DNA from: a bacterium
GTDB taxonomy: Bacteria; Lindowbacteria; 2-12-FULL-62-27
DNA: 48,058 bases
Direction: 5' to 3'
Assembly: GCA_016202645.1 (NCBI GenBank)
Contig: JACQOF010000025.1
Span: 1-48,058, forward strand
Within the stretch, counting starts at the first letter, position 1. Every line of letters begins with the position of its first letter. Of the stretch, positions 1 through 48,058 are shown one piece after another. The position numbers and the translations under genes are program-made. The notes beneath the pieces are model-generated. The model worked only from the letters and a program-made list of their open reading frames with translations. It ran no database searches and had not been told where the DNA came from.

Positions 1-1
1 C

Positions 2-49
2 CTTTGTGTGTAGTGTCATGAACACTGCCACAAAGCGAGGTCTTTTTTT
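2..49 (+). terminator. Hairpin followed by a T-tract
   Basis: Arms CTTTGTG (2-8) and CACAAAG (29-35) enclose a second stem AGTGT (12-16)/ACACT (22-26). A run of seven T lies at 43-49. This looks like the transcription terminator of a plus-strand gene lying before the window. The T-tract starts seven bases after the stem, further than in a classic intrinsic terminator, so the call is tentative. Confidence 0.4.
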
Positions 50-54
50 ATTAC

Positions 55-79
55 CAATAATGTCAATACCCGGCCCCAT
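55..79. repeat. 25-base exact repeat, copy 1
   Basis: This 25-base block is identical to 37547-37571. It contains two overlapping AATGTCAAT-type words followed by ACCCGGCCCCAT. Here it is intergenic; in the second copy it forms the last codons of nfo. No transposase is in the window. Confidence 0.7.
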
Positions 80-147
80 CTGCCCGGTGCCCAAGCTGCG
101 CAGTTGTTTGATATGACGAAGGTGGCGAATTACTAGGGGGCCCGCAC

Positions 148-230
148 CGTCATTCCCGCGAACGCGGGAATCCAGAGGCTGTCCCGTCATCGGAGACGGC
201 AACTGGACCCCCGCTTTCGCGGGGGTGACG
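148..230. repeat. Inverted doublet of a short palindromic repeat (REPIN-like)
   Basis: The left element has the core ATTCCCGCG-AA-CGCGGGAAT (152-171) flanked by CGTC and CCAG. About 27 bases later the same design returns in opposite orientation: CTGGA (203-207), CCCCCGC-TTTC-GCGGGGG (208-225), then TGACG. Two inverted palindromes separated by a short spacer are the layout of REP doublets. Related elements lie at 18542, 34472 and 35821. The remainder of 1-241 holds only these repeats and the hairpin at its start. Confidence 0.65.
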
Positions 231-241
231 CTCCGTCCCCA

Positions 242-1138
242 TCACCCCAGATCGAACACCATGCACTTCACCGATCCGCCGCCTTTTTTGAGGAATTCCG
301 AGACTTCGACGTCCATCACCTTGACGCCCAGTTCCGCGACGCGGGTTTTGAGGGATGCGGAGGCCGCGATGGTCATGAAGAGGTTCGGACGGCCGTTGAG
401 GGATGACGCGAAAGCGTTTGCCGCGTAGATGGCGGCGTCGTTTTCGGAAAGGGCGATGAGGCGGTCGCCCGCTAGGGATCTGAGTTTTTGTTGAGCGGGC
501 GCTGTAAGGGCCGGCAGGTAGGCCATGAGAAATTCCCGGTTTAAGCCGAAGGAGCAGAGGCAGGTATCGCCGTGGTAGTAGCGTTCGTCCCGGAGTTCCA
601 GATCGACGATCTCGCGGCCCGGGACGATTTCTTGGAGTTCCTTCAAGGCGGCCCGGTCGGACCGGAAACCGTAAATTCTTTTATAGAATGGAAAGCGCGC
701 GGAGAGCGCGAATCGCTGACGTTCGATCCGGCCGTGGGTGAAGATGAAACGATCGCCCCAGGGGAAGAAATCGGCTTCGCCCTCGAAGGGCGTTGATCTG
801 AAGGCGGTTTCCCGGACGTCGAGTCCGAGACTCCGGAACATGGCCTCATATACCGGGCGCTCCGCCGCGCGCGCCGGGAGGAGGTTTGCCGGATAAAAAA
901 CGCGGTCGCGGAGAATGCCGGCGTTCGCCGGGTACACCAGCCCCGGCAGAGACGGGTCGGCGTCGATGACTTCGACCCGCACCCCGGCCAACTCCAGCAG
1001 AGATTTGAACGCGGTCCATTGGCGGATTGCGACGGCGCGGTCGACCTCTTTCAAAAATCCCCAGCGGGTTCGCGTGTGGGGGTTGGGCCCGGCCTTGACG
1101 CTGAAACCGGTCGGGTCGCCCATGAGGACGGCGGGCAT
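242..1138 (-). CDS. Guanidino-group hydrolase of the DDAH/amidinotransferase family
   Basis: A 298-residue protein with the beta-propeller hydrolase motifs that act on arginine-like guanidino groups. Visible motifs are FEGEAD (118-123), the catalytic His189 in YYHGDT, and the nucleophile Cys292 in GGGSVKC near the C-terminus. The chosen ATG lies 7 bases after the astD stop with AGGA in front; a longer reading from 1252 would overlap astD. It is the last gene of an astC-astA-astD operon. AstB, the succinylarginine dihydrolase of that pathway, belongs to the same superfamily but is about 445 residues. I infer that this short enzyme may take the AstB step. It could instead be a dimethylarginine or arginine hydrolase. 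Confidence 0.8.
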   Translation of the reverse strand: MPAVLMGDPTGFSVKAGPNPHTRTRWGFLKEVDRAVAIRQWTAFKSLLELAGVRVEVIDADPSLPGLVYPANAGILRDRVFYPANLLPARAAERPVYEAMFRSLGLDVRETAFRSTPFEGEADFFPWGDRFIFTHGRIERQRFALSARFPFYKRIYGFRSDRAALKELQEIVPGREIVDLELRDERYYHGDTCLCSFGLNREFLMAYLPALTAPAQQKLRSLAGDRLIALSENDAAIYAANAFASSLNGRPNLFMTIAASASLKTRVAELGVKVMDVEVSEFLKKGGGSVKCMVFDLG

Positions 1139-1145
1139 GGCGGTC

Positions 1146-2537
1146 CTACCGGCGGCGGCCGTGGGCCGCGCGGACGGCGACGGGAGAGACGCAGTTTCGG
1201 ATGGCGAATGCTCCCGCGGGCCGTGCGTTGCCGCTCTGTTTCCGCCCGCCAAATGGAAGGCTTCCGGACGCGCCGACGGTTCCGATGTTCCAGTTGACTA
1301 CGCCGTGGGAGGTCTCGCGGAGCATTTTTTCGAAGAGCGCGCGTTTTTGAGTGAAGACCGCCAGCGCCAGTCCATAGGGCGTGTCCTCGACCAGCCTCAC
1401 GGCTTCCTCCGGATCCTTGAAGGGGTAAATGCCGACTTCCGGCACGAAGAGTTCCTCCGCCGTGTAGCGTCGCCGTCCGGGATACCGTCCAAACCGGTGC
1501 GCCGAAAGCCGGACGAAAAATCCCCGGTCCGAGTTGAATCGGCCGCCCTCCGCCACCGGCTCTCCCCCGAGACGGCGTGCTTCCCGCACCGCCGATTCGG
1601 CGCGCCGCGCCGCCTCCTCCGAAATGACCGGCCCGCAGAAATTTTCCGGATCGAAGGGATCGCCCACCCAGAACCGTTTGGTCAGGGACGCAAACATGCC
1701 GCAGAAGGCGTCGATTCGATCGGCGTGAACGAATATCCGCGAGGTCGACGTGCACCGCTGGCCGGCCGTGAGAAAGGCCGCGCGCGCGCATTCCGCGGCG
1801 GCCAGATACATATCCGCGTCCGGAAACACCACCGCCGCGTTTTTGCCGCCCATTTCCAGCGCCAGGATTTTTTCCGTCGCGCCTGCGCATCGCGTCTCCA
1901 ATCGTTTCCCCACCGCGCGCGATCCGGTGAAGAGCACTGCCGGGACATCCGGATGGGCGGCCAGAAATGATCCGACCGCGCCTCCTCCTTGGACGACGTT
2001 CAAAACGCCCGGCGGAAATCCCGCCGCTTTCGCGCAGGCGCCGTACAGCCGCCCCGTCCCGCAGGCCTTGTCCGAAGGTTTGAAAACCACCGTGTTTCCG
2101 GCGAGGAGCGCCGGGACGATGTGCCCGTGCGCGAGATGGATCGGAAAATTAAACGGTCCAAGAACCGCGGCGACGCCCAGCGGCCGATACAGCGTGTAGG
2201 CCTCCGACGGTTTGGGTGCAAAGTCCCGGGCAAGTCGGATCGTGAGGTCGATCTTGGCGAGCGCGAGGGAGATTTCCTCTTTCGATTCCCAGCAGACCTT
2301 TCCCGTTTCCCGGGAAATCGCGGCGGCCAGATCGGCGCCTCGCTTCGAAAGTTCTTTTTTGAATTTTTTCAGACACGCCGCCCTGTGCCCCATCGACAGC
2401 GCGGACCATCCTCGAAAAGCGCGCTTGGCGCGCCGAACCGCGTCCTCCGCGGCGTCGAGGCTCCACGGATATACTCCCAGGACCTGCCGGCGCCGGGCCG
2501 GATTCACAACGCGTATGTTTCCGCTTGAAGAAGCCAT
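1146..2537 (-). CDS. astD: Succinylglutamate semialdehyde dehydrogenase
   Basis: A 463-residue aldehyde dehydrogenase. It oxidises N-succinylglutamate semialdehyde to N-succinylglutamate with NAD(P) in the arginine succinyltransferase pathway. Family motifs are clear: the GPFNFP segment, cofactor-binding FTGS, the general base Glu in LEMGGKN, and the catalytic Cys in AGQRCTSTSRI. It is slightly shorter than most AstD proteins (about 490), mainly at the N-terminus, where the first oligomerisation strand is trimmed. It starts 5 bases after astA and ends 7 bases before the guanidino-hydrolase gene, so the four genes are almost certainly one transcript. AstD is favoured over other aldehyde dehydrogenases by its place after astA. 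Confidence 0.85.
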   Translation of the reverse strand: MASSSGNIRVVNPARRRQVLGVYPWSLDAAEDAVRRAKRAFRGWSALSMGHRAACLKKFKKELSKRGADLAAAISRETGKVCWESKEEISLALAKIDLTIRLARDFAPKPSEAYTLYRPLGVAAVLGPFNFPIHLAHGHIVPALLAGNTVVFKPSDKACGTGRLYGACAKAAGFPPGVLNVVQGGGAVGSFLAAHPDVPAVLFTGSRAVGKRLETRCAGATEKILALEMGGKNAAVVFPDADMYLAAAECARAAFLTAGQRCTSTSRIFVHADRIDAFCGMFASLTKRFWVGDPFDPENFCGPVISEEAARRAESAVREARRLGGEPVAEGGRFNSDRGFFVRLSAHRFGRYPGRRRYTAEELFVPEVGIYPFKDPEEAVRLVEDTPYGLALAVFTQKRALFEKMLRETSHGVVNWNIGTVGASGSLPFGGRKQSGNARPAGAFAIRNCVSPVAVRAAHGRRR

Positions 2538-2542
2538 CCGCG

Positions 2543-3556
2543 TCAGATCGGCAGAACGTATGCCCGTTGGCCGGGGCGCACTCCGAGCCGCTTAAGGGCC
2601 TTCGCGTCCAGGCCAACGTGCGGATCCGAAATCTGCGCATCGGCGAACCCCGCGCGAAATTCGCCGGCCTCGTCAAATCCGACGATCGCGCGGACCGCTT
2701 CGGCGTCCGGCTTCCCGCTCCGGATTGTCATGCCGCGGGTCTTCTGGATCAGCGTGATGTCCTTCACAGCGGCGCGGTAGATTGGCCCGCCGTCGAACGG
2801 GCAGATTTCCTCCGAAAACCGGAACCCGATCCGCTCGAGCATGCCCCGTACCGGTTCCGTGTCCGGGTGGACCGCGCCGATCAATTTCTGGATGTGCGGC
2901 GGCAGGAGGTTCGTGTAAATCAGGGTATGGGGAAAGAGGGAGAACATGAATTCGGCGTTCGACCGGCACCGGGCGTTGGCCTCCTTGTACTCGAGTCCCG
3001 TGAATTTCTTGCCGACGTGGTCCCAGAAGACCGAATTGCCGCGCTTGTCCAGCGGCGGCAGAAGCTCCGCCATGACCTCCTGCCGGAATTTGTCCGCGTG
3101 CATGGCCATGTAGAGAAACCGGGAGTAGGAGAGAAGTTTGCCGAGCCTGTCGGGGTGGTCGCGGTATTTGGGATCGAGGATGAGCCCGCCTATTTCCGTA
3201 ATGCCTTCGGGACTCCATTCGAGTTTCAGGCAGGTGTGCGTGAAATCACGCTCGATGGTTCGGCTCGATTTTTTGACGAGCACGATCCGAAAACAGATGA
3301 AAGGCCGGTTGACGATGCCGTGCTTGTCCCGGACCTGAGACGATCCCACCACCCGGCCGCGCTCGTTTTCGAGGACGAAGAGGTACTGCCCGAAATACCA
3401 GCCGCTTTGGCGGGAAGCAAACGATTGCAGGGACCCTTGAATCAACTCCATGAGGACTTTTTCGTCGTGGGGAAGGTTGATCGAGTCCAGGCGTTTGGCC
3501 AGACGCAACAAATCGGGAAGGTCGCCTGGCCGGGCCTGCCGCAGGAGCCACTTCAT
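2543..3556 (-). CDS. astA: Arginine N-succinyltransferase
   Basis: A 337-residue GNAT-fold enzyme that transfers succinyl from succinyl-CoA to the alpha-amino group of arginine (or ornithine), the first step of the AST pathway. It matches the family along its length: N-terminal RQARPGDLPDLLRLAK, central TEIGGLILDPKYR, then AELLPPLD and FWDHVGKKFTGLEY, and near the C-terminus GAVHPDTEPVRGML and ICPFDGGPIYRA. The ATG overlaps the stop of the aminotransferase gene by 4 bases, indicating translational coupling. The sequence keeps the full family length of about 340 residues. No astE (succinylglutamate desuccinylase) is in the window. Confidence 0.93.
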   Translation of the reverse strand: MKWLLRQARPGDLPDLLRLAKRLDSINLPHDEKVLMELIQGSLQSFASRQSGWYFGQYLFVLENERGRVVGSSQVRDKHGIVNRPFICFRIVLVKKSSRTIERDFTHTCLKLEWSPEGITEIGGLILDPKYRDHPDRLGKLLSYSRFLYMAMHADKFRQEVMAELLPPLDKRGNSVFWDHVGKKFTGLEYKEANARCRSNAEFMFSLFPHTLIYTNLLPPHIQKLIGAVHPDTEPVRGMLERIGFRFSEEICPFDGGPIYRAAVKDITLIQKTRGMTIRSGKPDAEAVRAIVGFDEAGEFRAGFADAQISDPHVGLDAKALKRLGVRPGQRAYVLPI

Positions 3557-4869
3557 ACAGCCAGCTCCCGGTTCAGAATGTCGAAAGGCTCCGACAGATC
3601 CTCCGGCCCGAGACAGCCCCCTGGCAGCAGCATCCTGAGGCGGTAGGGTTCGCGGTGTCCCGCGTAGTAGACGCAGAGCCCCGCATCAAAAAGTCTCCGG
3701 ATGAGGTCTTTGACGGCGTCGAGGTTCGAGCGGTTCGGCGTCAGGGCCGCCATGCATCCGACGGCGGTAAAGTCCCGGATTCTCCCGCCGTCCCGCATCT
3801 GTCCGAGTATTTCCGTCAGCGCCTTCTCCAGAATGCGGATCTTGCCGGCGGCGCCAACGTGGCCTTCGTCCGATAGCCGCTGAATGACGTCCGCCCCGAG
3901 CGCCAACCCGACCGTGTAACCGGCGAATGTGCCGGAAATGAGTCCGGGTTCCGGATTGTATTCCGGCGAGAACAGCACGGCGCTCCCGCAGAGCATCTTT
4001 CCAACCGTCACCACATCCGCCAGTTCGGCCAGACCCATCCGCTCCAGAGCGAAAAATTCTCCCGTGCGGCCGAAGGTCTGTATCTCATCGACCCAGACGG
4101 CCAGGCCTTCCCGCAGGCACAACTCGAAGACCGCCGAAAAAAATTCGCGCGGCGCCTCCCGGAATCCTCCTTCGCCCTGGATCAGTTCCACATGAAGGGC
4201 GGCGCATTCTCCGGGATGGCGCCGCAGGGCCGCCTGGATTTCGTCCAGCGTCCGAGCAGTCGACCACGTCTCTTCCGGATCGTAGAAGGGGATGTGAACA
4301 GCCTGTCCAAGGTCAGGCTGGCCTTTCTTGTTCAGGTCGTTGTCGGTGATTTCCGACAGAGCGGCGGACCTGCCCGCGAAGGCGTCTGAAAATCTGAGAA
4401 TTCTCCAAGCCGGGTGTTTCTTCTGACGGATTATCTTGAGGGCATTTTCGTTGGCCATACTGCCGCTGAGCGACGGCCACGCGTGAACGCACCGGCCGGG
4501 CGCGACGCCGGAAAGCGCGGTAAGAAATTCGGCGTATTCCCGGTTGGGCTGAAGGTGGCCCTGGATCGGAACATCCGAGAGGGCGGCGCGAAGGGCCACC
4601 TCTCGCATCCGGCGGTCGCCGTGCCCGAAAAAGTTCGTGCCGATCCCCGTGATGAAATCCCACTTGACGCTTCCGTCCGCCAGCTCCACAAGCGCGCCCC
4701 GGCCCCGGCCGCTTCCGATGTACGGGTAGAAAAGCGGCCGCCCCCGGATCCGCGCGACTTCCTTCAGAAGCGTCCCGGTCCCGTCCGGCCTGCCGGGCCC
4801 CCGAACGCCGGTGATCTCCGCCGCGCCGGCTTCCATGTCGTCAAGCAGTGCTGTGATGTGTTCCTCCAT
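3553..4869 (-). CDS. astC: Class III aminotransferase, succinylornithine transaminase-like
   Basis: A 438-residue PLP-dependent fold-type I aminotransferase. The probable reaction is succinylornithine plus 2-oxoglutarate giving succinylglutamate semialdehyde and glutamate. Visible are the VDEIQTFGRTG motif with the PLP-contacting Asp and the Schiff-base Lys in VTVGKMLCG. It is the promoter-proximal gene, with astA overlapping its end by 4 bases. Sequence outside the motifs is far from E. coli AstC, and lysine-6- or acetylornithine aminotransferase remain possible from motifs alone; the astA and astD neighbours decide the call. The 99-base divergent gap to the next gene shows no convincing promoter or operator. 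Confidence 0.75.
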   Translation of the reverse strand: MEEHITALLDDMEAGAAEITGVRGPGRPDGTGTLLKEVARIRGRPLFYPYIGSGRGRGALVELADGSVKWDFITGIGTNFFGHGDRRMREVALRAALSDVPIQGHLQPNREYAEFLTALSGVAPGRCVHAWPSLSGSMANENALKIIRQKKHPAWRILRFSDAFAGRSAALSEITDNDLNKKGQPDLGQAVHIPFYDPEETWSTARTLDEIQAALRRHPGECAALHVELIQGEGGFREAPREFFSAVFELCLREGLAVWVDEIQTFGRTGEFFALERMGLAELADVVTVGKMLCGSAVLFSPEYNPEPGLISGTFAGYTVGLALGADVIQRLSDEGHVGAAGKIRILEKALTEILGQMRDGGRIRDFTAVGCMAALTPNRSNLDAVKDLIRRLFDAGLCVYYAGHREPYRLRMLLPGGCLGPEDLSEPFDILNRELAV

Positions 4870-4968
4870 CCGCGCACCACGTTACCCGTACGGCCGCCCA
4901 TTTTTCAAGGTCACCGGATTTCTTTCGCGTTCTTGACGAAACGGAAGACCGCAGGTTATCTGTGGCGG

Positions 4969-5421
4969 ATGAACGCGACATATGTCCGGGGAGTTTTGCT
5001 GGTTCTTCCGTTCTGCTTTTGGTCCTGCCTGACGTCGACCTCGGCGGTGAAACTGCATCTTGAGGACCAACAGATCGACCTTCAGAAATATCTTCGAAGC
5101 CATCCGCTTCAGGCCCGTCAGAACATTCGAATCGATTTGATCGCCCGCGGGCCGACCACCAGCGTGCACATGGTGCAGATCCGGAAAGCCGAAAAGCCGC
5201 ACATTCACGCCGGGCATGATTTGCGGGTGGTACTGGTGCGCGGGCGGGGGACGATGGTCATCGATCGAAAAAGGATCCAGGCGGGGGTTGGGTCGGTGTT
5301 CGAGATCGAGCGGGGCACGCCGCACCACTTCATCAACGAGGGGCCGACGCCGGCCGCCGGTCTTGTGACGTTTTCTCCTCCCTACGACGGCACGGACATG
5401 ATCCCGGTTCCGGCCGACTGA
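4969..5421 (+). CDS. Secreted cupin-domain protein, probable lipoprotein
   Basis: 150 residues. An N-terminal hydrophobic segment ends in FCFWSC, a possible but imperfect lipobox, so export with lipid anchoring is likely. The remainder is one cupin barrel: the first motif is HIHAGHDLRVVLVRGRG, with two or three metal-type His, and the second is FEIERGTPHHFIN. A mononuclear metal site is expected, but the substrate is unknown. The ORF is open upstream to 4414 over antisense astC sequence; the ATG at 4969 directly precedes the signal sequence. It is the first gene of a tightly packed plus-strand operon ending with the glycosyltransferase at 7820. Confidence 0.7.
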   Translation: MNATYVRGVLLVLPFCFWSCLTSTSAVKLHLEDQQIDLQKYLRSHPLQARQNIRIDLIARGPTTSVHMVQIRKAEKPHIHAGHDLRVVLVRGRGTMVIDRKRIQAGVGSVFEIERGTPHHFINEGPTPAAGLVTFSPPYDGTDMIPVPAD

Positions 5422-5428
5422 GCGGGAC

Positions 5429-5764
5429 ATGAGGCGTCCCGTTTTCTCCGAGGCGCTCGCGTTTTTCCTCGGCCTCTGGCTCTGCGCCGTCGGCGCATGG
5501 TGGCTCAGCCGGCGCGCGAACCAGTCCGCTGAATCTTTTCCCGAACGGCTCTCCGCGGAAAGCGTGGCCGGATTCGAAGCCATTTACTTCGCCCGAACCC
5601 GCCGGCCCTTTCCTCCATCCGGCAGTGAAGAAACGATTCAGGGTGTCCGGTGGCGAATTCACCATGTGCCGTCCCCGGGCGGGAAACATCGGGTCGGCGT
5701 GACGGCCGAATCCCTGCCGGGTCATTTCACCGCGGAATATTCCTTCGAAAGAACCCTCCAATGA
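5429..5764 (+). CDS. Small unknown protein with an N-terminal membrane anchor
   Basis: 111 residues. Residues 7-26 (SEALAFFLGLWLCAVGAWWL) form one membrane helix, followed by a soluble part ending in a strand-rich region. No family is recognised. It starts 7 bases after the cupin gene and its stop overlaps the next start (ATGA). With one N-terminal helix the soluble part probably faces the periplasm. Confidence 0.6.
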   Translation: MRRPVFSEALAFFLGLWLCAVGAWWLSRRANQSAESFPERLSAESVAGFEAIYFARTRRPFPPSGSEETIQGVRWRIHHVPSPGGKHRVGVTAESLPGHFTAEYSFERTLQ

Positions 5765-6216
5765 GTGGGGCCTCCGCGTCCAAGCCCGCGCCATTTGCGT
5801 TGTGGCAGGTGTTGATTCTCCTGACTCTTGCCTTCACGGCCGGATCCATGGCGCTCCGGGCCGAGCGGCTCCAGAGGGACGTGCGGACCACCGCCGCCAC
5901 CTTTCAGCCGCTGACGGCCCTGGCGGACGATTTGCACGCCGACATTTCCAAAGCGACAACCCATCTGACCTACGAGCGCGCCGCTTTTGAACTGCACGGG
6001 CTGAATGGGCGGATCGCGAAATACTACGGCGCGACCGGAAATCTCGTGAGGGAAAGCGGAGACGCGGTTACCGGCTATCCGCTGATTGATGGTACCGTCC
6101 AGCTCGGATTGGACCACGGCATGGTGATCGGCCGGATTCTCTGGAAGGGCCGGCTGTATCTCATCGGCGCGCCGCCGGGCTGGGCCATCACGCGGGAGGA
6201 GATGCTTTCGCAATGA
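5761..6216 (+). CDS. Unknown protein with one N-terminal transmembrane helix
   Basis: 151 residues from the ATG that overlaps the previous stop. A helix at about residues 15-32 (WQVLILLTLAFTAGSMAL) is followed by a probable helical segment (RLQRDVRTTAATFQPLTAL) and a strand-rich end. No family is recognised. The longer reading from 5650 runs into the previous gene and is less likely. Both ends overlap neighbours by 4 bases, so the product is probably made together with theirs. Confidence 0.6.
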   Translation: MSGASASKPAPFALWQVLILLTLAFTAGSMALRAERLQRDVRTTAATFQPLTALADDLHADISKATTHLTYERAAFELHGLNGRIAKYYGATGNLVRESGDAVTGYPLIDGTVQLGLDHGMVIGRILWKGRLYLIGAPPGWAITREEMLSQ

Positions 6217-6416
6217 GCGGAAACGTCTCCGCCGAAGGCGCGCCGCATCCGCCGCGTCCGCGCGCGGCCCTTTTTTTTCTGGCGGGTCTCCTGATCGGCT
6301 CTCCTCTCGTCTTCCAGGCCGCGCGGTCCGCGCCGGAAGTCCGGCAACTGGACCGGTACATTGAGGATTTCCATCGCAGAACAGCGGAGGTTGTCCGGAC
6401 CCTCGTCGGGAATTGA
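6213..6416 (+). CDS. Very small single-helix membrane protein
   Basis: 67 residues with one hydrophobic segment (AALFFLAGLLIGSPLVF, about residues 19-35) and a charged C-terminal helix. The ATG overlaps the previous stop by 4 bases. Compact overlap on both sides supports it as a gene despite its size. Function is unknown. Confidence 0.5.
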   Translation: MSGNVSAEGAPHPPRPRAALFFLAGLLIGSPLVFQAARSAPEVRQLDRYIEDFHRRTAEVVRTLVGN

Positions 6417-6670
6417 ACCGGGCCTGGCGCGGGCTTCAATTTCCGGCCGGCGTTGCCGATAAGAAGGGCATGCAGACCCTGACGTACCGCCAGTTTCAGA
6501 GGGCCATGTTGCCGACACTGGCGGGGATGCGAAACTCCAAAAAAAGCATGACCGCTCTCGCGCGGGACCTCAAGTCCCGGCCGAGGCCGATGACCGCGCC
6601 GGAGATGCTGATGTTTCTGGCGCATGAGTGCTGCGTCGTTTTTTCGCGGCGGGAGAAGAAGTATGTCTGA
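6413..6670 (+). CDS. Small unknown basic protein
   Basis: 85 residues if the TTG at 6413 overlapping the previous stop is used, or 66 residues from the ATG at 6470, which has an AAGAAGG-type ribosome site just upstream. The conserved-looking part begins after that ATG. The product is rich in Arg and Lys with no membrane segment. Its end overlaps the glycosyltransferase start by 8 bases. No family is recognised. Confidence 0.45.
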   Translation: MNRAWRGLQFPAGVADKKGMQTLTYRQFQRAMLPTLAGMRNSKKSMTALARDLKSRPRPMTAPEMLMFLAHECCVVFSRREKKYV

Positions 6671-7820
6671 ATCGGAACTGTGGCGGTCCGCCCGCCGGGT
6701 TTTGATCGTGCAATTGTCCGCCATCGGAGACGTCCTTCGCGCCGGGTCCGTGATTCCAGCCATTCAGCGGCTGGTTCCGGGCGCTCAGGTTGGGATGCTG
6801 GTCTACTCGGAATACGCGGACGTCGTGTCCGGCATCCCGGACGTGCGATGGCGGCATTCGTTTCCGAACAACGCTCTGAAACGCGGGATTCTCGATTCCG
6901 CCGGCGATGAGGCGGCGCTCAAGGCGCTCTACCTGAACGCTTATCTGCCCGTCGAAGAACTCCAGATGCGGTCCTATGACGTCGTCCTAAACTTCCATTT
7001 CAGCACGGCCTCCGCTTACCTCTCCGCGATGTCCTGCGCCAAGTACGTCATCGGCATGGGTGTGTCGCCGGCCGGCAACCTGGACGTGTTCGGAACTGAG
7101 GCCTTCAAACTCTATGATGTGTTGAGAAATCCCACCCGCCGCGCGTCCGCCATGGGACACCTGGCGTCGCGATATCACCGGATGTGCGGTCTGCCCGAGG
7201 ATCAGGTCCGGCTGTCCTTTCAAGTTCCCCCATCCGCCTCCGACAGTCCATTCGTGCCGGGAGAGAAATACTTCGGCGTGCACATCGGCGCAGGCTGGTC
7301 GGCGAAATGCTGGCCGGGCGAGAAGTGGCTTCAGCTTATCCCGCGCCTCCACCGTGATCTCGGATGGCGCCCGGTCCTGATCGGCACGGACTTCGAACGC
7401 GACAGGTGTTTCAAGTCCGGCCTCGGAAACCTGCGTGGCATCGCACTGGATTTCTGCGGGCGTCCCCTGATGGAGAGCGCCCGGGCCCTGTCCCGTTGCG
7501 GCCTTTTCATCGGATCGGATTCGGGGCCTCTGCATATGGCATCCGCTCTGAACGTCCCCGCCGTCGCTTTATTCGGCGAAACATCCGCCGCCGAAAGTTT
7601 TCCGCTGTCGGGCCGGAACGCCGTGATCCGCAAAGCCCGCGTATCGTCGATCGAGGTGGATGAAGCGGCCACGGCGGCGCTTGCGGTCGCCGATCCGTCC
7701 CGGGCGCTCCCCTCGTGGTCCGCGGTCACGTCCGGCGTGACGGATGCCTCCAAACTTTCCGGCGTCCTTCTTTACGACAATTCCTCAGATCGGATTCTCG
7801 CCCGCCGCTCCGCCGCCTAG
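6663..7820 (+). CDS. Glycosyltransferase family 9 (heptosyltransferase-like)
   Basis: 385 residues from the ATG at 6663, which follows GGGAGAAG. GT9 enzymes transfer heptose or related sugars from ADP-activated donors to lipopolysaccharide core or other surface glycans at the inner face of the cytoplasmic membrane. Visible: N-terminal VLIVQLSAIGDVLRAGSVIPAI, the mid-protein HIGAGWSAKCWPGEKW nucleotide-sugar region, and the C-terminal GSDSGPLHMASALNVP motif with FGET after it. It closes the operon begun by the cupin lipoprotein, which hints that the small membrane proteins may relate to the envelope. The acceptor cannot be told. Confidence 0.85.
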   Translation: MSESELWRSARRVLIVQLSAIGDVLRAGSVIPAIQRLVPGAQVGMLVYSEYADVVSGIPDVRWRHSFPNNALKRGILDSAGDEAALKALYLNAYLPVEELQMRSYDVVLNFHFSTASAYLSAMSCAKYVIGMGVSPAGNLDVFGTEAFKLYDVLRNPTRRASAMGHLASRYHRMCGLPEDQVRLSFQVPPSASDSPFVPGEKYFGVHIGAGWSAKCWPGEKWLQLIPRLHRDLGWRPVLIGTDFERDRCFKSGLGNLRGIALDFCGRPLMESARALSRCGLFIGSDSGPLHMASALNVPAVALFGETSAAESFPLSGRNAVIRKARVSSIEVDEAATAALAVADPSRALPSWSAVTSGVTDASKLSGVLLYDNSSDRILARRSAA

Positions 7821-7826
7821 GTCTTC

Positions 7827-7856
7827 TTGACAGTTTGTCGCCACTCAACGTAAGAG
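7827..7856 (+). promoter_or_regulatory. Possible sigma-70 promoter for the ferredoxin gene
   Basis: A consensus TTGACA (7827-7832) is followed 18 bases later by TAAGAG (7851-7856), a weak -10. The predicted start of transcription falls almost on the ATG at 7863, which would give a leaderless message. No Shine-Dalgarno sequence is visible there, which fits. The evidence is weak. Confidence 0.3.
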
Positions 7857-7862
7857 AATTCC

Positions 7863-8171
7863 ATGGAAGTCCACCAGCCGTACGAAAAGCTGATCAGTGT
7901 CTGCACAAATTTCCGGGAGGAAGGATCCTGTTGCGCCAAGCGCGGATCGAAGGAGATTGTTGAGAGCCTCAAGGACCACGTCAAAAAAAGCGGCCTCAAG
8001 GGGCGTGTCCGCGTTGCGCGGTCCGGGTGTTTCGGGCTTTGCGAAATGGGGCCGAACATTGCCGTCTATCCGGACGGGGGTGCGCGGGGGACGTGGTACA
8101 AGGGAGTGCGGAGTGAGGATGTGGCGTTCATTATTCAGACACATGTTGATCCGATGATGAAGGGGAAGTAG
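7863..8171 (+). CDS. Thioredoxin-like [2Fe-2S] ferredoxin
   Basis: 102 residues. The cluster ligands of this ferredoxin class are visible: Cys14 and Cys23 (or 24) in the first loop and Cys56-x3-Cys60 in SGCFGLCEMGPN, followed by the typical VYPDG and WYKGV. Such proteins carry one 2Fe-2S cluster and act as small electron carriers, or resemble the NuoE/HoxE cluster domain. The gene stands alone with its own likely promoter. A hairpin element and a tRNA gene follow. Partner enzymes cannot be named from context. Confidence 0.85.
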   Translation: MEVHQPYEKLISVCTNFREEGSCCAKRGSKEIVESLKDHVKKSGLKGRVRVARSGCFGLCEMGPNIAVYPDGGARGTWYKGVRSEDVAFIIQTHVDPMMKGK

Positions 8172-8183
8172 GGTTTTCCCTGC

Positions 8184-8268
8184 GGAACTGCAGAACTGCA
8201 GAACTGCGTGGCCCCGCCCCCGACTGGACGGATGACATCCGTGTCATCCTTTTGTCGGGGGCGGGGCC
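8184..8268. repeat. Short tandem repeat and nested perfect inverted repeat
   Basis: Bases 8184-8208 repeat the 8-base unit AACTGCAG about three times. Next come 15-base perfect arms, 8210-8224 (GGCCCCGCCCCCGAC) and 8254-8268, with a second hairpin GGATGAC/GTCATCC nested in the loop. There is no T-tract, so it is not a classic terminator. The outer arm ends repeat the two acceptor-stem strands of the tRNA that starts 6 bases later (GGCCCCG and CGGGGCC). Confidence 0.7.
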
Positions 8269-8274
8269 GTCCGT

Positions 8275-8348
8275 GGCCCCGTAGCTCAGTTGGATAGAGC
8301 AGGGCACTCCTAAGGCCAAGGTCGGCGGTTCGATTCCGCCCGGGGCCG
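8275..8348 (+). tRNA. tRNA-Arg (anticodon CCU)
   Basis: A 74-base cloverleaf. The acceptor GGCCCCG pairs with CGGGGCC with G73 as discriminator; the D-stem is GCTC/GAGC; the anticodon loop is CTCCTAA (anticodon CCT, reading AGG); the T-arm is GGCGG-TTCGATT-CCGCC. CCA is not encoded. The anticodon stem has only the three inner pairs (28-42, 29-41, 30-40): 27-43 is G/A and 31-39 is A/G. The gene is otherwise canonical, so I call it functional with a reservation. Confidence 0.85.
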
Positions 8349-8379
8349 TTTGACGGTGATGAACTACACTGGAGGATGC

Positions 8380-9558
8380 ATGAATCATAACGTCAGTGGT
8401 CGATGGGTAATTTTTTTGGCGGCGGTGGTTTGGATTTTCGGTACTGCGTGTGGCCAGAAGAAAATCGAGGGACCGTTTCCGGATGAAGGCGCGCTTACGC
8501 TTCGGGTGTTGTACCTCGAGGATGCCTCCCTGCCCGGTCTCACGGACGAGGAAATCCGGTGTGCGTTGGAACTTTCCGAGGGGCATCTCAAGAGCGCGCT
8601 CCGCCGTCCGGTCCGTTTGGAGAGAGTCGGCCGGGAGGATGCGCAGACGTTTTTTGATCGGATCTCAAAGCCCTTCGGAAAAATCGCCTTCGAACCCCGC
8701 CTGGATCCTGGCCGGCCCCAGAGCGTGGAAACCCAGAGCCTTCTTTACAGCCGGGTCATGGAACTGCTTCGGACGAACCAGCTCCGCCCGATTCTTCCCA
8801 TTTTTTCTCTGGACACGGGCTTTTCGAACGTATCCCTGATTTTGGACACCGTGGTCGCCCAGTTTGAGGAATCTCTCGAAGAACTGCGCGGCTTCTACCG
8901 CCGTCAGGGCCCGGATGCATGGAGCGAAAAATCCCGTGACCGCCGGTCGGTCTTCGCGTGGTATACGGTTCTGTCCGCCCTGTCCGCGGAGGACAAGCCG
9001 GCCGACATTCTACTGACCAATGATCTATTGATTTTTGATTCGGTTGGCTCCCTCCCCGCCGGTCTTTTCGCCACGGCGGGAATCACGCCCGCCTACACCC
9101 GGATTTATCCAGGCGTTGCGGTCATCTCCAGTCTCCCGTTTTTTTCAGATGACCCTTTTTTCAACCGCATCCGCGGCCCGCTCGATCCCGCGCGCCGCCT
9201 GGACCTGCTGGCTCTGGCGATCAGCCGGGAAGTTGCCGTCAAGCTGATCGGGATGTTCGAGGACGCCCTGCATCCCGGTCCCTGCCTCGCGCGGCCCTGG
9301 ATTCCACCGTTCATGTCAGCGCTAGGACCGGAATCGGCGGCGTTCTGCCCCGTGGAACATCGTCCTCTGCCCCGCCGACAGCTTCTGATCGATTACCTGC
9401 TGTCGTACGCCCGCGTTTCCGTTCTCTCCGGCCATGCCTCCGCCGCGGCGGGCGCCGTTCAACGCCTGAAGGATATTGCCCCGTCCGAGGAATCGGTCAG
9501 GGAGATCGATGCGCTGGTGAAGGCCGCCTCCGGCATCGATCCGGCTCAACCGCGCTAA
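8380..9558 (+). CDS. Large unknown lipoprotein
   Basis: 392 residues from the ATG at 8380, preceded by GGAGG at 8371. The signal peptide WVIFLAAVVWIFGTAC ends in a usable lipobox, so the mature protein should start at Cys and be membrane-anchored. The body is a mixed helix/strand protein with no recognised domain. The C-terminal part (LLIDYLLSYARVSVLSG, then AAAGAVQRLKDIAPSEE) resembles helical repeat packing. It is followed after 3 bases by the aldo/keto reductase gene. Two upstream in-frame starts at 8350 and 8359 lack a ribosome site. Confidence 0.7.
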   Translation: MNHNVSGRWVIFLAAVVWIFGTACGQKKIEGPFPDEGALTLRVLYLEDASLPGLTDEEIRCALELSEGHLKSALRRPVRLERVGREDAQTFFDRISKPFGKIAFEPRLDPGRPQSVETQSLLYSRVMELLRTNQLRPILPIFSLDTGFSNVSLILDTVVAQFEESLEELRGFYRRQGPDAWSEKSRDRRSVFAWYTVLSALSAEDKPADILLTNDLLIFDSVGSLPAGLFATAGITPAYTRIYPGVAVISSLPFFSDDPFFNRIRGPLDPARRLDLLALAISREVAVKLIGMFEDALHPGPCLARPWIPPFMSALGPESAAFCPVEHRPLPRRQLLIDYLLSYARVSVLSGHASAAAGAVQRLKDIAPSEESVREIDALVKAASGIDPAQPR

Positions 9559-9561
9559 TCC

Positions 9562-10665
9562 GTGGGACTTCTTTCCGGATTCGCGTCGCCGTCGGCAACC
9601 GCGTCCTACCGCGCCCGTTTCACGGACGCGGCGCCCGGACATTTCCGCGCGTGCCTGGGCGTGACGATCGGTTCCGTGGGCATGGGCACGTATCTTGGAA
9701 ATCCGGACGGCGAAACGGATGACGCCTACTCCGACGCAGTGGTCGCCGCGGTCTCGGCCGGGTGTAACGTCATTGACTCGGCCGCCAACTACCGGTTTCA
9801 GCGCAGTGAGCGGTCGATCGGCGCTGGGCTGAGGCGGTTGGCAGAACGGGGATACCAGCGTGAGGAGATTCTTCTTTGCACGAAGGGCGGCTACATCCCG
9901 TTTGACGGCGACGTCCCGAACGACCCCCGATCGTATTTTACGGAGACGTTTATCCAACCGGGCATCGCGACGCCGCGGGATCTTGTGGGCGGGATGCACT
10001 GCATGACGCCGAAGTATCTTGCGCACCAGCTGGACGCGAGTTGCCGGAACCTGGGCGTCGAGACCATCGACGTCTACTATATCCACAATCCGGAGTCCCA
10101 ACTCGAGGCCATCGATCCCGAAGAATTTTACCGCCGCATCCGCGCGGCGTTCGAATTCCTAGAGGGAGCCGTCTCTGCCGGAAAAATTCGTTTGTATGGC
10201 TGCGCCACCTGGGACGCGTTCCGGGTCCCTCCGGAATCGCCCGGGCACGTCAGTCTGTCGCGCCTGGTGAGTTGCGCGCGGGACATCGCCGGCGCCGCCC
10301 ATCATTTCCGCGTCATTCAACTGCCGCTCAATTTGCTCATGCCCGAAGCCCTGTCCGTCGCGTCTCAGGAAGTTGACGGATCCGTCGTGTCGGCGCTCGA
10401 TGCGGCCGAACACTTCGGCATGGCCGTTTTCACCAGCGTCCCGATCCTTCAGGGCCGCCTGGCCCGGGGCCTGCCGGCTGAGATGAAGCCGCGCCTGTCG
10501 AATCTTTCCACCGACGCCCAATGCGCAATCCAGTTCGTCCGTTCCGCTCCGGCCGTGGCCTCGCCCCTGGTGGGGATGAGCCGCGCGGACCACGTGACGG
10601 AAAATCTCTCCCTGAGAAAGGTCTCCCCTCTCTCCCCGGAAGATTTCGCCGCGCTTTTCTCATAG
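9562..10665 (+). CDS. Aldo/keto reductase family protein
   Basis: 367 residues from a GTG 3 bases after the previous stop. AKR features: GMGTYLGNPDGETDDAY at the first strand, NVIDSAANYRFQRSERSIG with the catalytic Asp and Tyr of the DxAxxY motif, LLCTKGGY with the catalytic Lys, and DVYYIHNPESQ with His. Members reduce carbonyls with NADPH. It lacks a classic C-terminal cofactor motif of strong identity, so cofactor and substrate are uncertain. Its neighbours do not form a known pathway with it. Confidence 0.8.
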   Translation: MGLLSGFASPSATASYRARFTDAAPGHFRACLGVTIGSVGMGTYLGNPDGETDDAYSDAVVAAVSAGCNVIDSAANYRFQRSERSIGAGLRRLAERGYQREEILLCTKGGYIPFDGDVPNDPRSYFTETFIQPGIATPRDLVGGMHCMTPKYLAHQLDASCRNLGVETIDVYYIHNPESQLEAIDPEEFYRRIRAAFEFLEGAVSAGKIRLYGCATWDAFRVPPESPGHVSLSRLVSCARDIAGAAHHFRVIQLPLNLLMPEALSVASQEVDGSVVSALDAAEHFGMAVFTSVPILQGRLARGLPAEMKPRLSNLSTDAQCAIQFVRSAPAVASPLVGMSRADHVTENLSLRKVSPLSPEDFAALFS

Positions 10666-10703
10666 ATCTTGTTTTTGTTTCTCCCCCGCCGTAAACTTCG
10701 GTC

Positions 10704-11834
10704 GTGACAGCCGCGACACTCGAATCCGCCCTGCGGGTACGGACTTCCGCCGGGGAACTCTGCGAAAAACTGCCGGACGGCAAAGTCCGGTGCGTGGCCT
10801 GCGGCCACCGGTGCCTGATCGGCGAGGGCAAGCGGGGGATCTGCAAGGTCCGCCACGTCGAATCCGGGGAGCTTCGCGTGCCGCGCGGGTACGTCGGCGC
10901 CCTGCAAGTCGATCCGATCGAAAAAAAACCGTTCTTCCATGCTCTTCCGGGGAGTCAGGCTTTGTCTTTCGGCATGCTCGGCTGTGATTTCCATTGCGGC
11001 TACTGCCAGAACTGGTTCACGTCGCAGTCCCTCCGCGACGACAAATCGACCGCGCCGCCCCGGGACATTTCCGCGCGGGAATTGGTTGAGCTGGGTCTTC
11101 GGGAAAACGCGGCGGTGGTCGCGTCCACGTACAACGAGCCTCTCATCACGAGCGAGTGGGCTGTGGAAGTTTTCAAAGCGGCCCGTTCGGCCGGGCTGAA
11201 GACTGCCTACATCTCGAACGGAAACGGCACGCCGGAGGTATTGGAATACATTCGCCCGTGGGTGGACCTCTACAAAGTCGACCTCAAGGGATTTTCGGAC
11301 AAGGGCTATCGCGCGCTCGGGGGCCAGGTCAAGATCGTTCTCGACACGATCGAGCGCCTGCACCGGATGGGGTTCTGGCTCGAGATCGTGACGCTGGTCG
11401 TTCCGAACTTCAATGATTCCGACGCCGAACTCCGGGACATCGCCCGTTTCCTGGCCGGCGTTTCCCGGGACATTCCCTGGCATGTCACCGCTTTTCACGC
11501 CGACTACAAGATGACCGACCGCCGGGACACAACGGTCGACGACATTCTTCGCGCCGCGGAGATCGGCCGGACCGAGGGACTCCGGTACGTCTACGCCGGA
11601 AACCGTCCGGGCCGCGTCGGCGACTGGGAAAACACGATATGCCCGCGCTGTGAAACATCCCTGATCGAGCGCGCCGGATTCCGGGTCCTGCACAACCGCC
11701 TGAAGGCGGACAGGGATGTCCAGTCCCCGGAGCTCCAGACTCAGGAAATCCCAGGACGGGATTTCCTTCAATCTGCGAAGGGGGCGGGCCGCTGTCCCAA
11801 GTGCGGCACGTCCATCCCCGGGGTCTGGTCCTGA
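10704..11834 (+). CDS. amrS: AmmeMemoRadiSam system radical SAM enzyme
   Basis: 376 residues from a GTG. An N-terminal Cys motif (CVACGHRCLIGEGKRGICKV, about residues 32-51) is followed by the radical SAM motif CDFHCGYC, which binds the 4Fe-4S cluster that cleaves S-adenosylmethionine. The tail has a second zinc-finger-like set (CPRCETSLIERAG and CPKCGTSIPG). This architecture is the AmrS family, related to pyruvate-formate-lyase activases. Its usual partners AmrA and AmrB (AMMECR1 and Memo) are not in the window. The end overlaps ubiX by up to 34 bases. Confidence 0.85.
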   Translation: MTAATLESALRVRTSAGELCEKLPDGKVRCVACGHRCLIGEGKRGICKVRHVESGELRVPRGYVGALQVDPIEKKPFFHALPGSQALSFGMLGCDFHCGYCQNWFTSQSLRDDKSTAPPRDISARELVELGLRENAAVVASTYNEPLITSEWAVEVFKAARSAGLKTAYISNGNGTPEVLEYIRPWVDLYKVDLKGFSDKGYRALGGQVKIVLDTIERLHRMGFWLEIVTLVVPNFNDSDAELRDIARFLAGVSRDIPWHVTAFHADYKMTDRRDTTVDDILRAAEIGRTEGLRYVYAGNRPGRVGDWENTICPRCETSLIERAGFRVLHNRLKADRDVQSPELQTQEIPGRDFLQSAKGAGRCPKCGTSIPGVWS

Positions 11835-12400
11835 AAGTCGCGGTCGCGATCACCGGCGCCAGCGGCGGCATCTACGCGCGCCGGCTGATGGAAGTGATCG
11901 CGGCGGACGAAGTCCTCCTCACGATGACCCCGGACGGTCTCGACGTCCTGAAATTCGAGGAGAAGGTCCCCGGCAGTCTGGAGAAATTCGACCCGGCCGT
12001 TTTTTCTCCGAAAAGCCGGATCCGGTATTTTCACTACAAGGACTACTACGCCCCCATCGCCAGCGGGTCGAACGCCTACGAGGGCCTGGTGATCGTCCCC
12101 TGCAGTATGAACACGCTCGGCAAGATCGCCGCCGGGATTTCCGACAATCTGGTCGTCCGCGCCGCGGACACGATGCTCAAGGAACGAAAAAAACTGATTC
12201 TGGTGACGCGGGAGACGCCGTACAGCCTGATCCACATCGAAAACATGTCCCTCGTCACGCGCGCCGGCGGCATCATCCTTCCGGCCAGCCCAGCCTTCTA
12301 TCATCACCCCAAAAATTTGACGGATGCGGTCGATTTCGTCGTAAACAAAATTCTCCGGGCGCTGGGCCTCCCGTCCATCCTGCCGGAATGGGGGAAGTAG
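11801..12400 (+). CDS. ubiX: Flavin prenyltransferase UbiX family
   Basis: Up to 199 residues. UbiX adds dimethylallyl to FMN to make the prenyl-FMN cofactor of UbiD decarboxylases; in futalosine-pathway organisms a UbiX/UbiD-type pair is linked to the final menaquinone steps. Motifs: VAITGASGGIYARRLME at the FMN site, VIVPCSMNTLGKIAAGISDNL, and LVTRETPYSLIHIENM. No ATG is near the conserved start. The GTG at 11801 gives a 10-residue extension inside amrS, while CTG at 11831 would start exactly at the family N-terminus; I give the GTG. mqnD lies 2.7 kb downstream. Confidence 0.88.
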   Translation: MRHVHPRGLVLKVAVAITGASGGIYARRLMEVIAADEVLLTMTPDGLDVLKFEEKVPGSLEKFDPAVFSPKSRIRYFHYKDYYAPIASGSNAYEGLVIVPCSMNTLGKIAAGISDNLVVRAADTMLKERKKLILVTRETPYSLIHIENMSLVTRAGGIILPASPAFYHHPKNLTDAVDFVVNKILRALGLPSILPEWGK

Positions 12401-12409
12401 AGTTATTTT

Positions 12410-12856
12410 TTATCCGTCCTTGCGATAAGTCTCTCCGATGTGAAGGTCGAATGCCTGATGATCCGGATTGAGGGGGAATCCCCGGAAGATGGTTTTACAG
12501 CGGTAGCAGAGGGTGATGAGGGGAAGGACATGGTAGAGGACGGCGTCGAGGGCCGCGATGACGAGGAGGCCCACGAGGCTTTTCCACGTTAGGCCGAAGA
12601 CAAGATAGACAGAGAGAGCCGCCAGGATCGTGATCACCAGGCCGAGATTCCGGTTGAAATCTTTCTGGATATAAAATTCCTCTCCGCCGCACCGGGGGCA
12701 GATTCGAACCGGATCATCCGGCGCGCCGATGGCCCGCGGGTTCAGCGGATAATCCAGGTCGCATTTCTCGCAGTGCGAATTTTCCGGAAACGGCGGCCCC
12801 GCCAGAAGAAACCCGTTGCCGCACGCCCGGCAATAGAAATTGATCTCCCGGTCCAT
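12410..12856 (-). CDS. Zinc-ribbon membrane protein, unknown
   Basis: 148 residues from the ATG at 12856, sharing one base with the stop of the upstream gene (TGATG). Paired Cys motifs YCRACG and CEKC, a second RICPRCGGE, then two hydrophobic segments (about residues 75-115: LGLVITILAALSVYLVFGL and LVGLLVIAALDAVLYHV), and a last CYRC. It looks like a rubredoxin- or ribbon-type metal protein anchored in the membrane. Coupling to the polytopic protein upstream suggests the two work together. No family name is certain. Confidence 0.65.
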   Translation of the reverse strand: MDREINFYCRACGNGFLLAGPPFPENSHCEKCDLDYPLNPRAIGAPDDPVRICPRCGGEEFYIQKDFNRNLGLVITILAALSVYLVFGLTWKSLVGLLVIAALDAVLYHVLPLITLCYRCKTIFRGFPLNPDHQAFDLHIGETYRKDG

Positions 12857-13605
12857 CAGAGCGGCACGCCCCGTTCCAGAAGAAAATACATTCCCGAAAG
12901 CTCGCCGATCATCACAAACACCACCGCCACGTACAAAATACCGGTGGCCGACTGGTTGGATTTTATTTTCACGCATTCGTGCACCATCCACGCCAGGACC
13001 AGCGGCCCCATGAGTCCGAAGGCCACCCGAACCGTTAGAAAGAGCAGGGTATCCCACAGGGGGCCGTGCGCGCCTGAAAACATCGACCGCCAGGCTTCCA
13101 CCGAAATCGCCGCGCCCGCGAGAATGACAAGGATTTTGACGACAAGCGTCCCGGCAAAACGCCGATTGGCGATTCCGAGGAGGTCAAAGGGCAGGCCGCG
13201 GATCACGAGGTACCAGTGTCCGAGATTCATCGTCACGAGCGCCGCGCCGAGAACGAGCGCGGAACTCAGGATGGCCGCGCATCCGGCTATCCGCGCGGAC
13301 GTTCCCTCCAGCCGGCCGGCGTCAAGGGCCAGTGCGACGACGCCGAGCAGCGCCGCCGCGTAGAGCAGGGTCTGTGACCACCGAAGTTTTCGAATCCAGA
13401 AAAGGATGGAGAGGACAGCCAGGGCGGCGGCGAACAGAAGATGCGCCGTCCGCTTTTCAGAGTCAACCGCGACGGCGCAGATTTCGAGCGCGAGCGCCAG
13501 CGCCGTATGGAAGGCAAAAAATCCCCGGCCGAGTTTCGCCATCGGCACCGTCAGGATCGCCAGCACCGTTCCGACTGCGATTTGAGAAAGAATCAGGCTT
13601 GCCAA
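12856..13605 (-). CDS. Polytopic membrane protein, unknown
   Basis: 249 residues, almost entirely hydrophobic, with about eight membrane helices. A conserved-looking GHWYLVIRGLPFDLLGIANRR loop lies in the middle, and a second His lies in LAWMVHECVKI. Two His in or next to helices could bind haem or metal, but this is only a guess. It lies divergent to the DHH gene with 124 bases between, and the following zinc-ribbon gene overlaps it by one base. Confidence 0.65.
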   Translation of the reverse strand: MASLILSQIAVGTVLAILTVPMAKLGRGFFAFHTALALALEICAVAVDSEKRTAHLLFAAALAVLSILFWIRKLRWSQTLLYAAALLGVVALALDAGRLEGTSARIAGCAAILSSALVLGAALVTMNLGHWYLVIRGLPFDLLGIANRRFAGTLVVKILVILAGAAISVEAWRSMFSGAHGPLWDTLLFLTVRVAFGLMGPLVLAWMVHECVKIKSNQSATGILYVAVVFVMIGELSGMYFLLERGVPL

Positions 13606-13639
13606 ATTTTTCGCGTCTCCATCCCGCGTATCGTAGCAC

Positions 13640-13653
13640 GCCCCCGCGGGGGC
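13640..13653. repeat. 14-base GC palindrome in the divergent intergenic region
   Basis: GCCCCCGCGGGGGC is a perfect palindrome in the gap between the two divergent genes at 13605 and 13730. It could be an operator or a chance GC palindrome. It lies 35 bases upstream of the coding start on the minus side. Confidence 0.4.
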
Positions 13654-13689
13654 CGTACAGAAGAAATCGTAATCGGTGTATAAACGTTC

Positions 13690-13718
13690 TTGAAAAGACG
13701 CGCTCTTTCATTTAGATT
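13690..13718 (+). promoter_or_regulatory. Probable sigma-70 promoter for the DHH gene
   Basis: TTGAAA (13690-13695) and TAGATT (13713-13718) are separated by 17 bases. They match the consensus at 5 of 6 and 4 of 6 positions in an AT-rich pocket. Transcription would begin about 5 bases before the ATG at 13730, where no ribosome site is seen, so a nearly leaderless message is expected. Confidence 0.45.
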
Positions 13719-13729
13719 ATCACCTTCAC

Positions 13730-15100
13730 ATGACGTACCAAGAGCACATCCAGGCTGAACTCAAGGAAAACCGGGCGTTCTCCGCGATCGTGGAGGGTCT
13801 CAAGTCCCGCCGGTGGCAGAAGATCCTGATCTTCGCGGACGACGATCCGGATGGCGGCACGGCCGCGGCCATTTTGATCCGGACGCTGAAGGCCATGCGG
13901 ATCGACTACGACATCGACATGCCCGAATCTTTCGAGCTGGAGGCGTTTCGCGTCAAGGAGTGGACGTCGAGAAACCGGTACGACGCGATTTTCTGCATCG
14001 ACAAGGGAACGTGCGGCTATTACGACGACTTCGTCGCGGACGGCCGAGACTTCGTGGTCATCGACCACCATCTCTACCAGGGCGATCCCCAGAAGTGCAT
14101 CGTCTACAATCCGCGCAAGCCCTGCTGTACGGCCTATCTGTGCCACCGAATCCAGGCCGCGCTGGATCGCCGGCAGGATTTTGACGATTTTGTGGCCCTG
14201 GTGGGTCTGCGCGCCGACTGGGCGATCCGTCCGCACACGACGGACGTCGCGGAGTACATCCTGCCTTTTTATCAAGAGGCCTCCAAAAAATTCCCCCGCA
14301 TCCTGAAGAAGGTCAATTCCCGTCCCACTTGGATGGAGATCGACCAGCGTGAATGGACCCTTCCTCTCAACCAGATCGCCGAATGGGCCTTCGCGGTGAC
14401 TGGCGGCGGATTTCAATACTGGTACGGTGATCGGGACGCGTCTCTGCGGGATCGCCATCCGCCCACGATTTTTCTGAATTCCCTGCTCAAGCTGGGCCAG
14501 GAGGCGACGTCGCTGGGAGACATCGAAACTCTGGAGGATTTTCAGCGTTCCCTCAGCAACGAGCGGATCCTTCGGCGGATGTACGAATGGTATCTCAAAG
14601 ACTGGGAATCCGGCAGCACGCTCCTGGACACGGCCTTTCGCGCGGCGACCCTCGGCCCGGTTTCCGTTTACTTCTTCACGGGCGGCGACATTCCGCTCCT
14701 GCCCATGATCGGTTCCGTGAAATTGGGAGATCTGGTCAAGAAAAACAATCACGAAGCGGCGGCCATCATCATGGCCGTCCAGCTCAAAAACGGCTGGACC
14801 CATTTTTCGATGCGGGGCACGTCCGAAAAAATCCACGTCGGCAAAATGTGTTCGAACCTGGCCCAGCGCCTGGTGGCCAAGCACGGATTCAAGGACGAAA
14901 TCACCGGCGGCGGCCACCCGCAGGCGGCGGAATGCAAAGTCCGCCGCCCGGAGATTTCCTTTCTGTCCAATCTGGGCGAGCTGGTCGATTATCTGAAAAA
15001 ATTGGAGGCCCTCGACGCTCAGGCCGTCGCCGGCAAGATCGCGCCCGGCGACCGGACATTCGCCGTCGAACTCGGCCTCAGCTACCTGTCCGCACCCTGA
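13730..15100 (+). CDS. DHH-family phosphoesterase
   Basis: 456 residues. The DHH domain carries FADDDPDGGTAAAIL (about residues 35-49) and VIDHHL (about 110), which bind the catalytic Mn ions. The C-terminal DHHA1-like domain carries HFSMRGTS and GGGHPQAAECKV. Members are RecJ-type exonucleases or nanoRNA/cyclic-dinucleotide phosphodiesterases. The length and lack of a RecJ OB-fold extension suggest a stand-alone phosphodiesterase. mqnD follows after 3 bases. The exact substrate is not determined by sequence. Confidence 0.8.
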   Translation: MTYQEHIQAELKENRAFSAIVEGLKSRRWQKILIFADDDPDGGTAAAILIRTLKAMRIDYDIDMPESFELEAFRVKEWTSRNRYDAIFCIDKGTCGYYDDFVADGRDFVVIDHHLYQGDPQKCIVYNPRKPCCTAYLCHRIQAALDRRQDFDDFVALVGLRADWAIRPHTTDVAEYILPFYQEASKKFPRILKKVNSRPTWMEIDQREWTLPLNQIAEWAFAVTGGGFQYWYGDRDASLRDRHPPTIFLNSLLKLGQEATSLGDIETLEDFQRSLSNERILRRMYEWYLKDWESGSTLLDTAFRAATLGPVSVYFFTGGDIPLLPMIGSVKLGDLVKKNNHEAAAIIMAVQLKNGWTHFSMRGTSEKIHVGKMCSNLAQRLVAKHGFKDEITGGGHPQAAECKVRRPEISFLSNLGELVDYLKKLEALDAQAVAGKIAPGDRTFAVELGLSYLSAP

Positions 15101-15103
15101 ACC

Positions 15104-15958
15104 GTGGTCTCAAATGTGAAATCCGAAATCCGAAATCCGAAATCCGAAATTCTTGTAGAGGTCGGCCACAGCCCCGACGCGGACGACGCCTTCATGTTCT
15201 ACGCTCTGACCGCGCGAAAGATCGACACAGGCCCTCTGGTCTTTCGGCATGTCCTCCACGACATTGAAACCCTGAACCGCAAGGCCGCCGCGGCGGAACT
15301 GCCGATGACGGCGCTGTCCGTCGCGGCCTATCCGGACGTCGCCGGCCGCTATCTGATCATGCCGAATGGCGGATCCTTCGGGGACGGTTACGGCCCGGTC
15401 CTCGTGGGCCGCCGTCCGATGTCCCCGGGCGATCTCGAGGGGAAATCCGTCGCCATACCCGGTCTCAAAACATCCGCGGCCCTCGCGCTCTCGATGTGTC
15501 TTTCGGGCTACCGTCCCGTGGTCGTCCCGTTCGATCGGATTGTCGATTCAGTGCTGTCCGGCGACGTCGACGCGGGTCTCTTGATCCATGAAGGCCAGTT
15601 GACCTACGCCGACCAGGGTCTCCACCTGATCGTGGACCTCGGCGTCTGGTGGCGGGACCAGACCGCTGGCCTGCCGCTTCCGCTCGGCGTCAACGTGATC
15701 CGGCGGGACCTCGGCCCGGAACGAATAGCGCTCATCTCCCGCCTTTTTTCGGAAAGCGTCGCCTACGCCTTCGCTCACCGCAGCGAAAGTCTCGACTACG
15801 CGATGAAATTTTCCAGGGGTCTGGCCAAGCCGTCGGCGGACCGGTTTGTCGGGATGTATGTCAACGACCTGACCGTCGACATGGGCGAGCGGGGCCGCGC
15901 GGCCATCCGGCGTTTTTTGGGCGAAGCCCGCATTGAATTCGCGGACGCCGTAGGATAG
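15104..15958 (+). CDS. mqnD: 1,4-dihydroxy-6-naphthoate synthase (menaquinone, futalosine route)
   Basis: 284 residues from GTG 15104, or 280 from GTG 15116. MqnD turns cyclic dehypoxanthine futalosine into 1,4-dihydroxy-6-naphthoate, and has a periplasmic-binding-protein-like fold. Visible: GHSPDADDAFMFYAL, FRHVLHDIETLNRKA, TALSVAAYPDV, and the GLLIHEGQLTY segment with the catalytic His. Oddly, the first residues read KSEIRNPKSEI, encoded by a 7-base tandem repeat (15118-15152). No usable start exists between the repeat and the conserved domain, so the repeat must be translated. A change of one repeat unit would shift the frame. Confidence 0.85.
   Translation: MVSNVKSEIRNPKSEILVEVGHSPDADDAFMFYALTARKIDTGPLVFRHVLHDIETLNRKAAAAELPMTALSVAAYPDVAGRYLIMPNGGSFGDGYGPVLVGRRPMSPGDLEGKSVAIPGLKTSAALALSMCLSGYRPVVVPFDRIVDSVLSGDVDAGLLIHEGQLTYADQGLHLIVDLGVWWRDQTAGLPLPLGVNVIRRDLGPERIALISRLFSESVAYAFAHRSESLDYAMKFSRGLAKPSADRFVGMYVNDLTVDMGERGRAAIRRFLGEARIEFADAVG
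15118..15152 (+). repeat. 7-base tandem repeat (GAAATCC) in the mqnD start
   Basis: Four perfect GAAATCC units (15118-15145) and a fifth with one change (15146-15152). The alternative GTG start at 15116 touches the first unit. Because 7 is not a multiple of 3, gain or loss of one unit changes frame. Confidence 0.9.
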
Positions 15959-15969
15959 GGTAGGCGTCG

Positions 15970-16359
15970 ATGCTGACGACTTTCGTGGCGATTCACGTTC
16001 TGATCTGCCTGTTCATGATCGGGATCATCCTCCTTCAGGTGTCCCAGCAGGCCAATATCGGGAGCATGTTCGGCGGCGGCGCGTCCCAGACCGTTTTCGG
16101 AAGCGGCACCCAGACGGCTTTGGGGAAAGCCACGACCGTCGGGGCGATCCTGTTTTTCTGCACATGTCTCCTGATCTCCTTCATTATAGAGAAGGAGCGG
16201 TCGGTCATCAAGCACTCGGCTGTGATCCAGGAACAAATCGAGGAGAAAGTGGCGCCGAAGGACGATGCATCCTCGCCGTCCGCCGCGCCGGGGTTGCCGG
16301 ACGCGGCCCAAGAGGTCCCGTCCCCGGCCCCGGCGTCTCCGGCGCCGGACGCGCCGTAA
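15970..16359 (+). CDS. secG: Preprotein translocase subunit SecG
   Basis: 129 residues. Two membrane helices (about residues 3-24 and 56-75) flank the conserved loop IGSMFGGGASQTVFGS, the signature of SecG. SecG aids SecYE in moving proteins across the inner membrane. The C-terminal 45 residues are a low-complexity Pro/Ala tail not needed for function. It starts 11 bases after mqnD. The common tpiA neighbour is absent here. Confidence 0.93.
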   Translation: MLTTFVAIHVLICLFMIGIILLQVSQQANIGSMFGGGASQTVFGSGTQTALGKATTVGAILFFCTCLLISFIIEKERSVIKHSAVIQEQIEEKVAPKDDASSPSAAPGLPDAAQEVPSPAPASPAPDAP

Positions 16360-16386
16360 ATCTCCTCTCTCTGTCAACCTCGGTAG

Positions 16387-18516
16387 ATGATCTCCGCGGC
16401 CGGGCGGTCGGTTGTTCGATCCGCGTTCATTTCCCTGATTGTTTTAACCGCCGTGCCCTCCGTCGCTAGCCCGCGTTCCTCCACGCCGCCCCTCGACATC
16501 GAACTTCCCTCGGAGTTTCCGCCGCTCGATCTCGACGGGATCGCGAAAAAGAACGGTGTGGCCGAAGTCACCCCGGAAATCCGCGCCCGGGTACAGGGAT
16601 CGATCGACACCTTCATGACCCAGCTCCGGGAGGGATACCGCGTTCTGGAGGAGATCGTCGCCCTGCCGGATACCGGCCGCACGTTCCGGAATACGGTGGA
16701 AGCGATGGACGACTTCTACAATCTGATGGAGCAGGCGGTGAACTGGCCCGGGTTCTACGCCTACGTTCATCCTGACCCGTTCGTCCGCGCCGTGGGGGAG
16801 GAAGTGGACAAAGTTTCATCCAAATTTTTCGTTGAAGTCGGCAGTTCCCGGTCTCTCTATCTGGCGCTGAAGGCTTTCGCCAAGGCCGCCCCGGACCTGA
16901 CCGCCGAGGAACGGTATCTGCTCGACGAGAACCTCAAGGACTTCGAGGACGGCGGGGTGGCTCTGCCGGACAAGAAGCGCGCGAAGTTCAAAGCGCTGTC
17001 GAAGGAGCTGTCGGCCCTGGCGATCGATTTTTCAAGCCATCTCCGGGACTACCGGGACAGTCTCACGGTCACGCGGGAACAGCTGGCCGGCATGGACGAG
17101 GATTACATCGCGGGCCTGAAGCAGGACGAAGCCGGTCAGTTCATTCTGACCCTCGACTACCCCGAGTTTCTTCCGTACATGGACTACGGCCGGGACGAGT
17201 CCGTCCGGCGGGAACTCCTGACCAAATTCCGAAACCGCGCCAAAGACAAAAACATATCTCTGCTCGAAACCATCACCCGCCTCCGCCGCGAGCGCACCAA
17301 ACTCCTCGGCCGGCCGACCTACGCCGACTACATCATTTCCCGCCGGATGGCCAAGACCGCGGACCGGGCCGCCGCTTTTCTGCGGGACGTCCAAAAACGG
17401 GTGGATCGAAAGGCGGCGGATGAGCTGGCGGAGCTGACGGAACTGAAGCGCGGGGAGACGGGCGACCCGAAAGCCGTGATCGAGCAGTGGGACAGGATGT
17501 ACTACAGCAAAATGCTGACCCTCCGGAAATACAAGTACGACCCGCAGGCCGTGAAAGCCTATTTCCAAACCGACCGCGTCATCGCCGCGCTCCTGGACAT
17601 ATGCCAGAAAATATACGGCATCGAGTTCCAGCGGGTTCCCGGCGTCAACTGGCACGAGGATGTTGCGCGCTATGATGTTTTTTCGGACGGATCAAAAATC
17701 GGCGAGTTTTATATGGACCTCTATCCCCGGCCGAACAAATACACGCATGCCGCGGCTTGGGGGCTGGTGCCGCACAAGATTTTTCCGGACGGCTCGGAAC
17801 AACTCCCGGCGTCAGCCGTCGTGACGAATTTTCCCAAGCCCGCGCCCGACCGGCCGTCCCTGCTGTCGTTCAGCGACGTCGAGACCTTTTTCCACGAGTT
17901 CGGCCATCTGATCCACGGCATTCTCTCGACCACCCGCTTCGCGCAGGTCTCCGGGACGCGGGTCATGCGCGATTTTGTCGAAGCCCCCTCTCAAATGTTC
18001 GAGAAGTGGCTGCACGACACGGCGGTGCTGTCGACCTTCGCCAAGCACCACCAGACCGGCGAAACCATTCCGGCCGATCTGGTCGACCGGATCGTCCGGT
18101 CCAGAAACGTGGTGTCGGGCATGGAAACTCAGCGCCAGCTTTTTTACGGCCTCTACGACCTGACGCTCCACACCAGCGCCCGCAAGCTCGATGTGGTGAA
18201 GCTCTGGTTCGACCTGAAGAAGGATATCGAGCGGATGCCGGAAATTCCGGGGACCTCGGGACCGGCCGGCTTTGACCATCTCATGGGTTACGCCGCGGGA
18301 TATTACGGTTACATGTGGTCCAAGATGATCGCCGCCGATCTCTACGAGGCCTTCCGGGATCGCGGGGGCCTGCTCAGCCCCGACCAGGGAAAACGCCTCC
18401 GTCAGCAGGTGCTGTCGCAGGGCGGCCTGCGCCATCCCGATGAGCTGGTCGAGGCATTTCTGGATCGTTCTCCGAAGATCGACGCTTTTTTGAGGGATTT
18501 GGGCATTGAAGAATAA
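16387..18516 (+). CDS. Exported M3-family zinc metallopeptidase
   Basis: 709 residues. An N-terminal signal-like segment (SAFISLIVLTAVPSVAS) suggests export to the periplasm. The zinc site is HEFGH at 503-507, followed by LIHGILS as in thimet oligopeptidase and Dcp/PrlC enzymes, with the third ligand expected about 28 residues later in DFVEAPSQMFE. Near the C-terminus, GYAAGYYGYMWSK matches the substrate-binding tyrosines. Members cut short peptides. A peptide-binding protein gene follows after 61 bases, so peptide breakdown and uptake may be linked. Confidence 0.88.
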   Translation: MISAAGRSVVRSAFISLIVLTAVPSVASPRSSTPPLDIELPSEFPPLDLDGIAKKNGVAEVTPEIRARVQGSIDTFMTQLREGYRVLEEIVALPDTGRTFRNTVEAMDDFYNLMEQAVNWPGFYAYVHPDPFVRAVGEEVDKVSSKFFVEVGSSRSLYLALKAFAKAAPDLTAEERYLLDENLKDFEDGGVALPDKKRAKFKALSKELSALAIDFSSHLRDYRDSLTVTREQLAGMDEDYIAGLKQDEAGQFILTLDYPEFLPYMDYGRDESVRRELLTKFRNRAKDKNISLLETITRLRRERTKLLGRPTYADYIISRRMAKTADRAAAFLRDVQKRVDRKAADELAELTELKRGETGDPKAVIEQWDRMYYSKMLTLRKYKYDPQAVKAYFQTDRVIAALLDICQKIYGIEFQRVPGVNWHEDVARYDVFSDGSKIGEFYMDLYPRPNKYTHAAAWGLVPHKIFPDGSEQLPASAVVTNFPKPAPDRPSLLSFSDVETFFHEFGHLIHGILSTTRFAQVSGTRVMRDFVEAPSQMFEKWLHDTAVLSTFAKHHQTGETIPADLVDRIVRSRNVVSGMETQRQLFYGLYDLTLHTSARKLDVVKLWFDLKKDIERMPEIPGTSGPAGFDHLMGYAAGYYGYMWSKMIAADLYEAFRDRGGLLSPDQGKRLRQQVLSQGGLRHPDELVEAFLDRSPKIDAFLRDLGIEE

Positions 18517-18541
18517 TCGTAACGGTTCAGCCCCCGCCGTC

Positions 18542-18561
18542 ATTCCCGCGAAAGCGGGAAT
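18542..18561. repeat. Short palindromic repeat, single copy
   Basis: ATTCCCGC-GAAA-GCGGGAAT, flanked by CGTC and CCAG as in the copy at 148. It lies between the peptidase stop and the binding-protein start. The spurious upstream reading of the next gene contains its translation, VIPAKAGIQ, a frequent false N-terminus. Confidence 0.8.
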
Positions 18562-18577
18562 CCAGCACGGGGCTGGC

Positions 18578-20185
18578 ATGACGACCCGAATAGCTACGAA
18601 TCATCTTGCGTTCGTCCTATGCCTCTCCCTTCTGGCGGGCGGCCTCACGGCCTGCGGCGGTTCCAAGGTCAAGGACTCCGGCCTGAAAATTTTGCATCTC
18701 GGAAACGGCTCGGAACCCAAGGACCTCGATCCCGCCATCGTGACCGGCATGCTGGAGTTCCACATCATTTCGTCGCTGGTCGAAGGCCTCGTGACGCTGG
18801 ATCCAAACGACCTCGCGCCCGTTCCGGCGGCGGCCAAGTCGTGGGAGATTTCGGAGGACCACAAGACATACACGTTTCATATGCGCCCCGAATCCCGCTG
18901 GTCGAACGGCGATCCCGTCACCTCCGAAGATTTCGCCTATTCCTGGCGGCGCCTCCTCGATCCGCAGACGGCCGCCGAATATGCCTACCAGGCGTATTAC
19001 ATCAAAAACGGCCGGGCGTTTAACGAGGGAAAGTTGAAAGACGTTTCCCAGGTCGGCCTCGCGACGCCCGATACCTTGACGTTGGTTGTGACGCTCGAAT
19101 CGCCGACGCCTTTTTTTCTGTCTCTCCTCAATCACCATTCACTCTACCCCGTTCATCGCCGGACGGTCGAAACGCACGGCCCGAAATGGACCCTGCCCGA
19201 ACATCACGTCGGGAACGGGCCCTTCCGGCTGAAATCGTGGGTCATGAACTCGGTCATTGTGGTTGAGCGGAGTCCCACTTACTGGGACGCGAAGACCGTC
19301 GGCCTGGACGAAATCCATTTCTATCCGACCGAAAACGACGCGACGGAGGAGAAGCAGTTCCGCGCTGGCAAACTCCACGTGAGCTACACCGTTCCCCTCG
19401 AGCGGATCCCCTATTGGCGGGACGAGGAGAAGCAGCTCTACAACCAGTTTCCGGCGTTCGGAACGTATTACTATGAGCTGAACGTGACGAGGGGTCCCCT
19501 CAAGGACAAGCGGGTCCGCAAAGCCCTGGCGCTTTCGATCGACCGGGACGCGATCGTCACCAGCGTCACGCGCGGCGGACAGATTCCCGCTTATGCCTAC
19601 ACCCCGCCCAAGACTGCCGGGTTCACGCCCATCGCGCATTTAAAATACGACCCGGAGGAGGCGCGCAAGCTTCTCGCCGCGGCCGGTTATCCCGGCGGCA
19701 AGGGTTTCCCGAAACTGGACATTCTCTACAACACGCAGGAAGGCCACCGGAAGATCGCGGAGGCCTTTCAGCAGATGTGGAAGAAGGAGCTTGGCATCGA
19801 CGTGGGGCTTTTCAATCAGGAATGGAAGGTCTTTCTCAACACCAAAAAAAATCTGGACTTCGACCTCGCCCGCGCCGGCTGGTTCGGGGACTATCCCGAC
19901 CCGAACACCTTTCTCGACATGTACGTCACCGGCGGCGGAAACAACAACACCGGCTTCAGCCACGCCGAATACGACGAGTTGATCCGGAAAGCCGCCCAGA
20001 CGATGGACCGGGAAGAGCGATTTCGGTATTTTCAGCGCTGTGAAGACATCCTGGCGGAGGAAGTCCCGATCATTCCGATCTACACCTACACGCGAATCTA
20101 TCTCAAGCGCCCGGAAGTCAGGGGCTGGTCGCCGAACGTCATGGACTTCCGCTCCTACAAGGCGCTGTCCCTGGATGAAGGGTAA
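18578..20185 (+). CDS. oppA: Peptide-type ABC transporter substrate-binding lipoprotein
   Basis: 535 residues from the ATG at 18578; the ORF opens earlier, but that part is repeat sequence. The signal peptide ends in LLAGGLTAC, a good lipobox, with lipid-anchored CGGSK. The body matches the family 5 solute-binding fold: LHLGNGSEPKDLDPAIV near the start, FHMRPESRWSNGDPVTSEDF, KALALSIDRDAIV, and YPDPNTFLDMYVTGGGNNNTGF. Oligopeptide uptake is likely, with PrlC-like peptidase upstream and oppBCDF downstream at 26038. The six kilobases between them are unusual for this operon. Confidence 0.85.
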   Translation: MTTRIATNHLAFVLCLSLLAGGLTACGGSKVKDSGLKILHLGNGSEPKDLDPAIVTGMLEFHIISSLVEGLVTLDPNDLAPVPAAAKSWEISEDHKTYTFHMRPESRWSNGDPVTSEDFAYSWRRLLDPQTAAEYAYQAYYIKNGRAFNEGKLKDVSQVGLATPDTLTLVVTLESPTPFFLSLLNHHSLYPVHRRTVETHGPKWTLPEHHVGNGPFRLKSWVMNSVIVVERSPTYWDAKTVGLDEIHFYPTENDATEEKQFRAGKLHVSYTVPLERIPYWRDEEKQLYNQFPAFGTYYYELNVTRGPLKDKRVRKALALSIDRDAIVTSVTRGGQIPAYAYTPPKTAGFTPIAHLKYDPEEARKLLAAAGYPGGKGFPKLDILYNTQEGHRKIAEAFQQMWKKELGIDVGLFNQEWKVFLNTKKNLDFDLARAGWFGDYPDPNTFLDMYVTGGGNNNTGFSHAEYDELIRKAAQTMDREERFRYFQRCEDILAEEVPIIPIYTYTRIYLKRPEVRGWSPNVMDFRSYKALSLDEG

Positions 20186-20225
20186 ATCTTCCAACGGGTA
20201 ACGCCACGCACCCGGCGGCGAAAGA

Positions 20226-21572
20226 ATGATTCAAAAAACTGATACACGACATAGAAAGATTGCGACAGTATTCTCAGTCTTGAGTGCTATTTTACTGATT
20301 TTATCCATCGCTGACATTATACCCAAATTGAAGGGATTTTTACTCGTAGATTGGCCAATCTATCTAATAATGAGCATTCTTGTCATTCATTTTGCATTTT
20401 ACACGTTTCATTTTTGGTACCGACGAATCAAAACAGGAACAGGATGGTTTAGAAAATTTATCGATTATTGGGGTTATTTATCAATCGGGTTGCCTATCAT
20501 CGCTTTATTGCTTCTACTGACTTTCAATTGGATAGACAAACTCCCGCCGGCCGATGTTCATATGTCCTTTGGAAACACTGAAATCCAGGAAAATTACAAG
20601 GAATGGCTAAACCTGAGCCACATTATTATGGCCGGGTATCGTGATAAACCTACTCCCGATACAAATCATATTATCATTGATTTTCTTTCCTCCCATCCCA
20701 TAGGTATTCCAGAAGATTTTTCGGACAGCTTCCTAGTGATGGAAATACCAAGATACATAACTGCATTAGATGCGGTTAGATATTTGGTAGCATCCAATAA
20801 TACAAAATGGGAGGCGAATAAGAGCTCTACAATTTTAAAAATTGGGTACAATCTTTCACCTGATACAGGTGTCCCAACCTTAATGCAAACGTTGGTTGCC
20901 ATGTCCATATCATCTATATACGGGGACAGCTTTCTACAAATCATCAAAAATCTAAAAAAAGATGAGTTACGAGCATCGCTTGGTTTACTAAAATTGTACG
21001 AGCGAGGTTTACGGCATTCTCTTTCAACTTCATTGAAGGCGGAGTATGTATTTAGCAGTAAATACTTCACACGGCTCATCATAACCGATAATAGCCCTAT
21101 GCTACATATGACGATTAAGATGAATGAAACACGACACGTGTGGAAAGATTACTTGTTCGGAATTTCAGAATTGGCTCTTAAACCTCTGTATGAGATCGAA
21201 TATGACTTAGAAAACATTGAGACTGCCACAGAGAAGTATTGTGACCTCAAAAATGTATATGTAGTAAATAACCCTATGGGCAAGATTCTTATGGGAACCG
21301 CCTTGCCAAAATTAGGGTCTACCATTCCTAAATTGAACGATGCAATTGCCAGAATTAGAGCATTAAAAATCGCGTTGGCTATGAGGATATACAAAATGGA
21401 TGTAGGCGATTTGCCCGAAACAATAGATATACTGATACCGAATTATTTAACAGAAATCGAACCAGATCCGAGAACAGGCGATGCATATAGATATTCGCGA
21501 TCAAAACAAGAAATATTTTCCGATTACAAACGCAAATACGATGATCGTTCTAAAGTGTCGATCAAAATATGA
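20226..21572 (+). CDS. AT-rich orphan membrane protein
   Basis: 448 residues, clearly AT-rich compared with all neighbours, so probably acquired. Three membrane helices occupy the first 110 residues (TVFSVLSAILLILSI, WPIYLIMSILVIHFAFY, IGLPIIALLLLLTF). A long soluble part follows. The last 60 residues (ALAMRIYKMDVGDLPETI, then LIPNYLTEIEPDPRTG) resemble the C-terminal pattern seen on pseudopilin-like and related exported proteins. No enzyme motif is recognised. It sits between the binding protein gene and a repeat island. Function is unknown. Confidence 0.65.
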   Translation: MIQKTDTRHRKIATVFSVLSAILLILSIADIIPKLKGFLLVDWPIYLIMSILVIHFAFYTFHFWYRRIKTGTGWFRKFIDYWGYLSIGLPIIALLLLLTFNWIDKLPPADVHMSFGNTEIQENYKEWLNLSHIIMAGYRDKPTPDTNHIIIDFLSSHPIGIPEDFSDSFLVMEIPRYITALDAVRYLVASNNTKWEANKSSTILKIGYNLSPDTGVPTLMQTLVAMSISSIYGDSFLQIIKNLKKDELRASLGLLKLYERGLRHSLSTSLKAEYVFSSKYFTRLIITDNSPMLHMTIKMNETRHVWKDYLFGISELALKPLYEIEYDLENIETATEKYCDLKNVYVVNNPMGKILMGTALPKLGSTIPKLNDAIARIRALKIALAMRIYKMDVGDLPETIDILIPNYLTEIEPDPRTGDAYRYSRSKQEIFSDYKRKYDDRSKVSIKI

Positions 21573-21640
21573 AATACACAGTCGGACGCTGATTGCGGGT
21601 GAACGGTGCCAGACCGGGTGAACGGGGTGAACGGTAAAAT

Positions 21641-21670
21641 GGGAACGGATATTGCAAGATTGCAAGATGA
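21641..21670 (+). repeat. 30-base repeat, copy 1
   Basis: Identical over 30 bases to 22445-22474 and 23102-23131. Each holds two direct TTGCAAGA words and begins GGGAACGGAT. All three are in the same orientation and bracket the palindrome array and the small gene pair. Confidence 0.85.
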
Positions 21671-21841
21671 AAGGGGAAAAGGGGTCGTTCTTTAACAAAC
21701 GTAACATTCGCCGATTGACCGTTCTTTGAAATCAGGAAAAAGGGGTCATTCCCAAACATTGAAACATTCACCGAATGAGGATGAATGACCGCTTTGAAAG
21801 CAGAAGATCGGATCGCCGCGACACGTGATCGAAGTTTCCCC

Positions 21842-21871
21842 GCGGCGCATATCACGTGTGATATGCGCCGC
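21842..21871. repeat. Palindrome, array copy 1
   Basis: Arms of 14 bases, GCGGCGCATATCAC and its complement, around a GT centre. Preceded by GTGATCGAAGTTTCC, as in copies 2 and 3. Confidence 0.85.
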
Positions 21872-21993
21872 TGCCCTGAGCCCCTCGCAACATTTTAGTG
21901 GGGAACAGTGCCAGGCGTTGAATTGTTGAGTAAATGACCGTCGATTGAAACCAGAAGCCCGACGAGCCGCCGGACGTGATCGAAGTTTCCACC

Positions 21994-22023
21994 GCGGCGC
22001 ATATCACCGGTGATATGCGCCGC
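21994..22023. repeat. Palindrome, array copy 2
   Basis: A perfect 30-base palindrome with half-site GCGGCGCATATCACC. Its upstream flank GACGAGCCGCCGGACG is shared with copy 3. Confidence 0.9.
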
Positions 22024-22162
22024 TGATCTGCGCCTCTCGCAACGCCTTTGCATCATTCGGCGTGCGAGGGCCAGAGTGTCAGGCGTTGAATTGTTGAATA
22101 AATGCCACGTTCTTTGAAATCAGAAGACCGACGAGCCGCCGGACGAGATCGAAGTTTCCACC

Positions 22163-22192
22163 GCGACGCATATCACCGGTGATATGCGCCAC
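22163..22192. repeat. Palindrome, array copy 3
   Basis: Same half-site with two mismatches between arms (13 of 15 pair). The inner 11 pairs are intact. Confidence 0.85.
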
Positions 22193-22444
22193 TCGCCTGT
22201 GATTCTCGCGACGCTTTTTATATGTAATCGGCTGCGGGAAATCCTGATTTCCCGGCGGCCGGGAATTGAGTCGGATACCCGACCCTGCCCGGCCTCAGCC
22301 GATAGCCCGCTGTCGGATGCGGCCACGAGGTGGCCGCATGTATTGAACGGCCCTCCCTGGCACAAGATTGGGCGCGGGACATCGTGTCCCGCGCGGAGAA
22401 GAACAATCCGGACCGCTCGCCATCGCCGGCCGAACGTGGGGAAC

Positions 22445-22474
22445 GGGAACGGATATTGCAAGATTGCAAGATGA
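22445..22474 (+). repeat. 30-base repeat, copy 2
   Basis: Identical to 21641-21670. It separates palindrome copies 1-3 from copy 4 and the gene pair. Confidence 0.85.
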
Positions 22475-22534
22475 GTGAACGCTGTTTGAAATTAGAAGAT
22501 CGCCGAGCCACCGGACGTGATCGAAATTTCCATC

Positions 22535-22564
22535 GCGGTGCATATCGCCGGTGTTGTGTGCCAT
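22535..22564. repeat. Palindrome, array copy 4 (degenerate)
   Basis: The flank GGACGTGATCGAAATTTCC is kept, but the palindrome itself has many changes and can no longer pair well. Confidence 0.65.
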
Positions 22565-22644
22565 AGCACGCAGGATAAAACTGCAGATTAAACAGATGCG
22601 GCTGCCTGAGAAATCTGATACGGTCCGAAAATATGGAAATACCC

Positions 22645-22884
22645 ATGACAGCCTACTTCAAAAACGAAGTGCTGCGAAAAAGGCCGTATCTAAAAATTGA
22701 CTGGTGTCAGAAAATTGTGGAAAATCCGCTTGAGAGAGAGATACAACCAGATGGCCGGATTCGTCACTGGGGGTTTATTCCCGAACTCGGTGATCGTGCG
22801 CTGCGTGTTGTCACACTTTCCGACGGGACGACGTTGCACAACGCGTTTCCCGATCGAGACTTTAAGAGACTATCAAGGAGGTAG
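22645..22884 (+). CDS. Small DUF4258-like protein, possible toxin
   Basis: 79 residues from the ATG at 22645, or 83 from an in-frame ATG at 22633. It reads FKNEVLRKRPYLKIDWC, then NPLEREIQPDGRIRHWGFIPELGDRALRVVTL and a HNAFPDR tail, the pattern I associate with small proteins annotated as DUF4258, a RelE-like fold. It is followed after 3 bases by a DUF2283 gene with a strong ribosome site. Such pairs look like toxin-antitoxin modules, but activity is not shown. Family membership is from memory of the pattern and needs a profile search. Confidence 0.55.
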   Translation: MTAYFKNEVLRKRPYLKIDWCQKIVENPLEREIQPDGRIRHWGFIPELGDRALRVVTLSDGTTLHNAFPDRDFKRLSRR

Positions 22885-22887
22885 AGT

Positions 22888-23088
22888 ATGAAATTGAATT
22901 ATTACAAAGATACCGATTCCCTCTATATAGACTTGAGCCATAAAACCAGTGTCGATTCAAAAGAGGTTGTCCCGGGAGTGGTATTAGATTTCGATGCTGA
23001 CGGAAATTTGATCGGAATCGACATCGATCATGCAAGTAAGATTTTGGATCTGTCCAAACTCGAAACATCCCTACCCATAGCCGTATAA
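22888..23088 (+). CDS. DUF2283 protein, possible antitoxin
   Basis: 66 residues. The pattern YYKDTDSLYIDLS, then KEVVPGVVLDFDADGNLIGIDI and HASKILDL, is typical of DUF2283. The ATG has AAGGAGG upstream; that same stretch includes the stop of the previous gene. Such proteins are short and often sit next to small toxin-like proteins. Its role here is inferred from the pair. Confidence 0.8.
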   Translation: MKLNYYKDTDSLYIDLSHKTSVDSKEVVPGVVLDFDADGNLIGIDIDHASKILDLSKLETSLPIAV

Positions 23089-23101
23089 CTTCTATAGGAA
23101 C

Positions 23102-23131
23102 GGGAACGGATATTGCAAGATTGCAAGATGA
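23102..23131 (+). repeat. 30-base repeat, copy 3
   Basis: Identical to the copies at 21641 and 22445, 14 bases after the DUF2283 stop. Confidence 0.85.
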
Positions 23132-23144
23132 ACCCCCCATCCAG

Positions 23145-23165
23145 CTTCCCCCTCAAGGGGGGAAG
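23145..23165. repeat. C-rich/G-rich hairpin
   Basis: CTTCCCCC and GGGGGAAG pair around a short TCAAG loop just before the next gene. It could end transcription of the gene pair or be another dispersed palindrome. There is no T-tract. Confidence 0.5.
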
Positions 23166-23173
23166 GGGTTGAT

Positions 23174-25456
23174 TTGGCTGCCACCCGTGAATTGACGCCG
23201 CGTGCCATGAATGGCAGACTGGCTCAAATGCCCATAGGTGGACGTGTGATGCGGCAGGCTGGAGAGCCGCCGGTCCGGCTCAAGCGCGGCGGGGCGGTTC
23301 TGCTCACGGAAGCGGGGCCGGTCCAGGTTGGCTCTCCTCCTGAAACGATCAAAGACACCATGCGCCTCAAGTTCGGGGTGCCGGCGGTTTATATTCTTCC
23401 CCAGAAGCTCTACCGCCCGGAATGGGGGGTGAGTCTGGCCGAGCTGGAATTTCCCGTCTATTTCAATTTTTTTGTTCTCAAGCGCAAGACGGTTGTGGTC
23501 TGCGAGCGTTCCCAGCGGGTCCGCGCGGAGGAAGTCCTTCGGGAATCGGTTTTCGGGCCGGAAGCCATCGACCTCACCATGGACTATGCGCGCGACACGG
23601 TGCCGTTCGGATTACCGGACCTTAAGCGCGAGATGGACCATTTCCGGAAGAATCCCTTCAAGAAGGGTGAACTCATGCAACTGGAGGATCTGGTGACGTT
23701 CGTCGAGCTGCCGATCGACGAGGAGCGCCGGGTTCTGCCGGACAAGGATATCCGAGTCAAGCTGGGCAAGACCTCGGTCCGGGTGCGGGACGGGTCGCGC
23801 GCGTGGGTGCTGGACGAGTCAATGCTGGCGCCGGTGATCGATCCGCCGCCGGACACGCCCACTTCCTTTGAGCCGCCTCTCTTCGGCGTGACGTGTCTCG
23901 GCGCCTCGCATGGCTTCGACTCGCTGGAGCCGACGTCCGGATTCATTCTCTGGGTCAACAACCGCGGGATCATGGTGGACCCGCCGATCCACAGCACGCG
24001 GGTCCTCGAGTCCTTCAACATCAATCCCAAACACATCCACGCCCTCCTGCTCACGCACTGCCACGCGGACCACGACGCGGGGGTCCTGCAGAAGTGTTTT
24101 CAGGAAAGCAAGATTTCGCTCTACACCACCCCCACGATTTTCAAAAGTTTCATCCGGAAAGCGGTCGCCCTGACACAGCTTCCGGCCATCCGTCTCTACG
24201 ACCTGTTTGATTTTCACCCGCTGTCCATCGGCCGCCCGAACCGCATCGGCGGCGCGGAAGTGATCTGCAATTATTCCCTCCACTCCATCCCGACGATCGG
24301 GTTTCAGGTTTTCTTCGAGGGCAACAGCATGGTCTATTCCTCCGACACGCTCTACGATCCGGATGCGATCCGAAAAATGCACGAGGAGGGCGTGATGTCC
24401 CGCGACCGGATGGCCAGCCTGCTCGATTTCCCGTGGCACTTGGACCTGATCTTCCACGAAGCCGGCGTGCCGCCCCTTCACACGCCCGCCTCCGTTCTGG
24501 CGAAGCTTCCGGCGGACGTCAAGAAACGTCTCCGGCTTCTGCACACGGACATGCGGGACATCCCCGCGGACAGCGGTCTTAAGCGGGCCGACAAGGGCGT
24601 TGAGAATACGATGTCTCTGCCGGTCCGCCCGTCCTACCGGACGGAGGCCGTGAAGACCCTTGACGTTCTGGCGAACGTGGATCTCTTTGCCGGGTTCCCC
24701 GTGGACAAGGCCAAGGAATTTCTGGCGATGGCAAAAGTGGAGACCTACAAACCAGGCGCCGCGATTCTTCTGGCGAAACACTCCGACGCCGAGCCGGAAC
24801 GCTTCTACATCGTGATGTCCGGCCAGGTGGAACTTCGATTCAGCGGCAAAACGATCGTCTATGACGCGTATGATTACTTCGGCCAGACGTCGATTCTGTT
24901 GAACCAACACCGCCGGTCCGATCTCTATGCGCGTACGGATGTCCAGCTGTTGTCACTCTCGGCGCATGATTTTCTGCATTTCATCCGGGGATCGGCCGTC
25001 GGCCCCCAGCTCACCCGGCTGGCGCAGGTCCGGTCGACCGGTTCCTGGGATCTGCTCTCCTCCGGCCGGATTTTTTCAACGCTGTCGACGACCCAGAAAA
25101 CCCAGCTGGAGCGGATCCTCGAACCCCGCGATTTTTCGCCCGGCCGGCATCTGCTCAAGGCCGGCGCCGTCCCGTCGGCGGCATTCATTATCCGCCGGGG
25201 GAAAGTGGCCGTGCGCCGGGGAAAAAAGATCATCGCGAAACTTTCACCGGGAGATTTCGCCGGCGACGTCCCCAGCCTCAGCGCCGGCTCCGCGTCTCCG
25301 CTTTGCTTCGCCGCGATGTCGCACGTCGAGGCCTACCAGATTGACGGCAAGGACCTGATGGATTTCCTCAATCACAATCCGGGCGTTCAATACCGGCTGA
25401 TGGATCGAGACTATGTGCTGGGGGTCAAGGGATCCCGCCGTCTCCGGACCCGGTAA
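23174..25456 (+). CDS. Metallo-beta-lactamase fold protein with two cyclic-nucleotide-binding domains
   Basis: 760 residues if the TTG at 23174 is used; ATGs at 23207, 23228 and 23249 are alternatives. Residues 1-235 are of unknown fold. Residues about 235-480 are a metallo-beta-lactamase domain with LTHCHADHDAG, SSDTLYDP and IFHEAG as metal ligands. Two cNMP-binding-like domains follow (about 500-620 and 625-745). The first has YFGQTSILL and an Arg-containing RRSDLYARTD in place of the phosphate-binding cassette; the second (FAGDVPSL) lacks the key Arg. It may be a hydrolase controlled by a nucleotide. The DUF4202 gene follows after 3 bases. Confidence 0.8.
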   Translation: MAATRELTPRAMNGRLAQMPIGGRVMRQAGEPPVRLKRGGAVLLTEAGPVQVGSPPETIKDTMRLKFGVPAVYILPQKLYRPEWGVSLAELEFPVYFNFFVLKRKTVVVCERSQRVRAEEVLRESVFGPEAIDLTMDYARDTVPFGLPDLKREMDHFRKNPFKKGELMQLEDLVTFVELPIDEERRVLPDKDIRVKLGKTSVRVRDGSRAWVLDESMLAPVIDPPPDTPTSFEPPLFGVTCLGASHGFDSLEPTSGFILWVNNRGIMVDPPIHSTRVLESFNINPKHIHALLLTHCHADHDAGVLQKCFQESKISLYTTPTIFKSFIRKAVALTQLPAIRLYDLFDFHPLSIGRPNRIGGAEVICNYSLHSIPTIGFQVFFEGNSMVYSSDTLYDPDAIRKMHEEGVMSRDRMASLLDFPWHLDLIFHEAGVPPLHTPASVLAKLPADVKKRLRLLHTDMRDIPADSGLKRADKGVENTMSLPVRPSYRTEAVKTLDVLANVDLFAGFPVDKAKEFLAMAKVETYKPGAAILLAKHSDAEPERFYIVMSGQVELRFSGKTIVYDAYDYFGQTSILLNQHRRSDLYARTDVQLLSLSAHDFLHFIRGSAVGPQLTRLAQVRSTGSWDLLSSGRIFSTLSTTQKTQLERILEPRDFSPGRHLLKAGAVPSAAFIIRRGKVAVRRGKKIIAKLSPGDFAGDVPSLSAGSASPLCFAAMSHVEAYQIDGKDLMDFLNHNPGVQYRLMDRDYVLGVKGSRRLRTR

Positions 25457-25459
25457 GAC

Positions 25460-26044
25460 TTGAAGAGCGATCTGGACTCGGTATTGCGCCGGTTTGACGA
25501 CCTCAACCGGCAGGACCCGCGTCCCGTGGCCCATGAGGGGCGAACCTATGCCCGGGAGTATCTTCACGCGATCAAAGTCCACGAATGGGTTCTTCGTCTG
25601 AATCCAACGGCCTCTCCGGCGCTGCGGCTGGCCTCCCGGTGCAACGCCCTCTGCCGCTGGGAAATCCCCAGGGACGCTTACCCGAAGACCACCGCCGGAT
25701 ATCACGCCTGGCGGAAGGCGCTTCAAGTTTTTCACGCGGAAAAAGCGTCGGCGATTCTCGCGGAAGAAGGGTTTGATCCGGCGGAGATCGCGCGGGTCTC
25801 GGCCCTGATCCGGATGGAGGGATTTCCGGGCGACCCGGAGACGCAGGTTCTGGAGGACGCCGACTGCCTGACCTTTCTTGAAACCAAATTTCACGAATAC
25901 CTGGGCGACTGGGACGAACCGAAGACGATCCGGATTTTGAAGGGAACGATCCGCAAGATGAGTCCGGCCGCCCGCGCGATCGCGCTGGAATTGCCGCTCG
26001 ACCCCGCGGCCCGCACGCTGATCCGCAAGGCGGCGGCGTGCTGA
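25460..26044 (+). CDS. DUF4202 family protein
   Basis: 194 residues from TTG 25460. It matches DUF4202: RRFDDLNRQDPRP at the start, ASRCNALCRWEIPRDAYPKT in the middle, and VLEDADCLTFLETKF. The His and Asp residues spread through helices suggest an HD-like metal hydrolase, but this is an inference. It sits 3 bases after the fusion protein and overlaps oppB by 7 bases, so all three are probably co-transcribed. Confidence 0.75.
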   Translation: MKSDLDSVLRRFDDLNRQDPRPVAHEGRTYAREYLHAIKVHEWVLRLNPTASPALRLASRCNALCRWEIPRDAYPKTTAGYHAWRKALQVFHAEKASAILAEEGFDPAEIARVSALIRMEGFPGDPETQVLEDADCLTFLETKFHEYLGDWDEPKTIRILKGTIRKMSPAARAIALELPLDPAARTLIRKAAAC

Positions 26045-26955
26045 AGTTTGTTCTGAAACGCCTTATCGGGGCGATTCCGGTTCTATGGATCATCGCGACG
26101 CTGACCTTCTTCATGATCCGCTTGGCGCCGGGCGGACCCTTCGATCAGGATAAGAATCTGCCGCCGGATATTATGAAAAACATCGAGGCCAAGTATCACC
26201 TGGACGAGCCACTTCCTCAGCAGTACACCCGCTACATGAAATCCCTGCTTCGTCTGGACCTGGGCCCCTCCTTCAAATATGCGAACCGGACTGTGAACGA
26301 TATCATCGCGGCGGCCTTTCCGGTTTCCGCGGAGCTGGCGCTCTGGGCGCTCATGTTCGCGCTCCTCGTCGGCGTCGGCGCCGGCACGGTCGCGTCTCTC
26401 CATCCCGGAACGTGGAAAGATCACAGCGCGATGGGTCTTGCCATGGCGGGCGTGTGCACGCCGAATTTCGTGCTGGGTCCCGTCCTGGTCCTCGTGTTTT
26501 CCCTGTGGCTCGGCTGGCTTCCCGTGGCCGGCTGGTACGGCGCCGCCGACCGGATCCTGCCGGCGATCACGCTGGGCGCAATTTACGCGGCGTATGTGGC
26601 GCGGCTCACCCGCGGCGGCATGCTGGAAATTCTCCGGCAGGATTTCATCCGGACCGCGCGCGCCAAGGGTCTGCCCGAATCCCAGGTCATCATCCGCCAC
26701 GCTTTTCGCGGCGGGCTTTTGCCGACCGTCACGTTTCTGGGTCCGGCCATTGCGGGAATCGTGACGGGGTCACTCGTGGTCGAACTCATTTTCGACATCC
26801 CGGGTCTCGGGCGGTTTTTTGTACAGAGCGCCCTCAACCGGGATTACACGATGGTCATGGGCACGGCGCTTTTTTACGCCGTCCTCATTATCTTCATGAA
26901 CATTCTAGTCGATATCGCCTACGCCTGTCTCGATCCGCGGGTCCGGTATGATTGA
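26038..26955 (+). CDS. oppB: Peptide ABC transporter permease
   Basis: 305 residues from a GTG overlapping the previous gene. Six membrane helices and the conserved loop motif EILRQDFIRTARAKGL that contacts the ATPase. N-terminal KFVLKRLIGAIPVLWII is typical of OppB/DppB. oppC overlaps its end by 8 bases. Together with oppC, oppD and oppF it forms the membrane part of a peptide importer whose binding protein is probably the lipoprotein at 18578. Confidence 0.92.
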   Translation: MLKFVLKRLIGAIPVLWIIATLTFFMIRLAPGGPFDQDKNLPPDIMKNIEAKYHLDEPLPQQYTRYMKSLLRLDLGPSFKYANRTVNDIIAAAFPVSAELALWALMFALLVGVGAGTVASLHPGTWKDHSAMGLAMAGVCTPNFVLGPVLVLVFSLWLGWLPVAGWYGAADRILPAITLGAIYAAYVARLTRGGMLEILRQDFIRTARAKGLPESQVIIRHAFRGGLLPTVTFLGPAIAGIVTGSLVVELIFDIPGLGRFFVQSALNRDYTMVMGTALFYAVLIIFMNILVDIAYACLDPRVRYD

Positions 26956-27805
26956 AAGGGGCGAAAGCCTGTGGATGGACGCGCGCCGCCGTCTGTTTCA
27001 AAATCGTGCGGCGGTCTTCGGCCTCGCGGTTGTATGCGTTCTCGTTGCTCTGGCGATCTTCACGCCCTATCTGGCTCCCTACGATTACGACCGGCAGGAC
27101 CTGGCCCTGGGCGCCGCGGCTCCTTCCGCCGCGCACCCTTTCGGCACAGATTCTCTCGGCCGGGACCTGCTGACGCGGATGCTCTACGGAAGCCGGATCT
27201 CGCTGTTGGTCGGGTTTCTGGCCACGCTCGTGAGCATGGGCATCGGGGTGACCTACGGCGCCGTGAGCGGATATTTGGGCGGCCGCACGGACGGCATTCT
27301 GATGCGGACCGTTGACATTCTCTATGCTCTGCCCTTCATTTTTTTCGTCATCATCCTGATGGTCTATTTCGGCCGAAGCCTCGTGAATCTGTTTATCGCG
27401 CTTGGCTGTATCCAATGGCTGACGATGGCGCGGATCGTCCGCGGCCAGGTGATTTCGCTGAAGCAGAAGGAGTTCGTCGAAGCGGCCGTCGCAATGGGCG
27501 TGAGCACGCCGTCGATCGTCTTCCGTCATCTGGTGCCGAATGTCCTGGGGCCGATCATCGTCTACGCGACGCTGACGGTCCCGACGGTGATGCTGGAGGA
27601 AGCCTTCATCAGTTTTCTGGGCCTCGGCGTTCAGCCGCCGATGTCCTCCTGGGGGCTTTTGATGTCGGACGGGGTCAAGCATCTGGAGCTCGAGCCATGG
27701 CTGATCCTCTTCCCGGGATTTTTTCTGTCCTTGACTCTTTTTTCCCTGAACTTTCTCGGAGACGGTCTTCGGGATGCGCTGGATCCCAGGTACAGATCCG
27801 ACTGA
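26948..27805 (+). CDS. oppC: Peptide ABC transporter permease
   Basis: 285 residues. N-terminal AVFGLAVVCVLVALAIFTPYLAPYDY and HPFGTDSLGRDLLTRMLYGSR are OppC marks. The ATPase-contact loop reads SLKQKEFVEAAVAMG. Six helices are expected. It overlaps oppB by 8 bases and is followed by oppD after 2 bases. Confidence 0.93.
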   Translation: MIERGESLWMDARRRLFQNRAAVFGLAVVCVLVALAIFTPYLAPYDYDRQDLALGAAAPSAAHPFGTDSLGRDLLTRMLYGSRISLLVGFLATLVSMGIGVTYGAVSGYLGGRTDGILMRTVDILYALPFIFFVIILMVYFGRSLVNLFIALGCIQWLTMARIVRGQVISLKQKEFVEAAVAMGVSTPSIVFRHLVPNVLGPIIVYATLTVPTVMLEEAFISFLGLGVQPPMSSWGLLMSDGVKHLELEPWLILFPGFFLSLTLFSLNFLGDGLRDALDPRYRSD

Positions 27806-27807
27806 CG

Positions 27808-28824
27808 ATGGCGCTTCTCGAAGTTGAAGATTTGAAGGTCCACTTCCACACGAGGCACGGTGTGGTCAAGGCCGTTGACGGCGTCTCGTTCAGTTTGAAT
27901 CAGGGTGATGTCCTCGGGATCGTCGGAGAGAGCGGCAGCGGCAAGAGCGTCGCGTGCCTGTCGCTCTTGGGGCTTGTGCCGTCTCCGCCCGCCCGCGTCG
28001 CCGGCCGAGCGCTCTTGAACGGTCAGGACCTGCTCGGCCTCGATGGCGACCGTCTCCGGCAAATCCGCGGCCGGAAAATCAGCGTGATTTTTCAGGAACC
28101 GATGACTTCCCTGAATCCGTACCTCAAAATCGGCGCTCAGCTCATGGAAGTCCTGACCACGCACGAGCGGATCCCGGCTGCGGATGCCCGGTCGCGTTCG
28201 GAGGCCATGCTGGGCCGCGTGGGCATCCCGGATCCCGGCATCCGGATGGATCAGTATCCGCACCAGTTCAGCGGCGGCATGCGCCAGCGCGTCATGATCG
28301 CGATGGCGCTCCTGGCGAAACCCGACGTCCTTGTCGCTGACGAACCGACGACGGCGCTCGACGTGACCATCCAGGCTCAGATCCTCGAACTGATCCGGGA
28401 CCTCCAGAGGGAGCTGGGAATGGCCGTCATTTTAATATCGCATGCCATGGGTGTTGTCGCGGAAATGAGCGCCCAGATTCTGGTGATGTACGCGGGCCGG
28501 ATCGTCGAGCGCGGCGCGCCGGCCGACCTCTTTCGAAAACCTCTTCATCCCTACACCCGGGCGCTCATGGACTCGATGCCGGCCCCCACGGATGGGGGAA
28601 GTGCCGCGGAGCGACAGGGATGTCGCGAACGGCCAGTCGCGGGCCGCCGAAAAAGGCTCGCGGCCATACCCGGGACGCCGCCCGACCCGGCGAATCTGCC
28701 CGCAGGGTGTCCCTTCGCGCCACGCTGCCCTTACGTTCTGGACATCTGCCGCAAAACGGATCCGGAAGAACGCCCAGCCCCGGAAAATTCCGGGCGGACG
28801 TTCCGATGCCATGTTGACATCTAA
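27808..28824 (+). CDS. oppD: Peptide ABC transporter ATPase, first
   Basis: 338 residues. Walker A GESGSGKS, signature FSGGMRQR, Walker B VLVADEP and D-loop TALD are intact. The switch reads [11 protein letters not shown]; most OppD proteins have SHD, so the Asp after the His is Ala. The C-terminal Cys tail [14 protein letters not shown], which holds an Fe-S cluster in some members, is present. Between SMP and IPGTPP there are about 17 extra residues (around [16 protein letters not shown]) coded by palindromic sequence at 28583-28626, an in-frame insertion. The longer upstream ORF is a frame artefact. Confidence 0.92.
28583..28626. repeat. Palindromic insertion inside oppD
   Basis: CCCCC/GGGGG (28583-28598) and GCGACA/TGTCGC (28611-28626) are hairpins within an in-frame extra segment. 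Bases 28601-28613 (GTGCCGCGGAGCG) are the exact complement of 47857-47869 in the response-regulator insertion. Confidence 0.6.
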
Positions 28825-28835
28825 GGGAGCGGCGC

Positions 28836-29828
28836 ATGTCCGCTGACGGAATGCCGCTCCTGAACATCGCGGATTTGAAAGTGCATTTTCCGATCTACCG
28901 CGGACTGCTCTGGCGGAAAACGATGGGGCTGGTCAAAGCCGTGGACGGCGTGTCCGTTTCGGTCCGCCGCGGCGAAGTCCTTGGCCTCGTGGGTGAATCC
29001 GGCAGCGGCAAGTCGACCCTGGGCCGCGCGGTCCTCGGGCTGAACCGGCCCTGCGGCGGATCCATCTCCTACGGCGGCGTGGATCTTTTGCGCCTCGGAA
29101 AACGTGAATTCAGGCCATATCGTTCGAAGATTCAAATCATTTTTCAGGATCCGTATTCATCCCTGAATCCACGAATGACGGTCTACGATATTCTCTCCGA
29201 GCCCCTCCGCGTCCACGAACGGCTCACCCGGTCGGAACACCGCCGCCGCGTTTCCGAAATGCTCGACCGGGTCGGCCTTGAGGAGGCCCACATGAACCGT
29301 TACCCCCACGAATTTTCCGGCGGCCAGCGCCAGCGCATCGCGATCGCGCGGGCGATCATCGTCCGGCCGGACCTCATCATAGCGGACGAGCCGGTGTCGG
29401 CGCTGGACGTCTCGATCCAGGCCCAGATTTTGAATCTTCTCGTGGATCTGCAACAGTCGTTCCAGCTTACCCTGATTTTCATTTCTCATGATTTGGCGGT
29501 TGTTCGGCACATCGCTGATACAGTGGCGGTGATGTATCTCGGAAAAATCGTCGAATCGGCGCCCGCCGACCGTCTGTATGCACGGCCTTTGAATCCGTAC
29601 ACCCAGGCCCTGATCTCGGCGGTCCCATCGGTCGATCCCGCAACCCGGGCCCGCCGGATCATTCTCAAGGGCCAAATCCCTTCGCCCAGCGATCCCCCGT
29701 CCGGTTGCCATTTTCATCCCCGCTGTCCGCATGCCGTGGATCGCTGCGCGCGGGAGGAACCCCCACCGGCCGAATTCGCGCCGGGCCACCACAGCGCCTG
29801 CTGGTTTTCAGAATTTCCCCCTTCTTAA
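28836..29828 (+). CDS. oppF: Peptide ABC transporter ATPase, second
   Basis: 330 residues. Walker [10 protein letters not shown], signature [10 protein letters not shown], Walker B LIIADEP and switch [10 protein letters not shown] are all normal. The C-terminal [15 protein letters not shown] motif is present. It starts 11 bases after oppD. Its stop overlaps the convergent mutY stop, so the operon ends here. It powers uptake with OppD. Confidence 0.93.
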
Positions 29829-30913
29829 ATCAAATTCCGCAGCCGCAGTTCTCTCAGGAGTTTCCGGTTGGCTTCGGGCATGGCGACGGAATCCAGCTTC
29901 GCCGGTTTGACCCATCTGAGGCGGGAATGGACTGTCGGGTGGAGTCTTCCGCGGCGGATGATGCAGAGGTGTCCGGACAGCGTCACCGAGAAGTGGGTGT
30001 AAGCGTGGCGGACGGCTGCCGCCATCGGACTGACCCGCGTGTCGACGCATAATTCCTCCCGGAGTTCTCGGCGGAGAGCCTGCTGAGGTGTTTCGCCCGC
30101 TTCGATTTTTCCTCCGGGAAATTCCCACAGCCCTCCGAGAAGGCCCCGGTCTGGGCGCCGCCCGATGAGGACTCGGCCGTTTTTTTTGACCACCCCGGCG
30201 ACAACCCGAAGATGCGGCCGAGCCGCCCGCGGCGTGGAGACGGGCCGCTCCAAAACCGTTCCGGCGCGAAACGCCCGGCAATCCGATCTCAGGGGACAGC
30301 GGGGACATGCGGGCCGCCTGGGTGTGCAAATCCGCGCGCCCAGTTCCATCATGGCCTGATTGAAATCTCCGGCGTTGGTGACCTGCCGGTCAGTTCCATC
30401 TTCGAGAACCGCCTGCGCGATGCCGGTGATTTCCTTGTCATTCGGAAGAATCGGCCGGCCGATGTCATACAGCCGGGCCACGACTCGCTTCACGTTGCCG
30501 TCCACCGCGGCCATGGGCGCGCCGAACGCGATCGAGAGAACGGCGGCTGTGGTATAGGGTCCGGCGCCCGGGAGCGTTGAAAAGACTTCCGGACGGCGGG
30601 GAATCCGCCCCCCGTGCAGAGTCATGATCTGTTTCGCCGCCGCATGAAGGTTCCGGGCGCGCGCGTAATATCCAAGTCCCTCCCAGAGCTTCATCAGACG
30701 GTCAGGCCGGGCCCGGGACAGGGCGTGAACGGCCGGGAAGCATTTCAGGAACCGATGATAATAGGGAATCACGGTTGCGGCTTGGGTCTGCTGGAGCATG
30801 ACCTCGGAAACCCAGATACGATAGGGATCCCGTGTGCGCCGCCAAGGCAGATCGCGGCGATGCCGACGGTACCACTGAAGCAAACGCTTAAGTTTAAAAA
30901 GAGGCTGGCGCAT
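29825..30913 (-). CDS. mutY: A/G-specific adenine glycosylase MutY
   Basis: 362 residues from the ATG at 30913; longer frames run into the next gene. MutY removes adenine opposite 8-oxoguanine. The catalytic Glu37 (SEVMLQQT) and Asp138 (AAVDGNV) sit at the same numbers as in E. coli. The helix-hairpin-helix is LPGAGPYTT, and the 4Fe-4S loop is [19 protein letters not shown]-terminal Nudix-like domain with [12 protein letters not shown] and REELCV checks for 8-oxoguanine. It is complete and ends overlapping oppF on the other strand. Confidence 0.95.
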
Positions 30914-30948
30914 TTCGACCGGCCCCCTCACCCCGCGGGGAGATGGGA

Positions 30949-33900
30949 TTAAAGTGAGAAAGCCGAATAATACAGGACAACGGCGGCCCGGCCCAGTCCA
31001 GACCGCAGGAGAAAATCCCGAACGCGCCGGAACGCGTTGACGACGTCCGGGTCGTCGACGGTCCGTGCAAGGACGCAGGCCATCGGCAATTTGATTTTGG
31101 CCAATGGCCGCGATTCGAGGGTCGCCGCGGCGAAGGTGAATTCTCTCACCTCGTCCGCGCCGGATTCGTAGGTGTATCCGCCGGCTCGAAGATCCATCAC
31201 CTCGCCGGTGGATTCGTCCCGAAGGGTGACGGGCGCGCCGGCCGGAAGAGAGGCGATGTTCGCGGCTTTCACGGTGACCGGCCCGGCGGCGGCGCTCTGA
31301 ATTTCGACCGACCATGCCGGATCCGCCCCGGCGGTTTTCAGGAGCTGACCGTAGCGCTTCCCGCTTTCGACGAAAGAAAGTCCGACGCCGCCCGGCAGAA
31401 TCGGCGGTTCGGCGTAGGACGCCGCCGCGGCGTCCGCCGTCGGGCGGATCCCCGCGAAATTTTCATAGTCGACGCCTGTGGCGCCGGTTGCGTAAAGCTG
31501 AAGCGTCCAGTTGTCGGCCTGTCCCGAAAGTCCGGGCGCGGAGAGGAGAATGTAGGGCGGCGCTCCAGCTGATGATCCTCCGCCGTCGGCCAAGTCGCCG
31601 CCGGCCGGGCCTGACCCGTGAGGCGGGTAGACGATCGTGCAGGTTGTCGCCGCCTGGATCCAGTATCCCCTGAACGGAAAGAGCGCGATGTCCGGCCTCG
31701 TCGTGCCCGGGCCGCCCTGGCTGTATCCTGAACTCCCAATTCCCGGGTCGGCTGTGTTGGTCGGCGATATCCAGTAGATGACCTTGAGATGGCCGGTCGC
31801 GGCCACGCTGTCGATGGGAACCGGATTGGCGTTGGACGGCGCCATGCCGGTATCGACGAGAAGATCACGCCTGGTAATGGAAAAATCGTAGGGCACGCCG
31901 ATCTGGTTCCATCCGACCTGAAGGGGAACATAGATGGTCTCGGGAGCGACGGCGTCCGTGTGCGCATGCACGGTGGAGTCGTTCCCTCCAACCGCGTCGA
32001 GAGTCCCCGTGGTTGTGGTCTTCAGCCAGTAGGCGCGTCCCATGCGGACGGTGGACTGGGAGATGTAGTGCTGGTGTCCCGCGTCCGAAAATCCGGCTTC
32101 CGAAGTCGTCTGGGAGGGGTCCCAGAGATAGAGTTTATAGGACGAAAAATCATCGCCGATAAAATCCGCGGCGGATGCCGACGGGCCCAGCCGCCCATAG
32201 ACGGCGGTCTCGCTTGGCGACGGCGCCGAAAAGGACGCCGCGGGATACTGGGGCATGGAAATCATACGCCACAAACTTCCGTCGAATGGCGTGTACCCGA
32301 TCGTAAACGCGTACAAAAATCCGATGGCGCCGTTCGATATCGCCTTGATGACGTAAACGCCGTCCTTGTCGCCCAGTTGGAAGGATGCGGTGGCCTCCCC
32401 CGTGGCGTTGGTTGTGCCCGAAGAGGAAACCGTGCCGTCGGTCGCGCCGGACGGCTTGGAAAACGTGGTGAACGAAACCGCGGCGTTTGGGATTCCCGCG
32501 CCATATTCATTGACCACTTTGATCTTGAAACTCCCGACCGTCCCATCCCCCCGCAGGCCGTACCTCGCGCCGTCGACGACCTGAATGAGCGGCGCCGTTT
32601 CGCCGATGACGAACCACCCGAATCGGTCGATGTTGGCCGAAAGGAGGGTCTGCGCCGACAATTTGGTCACCGTCGCCGATGCGCCGAGGGATTTGAACGC
32701 CGTCGCGTCGGCGTCACTGCCGAAGCGGAAGAGCATGAACGTATCATCGGCGGCGTCCCGCCATTCTTGTTTGATCTGATTGGTGGCCGCCGTGTTGTAA
32801 TAGCTTGAAAACGCCGATCCCGTCCGGCCCGCGTCGACGACATGGCCGCCCGATACCGCCCACGCAACGGCATAGACGAGGGTAGTGTCCTTCTCTTTCG
32901 AGAGGAGGCCTGCCTCGGTCGAATTAAAGTCAAAATCCCGATTGTAAAAAATCCGAAGGTGCGACGGCGTCGAGACGATTGGCGTCACGAGAAAGGTACA
33001 GATGACGTTGTGGACTCCGGCCGACGAGTTCCCGCGGACGATCGTGACCCCGCCGCTGCCGCCGACGTTGAATTTGACGTCGACCTTCTTTTTGACGGTG
33101 GTCCCGAAAATTTGGTTTAAATCAATCGTCGCCGGCATCGACGTCACGACAAAATACGTGTCGACCCCCTGCGATATGATGAACAGATCATTGTTGGTCA
33201 TGCCGGGCGCCAGTCCCTGAAACGTCGGGTCCGGAAAAAAAGACTCGCCGAATTCGAAACCGTGCCGACCGGCCGAGGACGACGGAATCAGCACGCGGGT
33301 TTCGGGCGTCTCGAAAAACGATTTCGGCCGGATGACGAACGTGCCAAGATCGGCGTTCTCCTTTTCAAGCTGGATGTTCAGGTTGCCGCCGGCGAAAGAT
33401 TTGACGTTCGTGTCGTTATGGTATTCGGTGTACTGCTCCACGTCGGTGTCGTCTACAAAGTCGGCGAGATGTTGATTGAATTTGCCGTTTGGCTTGTAGG
33501 CGAATAGGTCCGTGTCCTGCAGTGCGTCGGTGTTGGTCTCGGCCTGGGTCAGCTGGAAAAATTTCAGGAGTTTGGTGTCGGCGGTCTGCAGATATCCGGC
33601 GGCTGTCGTGAAACTGTCGTGTCCCGCGGTTCTCAGCGTGAGAAAGGATGTGTTGTTCTCAACGTGCCGGATGAACGTGTCCTCGTCGGGCGTGTCCTCG
33701 ACGTTGTTTTTCGGAGATTTGAACTCCCGCCAGTCCCGCCCGACGTTCGCGTTGTAGGCCGTCGCCATCTGGATGACGGCCTTGGCCGTCCAGATCGCGC
33801 CCTGGAAGAAGAAGACGTCGGAATAATCGACCTCGGCATCCGTGTCGTACCCAAAAAACCGGCGCGGCACAGGAAGTTCCCACGTCGTATCCGATCCGTT

Positions 33901-34356
33901 TTCGGCCGCCTGAAAATCCGCGAGGGCGGCATTGAGACCCGTCAACACCGGCCCGCCCATGGCCCCTTGAAAATCATCGGCGTCCATCGTGTCGGCGACC
34001 CAGGTATATTTGTGATCCCCGTGGGGCGTGGTATCGCGGCTGAGAAGGGAATAATCGGTCGTGTCGCCGAATCCCTTACGGAGGGCCTTGACCATGTCCG
34101 TGTCGTAGAGGAGCGCGACGGTGACCAGGGCCCGGGCGACGTAGGCCGCGCTGCAGTTTGCGCCGTCGAGGGCGATAGCCGTACTGAAGTAGCCATACGC
34201 CGCCTTCAGGTCCATCGTGTCGCCGGCCAAAGATCCAAGCCCGCTGTCGATGGACGCCTGCCCGGCCGCTCCGCAATTGACCACGCCCCAACCGGGCGCG
34301 GCCAGAAGGCAGAGCAACCCCGCACAGAGAACCCCCCTTACGGCACGTTTGTACAT
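30949..34356 (-). CDS. Large surface protein with Big-type domain and degenerate C-terminal sorting-like motif
   Basis: 1135 residues from the ATG at 34356 (a TTG at 34362 adds two). A signal peptide (VLCAGLLCLLAAPGWG) directs export. Residues about 20-230 look like helical repeats. An Ig-like segment near residues 625-690 contains VNEYGAGIPNAAVSFT, typical of Big-1 domains. The C-terminus reads CVLARTVDDPDVVNAF, then VRDFLLRSGLGRAAVVLYYS, which resembles the CFI-box C-terminal region of deltaproteobacterial surface proteins, but the CFIATAAYG core is changed and the usual final helix is missing. A CRP-type site and a promoter lie just upstream. Function is unknown; surface or cell-wall contact is likely. 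Confidence 0.7.
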   Translation of the reverse strand: MYKRAVRGVLCAGLLCLLAAPGWGVVNCGAAGQASIDSGLGSLAGDTMDLKAAYGYFSTAIALDGANCSAAYVARALVTVALLYDTDMVKALRKGFGDTTDYSLLSRDTTPHGDHKYTWVADTMDADDFQGAMGGPVLTGLNAALADFQAAENGSDTTWELPVPRRFFGYDTDAEVDYSDVFFFQGAIWTAKAVIQMATAYNANVGRDWREFKSPKNNVEDTPDEDTFIRHVENNTSFLTLRTAGHDSFTTAAGYLQTADTKLLKFFQLTQAETNTDALQDTDLFAYKPNGKFNQHLADFVDDTDVEQYTEYHNDTNVKSFAGGNLNIQLEKENADLGTFVIRPKSFFETPETRVLIPSSSAGRHGFEFGESFFPDPTFQGLAPGMTNNDLFIISQGVDTYFVVTSMPATIDLNQIFGTTVKKKVDVKFNVGGSGGVTIVRGNSSAGVHNVICTFLVTPIVSTPSHLRIFYNRDFDFNSTEAGLLSKEKDTTLVYAVAWAVSGGHVVDAGRTGSAFSSYYNTAATNQIKQEWRDAADDTFMLFRFGSDADATAFKSLGASATVTKLSAQTLLSANIDRFGWFVIGETAPLIQVVDGARYGLRGDGTVGSFKIKVVNEYGAGIPNAAVSFTTFSKPSGATDGTVSSSGTTNATGEATASFQLGDKDGVYVIKAISNGAIGFLYAFTIGYTPFDGSLWRMISMPQYPAASFSAPSPSETAVYGRLGPSASAADFIGDDFSSYKLYLWDPSQTTSEAGFSDAGHQHYISQSTVRMGRAYWLKTTTTGTLDAVGGNDSTVHAHTDAVAPETIYVPLQVGWNQIGVPYDFSITRRDLLVDTGMAPSNANPVPIDSVAATGHLKVIYWISPTNTADPGIGSSGYSQGGPGTTRPDIALFPFRGYWIQAATTCTIVYPPHGSGPAGGDLADGGGSSAGAPPYILLSAPGLSGQADNWTLQLYATGATGVDYENFAGIRPTADAAAASYAEPPILPGGVGLSFVESGKRYGQLLKTAGADPAWSVEIQSAAAGPVTVKAANIASLPAGAPVTLRDESTGEVMDLRAGGYTYESGADEVREFTFAAATLESRPLAKIKLPMACVLARTVDDPDVVNAFRRVRDFLLRSGLGRAAVVLYYSAFSL

Positions 34357-34366
34357 ATACAATAGT

Positions 34367-34394
34367 ATTCTATACCCCTCCCGCCGTAAGTCAA
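34367..34394 (-). promoter_or_regulatory. Sigma-70 promoter for the large surface protein
   Basis: On the minus strand, TTGACT (34394-34389) and TAGAAT (34372-34367) are 16 bases apart; each matches the consensus at 5 of 6 positions. Transcription would start close to the ATG at 34356, where no ribosome site is visible, so the message may be nearly leaderless. Confidence 0.55.
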
Positions 34395-34403
34395 TACAAA
34401 AGA

Positions 34404-34421
34404 TTGTGATCTAGATCACAA
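34404..34421. promoter_or_regulatory. CRP/FNR-family operator, matches the E. coli CRP consensus
   Basis: TTGTGATCTAGATCACAA is a perfect 18-base palindrome. Its core TGTGA-N6-TCACA, including the six middle bases CTAGAT read as TCTAGA around the centre, equals the E. coli CRP consensus. It is just upstream of the -35 of the surface protein, centred about 52 bases before the predicted transcription start, which suggests activation. The other-side gene begins 132 bases away. Confidence 0.75.
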
Positions 34422-34471
34422 CACAGATTTCAGCCCGGATTTGGTAATTGTTCAGGTGCCAAGCAGACTGG

Positions 34472-34491
34472 ATTCCCGCTTTCGCGGGAAT
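34472..34491. repeat. Short palindromic repeat, single copy
   Basis: ATTCCCGC-TTTC-GCGGGAAT, flanked by CTGG and GACGGCG, the reverse orientation of the copy at 18542. It lies in the 191-base gap between the two divergent genes. Confidence 0.8.
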
Positions 34492-34553
34492 GACGGCGGG
34501 GCCGGCGCGGCTGGTTACTTGACCGCGCAGATCACCTGTGTTTTTATTCGCGC

Positions 34554-35768
34554 ATGCCGGTTAAATTAATTTCGATCTCGCTAACCGTTGCGGCAGTCTC
34601 TCTCCTGGCCGGCTTTTTGCTTCTTCGTGTCCATGTCTCCCGGTCTCTGCCTCCCGGTCTTGAGTTGTCGTCCCTGTCCATCCGCTTCGGGAATGAGGCG
34701 GGCCTCCTGCGGGCGGTTTTGGTTCCGCGGGGCGAATTTCGTACGGGCCGGAGCGTCATCCGGTTTGATCGGGTCGAAGCGTCGGGGCGGATGTGGCCGC
34801 CGCTGTCGAGCTGTGCCGCGGAAATCAGAGGGTTTTCGATGGTTGCCGAGACATACCGCCCGTCGGCGGCGATGTCGTCGCTGGTCGATCTGGACCGTCT
34901 GGTCGGGACGGCCTGTCCGGAGGTCCGGATTGCCGGCGGGGATATCCGGTTGGGTGATTCTCCGTCCATCCGATTCGAATTTGAAGAAGCGTTACTCCGG
35001 TCCGACCGGAAAACGGTTGATGTCCGGGTTGTCCGCGTCGACGGCCAGCCGACGCGCCTGACGCTGGATGGAGTCCGGTCGGATCGAGTCCGCACCCGGG
35101 GCGAGTGGAATTTGTCCGGGCTTGACGTGACTGAACTTCTCGCGCGCCTCGGCATGGCCTGGAATGCCCGGACTGACGTGGGGTTTCTGGTCTTTGAAAG
35201 CGAAGGCGCGGGCCTTCGGGAGTCCGGGCATTTCGAACTTGCGTCCTGGGTCCTTGCCGGAAACAACCCGCATCGCCCGTTTCGCCTGTCCGTTCCGAAC
35301 ATCGAAGCCGAATTTTCGGCCGGCGACACGGAGATTTCTTTCGAAGACATCAGGATCGACCGGCCGAATTATGATCTGATCGGCGCTTCTCCGGAATTCT
35401 TCCGCCGGGTCACGTCGCGCCCGTCTTTCCGGCCAACGCGTCTCAGTCCGGCGAAGCTGGCCGTCTCTGAAAAACATCACGGCCGCCTGTCGGCCATGGA
35501 AAATCTGCCCCCCGCCTTCGGCGTCCGGGTGGAACATCTCCGCGTCGACAGCGGCGCCGCCCTGGCCCTGGACCGGCCGGACCACACCCGTTCGGCGCTC
35601 AAGCTTTCGGACATCGAAGTCCGGATCGACGGCATGGCGCCGATCTCGAGCCGGACGCCGAACACCTTCATCCGTTTTCTGGCGAACGACCAGCGGGAAA
35701 TCCGGTGGCAGGCCGTGACGGACTTCTCAACCTGGCCGCCGCAATTTCGATTGACGGATGTGAAATAA
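34554..35768 (+). CDS. Unknown membrane-anchored protein, AsmA-like by pattern
   Basis: 404 residues. One helix (about 3-25: KLISISLTVAAVSLLAGFLLL) followed by a long strand-rich part facing the periplasm. Repeats such as DVRVVRVDGQPTRLTLDGV and NIEAEFSAGDTEISFEDIRI are like the beta-strand ladder of AsmA/DUF748-type proteins that bridge the two membranes. The similarity is only in pattern; no motif is decisive. It stands alone between two repeat-bearing gaps. Confidence 0.55.
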   Translation: MPVKLISISLTVAAVSLLAGFLLLRVHVSRSLPPGLELSSLSIRFGNEAGLLRAVLVPRGEFRTGRSVIRFDRVEASGRMWPPLSSCAAEIRGFSMVAETYRPSAAMSSLVDLDRLVGTACPEVRIAGGDIRLGDSPSIRFEFEEALLRSDRKTVDVRVVRVDGQPTRLTLDGVRSDRVRTRGEWNLSGLDVTELLARLGMAWNARTDVGFLVFESEGAGLRESGHFELASWVLAGNNPHRPFRLSVPNIEAEFSAGDTEISFEDIRIDRPNYDLIGASPEFFRRVTSRPSFRPTRLSPAKLAVSEKHHGRLSAMENLPPAFGVRVEHLRVDSGAALALDRPDHTRSALKLSDIEVRIDGMAPISSRTPNTFIRFLANDQREIRWQAVTDFSTWPPQFRLTDVK

Positions 35769-35820
35769 CGTATTATAAACACCGTCTAAAACAGCAGGTC
35801 AAATGGCGACTATTTGGGAT

Positions 35821-35898
35821 GTCATTCCCGCGAAAGTGGGAAGCCAGACTAATCGCAAAGCGGACTGGATTCCTCCGCCTCAGGCGGACGGGAATGAC
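35821..35898. repeat. Inverted doublet of short palindromic repeat (REPIN-like)
   Basis: The left element, GTCATTCCCGCGAAAGTGGG followed by AAGCCAG (35821-35847), and the right element, CTGGATTCCTCCGCCT to GAATGAC (35865-35898), face each other with a 17-base spacer. The right element contains TCCGCCT-C-AGGCGGA. This is the same layout as 148-230. It lies in the 178-base gap before the FecR-domain gene. Confidence 0.65.
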
Positions 35899-35946
35899 GG
35901 CGAGAGCTGAATAGTTGCCGTCAAACTAAAGATTCAGGAGGCCTAC

Positions 35947-36669
35947 ATGGTCAAATCAATGCGGTGGGTAGCGGCTGTCGTCGCCGTTGTTTTGTTCTTG
36001 AGCCCGGTCGGCGGGTCATGGGCGCAGGAAGAGGGCGGAGAGGCTCCGGAGGCGGAAGTTTCCGCTGAAGCGGAAGAGGCATCCGAAGCCGAAGCTCCGG
36101 CGGAGGCCAAGGTTCTCCGGCTGGACGGAACGGCCGACGTCAAGTCTCCGGCCGACACGTCCTTCCGGGCGGTCTCCAGCGGATTGATGGTTCCGATGTC
36201 CAGCACCATCAGGATCCATGCCGGCTCGAAGGCTCAGATCGAGCTTCCGAACGGCGTGATCGTACTGGTCAAGGAATTCACGATCGTTCGGCTGGACGCG
36301 CTCAGCAAGGACAAGGATGCGGGGATTTCCATTCCGATCGGCGAATTTCTCATCGGCATGAAAGCTCCGATGCCGGCCGGAAAAGTTTTCCGGGTCACGA
36401 CGCCGGCCGCGGTCGCGGGAATCCGGGGTACGCTCTTCTGGGGCCTGGCGGATGCCGACCTCACGAGCACCTTTGCCTGCTTCCACGGGTCGATCACCCT
36501 CGATGCCGCGGGCAAGACGGTGACGCTCGAACCGGGAATGCTCAGCGCCACGAAACACGGCGAAGCGCCGGCCGACGCGGCCGCGCACAGCGTTCCGGCG
36601 AGTTATCTTGAGACCTTCGCGGTTGAAGGCTCCCTGGAGGGTCTGCCGGATCTTCTGAAGGAGGAATAG
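35947..36669 (+). CDS. Exported FecR-domain protein
   Basis: 240 residues. A signal peptide (VAAVVAVVLFLSPVGGSWAQ) and an acidic low-complexity linker (EEGGEAPEAEV...) precede a FecR domain (about residues 55-200) with FRVTTPAAVAGIRGTLFWG. Such domains sense or scaffold in the periplasm. No sigma/anti-sigma pair is present, so it is unlikely to be a classic FecR signal transducer. The ATG has CAGGAGG upstream. nfo follows after 17 bases, probably by chance. Confidence 0.8.
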   Translation: MVKSMRWVAAVVAVVLFLSPVGGSWAQEEGGEAPEAEVSAEAEEASEAEAPAEAKVLRLDGTADVKSPADTSFRAVSSGLMVPMSSTIRIHAGSKAQIELPNGVIVLVKEFTIVRLDALSKDKDAGISIPIGEFLIGMKAPMPAGKVFRVTTPAAVAGIRGTLFWGLADADLTSTFACFHGSITLDAAGKTVTLEPGMLSATKHGEAPADAAAHSVPASYLETFAVEGSLEGLPDLLKEE

Positions 36670-36686
36670 CCGCCGCCGAATATCGA

Positions 36687-37574
36687 GTGCCTTATCTCGG
36701 CGCGCACGTCTCGGTGGCGGGCGGCGTCAGTACGGGCGTCGACCGCGCCGGGAAGATTTCCTGCGAGGCGTTTCAGTTTTTCGCGAAGAACAACAAGTGC
36801 TGGATGGAGCCGCCGATCGATCCTGAGGAAATCGCGCGATTCAGATCCAAGGCTTCCGGGTATCCGCGCGAATTTTTGATGTCCCACGCCGGCTACCTGA
36901 TCAACCTGGCGTCGTCAAACCCGGACGTTCACCGGCGGTCGATCGAATCGATGCGGGACGAATTGGTCCGGGCCGCCGCCCTTGGCATCGGCTGGGTGGT
37001 GCTCCATCCGGGAAGTCACACCGGGCTCGGGGAGGAACGGGGCATCCGGCAAATCGTCGAATCTCTCCAGAGGCTTCTGGACGAAACCCGGGATTTCCGG
37101 ATCGGCATACTTCTTGAGACAACGGCCGGGCAGGGCACGTCGATCGGTTGTGCCTTCGAACACATCGCCGCCATCCGCCACGGGCTTCGGCCGGCCCGCC
37201 GCGTCGGCGTCTGCGTCGACACCTGCCATATTTTCGCCGCCGGGTATGAACTTCGGACCCGGGATGGGTACGAATCCACGATGAAACAACTCGACGCAGT
37301 AATCGGACTACGATGGGTCAAGGCCTTCCACCTGAACGATTCGCTCAAGGGCCTCGGCAGCCGGGTCGATCGGCACGAGCACATCGGGAAGGGTGAGATC
37401 GGCCTTTCCGGATTCCGGTTTCTGATGAACGATCCCCGATTCGCCGCCCTGCCGATGGTCCTGGAAACGCCAAAAGGCCCGGACATGGCGGAAGACGTGC
37501 TGAACCTGCGGACGCTTCGGAGGCTCATGGGGCGGTCCGCAAATGTCAATAATGTCAATACCCGGCCCCATTAA
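36687..37574 (+). CDS. nfo: Endonuclease IV (AP endonuclease)
   Basis: 295 residues from GTG 36687. Nfo cuts DNA 5' to abasic sites. Visible: LGAHVSVAGGV, FQFFAKNN, MSHAGYLINLAS, LHPGSH with a metal-binding His, LETTAGQG, VCVDTCHIFAAGYEL with the zinc His, FHLNDS, DRHEHIGKG, and VLETPKGPD. The ten C-terminal residues (NVNNVNTRPH) come from the 25-base repeat at 37547-37571, so the natural tail was replaced or extended. Its stop overlaps the convergent OMP gene. Confidence 0.93.
   Translation: MPYLGAHVSVAGGVSTGVDRAGKISCEAFQFFAKNNKCWMEPPIDPEEIARFRSKASGYPREFLMSHAGYLINLASSNPDVHRRSIESMRDELVRAAALGIGWVVLHPGSHTGLGEERGIRQIVESLQRLLDETRDFRIGILLETTAGQGTSIGCAFEHIAAIRHGLRPARRVGVCVDTCHIFAAGYELRTRDGYESTMKQLDAVIGLRWVKAFHLNDSLKGLGSRVDRHEHIGKGEIGLSGFRFLMNDPRFAALPMVLETPKGPDMAEDVLNLRTLRRLMGRSANVNNVNTRPH
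37547..37571. repeat. 25-base exact repeat, copy 2
   Basis: Identical to 55-79. It encodes the end of nfo and touches the stop of the OMP gene on the other strand. Confidence 0.7.
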
Positions 37575-38359
37575 CGCTTTTTCCTGAAGGCGTCGAAGTC
37601 CACGTCGACTTCGACCACGAACTGGTTTCCGGGCGTCAGTTTGTCGTTGTTCTGGTCGACGAAGCCGAAGGACAGGCTCACGTTCGGGGCGAATTTCCAG
37701 CCGAACCCGTAGGTGAACGTCCCGTAGGTGCTGTTGCCGGACATGTAGTCGAGGTTGATGGAAAGATTTTCGGAGATATGGCCGAGGGTTTTGTCCCACG
37801 TGATCATGACGCCGTCCTCCGACGCGTTTCCGTTTTCATCCACGAGGAGTTTCCGGTTGCCGCTGTAGGCTCCGCCCGACAGGACGCCCATGCGGCCGAA
37901 GTTTTTCGATGCCTTGATATAGAGGACGTCATAATCTGTCCCGGTCTTGGCGGTCTTGCCCGTTCTGGCCTCGCCTCCGCGTTTTAAACCGAAGGAATAT
38001 AGTCCAACGGCGAAAGCGGGCGACGAGGACCAGAGGGTGCCTTCTCGAAATCCGAGTTTGCCATTGAGATAGATGGGGTAAGTACCCTCAATGTGATCGA
38101 ACCCGAGTTCGACGCCCGTTTTTTCCGTGGCGTAGACTCCTCCCGTCAGTCCCAGATTCGTAATCGTGCCGGGTCTTGCGCCCCGCGGCTTTTTGACCGG
38201 CACATACACGTCGGTCGTGATGTGCATCGTCCGGTAGGGCTGGATGTCGATGGACGGCGTCCACAAGTGGGAAGACGGCGTGGCGCCGGCCCGCGCGGCG
38301 ATGAGACCCACCGCGAGGATCGATCCGGTGATGGAGAGAAACGCGTGAAGTTTTTTCAT
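37571..38359 (-). CDS. Outer-membrane-type protein coupled to the bufferin operon
   Basis: 262 residues from the ATG at 38359, which overlaps the bufD stop by 4 bases. A signal peptide (HAFLSITGSILAVGLIAARAGA) is followed by alternating-strand sequence with aromatic ends (TMHITTDVYVPV, GVELGFDHIEG, GTFTYGFGWKFAPNVSLSFGF), as in a small beta-barrel or porin-like protein. The last residue pair is basic rather than the usual C-terminal Phe. It is the fifth and last gene of the operon. It might pass the metal or peptide through the outer membrane, but this is only an inference. Confidence 0.65.
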   Translation of the reverse strand: MKKLHAFLSITGSILAVGLIAARAGATPSSHLWTPSIDIQPYRTMHITTDVYVPVKKPRGARPGTITNLGLTGGVYATEKTGVELGFDHIEGTYPIYLNGKLGFREGTLWSSSPAFAVGLYSFGLKRGGEARTGKTAKTGTDYDVLYIKASKNFGRMGVLSGGAYSGNRKLLVDENGNASEDGVMITWDKTLGHISENLSINLDYMSGNSTYGTFTYGFGWKFAPNVSLSFGFVDQNNDKLTPGNQFVVEVDVDFDAFRKKR

Positions 38360-38820
38360 GATGGCCCCTGTTCGTCGAGTCCGAGTTTCCTGGAAATCAG
38401 ATGATCCAGGCTGGCTCTGCCAGGTCCCGCGGTGGCGAGCCACAGGAAAATCGCCAGGTAGGCCCATTCCGAAAGCCAGAAGAAATCAAGCAGTGACTTC
38501 ACTCCGCCCATTTTGGCCGTGGCGATCGCCACGCCCATCACGAACGCGAGGGGGACGGAAATCAGCCGCGTGCAAAGGCCGAGGACCAGGAGGAGCCCGC
38601 CGAAACATTCGGTGGCGCCGGCCATAAAGGCGTTCACGTGCGGCATCGGGATTCCCAGGCTTGCGAAGAACCCCGCGGTTCTATCGAGATGCTCGAGTTT
38701 TCCCTTTCCGGTGTCGAAGAACGCCCACCCGATCGAAACGCGAACCAGAAGGGGCGGCAACCAGTCGATTTTGGACAGCAAACTCAAACCCAGCCGAGAA
38801 CATTGCCGGATGACGTTCAT
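38356..38820 (-). CDS. bufD: DoxX-family membrane protein (BufD position)
   Basis: 154 residues from ATG 38820 with AAGGAG nine bases before. DoxX proteins have four helices: PPLLVRVSIGWAFFDTGKGKLEH near the start, FMAGATECFGGLLLVLGL, LISVPLAFVMGVAIATAKMG and WLSEWAYLAIFLWLATAG. In bufferin operons a DoxX protein follows bufC. An ATG nine bases earlier is too close to the ribosome site. The start region overlaps the bufC C-terminus by 140 bases in another frame. Confidence 0.8.
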   Translation of the reverse strand: MNVIRQCSRLGLSLLSKIDWLPPLLVRVSIGWAFFDTGKGKLEHLDRTAGFFASLGIPMPHVNAFMAGATECFGGLLLVLGLCTRLISVPLAFVMGVAIATAKMGGVKSLLDFFWLSEWAYLAIFLWLATAGPGRASLDHLISRKLGLDEQGPS

Positions 38821-39604
38821 CGGGTCCATCTCCTTTCGGGGCGCAGAACCAGCCGTTCGCCACGCCATTTTGAAACCAGGACCCGATGTTGCGTTCCAGG
38901 ACCCGGGTTTCAGCCGCCGAGAGCTTACGAGCGGCGGACGCGCAGGCCGACGAGAGGGTTGCGCCGGAGTGAAGTTTTTGAAGAAGCCTGAAAAATGGTT
39001 TTACGATTTTCTTATGATAAACCCTGTTCTCGCGCCGGTAGACCACCGTATACGCCGTCGATCTGGCGCGCCGCATCTCAAGGAGGGAGAGGTGGGGTTG
39101 AAGCTCAAGCGGCCGCTCTGCCAGCCTGGATTTTTGCGCTTCCGAAAGTTTTGCCGGATCAAAGGAAGGCCGCTGTGGATTATCGAAGGCCTCGATTTTC
39201 GCCCACTCGAAGCGGATCATGTTGAGCGCCGCGCCGCGATCCCGCCCGCGGTATCGGCGCCGCATGAAATCGAACAACTTCGCGCCGAGATTGCGAAGCG
39301 TGTAGGACGTGGACGGATGCTTCACCAGATAGCGTTCAGACCACGCGGCAAATCGTTTTTCGCCGAGCATCTTCGCCAGGCCCGGAAAATCCTCCCTCAA
39401 GGAAGATTTGCATCGCGCCCAATAATCCCGGACGTATATCAGCAGGCGGTCCCGCGACTGGCCGCTCTGTCCTTCGGTCAGATACCGGCCGGCCGCCCGC
39501 GCGACCGAATCGAACCGGGATTCGGGCGTGCGGATGGCCCGGCAGAACCATTTCTGGAGGTCCGACAAATCGGCCGGATTACGGCCGCGATGCGCCGGGC
39601 GCAT
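38681..39604 (-). CDS. bufC: BufC-like protein (DUF2063)
   Basis: 307 residues. N-terminal LSDLQKWFCRAIRTPES and LLIYVRDYWARCKSSLREDFP are typical of the DUF2063 partner of BufB, needed for recognition of the precursor. The family normally ends near GWFCAPKG; here the frame continues about 45 residues further, over the start of bufD. The start overlaps bufB by 26 bases. Confidence 0.8.
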   Translation of the reverse strand: MRPAHRGRNPADLSDLQKWFCRAIRTPESRFDSVARAAGRYLTEGQSGQSRDRLLIYVRDYWARCKSSLREDFPGLAKMLGEKRFAAWSERYLVKHPSTSYTLRNLGAKLFDFMRRRYRGRDRGAALNMIRFEWAKIEAFDNPQRPSFDPAKLSEAQKSRLAERPLELQPHLSLLEMRRARSTAYTVVYRRENRVYHKKIVKPFFRLLQKLHSGATLSSACASAARKLSAAETRVLERNIGSWFQNGVANGWFCAPKGDGPDERHPAMFSAGFEFAVQNRLVAAPSGSRFDRVGVLRHRKGKTRASR

Positions 39605-40520
39605 AGAGCGCCTCCTGGATGTCCCGGGCCTTGAGGGCCTCCGCGTGAACGTCCTTGAACGGCGGGATGTTGTCGTCGCGTTCCAGCATCATCGAAACGC
39701 CGCCGACGAGCCTGCAGGCCTCGCGATAGAGGTCCCAGACTTCGTCCCGTACCGGATGATCGTGGGTGTCGAGGACGTAAGTTCCATAATCGGTGTGACC
39801 CGCGACATGAATCTGCACCACGCGCTTGTGAGGGATGCCGCGCAGGTAGTCCAGCGGATCAAATTCGTGGTTCCGCGCGGAGACGTAGATGTTGTTGACG
39901 TCGAGCAAAATTCCGCATCCGGCCTTTTCGACAACAGCCGTGAGAAACTCCCACTCGGTCATTTCTGAACTTTGAAACTCGACGTAGCTCGACAGGTTTT
40001 CGAGAAGAAACGGTTTTTCGAGATAATCCTGCACGATACGGGCCTTCCGCGCCACGTGGTCCGCCGTCGCGCGCGTGTAAGGGAGCGGCAGGAGATTGTG
40101 CATCTGGTGCGCGCTGTGTTTGCACCAGCAGAGGTGGTCGGAGAACCAGGGGGAACCGGTGAGTTTACTGAGGCGTTTGAGCTTCCGGAGGTACTCGCGA
40201 TCAAGCGGATCTGTACTGCCGATCGACATCGACACGCCGTGATGCACGACGGGGTAGTGTTCGAGAAACTGCTGGAGAAAGTAAATCGGCCGGCCGCCCT
40301 CCACCATGAAGTTTTCGGAGATGATCTCGAACCATCCGACGTCCGGCCGGTCGGTCAGGATATCCCGATAATGGGGAATGCGCAGACCAAGCCCGATCCC
40401 CAGGTTGGGGGCATTAAAAACATTTTTCGTATCCGGAGCGAGTGAAAAAGAACCCGTCGGCCCTTTAGGTGGTCTTACAGCCGCCCTGCCCCTTGCATTC
40501 GTTGTGGCCTTTGCAGGCAT
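39579..40520 (-). CDS. bufB: DUF692 multinuclear iron oxygenase (BufB)
   Basis: 313 residues from ATG 40520, which has GAGGGG upstream; an ATG at 40562 is an alternative. DUF692 enzymes modify Cys of a ribosomal peptide with iron. Visible: GIGLGLRIPHYRD near the start, WFEIISENFM, HHGVSMSIGS, LEHYPVVHH, FLLENLSSY, GCGILLDVNNIYVSA, VVQIHVAGHTDYGTYVLDTHDHPV and LERDDNIP, with the His, Asp and Glu ligands of the iron site. It starts 56 bases inside bufA. The product belongs to the bufferin/methanobactin-type enzymes, with its precursor gene adjacent. Confidence 0.9.
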   Translation of the reverse strand: MPAKATTNARGRAAVRPPKGPTGSFSLAPDTKNVFNAPNLGIGLGLRIPHYRDILTDRPDVGWFEIISENFMVEGGRPIYFLQQFLEHYPVVHHGVSMSIGSTDPLDREYLRKLKRLSKLTGSPWFSDHLCWCKHSAHQMHNLLPLPYTRATADHVARKARIVQDYLEKPFLLENLSSYVEFQSSEMTEWEFLTAVVEKAGCGILLDVNNIYVSARNHEFDPLDYLRGIPHKRVVQIHVAGHTDYGTYVLDTHDHPVRDEVWDLYREACRLVGGVSMMLERDDNIPPFKDVHAEALKARDIQEALYAPGASRP

Positions 40521-40734
40521 TTTTCCCCTCAACCGCGCATCCGCCCTGGCCCTGGCACGCATTCATGCCCTTGCAGGCGTGCTTTTCCATGGCCCCGTCC
40601 GTTGCCTCGGGCTGCGAGGGCTCTGGCGCGGTAGGCGCCGGCGGTTTGCCGCATCCGATTTGAGCAAAGCCGACCGTCAAGAGACCGGCGACGGCCGCGG
40701 CGACGACGCCGTTTTTCCGTGAAGCGATTTTCAT
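40465..40734 (-). CDS. bufA: Cys-repeat peptide precursor (bufferin-type, BufA2-like)
   Basis: 89 residues with an AGGAGG ribosome site. The N-terminal signal peptide ends at AQIGC, a possible weak lipobox. A Pro/Ala linker follows. The core is two repeats: KHACKGMNACQGQGGC and KNACKGHNECKGQGGC, i.e. C-x5-C-x5-C twice with 7 residues between. Bufferin precursors carry such Cys for oxygenase-made rings that bind copper. The gene begins 4 bases inside the end of the hsdM remnant, so its promoter must lie in or upstream of that remnant. Confidence 0.8.
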   Translation of the reverse strand: MKIASRKNGVVAAAVAGLLTVGFAQIGCGKPPAPTAPEPSQPEATDGAMEKHACKGMNACQGQGGCAVEGKNACKGHNECKGQGGCKTT

Positions 40735-40955
40735 TTTGTCCTCCTATGATGTGAAGTCCTGTCCCGTCCATCCGCTGGTTCTTGCGGAAAGGATTCTGCG
40801 TGTTTAACTCCGGCATTCCGGGAAGTCAATGGCCGGTCAGCGCTGTAGATGAGCGCGATGGTGATCTGCTCGACCTGGCTCTTGGGGTCTGGCACTTTAC
40901 CGACGAGGATGTTGCGGGCGGTGTCGATGCGGCGTTTGGTGTCGGTGTCGAGCAT
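40731..40955 (-). pseudogene. hsdM remnant, N-terminus only
   Basis: 74 codons. The first 37 (MLDTDTKRRIDTARNILVG, then KVPDPKSQVEQITIALIY) are the N-terminus of a type I methylase subunit. After about 40845 the frame continues into unrelated sequence (SADRPL...). All methylase motifs are lost. Its start sits 3 bases after the KilA-N gene. Confidence 0.7.
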
Positions 40956-40958
40956 TAT

Positions 40959-41408
40959 CTATCCCTTGAGTTTCTTGACTGCCGGAACGGAGGTCAACAC
41001 CTGCATCTGGCGGATGGCGATTTCATTCAGACGTTTGAGGCGTTCCCCCTGTGACAGTTTCATATGGGCGAAAGTTCCCCCGTATCGTCCGGGTCGGGAA
41101 ACAATCCCGATGGCGGCGGTTTTCTCAATCCATTGCTTCGGGGTCAGGGTAAAACTGTTCAAACCCGCCTGAATTCTAATCCCGTCGAATTCGACGGGTT
41201 TAAAAACAGGATTATTAAGCCGCTCCCAAACGCCGAGAAATTCGATGGTATTGCGGTTTCTGAGCCAATTACGAATCAGGTCGTCAATGCGCTCTGAATT
41301 CTTGTGGCGGGCAATATCCGTTAGGGAAATATAGTCGTCTTCCCTTTGCGTTAGGACAGTAACGGCCGTCCCCTTCACCCGCATGATTGCTTTCAGCGCT
41401 TTACCCAT
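40959..41408 (-). pseudogene. KilA-N domain protein with internal deletion
   Basis: 149 codons. N-terminal ISLTDIARHKN...IRNWLRNRNTIEFLGVWE is the KilA-N DNA-binding domain. After GRYGGTFAH the frame jumps to LSQGERLKRLNEIAIRQM, which in longer family members lies at the C-terminus. About 100 or more central residues are missing, but both ends are joined in frame. The GAGGAG ribosome site is intact. Whether the short protein is made is unknown. Confidence 0.65.
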
Positions 41409-41430
41409 AAGTGCTCCTCGATTTCATGGC

Positions 41431-41871
41431 TCAGGCGGCGAACTGGTTCAAGGAGACATAGTCCTTGACGTATTCAGGGATGAGCGCGCGGTACTTTTCC
41501 GGCACGGCGCGGAAATCGTTTGTGGAAAAAATCGGGTTGGTGGCCAGATCGGTAAAGTGGCGGCTCTCGATGATGTGGCGCACCTGATCGCTGGTGACGT
41601 AGGCCTTGAAGTAATTCTTGATGGCCGGGATGGCCTTGGCCTCCAGAACGATGAGCGGGAAGCCCCGCGCGTCGAGCAACAGAAAATCGACGAAGCCGCG
41701 TTCGGTCGTCTCGAAGTCATCGCCAAGCGCGTCGAGATCAGGCGACTTGATGGCGACAGTTGGTTCGAGCCGGATGTTGGCGGGGGCCTTGCCGTCGGGA
41801 AAGAACCGCCAGCCCGATGCTTCAAGCAGCCTGTTGATCTTGATGCGAGCTGTGGCTTCCTTTTCGGGCAT
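41431..41871 (-). pseudogene. hsdR remnant, both ends joined
   Basis: 146 codons from ATG 41871 with GAGGAG upstream. The beginning (MPEKEATARIKINRLLEASG, then GFVDFLLLDARGFPLIVLEAK) is the N-terminal nuclease region of a type I restriction subunit. The end (IIESRHFTDLATNPIFS...IPEYVKDYVSLNQF) is the very C-terminus. The helicase part of roughly 700 or more residues is missing. Confidence 0.75.
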
Positions 41872-41973
41872 TCGGGCTCCTCGTTCGGCGATGGTGATGA
41901 AGTAGTCTGACAATAATCAGATTAACCCACATAATGCAACGTTAGTACAACATAGGTAAGTTGTGCTTTGCAG

Positions 41974-42426
41974 TCAACGCTGCCGGTGTTTGAGGGCTCG
42001 CGCGATTTCCCGCTGGACGTCCCGCTTACGGATGTCTTGGCGCCGGTCGGCGTGGGTTTTGCCTTTGCCGAGCGCCAATTCCACCTTGACCAAATTTCGC
42101 TTGTTGAAATAGAGGCTCAGCGGCACGAGGGTCAGGCCTTTCTGCTGGGCCTTGCCGATCAGGCGGTTGATTTCCTGACGGTGGAGGAGAAGTTTCCTGG
42201 ACCGGGCCGGATCGGGCGCTCGCGGGCCGGCCTGTTTATAGGGGGAGATGTGGCAGTTGAGGAGATAGAGTTCCGATCCGCGGAGGATGGCGAAGGAGTC
42301 TCTTAAGTTGACGTTCCCCTCCCGAATCGACTTGACCTCGCTGCCGAGAAGTTCGATGCCCGCCTCGTATTTCTCGAGGATTTCATAATCAGCGAATGCC
42401 TTGCGGTTGGTGGCGACGTTGCTCAC
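41974..42426 (-). CDS. smpB: SsrA-binding protein
   Basis: 150 residues from a GTG. SmpB brings tmRNA to stalled ribosomes. Conserved: NRKAFADYEILEKYEAGIEL, LGSEVKSIREGNVNL, DSFAILRGSELYLLNCHISPY, RSRKLLLHRQEI and the C-terminal GKTHADRRQDIRKRD. It is complete. A gap of 60 bases with an AT-rich stretch separates it from the hsdR remnant. No ssrA gene is seen in the window. Confidence 0.95.
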   Translation of the reverse strand: MSNVATNRKAFADYEILEKYEAGIELLGSEVKSIREGNVNLRDSFAILRGSELYLLNCHISPYKQAGPRAPDPARSRKLLLHRQEINRLIGKAQQKGLTLVPLSLYFNKRNLVKVELALGKGKTHADRRQDIRKRDVQREIARALKHRQR

Positions 42427-42459
42427 GGCTGGGGCTCCGGGCCGAAACGCGGCGCCCGA

Positions 42460-43824
42460 TCAGTATCGATAGGCCGACCCGCCGATGAACTCGCGGATGA
42501 GGGCGGTGTCGGGAATGGCGGTCTCGTCCGCGTCGGTGATGTCCGCGAGCGTTTCAAATATCGCGAGGACGCGGCTGACCCGTTCCGAAGCGTCCCGCCG
42601 GTCGGCGCGCGCGGCGTAGTCCGGCGCCCATTCCCGGAACGGTTTCAGCCATCGTTTTTTCATGACGAGGAGTTCATAGGGCAGGGACCCGTTGATGATG
42701 ATATCGACGGAGTTGACGAAGGGCACGATGTGGTCGAGTTCCGAATCCCGGACGTAGCGCCAGTGCTCGACGGTGAACCGGGGATCGACGAAGCGCTGGT
42801 CCTTGTCCCGGGTCATCCGCCGGAGCATCCGGAGGTCGGCCCAGCGGATGTAACGGCCCTCGGGGTCGCGCATCTGCAGAAGGGTCTCGATGTAGAGGCG
42901 GAATTTTTTTTCGTTCGGGATGTTCCCGGTCATCCCGCCATAGAGCCCGTGCAGGGAATCGATCAGCAGAATCTCATTCTGGGCAAGTTTCATCTCGTGG
43001 TCGTTGTCGATCCGCTTGCCGGCCTTGTAGTCGAACTTGGGAACGCGCACGGTTTCTCCGCGAAGCAGTCTCGTGAGATGGTCATTGATCATCGCGAGGT
43101 CGAGGGCCTGGGGGGTTTCGTAGTCGTAATCGCCGTATTCGTCCTTCGGGTGCTTGTCCAAGTCATGAAAATAATGGTCAACGTGAAACGGCACAAATCG
43201 AAATCCCTCCCGCGCCAGGGCCCCGCTGAGCTTGATGGTGGTGGTCGTCTTGCCGGAGGACGACGGCCCGGCGACGATGACGACGCGGATTTCGCCCTTG
43301 CGCGCGAGAATCGCGTCCGCCGCGCGCGCGATGTCGAGCTGGTAGGCGTCCTCCGACTCGCGGACGATCGATCCGAACTGTCCGGCGCGTACGCGGTCGT
43401 TCAGGGACTGGACGGTATGCAGGTTGTGGTCGATGGCCCAGTTGAGGACCTGCCAGATTTTTTTCCACGGAATGGGATCGCCCTTGTGGGGATCGTGGCT
43501 CGCGCGTCCGGTCCGTTTTCTGGCGCGTTCCGAGCGATAGAGGATGTACGCCTTCCCGATCTGGGACTTGCCGTTTTCAATGAGAATTTTTTCGACCACG
43601 TCCTGGATCTCCTCGACCGACGGGTATTCTCCGGCCCAGGGGATTCGGGCGGCCTGGTCCATGACCTGCCCGGCCATGCGGTCGGCCTCGTCGCGGCTCC
43701 GTTCTCCGACCGCGACCGCGGCGCGAAAGATCGCGTTGGCGATGCGGAGTTTCGTAAAAGGGACGATCCGGCCGTCGCGCTTGATGACATGGTCCATTTT
43801 CCGGTCCACCGACACGTTTTCCAT
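42460..43824 (-). CDS. Uridine-kinase-like protein with an N-terminal ATP-cone
   Basis: 454 residues from ATG 43824. Residues about 10-95 are an ATP-cone (VIKRDGRIVPFTKLRIANAI, then VEEIQDVVEKIL), a nucleotide-sensing domain of reductases. Residues about 165-410 are a phosphoribulokinase/uridine kinase domain: GPSSSGKTTTTIKL is Walker A, VDHYFHDLD the substrate loop, and LLIDSLHGLYGG Walker B. Similar fusions occur in some bacteria and are thought to be nucleoside kinases under nucleotide control. Start choice is uncertain by nine residues. Confidence 0.8.
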   Translation of the reverse strand: MENVSVDRKMDHVIKRDGRIVPFTKLRIANAIFRAAVAVGERSRDEADRMAGQVMDQAARIPWAGEYPSVEEIQDVVEKILIENGKSQIGKAYILYRSERARKRTGRASHDPHKGDPIPWKKIWQVLNWAIDHNLHTVQSLNDRVRAGQFGSIVRESEDAYQLDIARAADAILARKGEIRVVIVAGPSSSGKTTTTIKLSGALAREGFRFVPFHVDHYFHDLDKHPKDEYGDYDYETPQALDLAMINDHLTRLLRGETVRVPKFDYKAGKRIDNDHEMKLAQNEILLIDSLHGLYGGMTGNIPNEKKFRLYIETLLQMRDPEGRYIRWADLRMLRRMTRDKDQRFVDPRFTVEHWRYVRDSELDHIVPFVNSVDIIINGSLPYELLVMKKRWLKPFREWAPDYAARADRRDASERVSRVLAIFETLADITDADETAIPDTALIREFIGGSAYRY

Positions 43825-43892
43825 CGGCCCACAGGCTAGCATAGTCCCATTCGGACTTGAAATACTTTCCAGTGAAAGACACCCTCCAGAAC

Positions 43893-46013
43893 ATGGTACG
43901 CGTCGCGCGCTGGGCCGCTCTGGGAATGGCGATCTTGATATCCATGGACTCATCCGCGGAGCCGTGGGAGGCCGCGGCCGAGCGCGCCGCAGCCGACGTC
44001 TGGGAGCGGCTGAAACCGCGGGTCGGGGTGGTCACTCACGTCGACGCGGACGGCCGCCGCGTCTATTTTTCAGGTCTGATCGCGGATCCGATCGAGCCGG
44101 GCATGCCGGTGATTTTTTTCAGGGCCGGCGATCCGGCGGAGCTGGGCCGCGGCGAGATCGAATCCGGCATGGGCCGGCTGGCCTGGGCCGGCGTTGACAC
44201 GAGCGTCGGCCTGGTGGTTCGAAAAGACGATCTTGTCCGGCCCGCATCCCGGCTCTCCGGTCTGGCGGTCGAGCCCTTTCGGTACGTCGAGGGAGAGACC
44301 GAGTGGTCCGGCGGCGTTGGCAGGCGAATGGTCTTGCCGCGGGTGTTTCAAGGACTGCTTGTCGCCTACCTCCGGACCCTGGGGGCCGGCCCCATTCACA
44401 TTTCCTCGGCGGATACGCCGGCGTCGCTCATCGGTCATTTGAGAAAACAGTCCGACACGCAGTTCGCCGCGACCGTGATCCTGAGGGATCCGCGTTCGGG
44501 CGACACCCGCTTTGCGGCGGAGTATGTTCTGCCCGACATTCTGGATTTTCAGGCGGACGACACGGAGGTTCCGGCGTTTCCACCGGGCCGGCCGGATGAT
44601 CCGGCGCCGCACACGCCGGGCCGGGCACCCGCTGGCGTTCTCCGGGTTTCTCTCTCCACCGCGCCGAGCGGCCCGGGCGGCGCGCCGGCGTGGCCTCCGG
44701 TCACGCCGGCGGACCGGCTCCTGCTCGATGCCGTGTCGGTCACCCTGAACGATCTGGTCGAATGGACGGAACTCCCTCCGGATGGCTCCAGTCGAATGTA
44801 TCGACTTCGAATCCGGCCGTCCGGCGGGATCGAAGAACCCATCGCCGCGGGCCGCCTGTCGAATCTGATGAATAACCGCCGGGCCCTCGCGGCGGCGCGA
44901 TTTCTGCTTGGAGACTTTCGATTCACCGCTGTTTCCGATACAGAAATTCATCTCCAAACAGGCGCCGATCCCGTGGTTCTTTCACAGGCGCTCGCCGATC
45001 CGATTTTCAGGCCGGTTGAGGCGCCGCTTTGGGGCGGCGATCCGGGACCGGGCCTGTACCGGATCGAATCGGTGGGCCCGGACAGGATTCTGCTCGTCCG
45101 CCGCGCGTCTCCGTCTTCCGGTCCGGCGAACTCGCGGATGGCCGAGACCGTGGTTGTCCAGATTGACACCGACGCGGGGGATCGGCAGGCGAAGTTTGAA
45201 CTTGGCGAATCGGACCTTCATGAACTTTCCGACGTCGAATTTTCCAAGTATACCGGTTCCGTGGACTACATGGACCGGATCATCCGCACGCCGCGGACGG
45301 AGCTTCAGGCCCTGCTGTTTAATTTGTCGCGCATGCCGTTTTCAGAAGTCTCCTTCCGGCATGCGGCGGCTCGGACGATCGACCGGCGGGCCATGCTGGA
45401 AGTTCTTCTGAACAACCGGGGCATTCAGGCCGAGGGATTTTATCCGGTCGAGCGCAGGTTCCCGATGTTTCCGGGAATTCCCCAGCCCGCCCGCTCCGTT
45501 CCGGCCGCCCGGCGGCTGCTCAAGTCCGCGCCGCCGGTCCGCGCGGGACTTCTCATTCCGGACGAGCGCCCGGATTTGCGGATGGCGGCTGAACGGATAT
45601 CGGCGGATCTGAAATCCGTGGGCGTTACGGTCCGCATCGAACGGGAAGCATGGCCGAAATACGACCGCCGCCTCCGGTCGGGCGAGTTTGACATGGCGAT
45701 CTTGCCGCTTTTGCACGAGCCGGCGCCGGTTCACACCTTCGTGAACCTCGCCGCGGCGTTCCGGCTTTGGCTTGCCCGGCATCTTTCGTCCGGCGGCCCG
45801 GACAACGTGACGGGATACGCGAACAGCGTCTTCGATGTCTTGATCCGTCCCGGTGGAGACATCGACGCCGCTCATGATCTGCTCATGGCGGATCTGCCGG
45901 TTGTCCCGCTCTTCTGGCTGTCGAAGTATGTGGTGCTGGGAGAGCGGATCGAGAGGGCGTTTGCGCCGTCCGGCGAATGGTTCCGCCCACAGCAAATCTG
46001 GATGGCGCCCTGA
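43893..46013 (+). CDS. Divergent solute-binding protein, unusual N-terminal domain
   Basis: 706 residues. A signal peptide (AALGMAILISMDSSAEP) is followed by a domain (about 30-95) with VGVVTHVDADGRRVYFSGLI and PGMPVIFF, like the beta-rich part of FlgT-type proteins. From about 240 on it resembles a family 5 binding protein, for example YMDRIIRTPRTELQALLFNL and FRHAAARTIDRRAMLEVLLNNRG, but most of the family motifs are worn. No permease is near. A sensor kinase gene follows after 6 bases, so it may be its ligand-binding partner. The start may also be GTG 43872. Confidence 0.65.
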   Translation: MVRVARWAALGMAILISMDSSAEPWEAAAERAAADVWERLKPRVGVVTHVDADGRRVYFSGLIADPIEPGMPVIFFRAGDPAELGRGEIESGMGRLAWAGVDTSVGLVVRKDDLVRPASRLSGLAVEPFRYVEGETEWSGGVGRRMVLPRVFQGLLVAYLRTLGAGPIHISSADTPASLIGHLRKQSDTQFAATVILRDPRSGDTRFAAEYVLPDILDFQADDTEVPAFPPGRPDDPAPHTPGRAPAGVLRVSLSTAPSGPGGAPAWPPVTPADRLLLDAVSVTLNDLVEWTELPPDGSSRMYRLRIRPSGGIEEPIAAGRLSNLMNNRRALAAARFLLGDFRFTAVSDTEIHLQTGADPVVLSQALADPIFRPVEAPLWGGDPGPGLYRIESVGPDRILLVRRASPSSGPANSRMAETVVVQIDTDAGDRQAKFELGESDLHELSDVEFSKYTGSVDYMDRIIRTPRTELQALLFNLSRMPFSEVSFRHAAARTIDRRAMLEVLLNNRGIQAEGFYPVERRFPMFPGIPQPARSVPAARRLLKSAPPVRAGLLIPDERPDLRMAAERISADLKSVGVTVRIEREAWPKYDRRLRSGEFDMAILPLLHEPAPVHTFVNLAAAFRLWLARHLSSGGPDNVTGYANSVFDVLIRPGGDIDAAHDLLMADLPVVPLFWLSKYVVLGERIERAFAPSGEWFRPQQIWMAP

Positions 46014-46019
46014 TCCGCC

Positions 46020-47672
46020 GTGCGCCTGCATCTGCGTCTCGGGTTATTCCTGGGCTGCCTGCTGATTTTCATCATGTCCGCGCTCGCCGGGATTCTGTAT
46101 TGGCAGGTCCGGGTGACCTTCGCCGAACGGAGCGCCGAAGAAGCGAGCCGCCTGGCGGAATCGGCGACCGGGCAGGCGGATGCGCGCTCGAAAGTTCTCT
46201 CAGATTTCCTGTCAGGACTCGCTCAGGACTACCAGATTGGACTCTTGTTCCGGGAGGCCGCACAGAGCGGCCCTTCCCAGCGCCGTCTCATTGAAGTCAT
46301 GAACGCCCGAATGTCGTCTGCCGGCCTGCGGGAACTCACGGCCATTTCACCAGACGGCGTCGTATTGGCGCGCGGACACCGGGTGGCCGATTTCGGCGAT
46401 CCTGCCGATACGGCGGCGCCAGGTGCCGTGTATTTGACGTCGGGATCAGCCATTTTGCGTTTGCGCCTGCCGGTGCGGTTGCAGGGACGCGGCGTGGGCG
46501 AAGTTGAGGGCGGATTGGATCTATCGGATGTTCTGGCGGACATGGGCCGGCTCTTTTCCGGCGACGTGGCGCTTCTGACCGCCGCCGAGTCCAATCTGCC
46601 GCGCGCCCGGCCGCTGACGTTTGACGTGGTCGTCACGAAACCCTGGCGGCTCGCGGACGGATCAGCGCTGGGAACATTCGTGTTTTCCAAGTCCGACGCC
46701 GAAAGCCGCGCGGTGTTCGGCCGGCTCATCCTGCGAATCGCCGGTATTTTTGTGATCGCCGCGCTCGCGGTGGCGCTGGTGGTCCTCTGGGTTCCCCGGA
46801 GCGTGACGTCCCCCCTGAGGCGTCTTGCGGCCGCCGCCGGCGAAATTTCCAGGGGCCGCCGGAAACTTGATCTGCCGCCGCCGTCCCGGGACGAGATCGG
46901 AGACCTCACGGAGGCTTTTTCGAAAATGGCGTCGAGCCTCGACGAGTCCGAGCAGAAGCGCCTTGCCGCTGAGCGCCTGGGGGCGTGGCAGGACGCGGCG
47001 CGGATGCTGGCGCACGAGATCAAAAATCCGCTTTCGCCCGTCAAGCTCACGGCGACGACCCTGGCGCGGGCGGCCCGCGAAAACGATCCGGCCCTGCCCC
47101 AGCTCGCCGGACGCGGCTCCGCGGTGATCCTCGACGAAATCGCTCATTTGGAAAAACTTCTTTCGGAATTTTCGGCCTTCGCCAGATTCCCCTCGCCAAG
47201 TCCCGCGCCCGCGGATTTAAACGCGGCGGTGCGCCGCTCGATCGATGGATTCCGGGGGAAACTTGAAGGCGTCCGGTGGATCGAACGGTATGACCCGGAT
47301 ATTCCGCCGGTCCCGATCGACGCCGGAATGTTCGCGGAGGTTCTTCAGAACCTGACTCGGAACGCCGCCGAATCCGGCGCGCGGACTGTTCACCTCGAAA
47401 CGTCCCGGGAGAACCGGCATGCGGTCCTTGTTTTCGCGGATGACGGCCCCGGTATTCCGGCCGCCCGCCGCGGCAGCCTCTTTTCGCCCTATTTCACGAC
47501 CAAACCCGGCGGAACGGGACTGGGTCTGGCGGTCAGCCGCAAGATCATGATCGAGCACGGCGGCGATCTGGATTTGATCGATCCATCGCCGTTTTCCGAC
47601 GCGCCCGGCGCGGCCTTCCGGATGAAACTGCCGTTCGCGGAAACCGCCGCGCCTGTCGGAGGGGCGCGATGA
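46020..47672 (+). CDS. Sensor histidine kinase, NtrY-like
   Basis: 550 residues from GTG 46020. Two helices (about 8-30 and 238-262) frame a periplasmic sensor domain with ELTAISPDGVVLARG, a dCache-like pattern. HAMP follows (about 263-312), then the phospho-acceptor His in MLAHEIKNPLSP, and ATP-binding boxes NLTRNAAESGA, FADDGPGIP and GTGLGLAVSRKI. The order is that of NtrY. Response-regulator gene overlaps its end by 4 bases. Confidence 0.9.
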   Translation: MRLHLRLGLFLGCLLIFIMSALAGILYWQVRVTFAERSAEEASRLAESATGQADARSKVLSDFLSGLAQDYQIGLLFREAAQSGPSQRRLIEVMNARMSSAGLRELTAISPDGVVLARGHRVADFGDPADTAAPGAVYLTSGSAILRLRLPVRLQGRGVGEVEGGLDLSDVLADMGRLFSGDVALLTAAESNLPRARPLTFDVVVTKPWRLADGSALGTFVFSKSDAESRAVFGRLILRIAGIFVIAALAVALVVLWVPRSVTSPLRRLAAAAGEISRGRRKLDLPPPSRDEIGDLTEAFSKMASSLDESEQKRLAAERLGAWQDAARMLAHEIKNPLSPVKLTATTLARAARENDPALPQLAGRGSAVILDEIAHLEKLLSEFSAFARFPSPSPAPADLNAAVRRSIDGFRGKLEGVRWIERYDPDIPPVPIDAGMFAEVLQNLTRNAAESGARTVHLETSRENRHAVLVFADDGPGIPAARRGSLFSPYFTTKPGGTGLGLAVSRKIMIEHGGDLDLIDPSPFSDAPGAAFRMKLPFAETAAPVGGAR

Positions 47673-48058
47673 GCCGGCACATCCTGGTCGTCGACGACGA
47701 ATCCGGCATCCGGGAAAGTCTCTCCATCGGTCTGTCGCGGGAGGGATATGAAGTTTCAACCGCGTCCGACGCCGAATCCGCGCTCGCGGCGGTCTCGCGC
47801 GCGCATCCGGACCTGGCGCTCGTCGACGTGCGGATGCCGGGTTGCGACGGATCAGCCGCTCCGCGGCACCAAGTGCCGGCGTCTCTGACGCCGGCCGGTC
47901 TCTGGGTGATGCGGCAATTTCTCGATCTGGGAATTCCCGTCGTCATGATCTCGGGCAATGCAACCCTCCAGGAGGCGGTGCAGGCGGTCAAGGAAGGCGC
48001 GTTTGACTTCCTCGAAAAACCGATTTCGATCGACAAAGTTCTCGTGACCATCAGCCGC
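47669..48058 (+). CDS. Response regulator receiver, probably NtrX-like (partial)
   Basis: The start ATG overlaps the kinase stop. The receiver domain reads ILVVDDESGIRESL, with acidic pair and phospho-acceptor Asp in LVDVRMPG, and the conserved VVMISGNATLQEAVQ and Lys in FLEKPIS. After MPGCDG there are about 16 extra residues (SAAPRHQVPASLTPAG) before LWVMRQFL, coded by a palindromic element (47852-47899) and placed in frame. The window ends before the output domain, so family beyond receiver is inferred from the NtrY-like kinase. Confidence 0.85.
   Translation, partial: MSRHILVVDDESGIRESLSIGLSREGYEVSTASDAESALAAVSRAHPDLALVDVRMPGCDGSAAPRHQVPASLTPAGLWVMRQFLDLGIPVVMISGNATLQEAVQAVKEGAFDFLEKPISIDKVLVTISR
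47864..47895. repeat. Palindromic insertion inside the receiver domain
   Basis: Two overlapping hairpins: CGGCAC/GTGCCG (47864-47878) and GCCGGCGTC-TCT-GACGCCGGC (47875-47895). They make up most of a 48-base segment that is not part of normal receiver domains. Bases 47857-47869 match the oppD insertion on the other strand. Confidence 0.7.

Follow-up and report, generated by a model that had tools for sequence, protein, structure and literature searches.

A BufA2-type bufferin operon in Candidatus Lindowbacteria, probably extended in one genome by an unrelated gene for a putative outer-membrane pore

A bufferin operon of Candidatus Lindowbacteria ends in a translationally coupled gene for an outer-membrane-type protein: does this gene belong to the copper-binding peptide system that precedes it? 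In the established bufferin model, an MNIO enzyme and its partner make thiooxazole from cysteine residues, the peptide is exported through Sec, and copper is chelated in the periplasm (PMC12452194, PMC13097082). The locus lies in a window of 48,058 nucleotides (the whole stretch of DNA that was analyzed), and a preliminary description had recognized in it a bufferin-type operon of five genes, presented the C-x5-C-x5-C repeats of the precursor as new, and proposed that the fifth product could export or take up the loaded peptide. Here, we show that the first four genes form a bufferin operon of the usual BufA2 type (Buf2, six-Cys) and that the fifth gene is an accessory that does not belong to the core system. 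It is highly probable that the locus is a standard BufA2 operon to which an unrelated gene, most likely for a small-solute pore, has been joined at the 3' end, in this genome only among those compared.

All five genes are carried by the minus strand, within window positions 37571-40734, in the order precursor, MNIO (DUF692), DUF2063, DoxX/HvfX, and exported strand-rich protein:

40465..40734, minus strand: bufA2-type precursor, 89 aa (NF050166 Cu_RiPP_BufA2; homologue in the related genome G002)
39579..40520, minus strand: bufB, MNIO (DUF692) maturase, candidate start (PF05114, NF050167)
38681..39604, minus strand: bufC, DUF2063 partner with a C-terminal RRE-like region (PF09836, weak NGO1945_C)
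38356..38820, minus strand: doxX/hvfX, small integral membrane protein (PF07681, NF050144)
37571..38359, minus strand: fifth gene, 262 aa, exported, probable outer-membrane beta-barrel (ATGA overlap, homologues)

The five-gene arrangement described earlier is real, with the strand and the fifth-gene start at 38359 as additions, and each gene indeed overlaps the next, by 56 nt (with the MNIO starting at 40520), 26 nt, 140 nt, and 4 nt. The MNIO ORF spans 39579-40562; its frame opens at 40562, the domain is recognizable from about 40400, and the nearest ATG is the candidate start at 40520, from which the gene would overlap the precursor by about 56 nt. A search for ATG, GTG, and TTG between the precursor stop and the MNIO domain returned none. 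For doxX, 38820 was chosen as the best start on the basis of an AGGAG nine bases upstream. An alternative start of the fifth-gene ORF at 38467 was rejected because both the signal peptide and the ATGA junction fit 38359, where the ATG shares its ATGA with the doxX stop. A GGGG resembling a ribosome-binding site lies just 5' of this start, no terminator candidate was detected between doxX and the fifth gene, and the TAA of the fifth gene overlaps the stop of a convergent endonuclease IV gene; a promoter and terminator scan gave nothing above chance. The join between doxX and the fifth gene might be suspected of being an assembly artefact, given that the source assembly is incomplete and fragmented (82% complete, 146 contigs), but a random chimera rarely yields an ATGA overlap, an upstream GGGG, and an overlap with the endonuclease IV stop, and we consider an artefact extremely improbable. 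As a separate observation, doxX and the DUF2063 gene share about 130-140 nt, read in different frames, in both Lindowbacteria genomes that carry the operon (window 38681-38820; G002, L117 2931-3061); this is a long overlap.

The precursor comprises a signal peptide (judged by eye), a Pro-rich linker, and a six-Cys core, CKGMNACQGQGGC...CKGHNECKGQGGC. Six of its seven Cys form the core (C54/60/66-C74/80/86) with a spacing of 5,5,7,5,5, which the G002 precursor shares, so that the linker between the Cys triplets has 7 residues rather than the 6 usual in Buf2. The two C-x5-C-x5-C triplets themselves, previously thought to be a novelty, are the normal BufA2 (Buf_6/12Cys) core (PMC12452194) and occur in 71 of the 76 precursors that we collected, mostly with 5,5,6,5,5 spacing. 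An exported product with six Cys in two such triplets, encoded immediately before an MNIO gene, is what is expected of BufA2. The match to NF050166 (Cu_RiPP_BufA2), at 30 bits (E=4.1e-7), falls below the curated cut-off of 60; however, nine clear BufA2-like precursors adjoining MNIO genes in Verrucomicrobiota and Acidobacteriota likewise miss it, scoring 30-51 bits, and the cut-off therefore looks too strict for these phyla. The 60-bit line serves a database and does not define the family, and falling short of it does not on its own exclude BufA2 membership. Because a Cys at residue 28 follows the hydrophobic stretch, within a weak lipobox (AQIGC, with ASAGC as the G002 counterpart), lipidation of the precursor is possible. 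Buf2 precursors are six-Cys proteins of 51-367 aa, about 16% of which carry lipoprotein signals (PMC12452194).

The remaining core products were assigned by profile searches. The MNIO matches PF05114 (E=2.8e-109, 365 bits) and passes NF050167 (MNIO_BufB; 351 bits, cut-off 310), and it retains all 22 polar residues that are near-invariant in a comparison of 101 MNIOs. The DUF2063 protein exceeds the PF09836 cut-off (62.4 bits against 27.2) and has a weak NGO1945_C match, with 45 bits to NF050145 (HvfC), for which the equivalog cut-off is 142. DoxX matches PF07681 with 77 bits and passes NF050144 (HvfX; 82 bits, cut-off 80). Together with the precursor match, these profiles bear out the identification of the operon as bufferin-type.

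In gene order, signal peptide, C-x5-C six-Cys core, MNIO, DUF2063 protein, and DoxX, the locus resembles the bufA-bufB-bufC-doxX clusters of the Buf2/BufA2 (Buf_6/12Cys) class (PMC12452194). It is also similar to the captophorins, copper peptides with 5-thiooxazoles such as fontiphorin and oxazolin, in combining an MNIO and a DUF2063-type partner with Cys-Lys-rich exported peptides; captophorin precursors, however, contain EGKCG-type repeats (PMC13097082) where the window precursor has the Buf2 core. By analogy with characterized homologues, BufB and its DUF2063 partner would oxidize the core Cys, probably to 5-thiooxazoles, and the Sec system would export the peptide, possibly as a lipoprotein, to the periplasm, where it would bind excess copper, with DoxX/HvfX as the usual membrane accessory. 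Thiooxazole formation in the window precursor is thus proposed by extension from these systems, and for Buf2 itself the chemistry rests on mass loss and absorbance, not on a solved structure (PMC12452194).

The same four core genes, in the same order, are present in G002 (Candidatus Lindowbacteria bacterium nzgw232), which belongs to the same family as the window's genome and a different genus, with identities of 73% for the MNIO, 67% for the precursor, 50% for the DUF2063 protein, and 61% for DoxX. The fifth gene is absent from this operon, an outcome that the preliminary description had itself named as refuting its reading; doxX is followed after 37 bp by a tRNA-Ser and then by a regulator on the opposite strand. 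G001 has neither an MNIO gene nor the fifth gene. Conservation within Lindowbacteria is poorly tested by this comparison because it draws on just these two further genomes from the family.

The surroundings of the operon also differ between the two Lindowbacteria genomes. In G002 it is flanked by two tRNA-Ser genes (L117, 783-872 and 3426-3518), and in the window its neighbors are smpB, an ORF of the KilA-N type, and one that weakly resembles HSDR_N; the bufferin operon may have changed its position in the course of the lineage. The KilA-N ORF and the HSDR_N-like ORF (160 aa, sub-threshold match, E=0.035) lie upstream of the operon at 40959-41913 and may be what is left of a set of restriction or phage-related genes. 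A 74-aa ORF at 40731-40955, upstream of the precursor, was considered as the beginning of a type I methylase gene and rejected, with no supporting profile or PDB match.

Additional conserved genes are very rare in Buf2 clusters (PMC12452194), and the 3' outer-membrane-type gene sets the window operon apart from them. Other genes follow doxX elsewhere. Encoded in the same direction and no more than 70 bp past doxX is an ECF-type sigma factor (L039:9179-9775, L040:9311-9859, and about nine other Verrucomicrobiota BufA2 loci; two calls by Pfam, the others by sequence likeness); sigma factors have been reported in Buf1 clusters, not in Buf2 clusters (PMC12452194). In several Verrucomicrobiota BufA2 loci, doxX is closely followed by a gene for a DUF255/Thioredox_DsbH protein whose N-terminus resembles a signal peptide (L050:2831-4597, L063:9214-10968, L057, L067, L090, L091, L097, and L098; two Pfam-confirmed).

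The fifth protein has 262 aa, with a signal peptide, no Cys, and a mature chain of about 236 aa that lacks a hydrophobic helix (maximum 19-residue hydropathy, 0.84). Searches of Pfam and NCBIfam gave no usable match for it or its relatives, none of the solved structures is related to it by sequence, and a single-sequence AlphaFold2 model (pLDDT 31) was not used. Its homologues form a family of exported, strand-rich proteins of about 250 aa (alignment A6; L006-L031 and L139-L161), of which the fifth protein is a full-length member (E=4.9e-17 to the first homologue). Strand-like alternation averaged over the family exceeds that of all 500 shuffles, and many members end in DIDF or DINF, as in outer-membrane barrels, the window copy ending in FVVEVDVDF plus a short tail. 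The earlier assignment of an outer-membrane-type product outside the four-gene layout thus stands as a likeness, founded on indirect signs (the signal peptide, the strand alternation, the chain ends, and the absence of a helix) that are consistent with a barrel, and the widespread family of exported proteins is probably one of beta-barrels.

The distribution of this family points away from bufferins. Homologues of the fifth gene were found in 24 of 385 other genomes, belonging to many families (25 of 386 with the window's own), and a search of 297 genomes from one phylum gave 22 with the family, two of which had already been counted, adding 20 more; a contig scan with the fifth protein alone gave no match, whereas these whole-genome searches did, and a search of plasmids for the family gave none. 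Among the 386 genomes, 25 encode a family member and 23 an MNIO gene, and both occur only in the window's genome (1 against about 1.5 expected by chance). About 100 other MNIO loci, examined with up to 7 kb on either side (some contigs ending early), contain no family member, and within 1.5-5 kb on each side of the 44 other family loci there are no MNIO, DUF2063, or DoxX genes. Instead, the ammonium transporter gene amt, the PII gene glnB, or both lie near the family member in 30 of the 44 other genomes (1.5-5 kb on each side); in the other 14, neither neighbor was detected, and some family members adjoin an amino-acid permease or a Kdp locus. A literature search on an amt-linked outer-membrane family returned nothing relevant. 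From these neighborhoods, the family may be an outer-membrane partner in the uptake of ammonium and other small solutes.

The window copy departs from this pattern: it lies outside the typical amt/glnB neighborhood, following doxX, and the single amt gene of the genome lies on a different contig and has no family member as a neighbor. Its nearest relative, with 46% identity, is the G172 copy in an amt-glnB locus, and the two group together in the tree with moderate support (90/81). It is the only member found in a bufferin operon, and it is fast-evolving, with the longest end branch in the tree (1.21 against a median of 0.39). Its reading frame is nevertheless intact and retains the conserved residues of the family.

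What, then, does the fifth protein do? The exported, strand-rich character of the protein, its translational coupling to doxX, and a long branch that would fit a new role are all compatible with a dedicated outer-membrane conduit that secretes or re-imports the copper-loaded bufferin, the role suggested in the preliminary description. Such a role is unsupported because the family is otherwise linked to amt/glnB, its members never sitting with MNIO genes, and the gene is missing from the G002 operon and from all other bufferin loci examined. Moreover, the mature protein, at about 236 aa, would form a small barrel at most, too narrow for a folded 60-residue peptide, and the precursor Cys at the lipobox position would favor membrane retention; we regard the conduit as very unlikely. 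A broader version, in which an outer-membrane pore of the ammonium module was rebuilt as a bufferin outer-membrane gate passing either copper or the loaded peptide, is only slightly more credible and remains a long shot, although, if true, it would give a system regarded as purely periplasmic a step that spans the envelope.

An outer-membrane pore for the entry or efflux of copper or another metal, co-regulated with the bufferin that buffers it, is easier to reconcile with the family, given that the relatives pair with inner-membrane transporters of small cations (usually amt, once a Kdp locus) and the gene shares its operon with a copper-response peptide. The fifth protein has no Cys, however, none of its homologues was seen to have a copper gene nearby, and there is one instance only, making a metal-specific pore rather doubtful. 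The single occurrence also suits a neutral passenger, placed behind doxX by a chance rearrangement and with no functional link to the peptide, as do the long branch, which is compatible with relaxed constraint, and the differing surroundings of the two Lindowbacteria operons; the intact frame with its conserved residues and the exact ATGA junction speak against it, and we consider it possible but not probable. The ATGA overlap, the GGGG, and the lack of a terminator candidate speak for real co-translation, and the role of the fifth gene may therefore go beyond that of a passenger.

Most likely, a small outer-membrane pore was recruited once, to the 3' end of the bufferin operon. The gene would derive from a family that normally travels with amt and glnB, and its product would let small solutes pass passively through the outer membrane, its translation now tied to that of copper-response genes. 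A metal-specific pore and a neutral passenger are close rivals of the passive pore, and a peptide exporter or importer is unlikely; the barrel, the pore function, and the link to copper are all features that we infer.

Of the novelties initially claimed for this locus, the Cys pattern fails and the fifth gene reduces to an addition in a single genome. The analysis adds Candidatus Lindowbacteria to the bacteria with a BufA2 bufferin operon and indicates that the extra gene is no missing general component of bufferin systems, which averts a wrong model of peptide export. Arguably the more useful by-product is the amt/glnB-linked family itself, which recurs in many bacteria without a Pfam or NCBIfam model.
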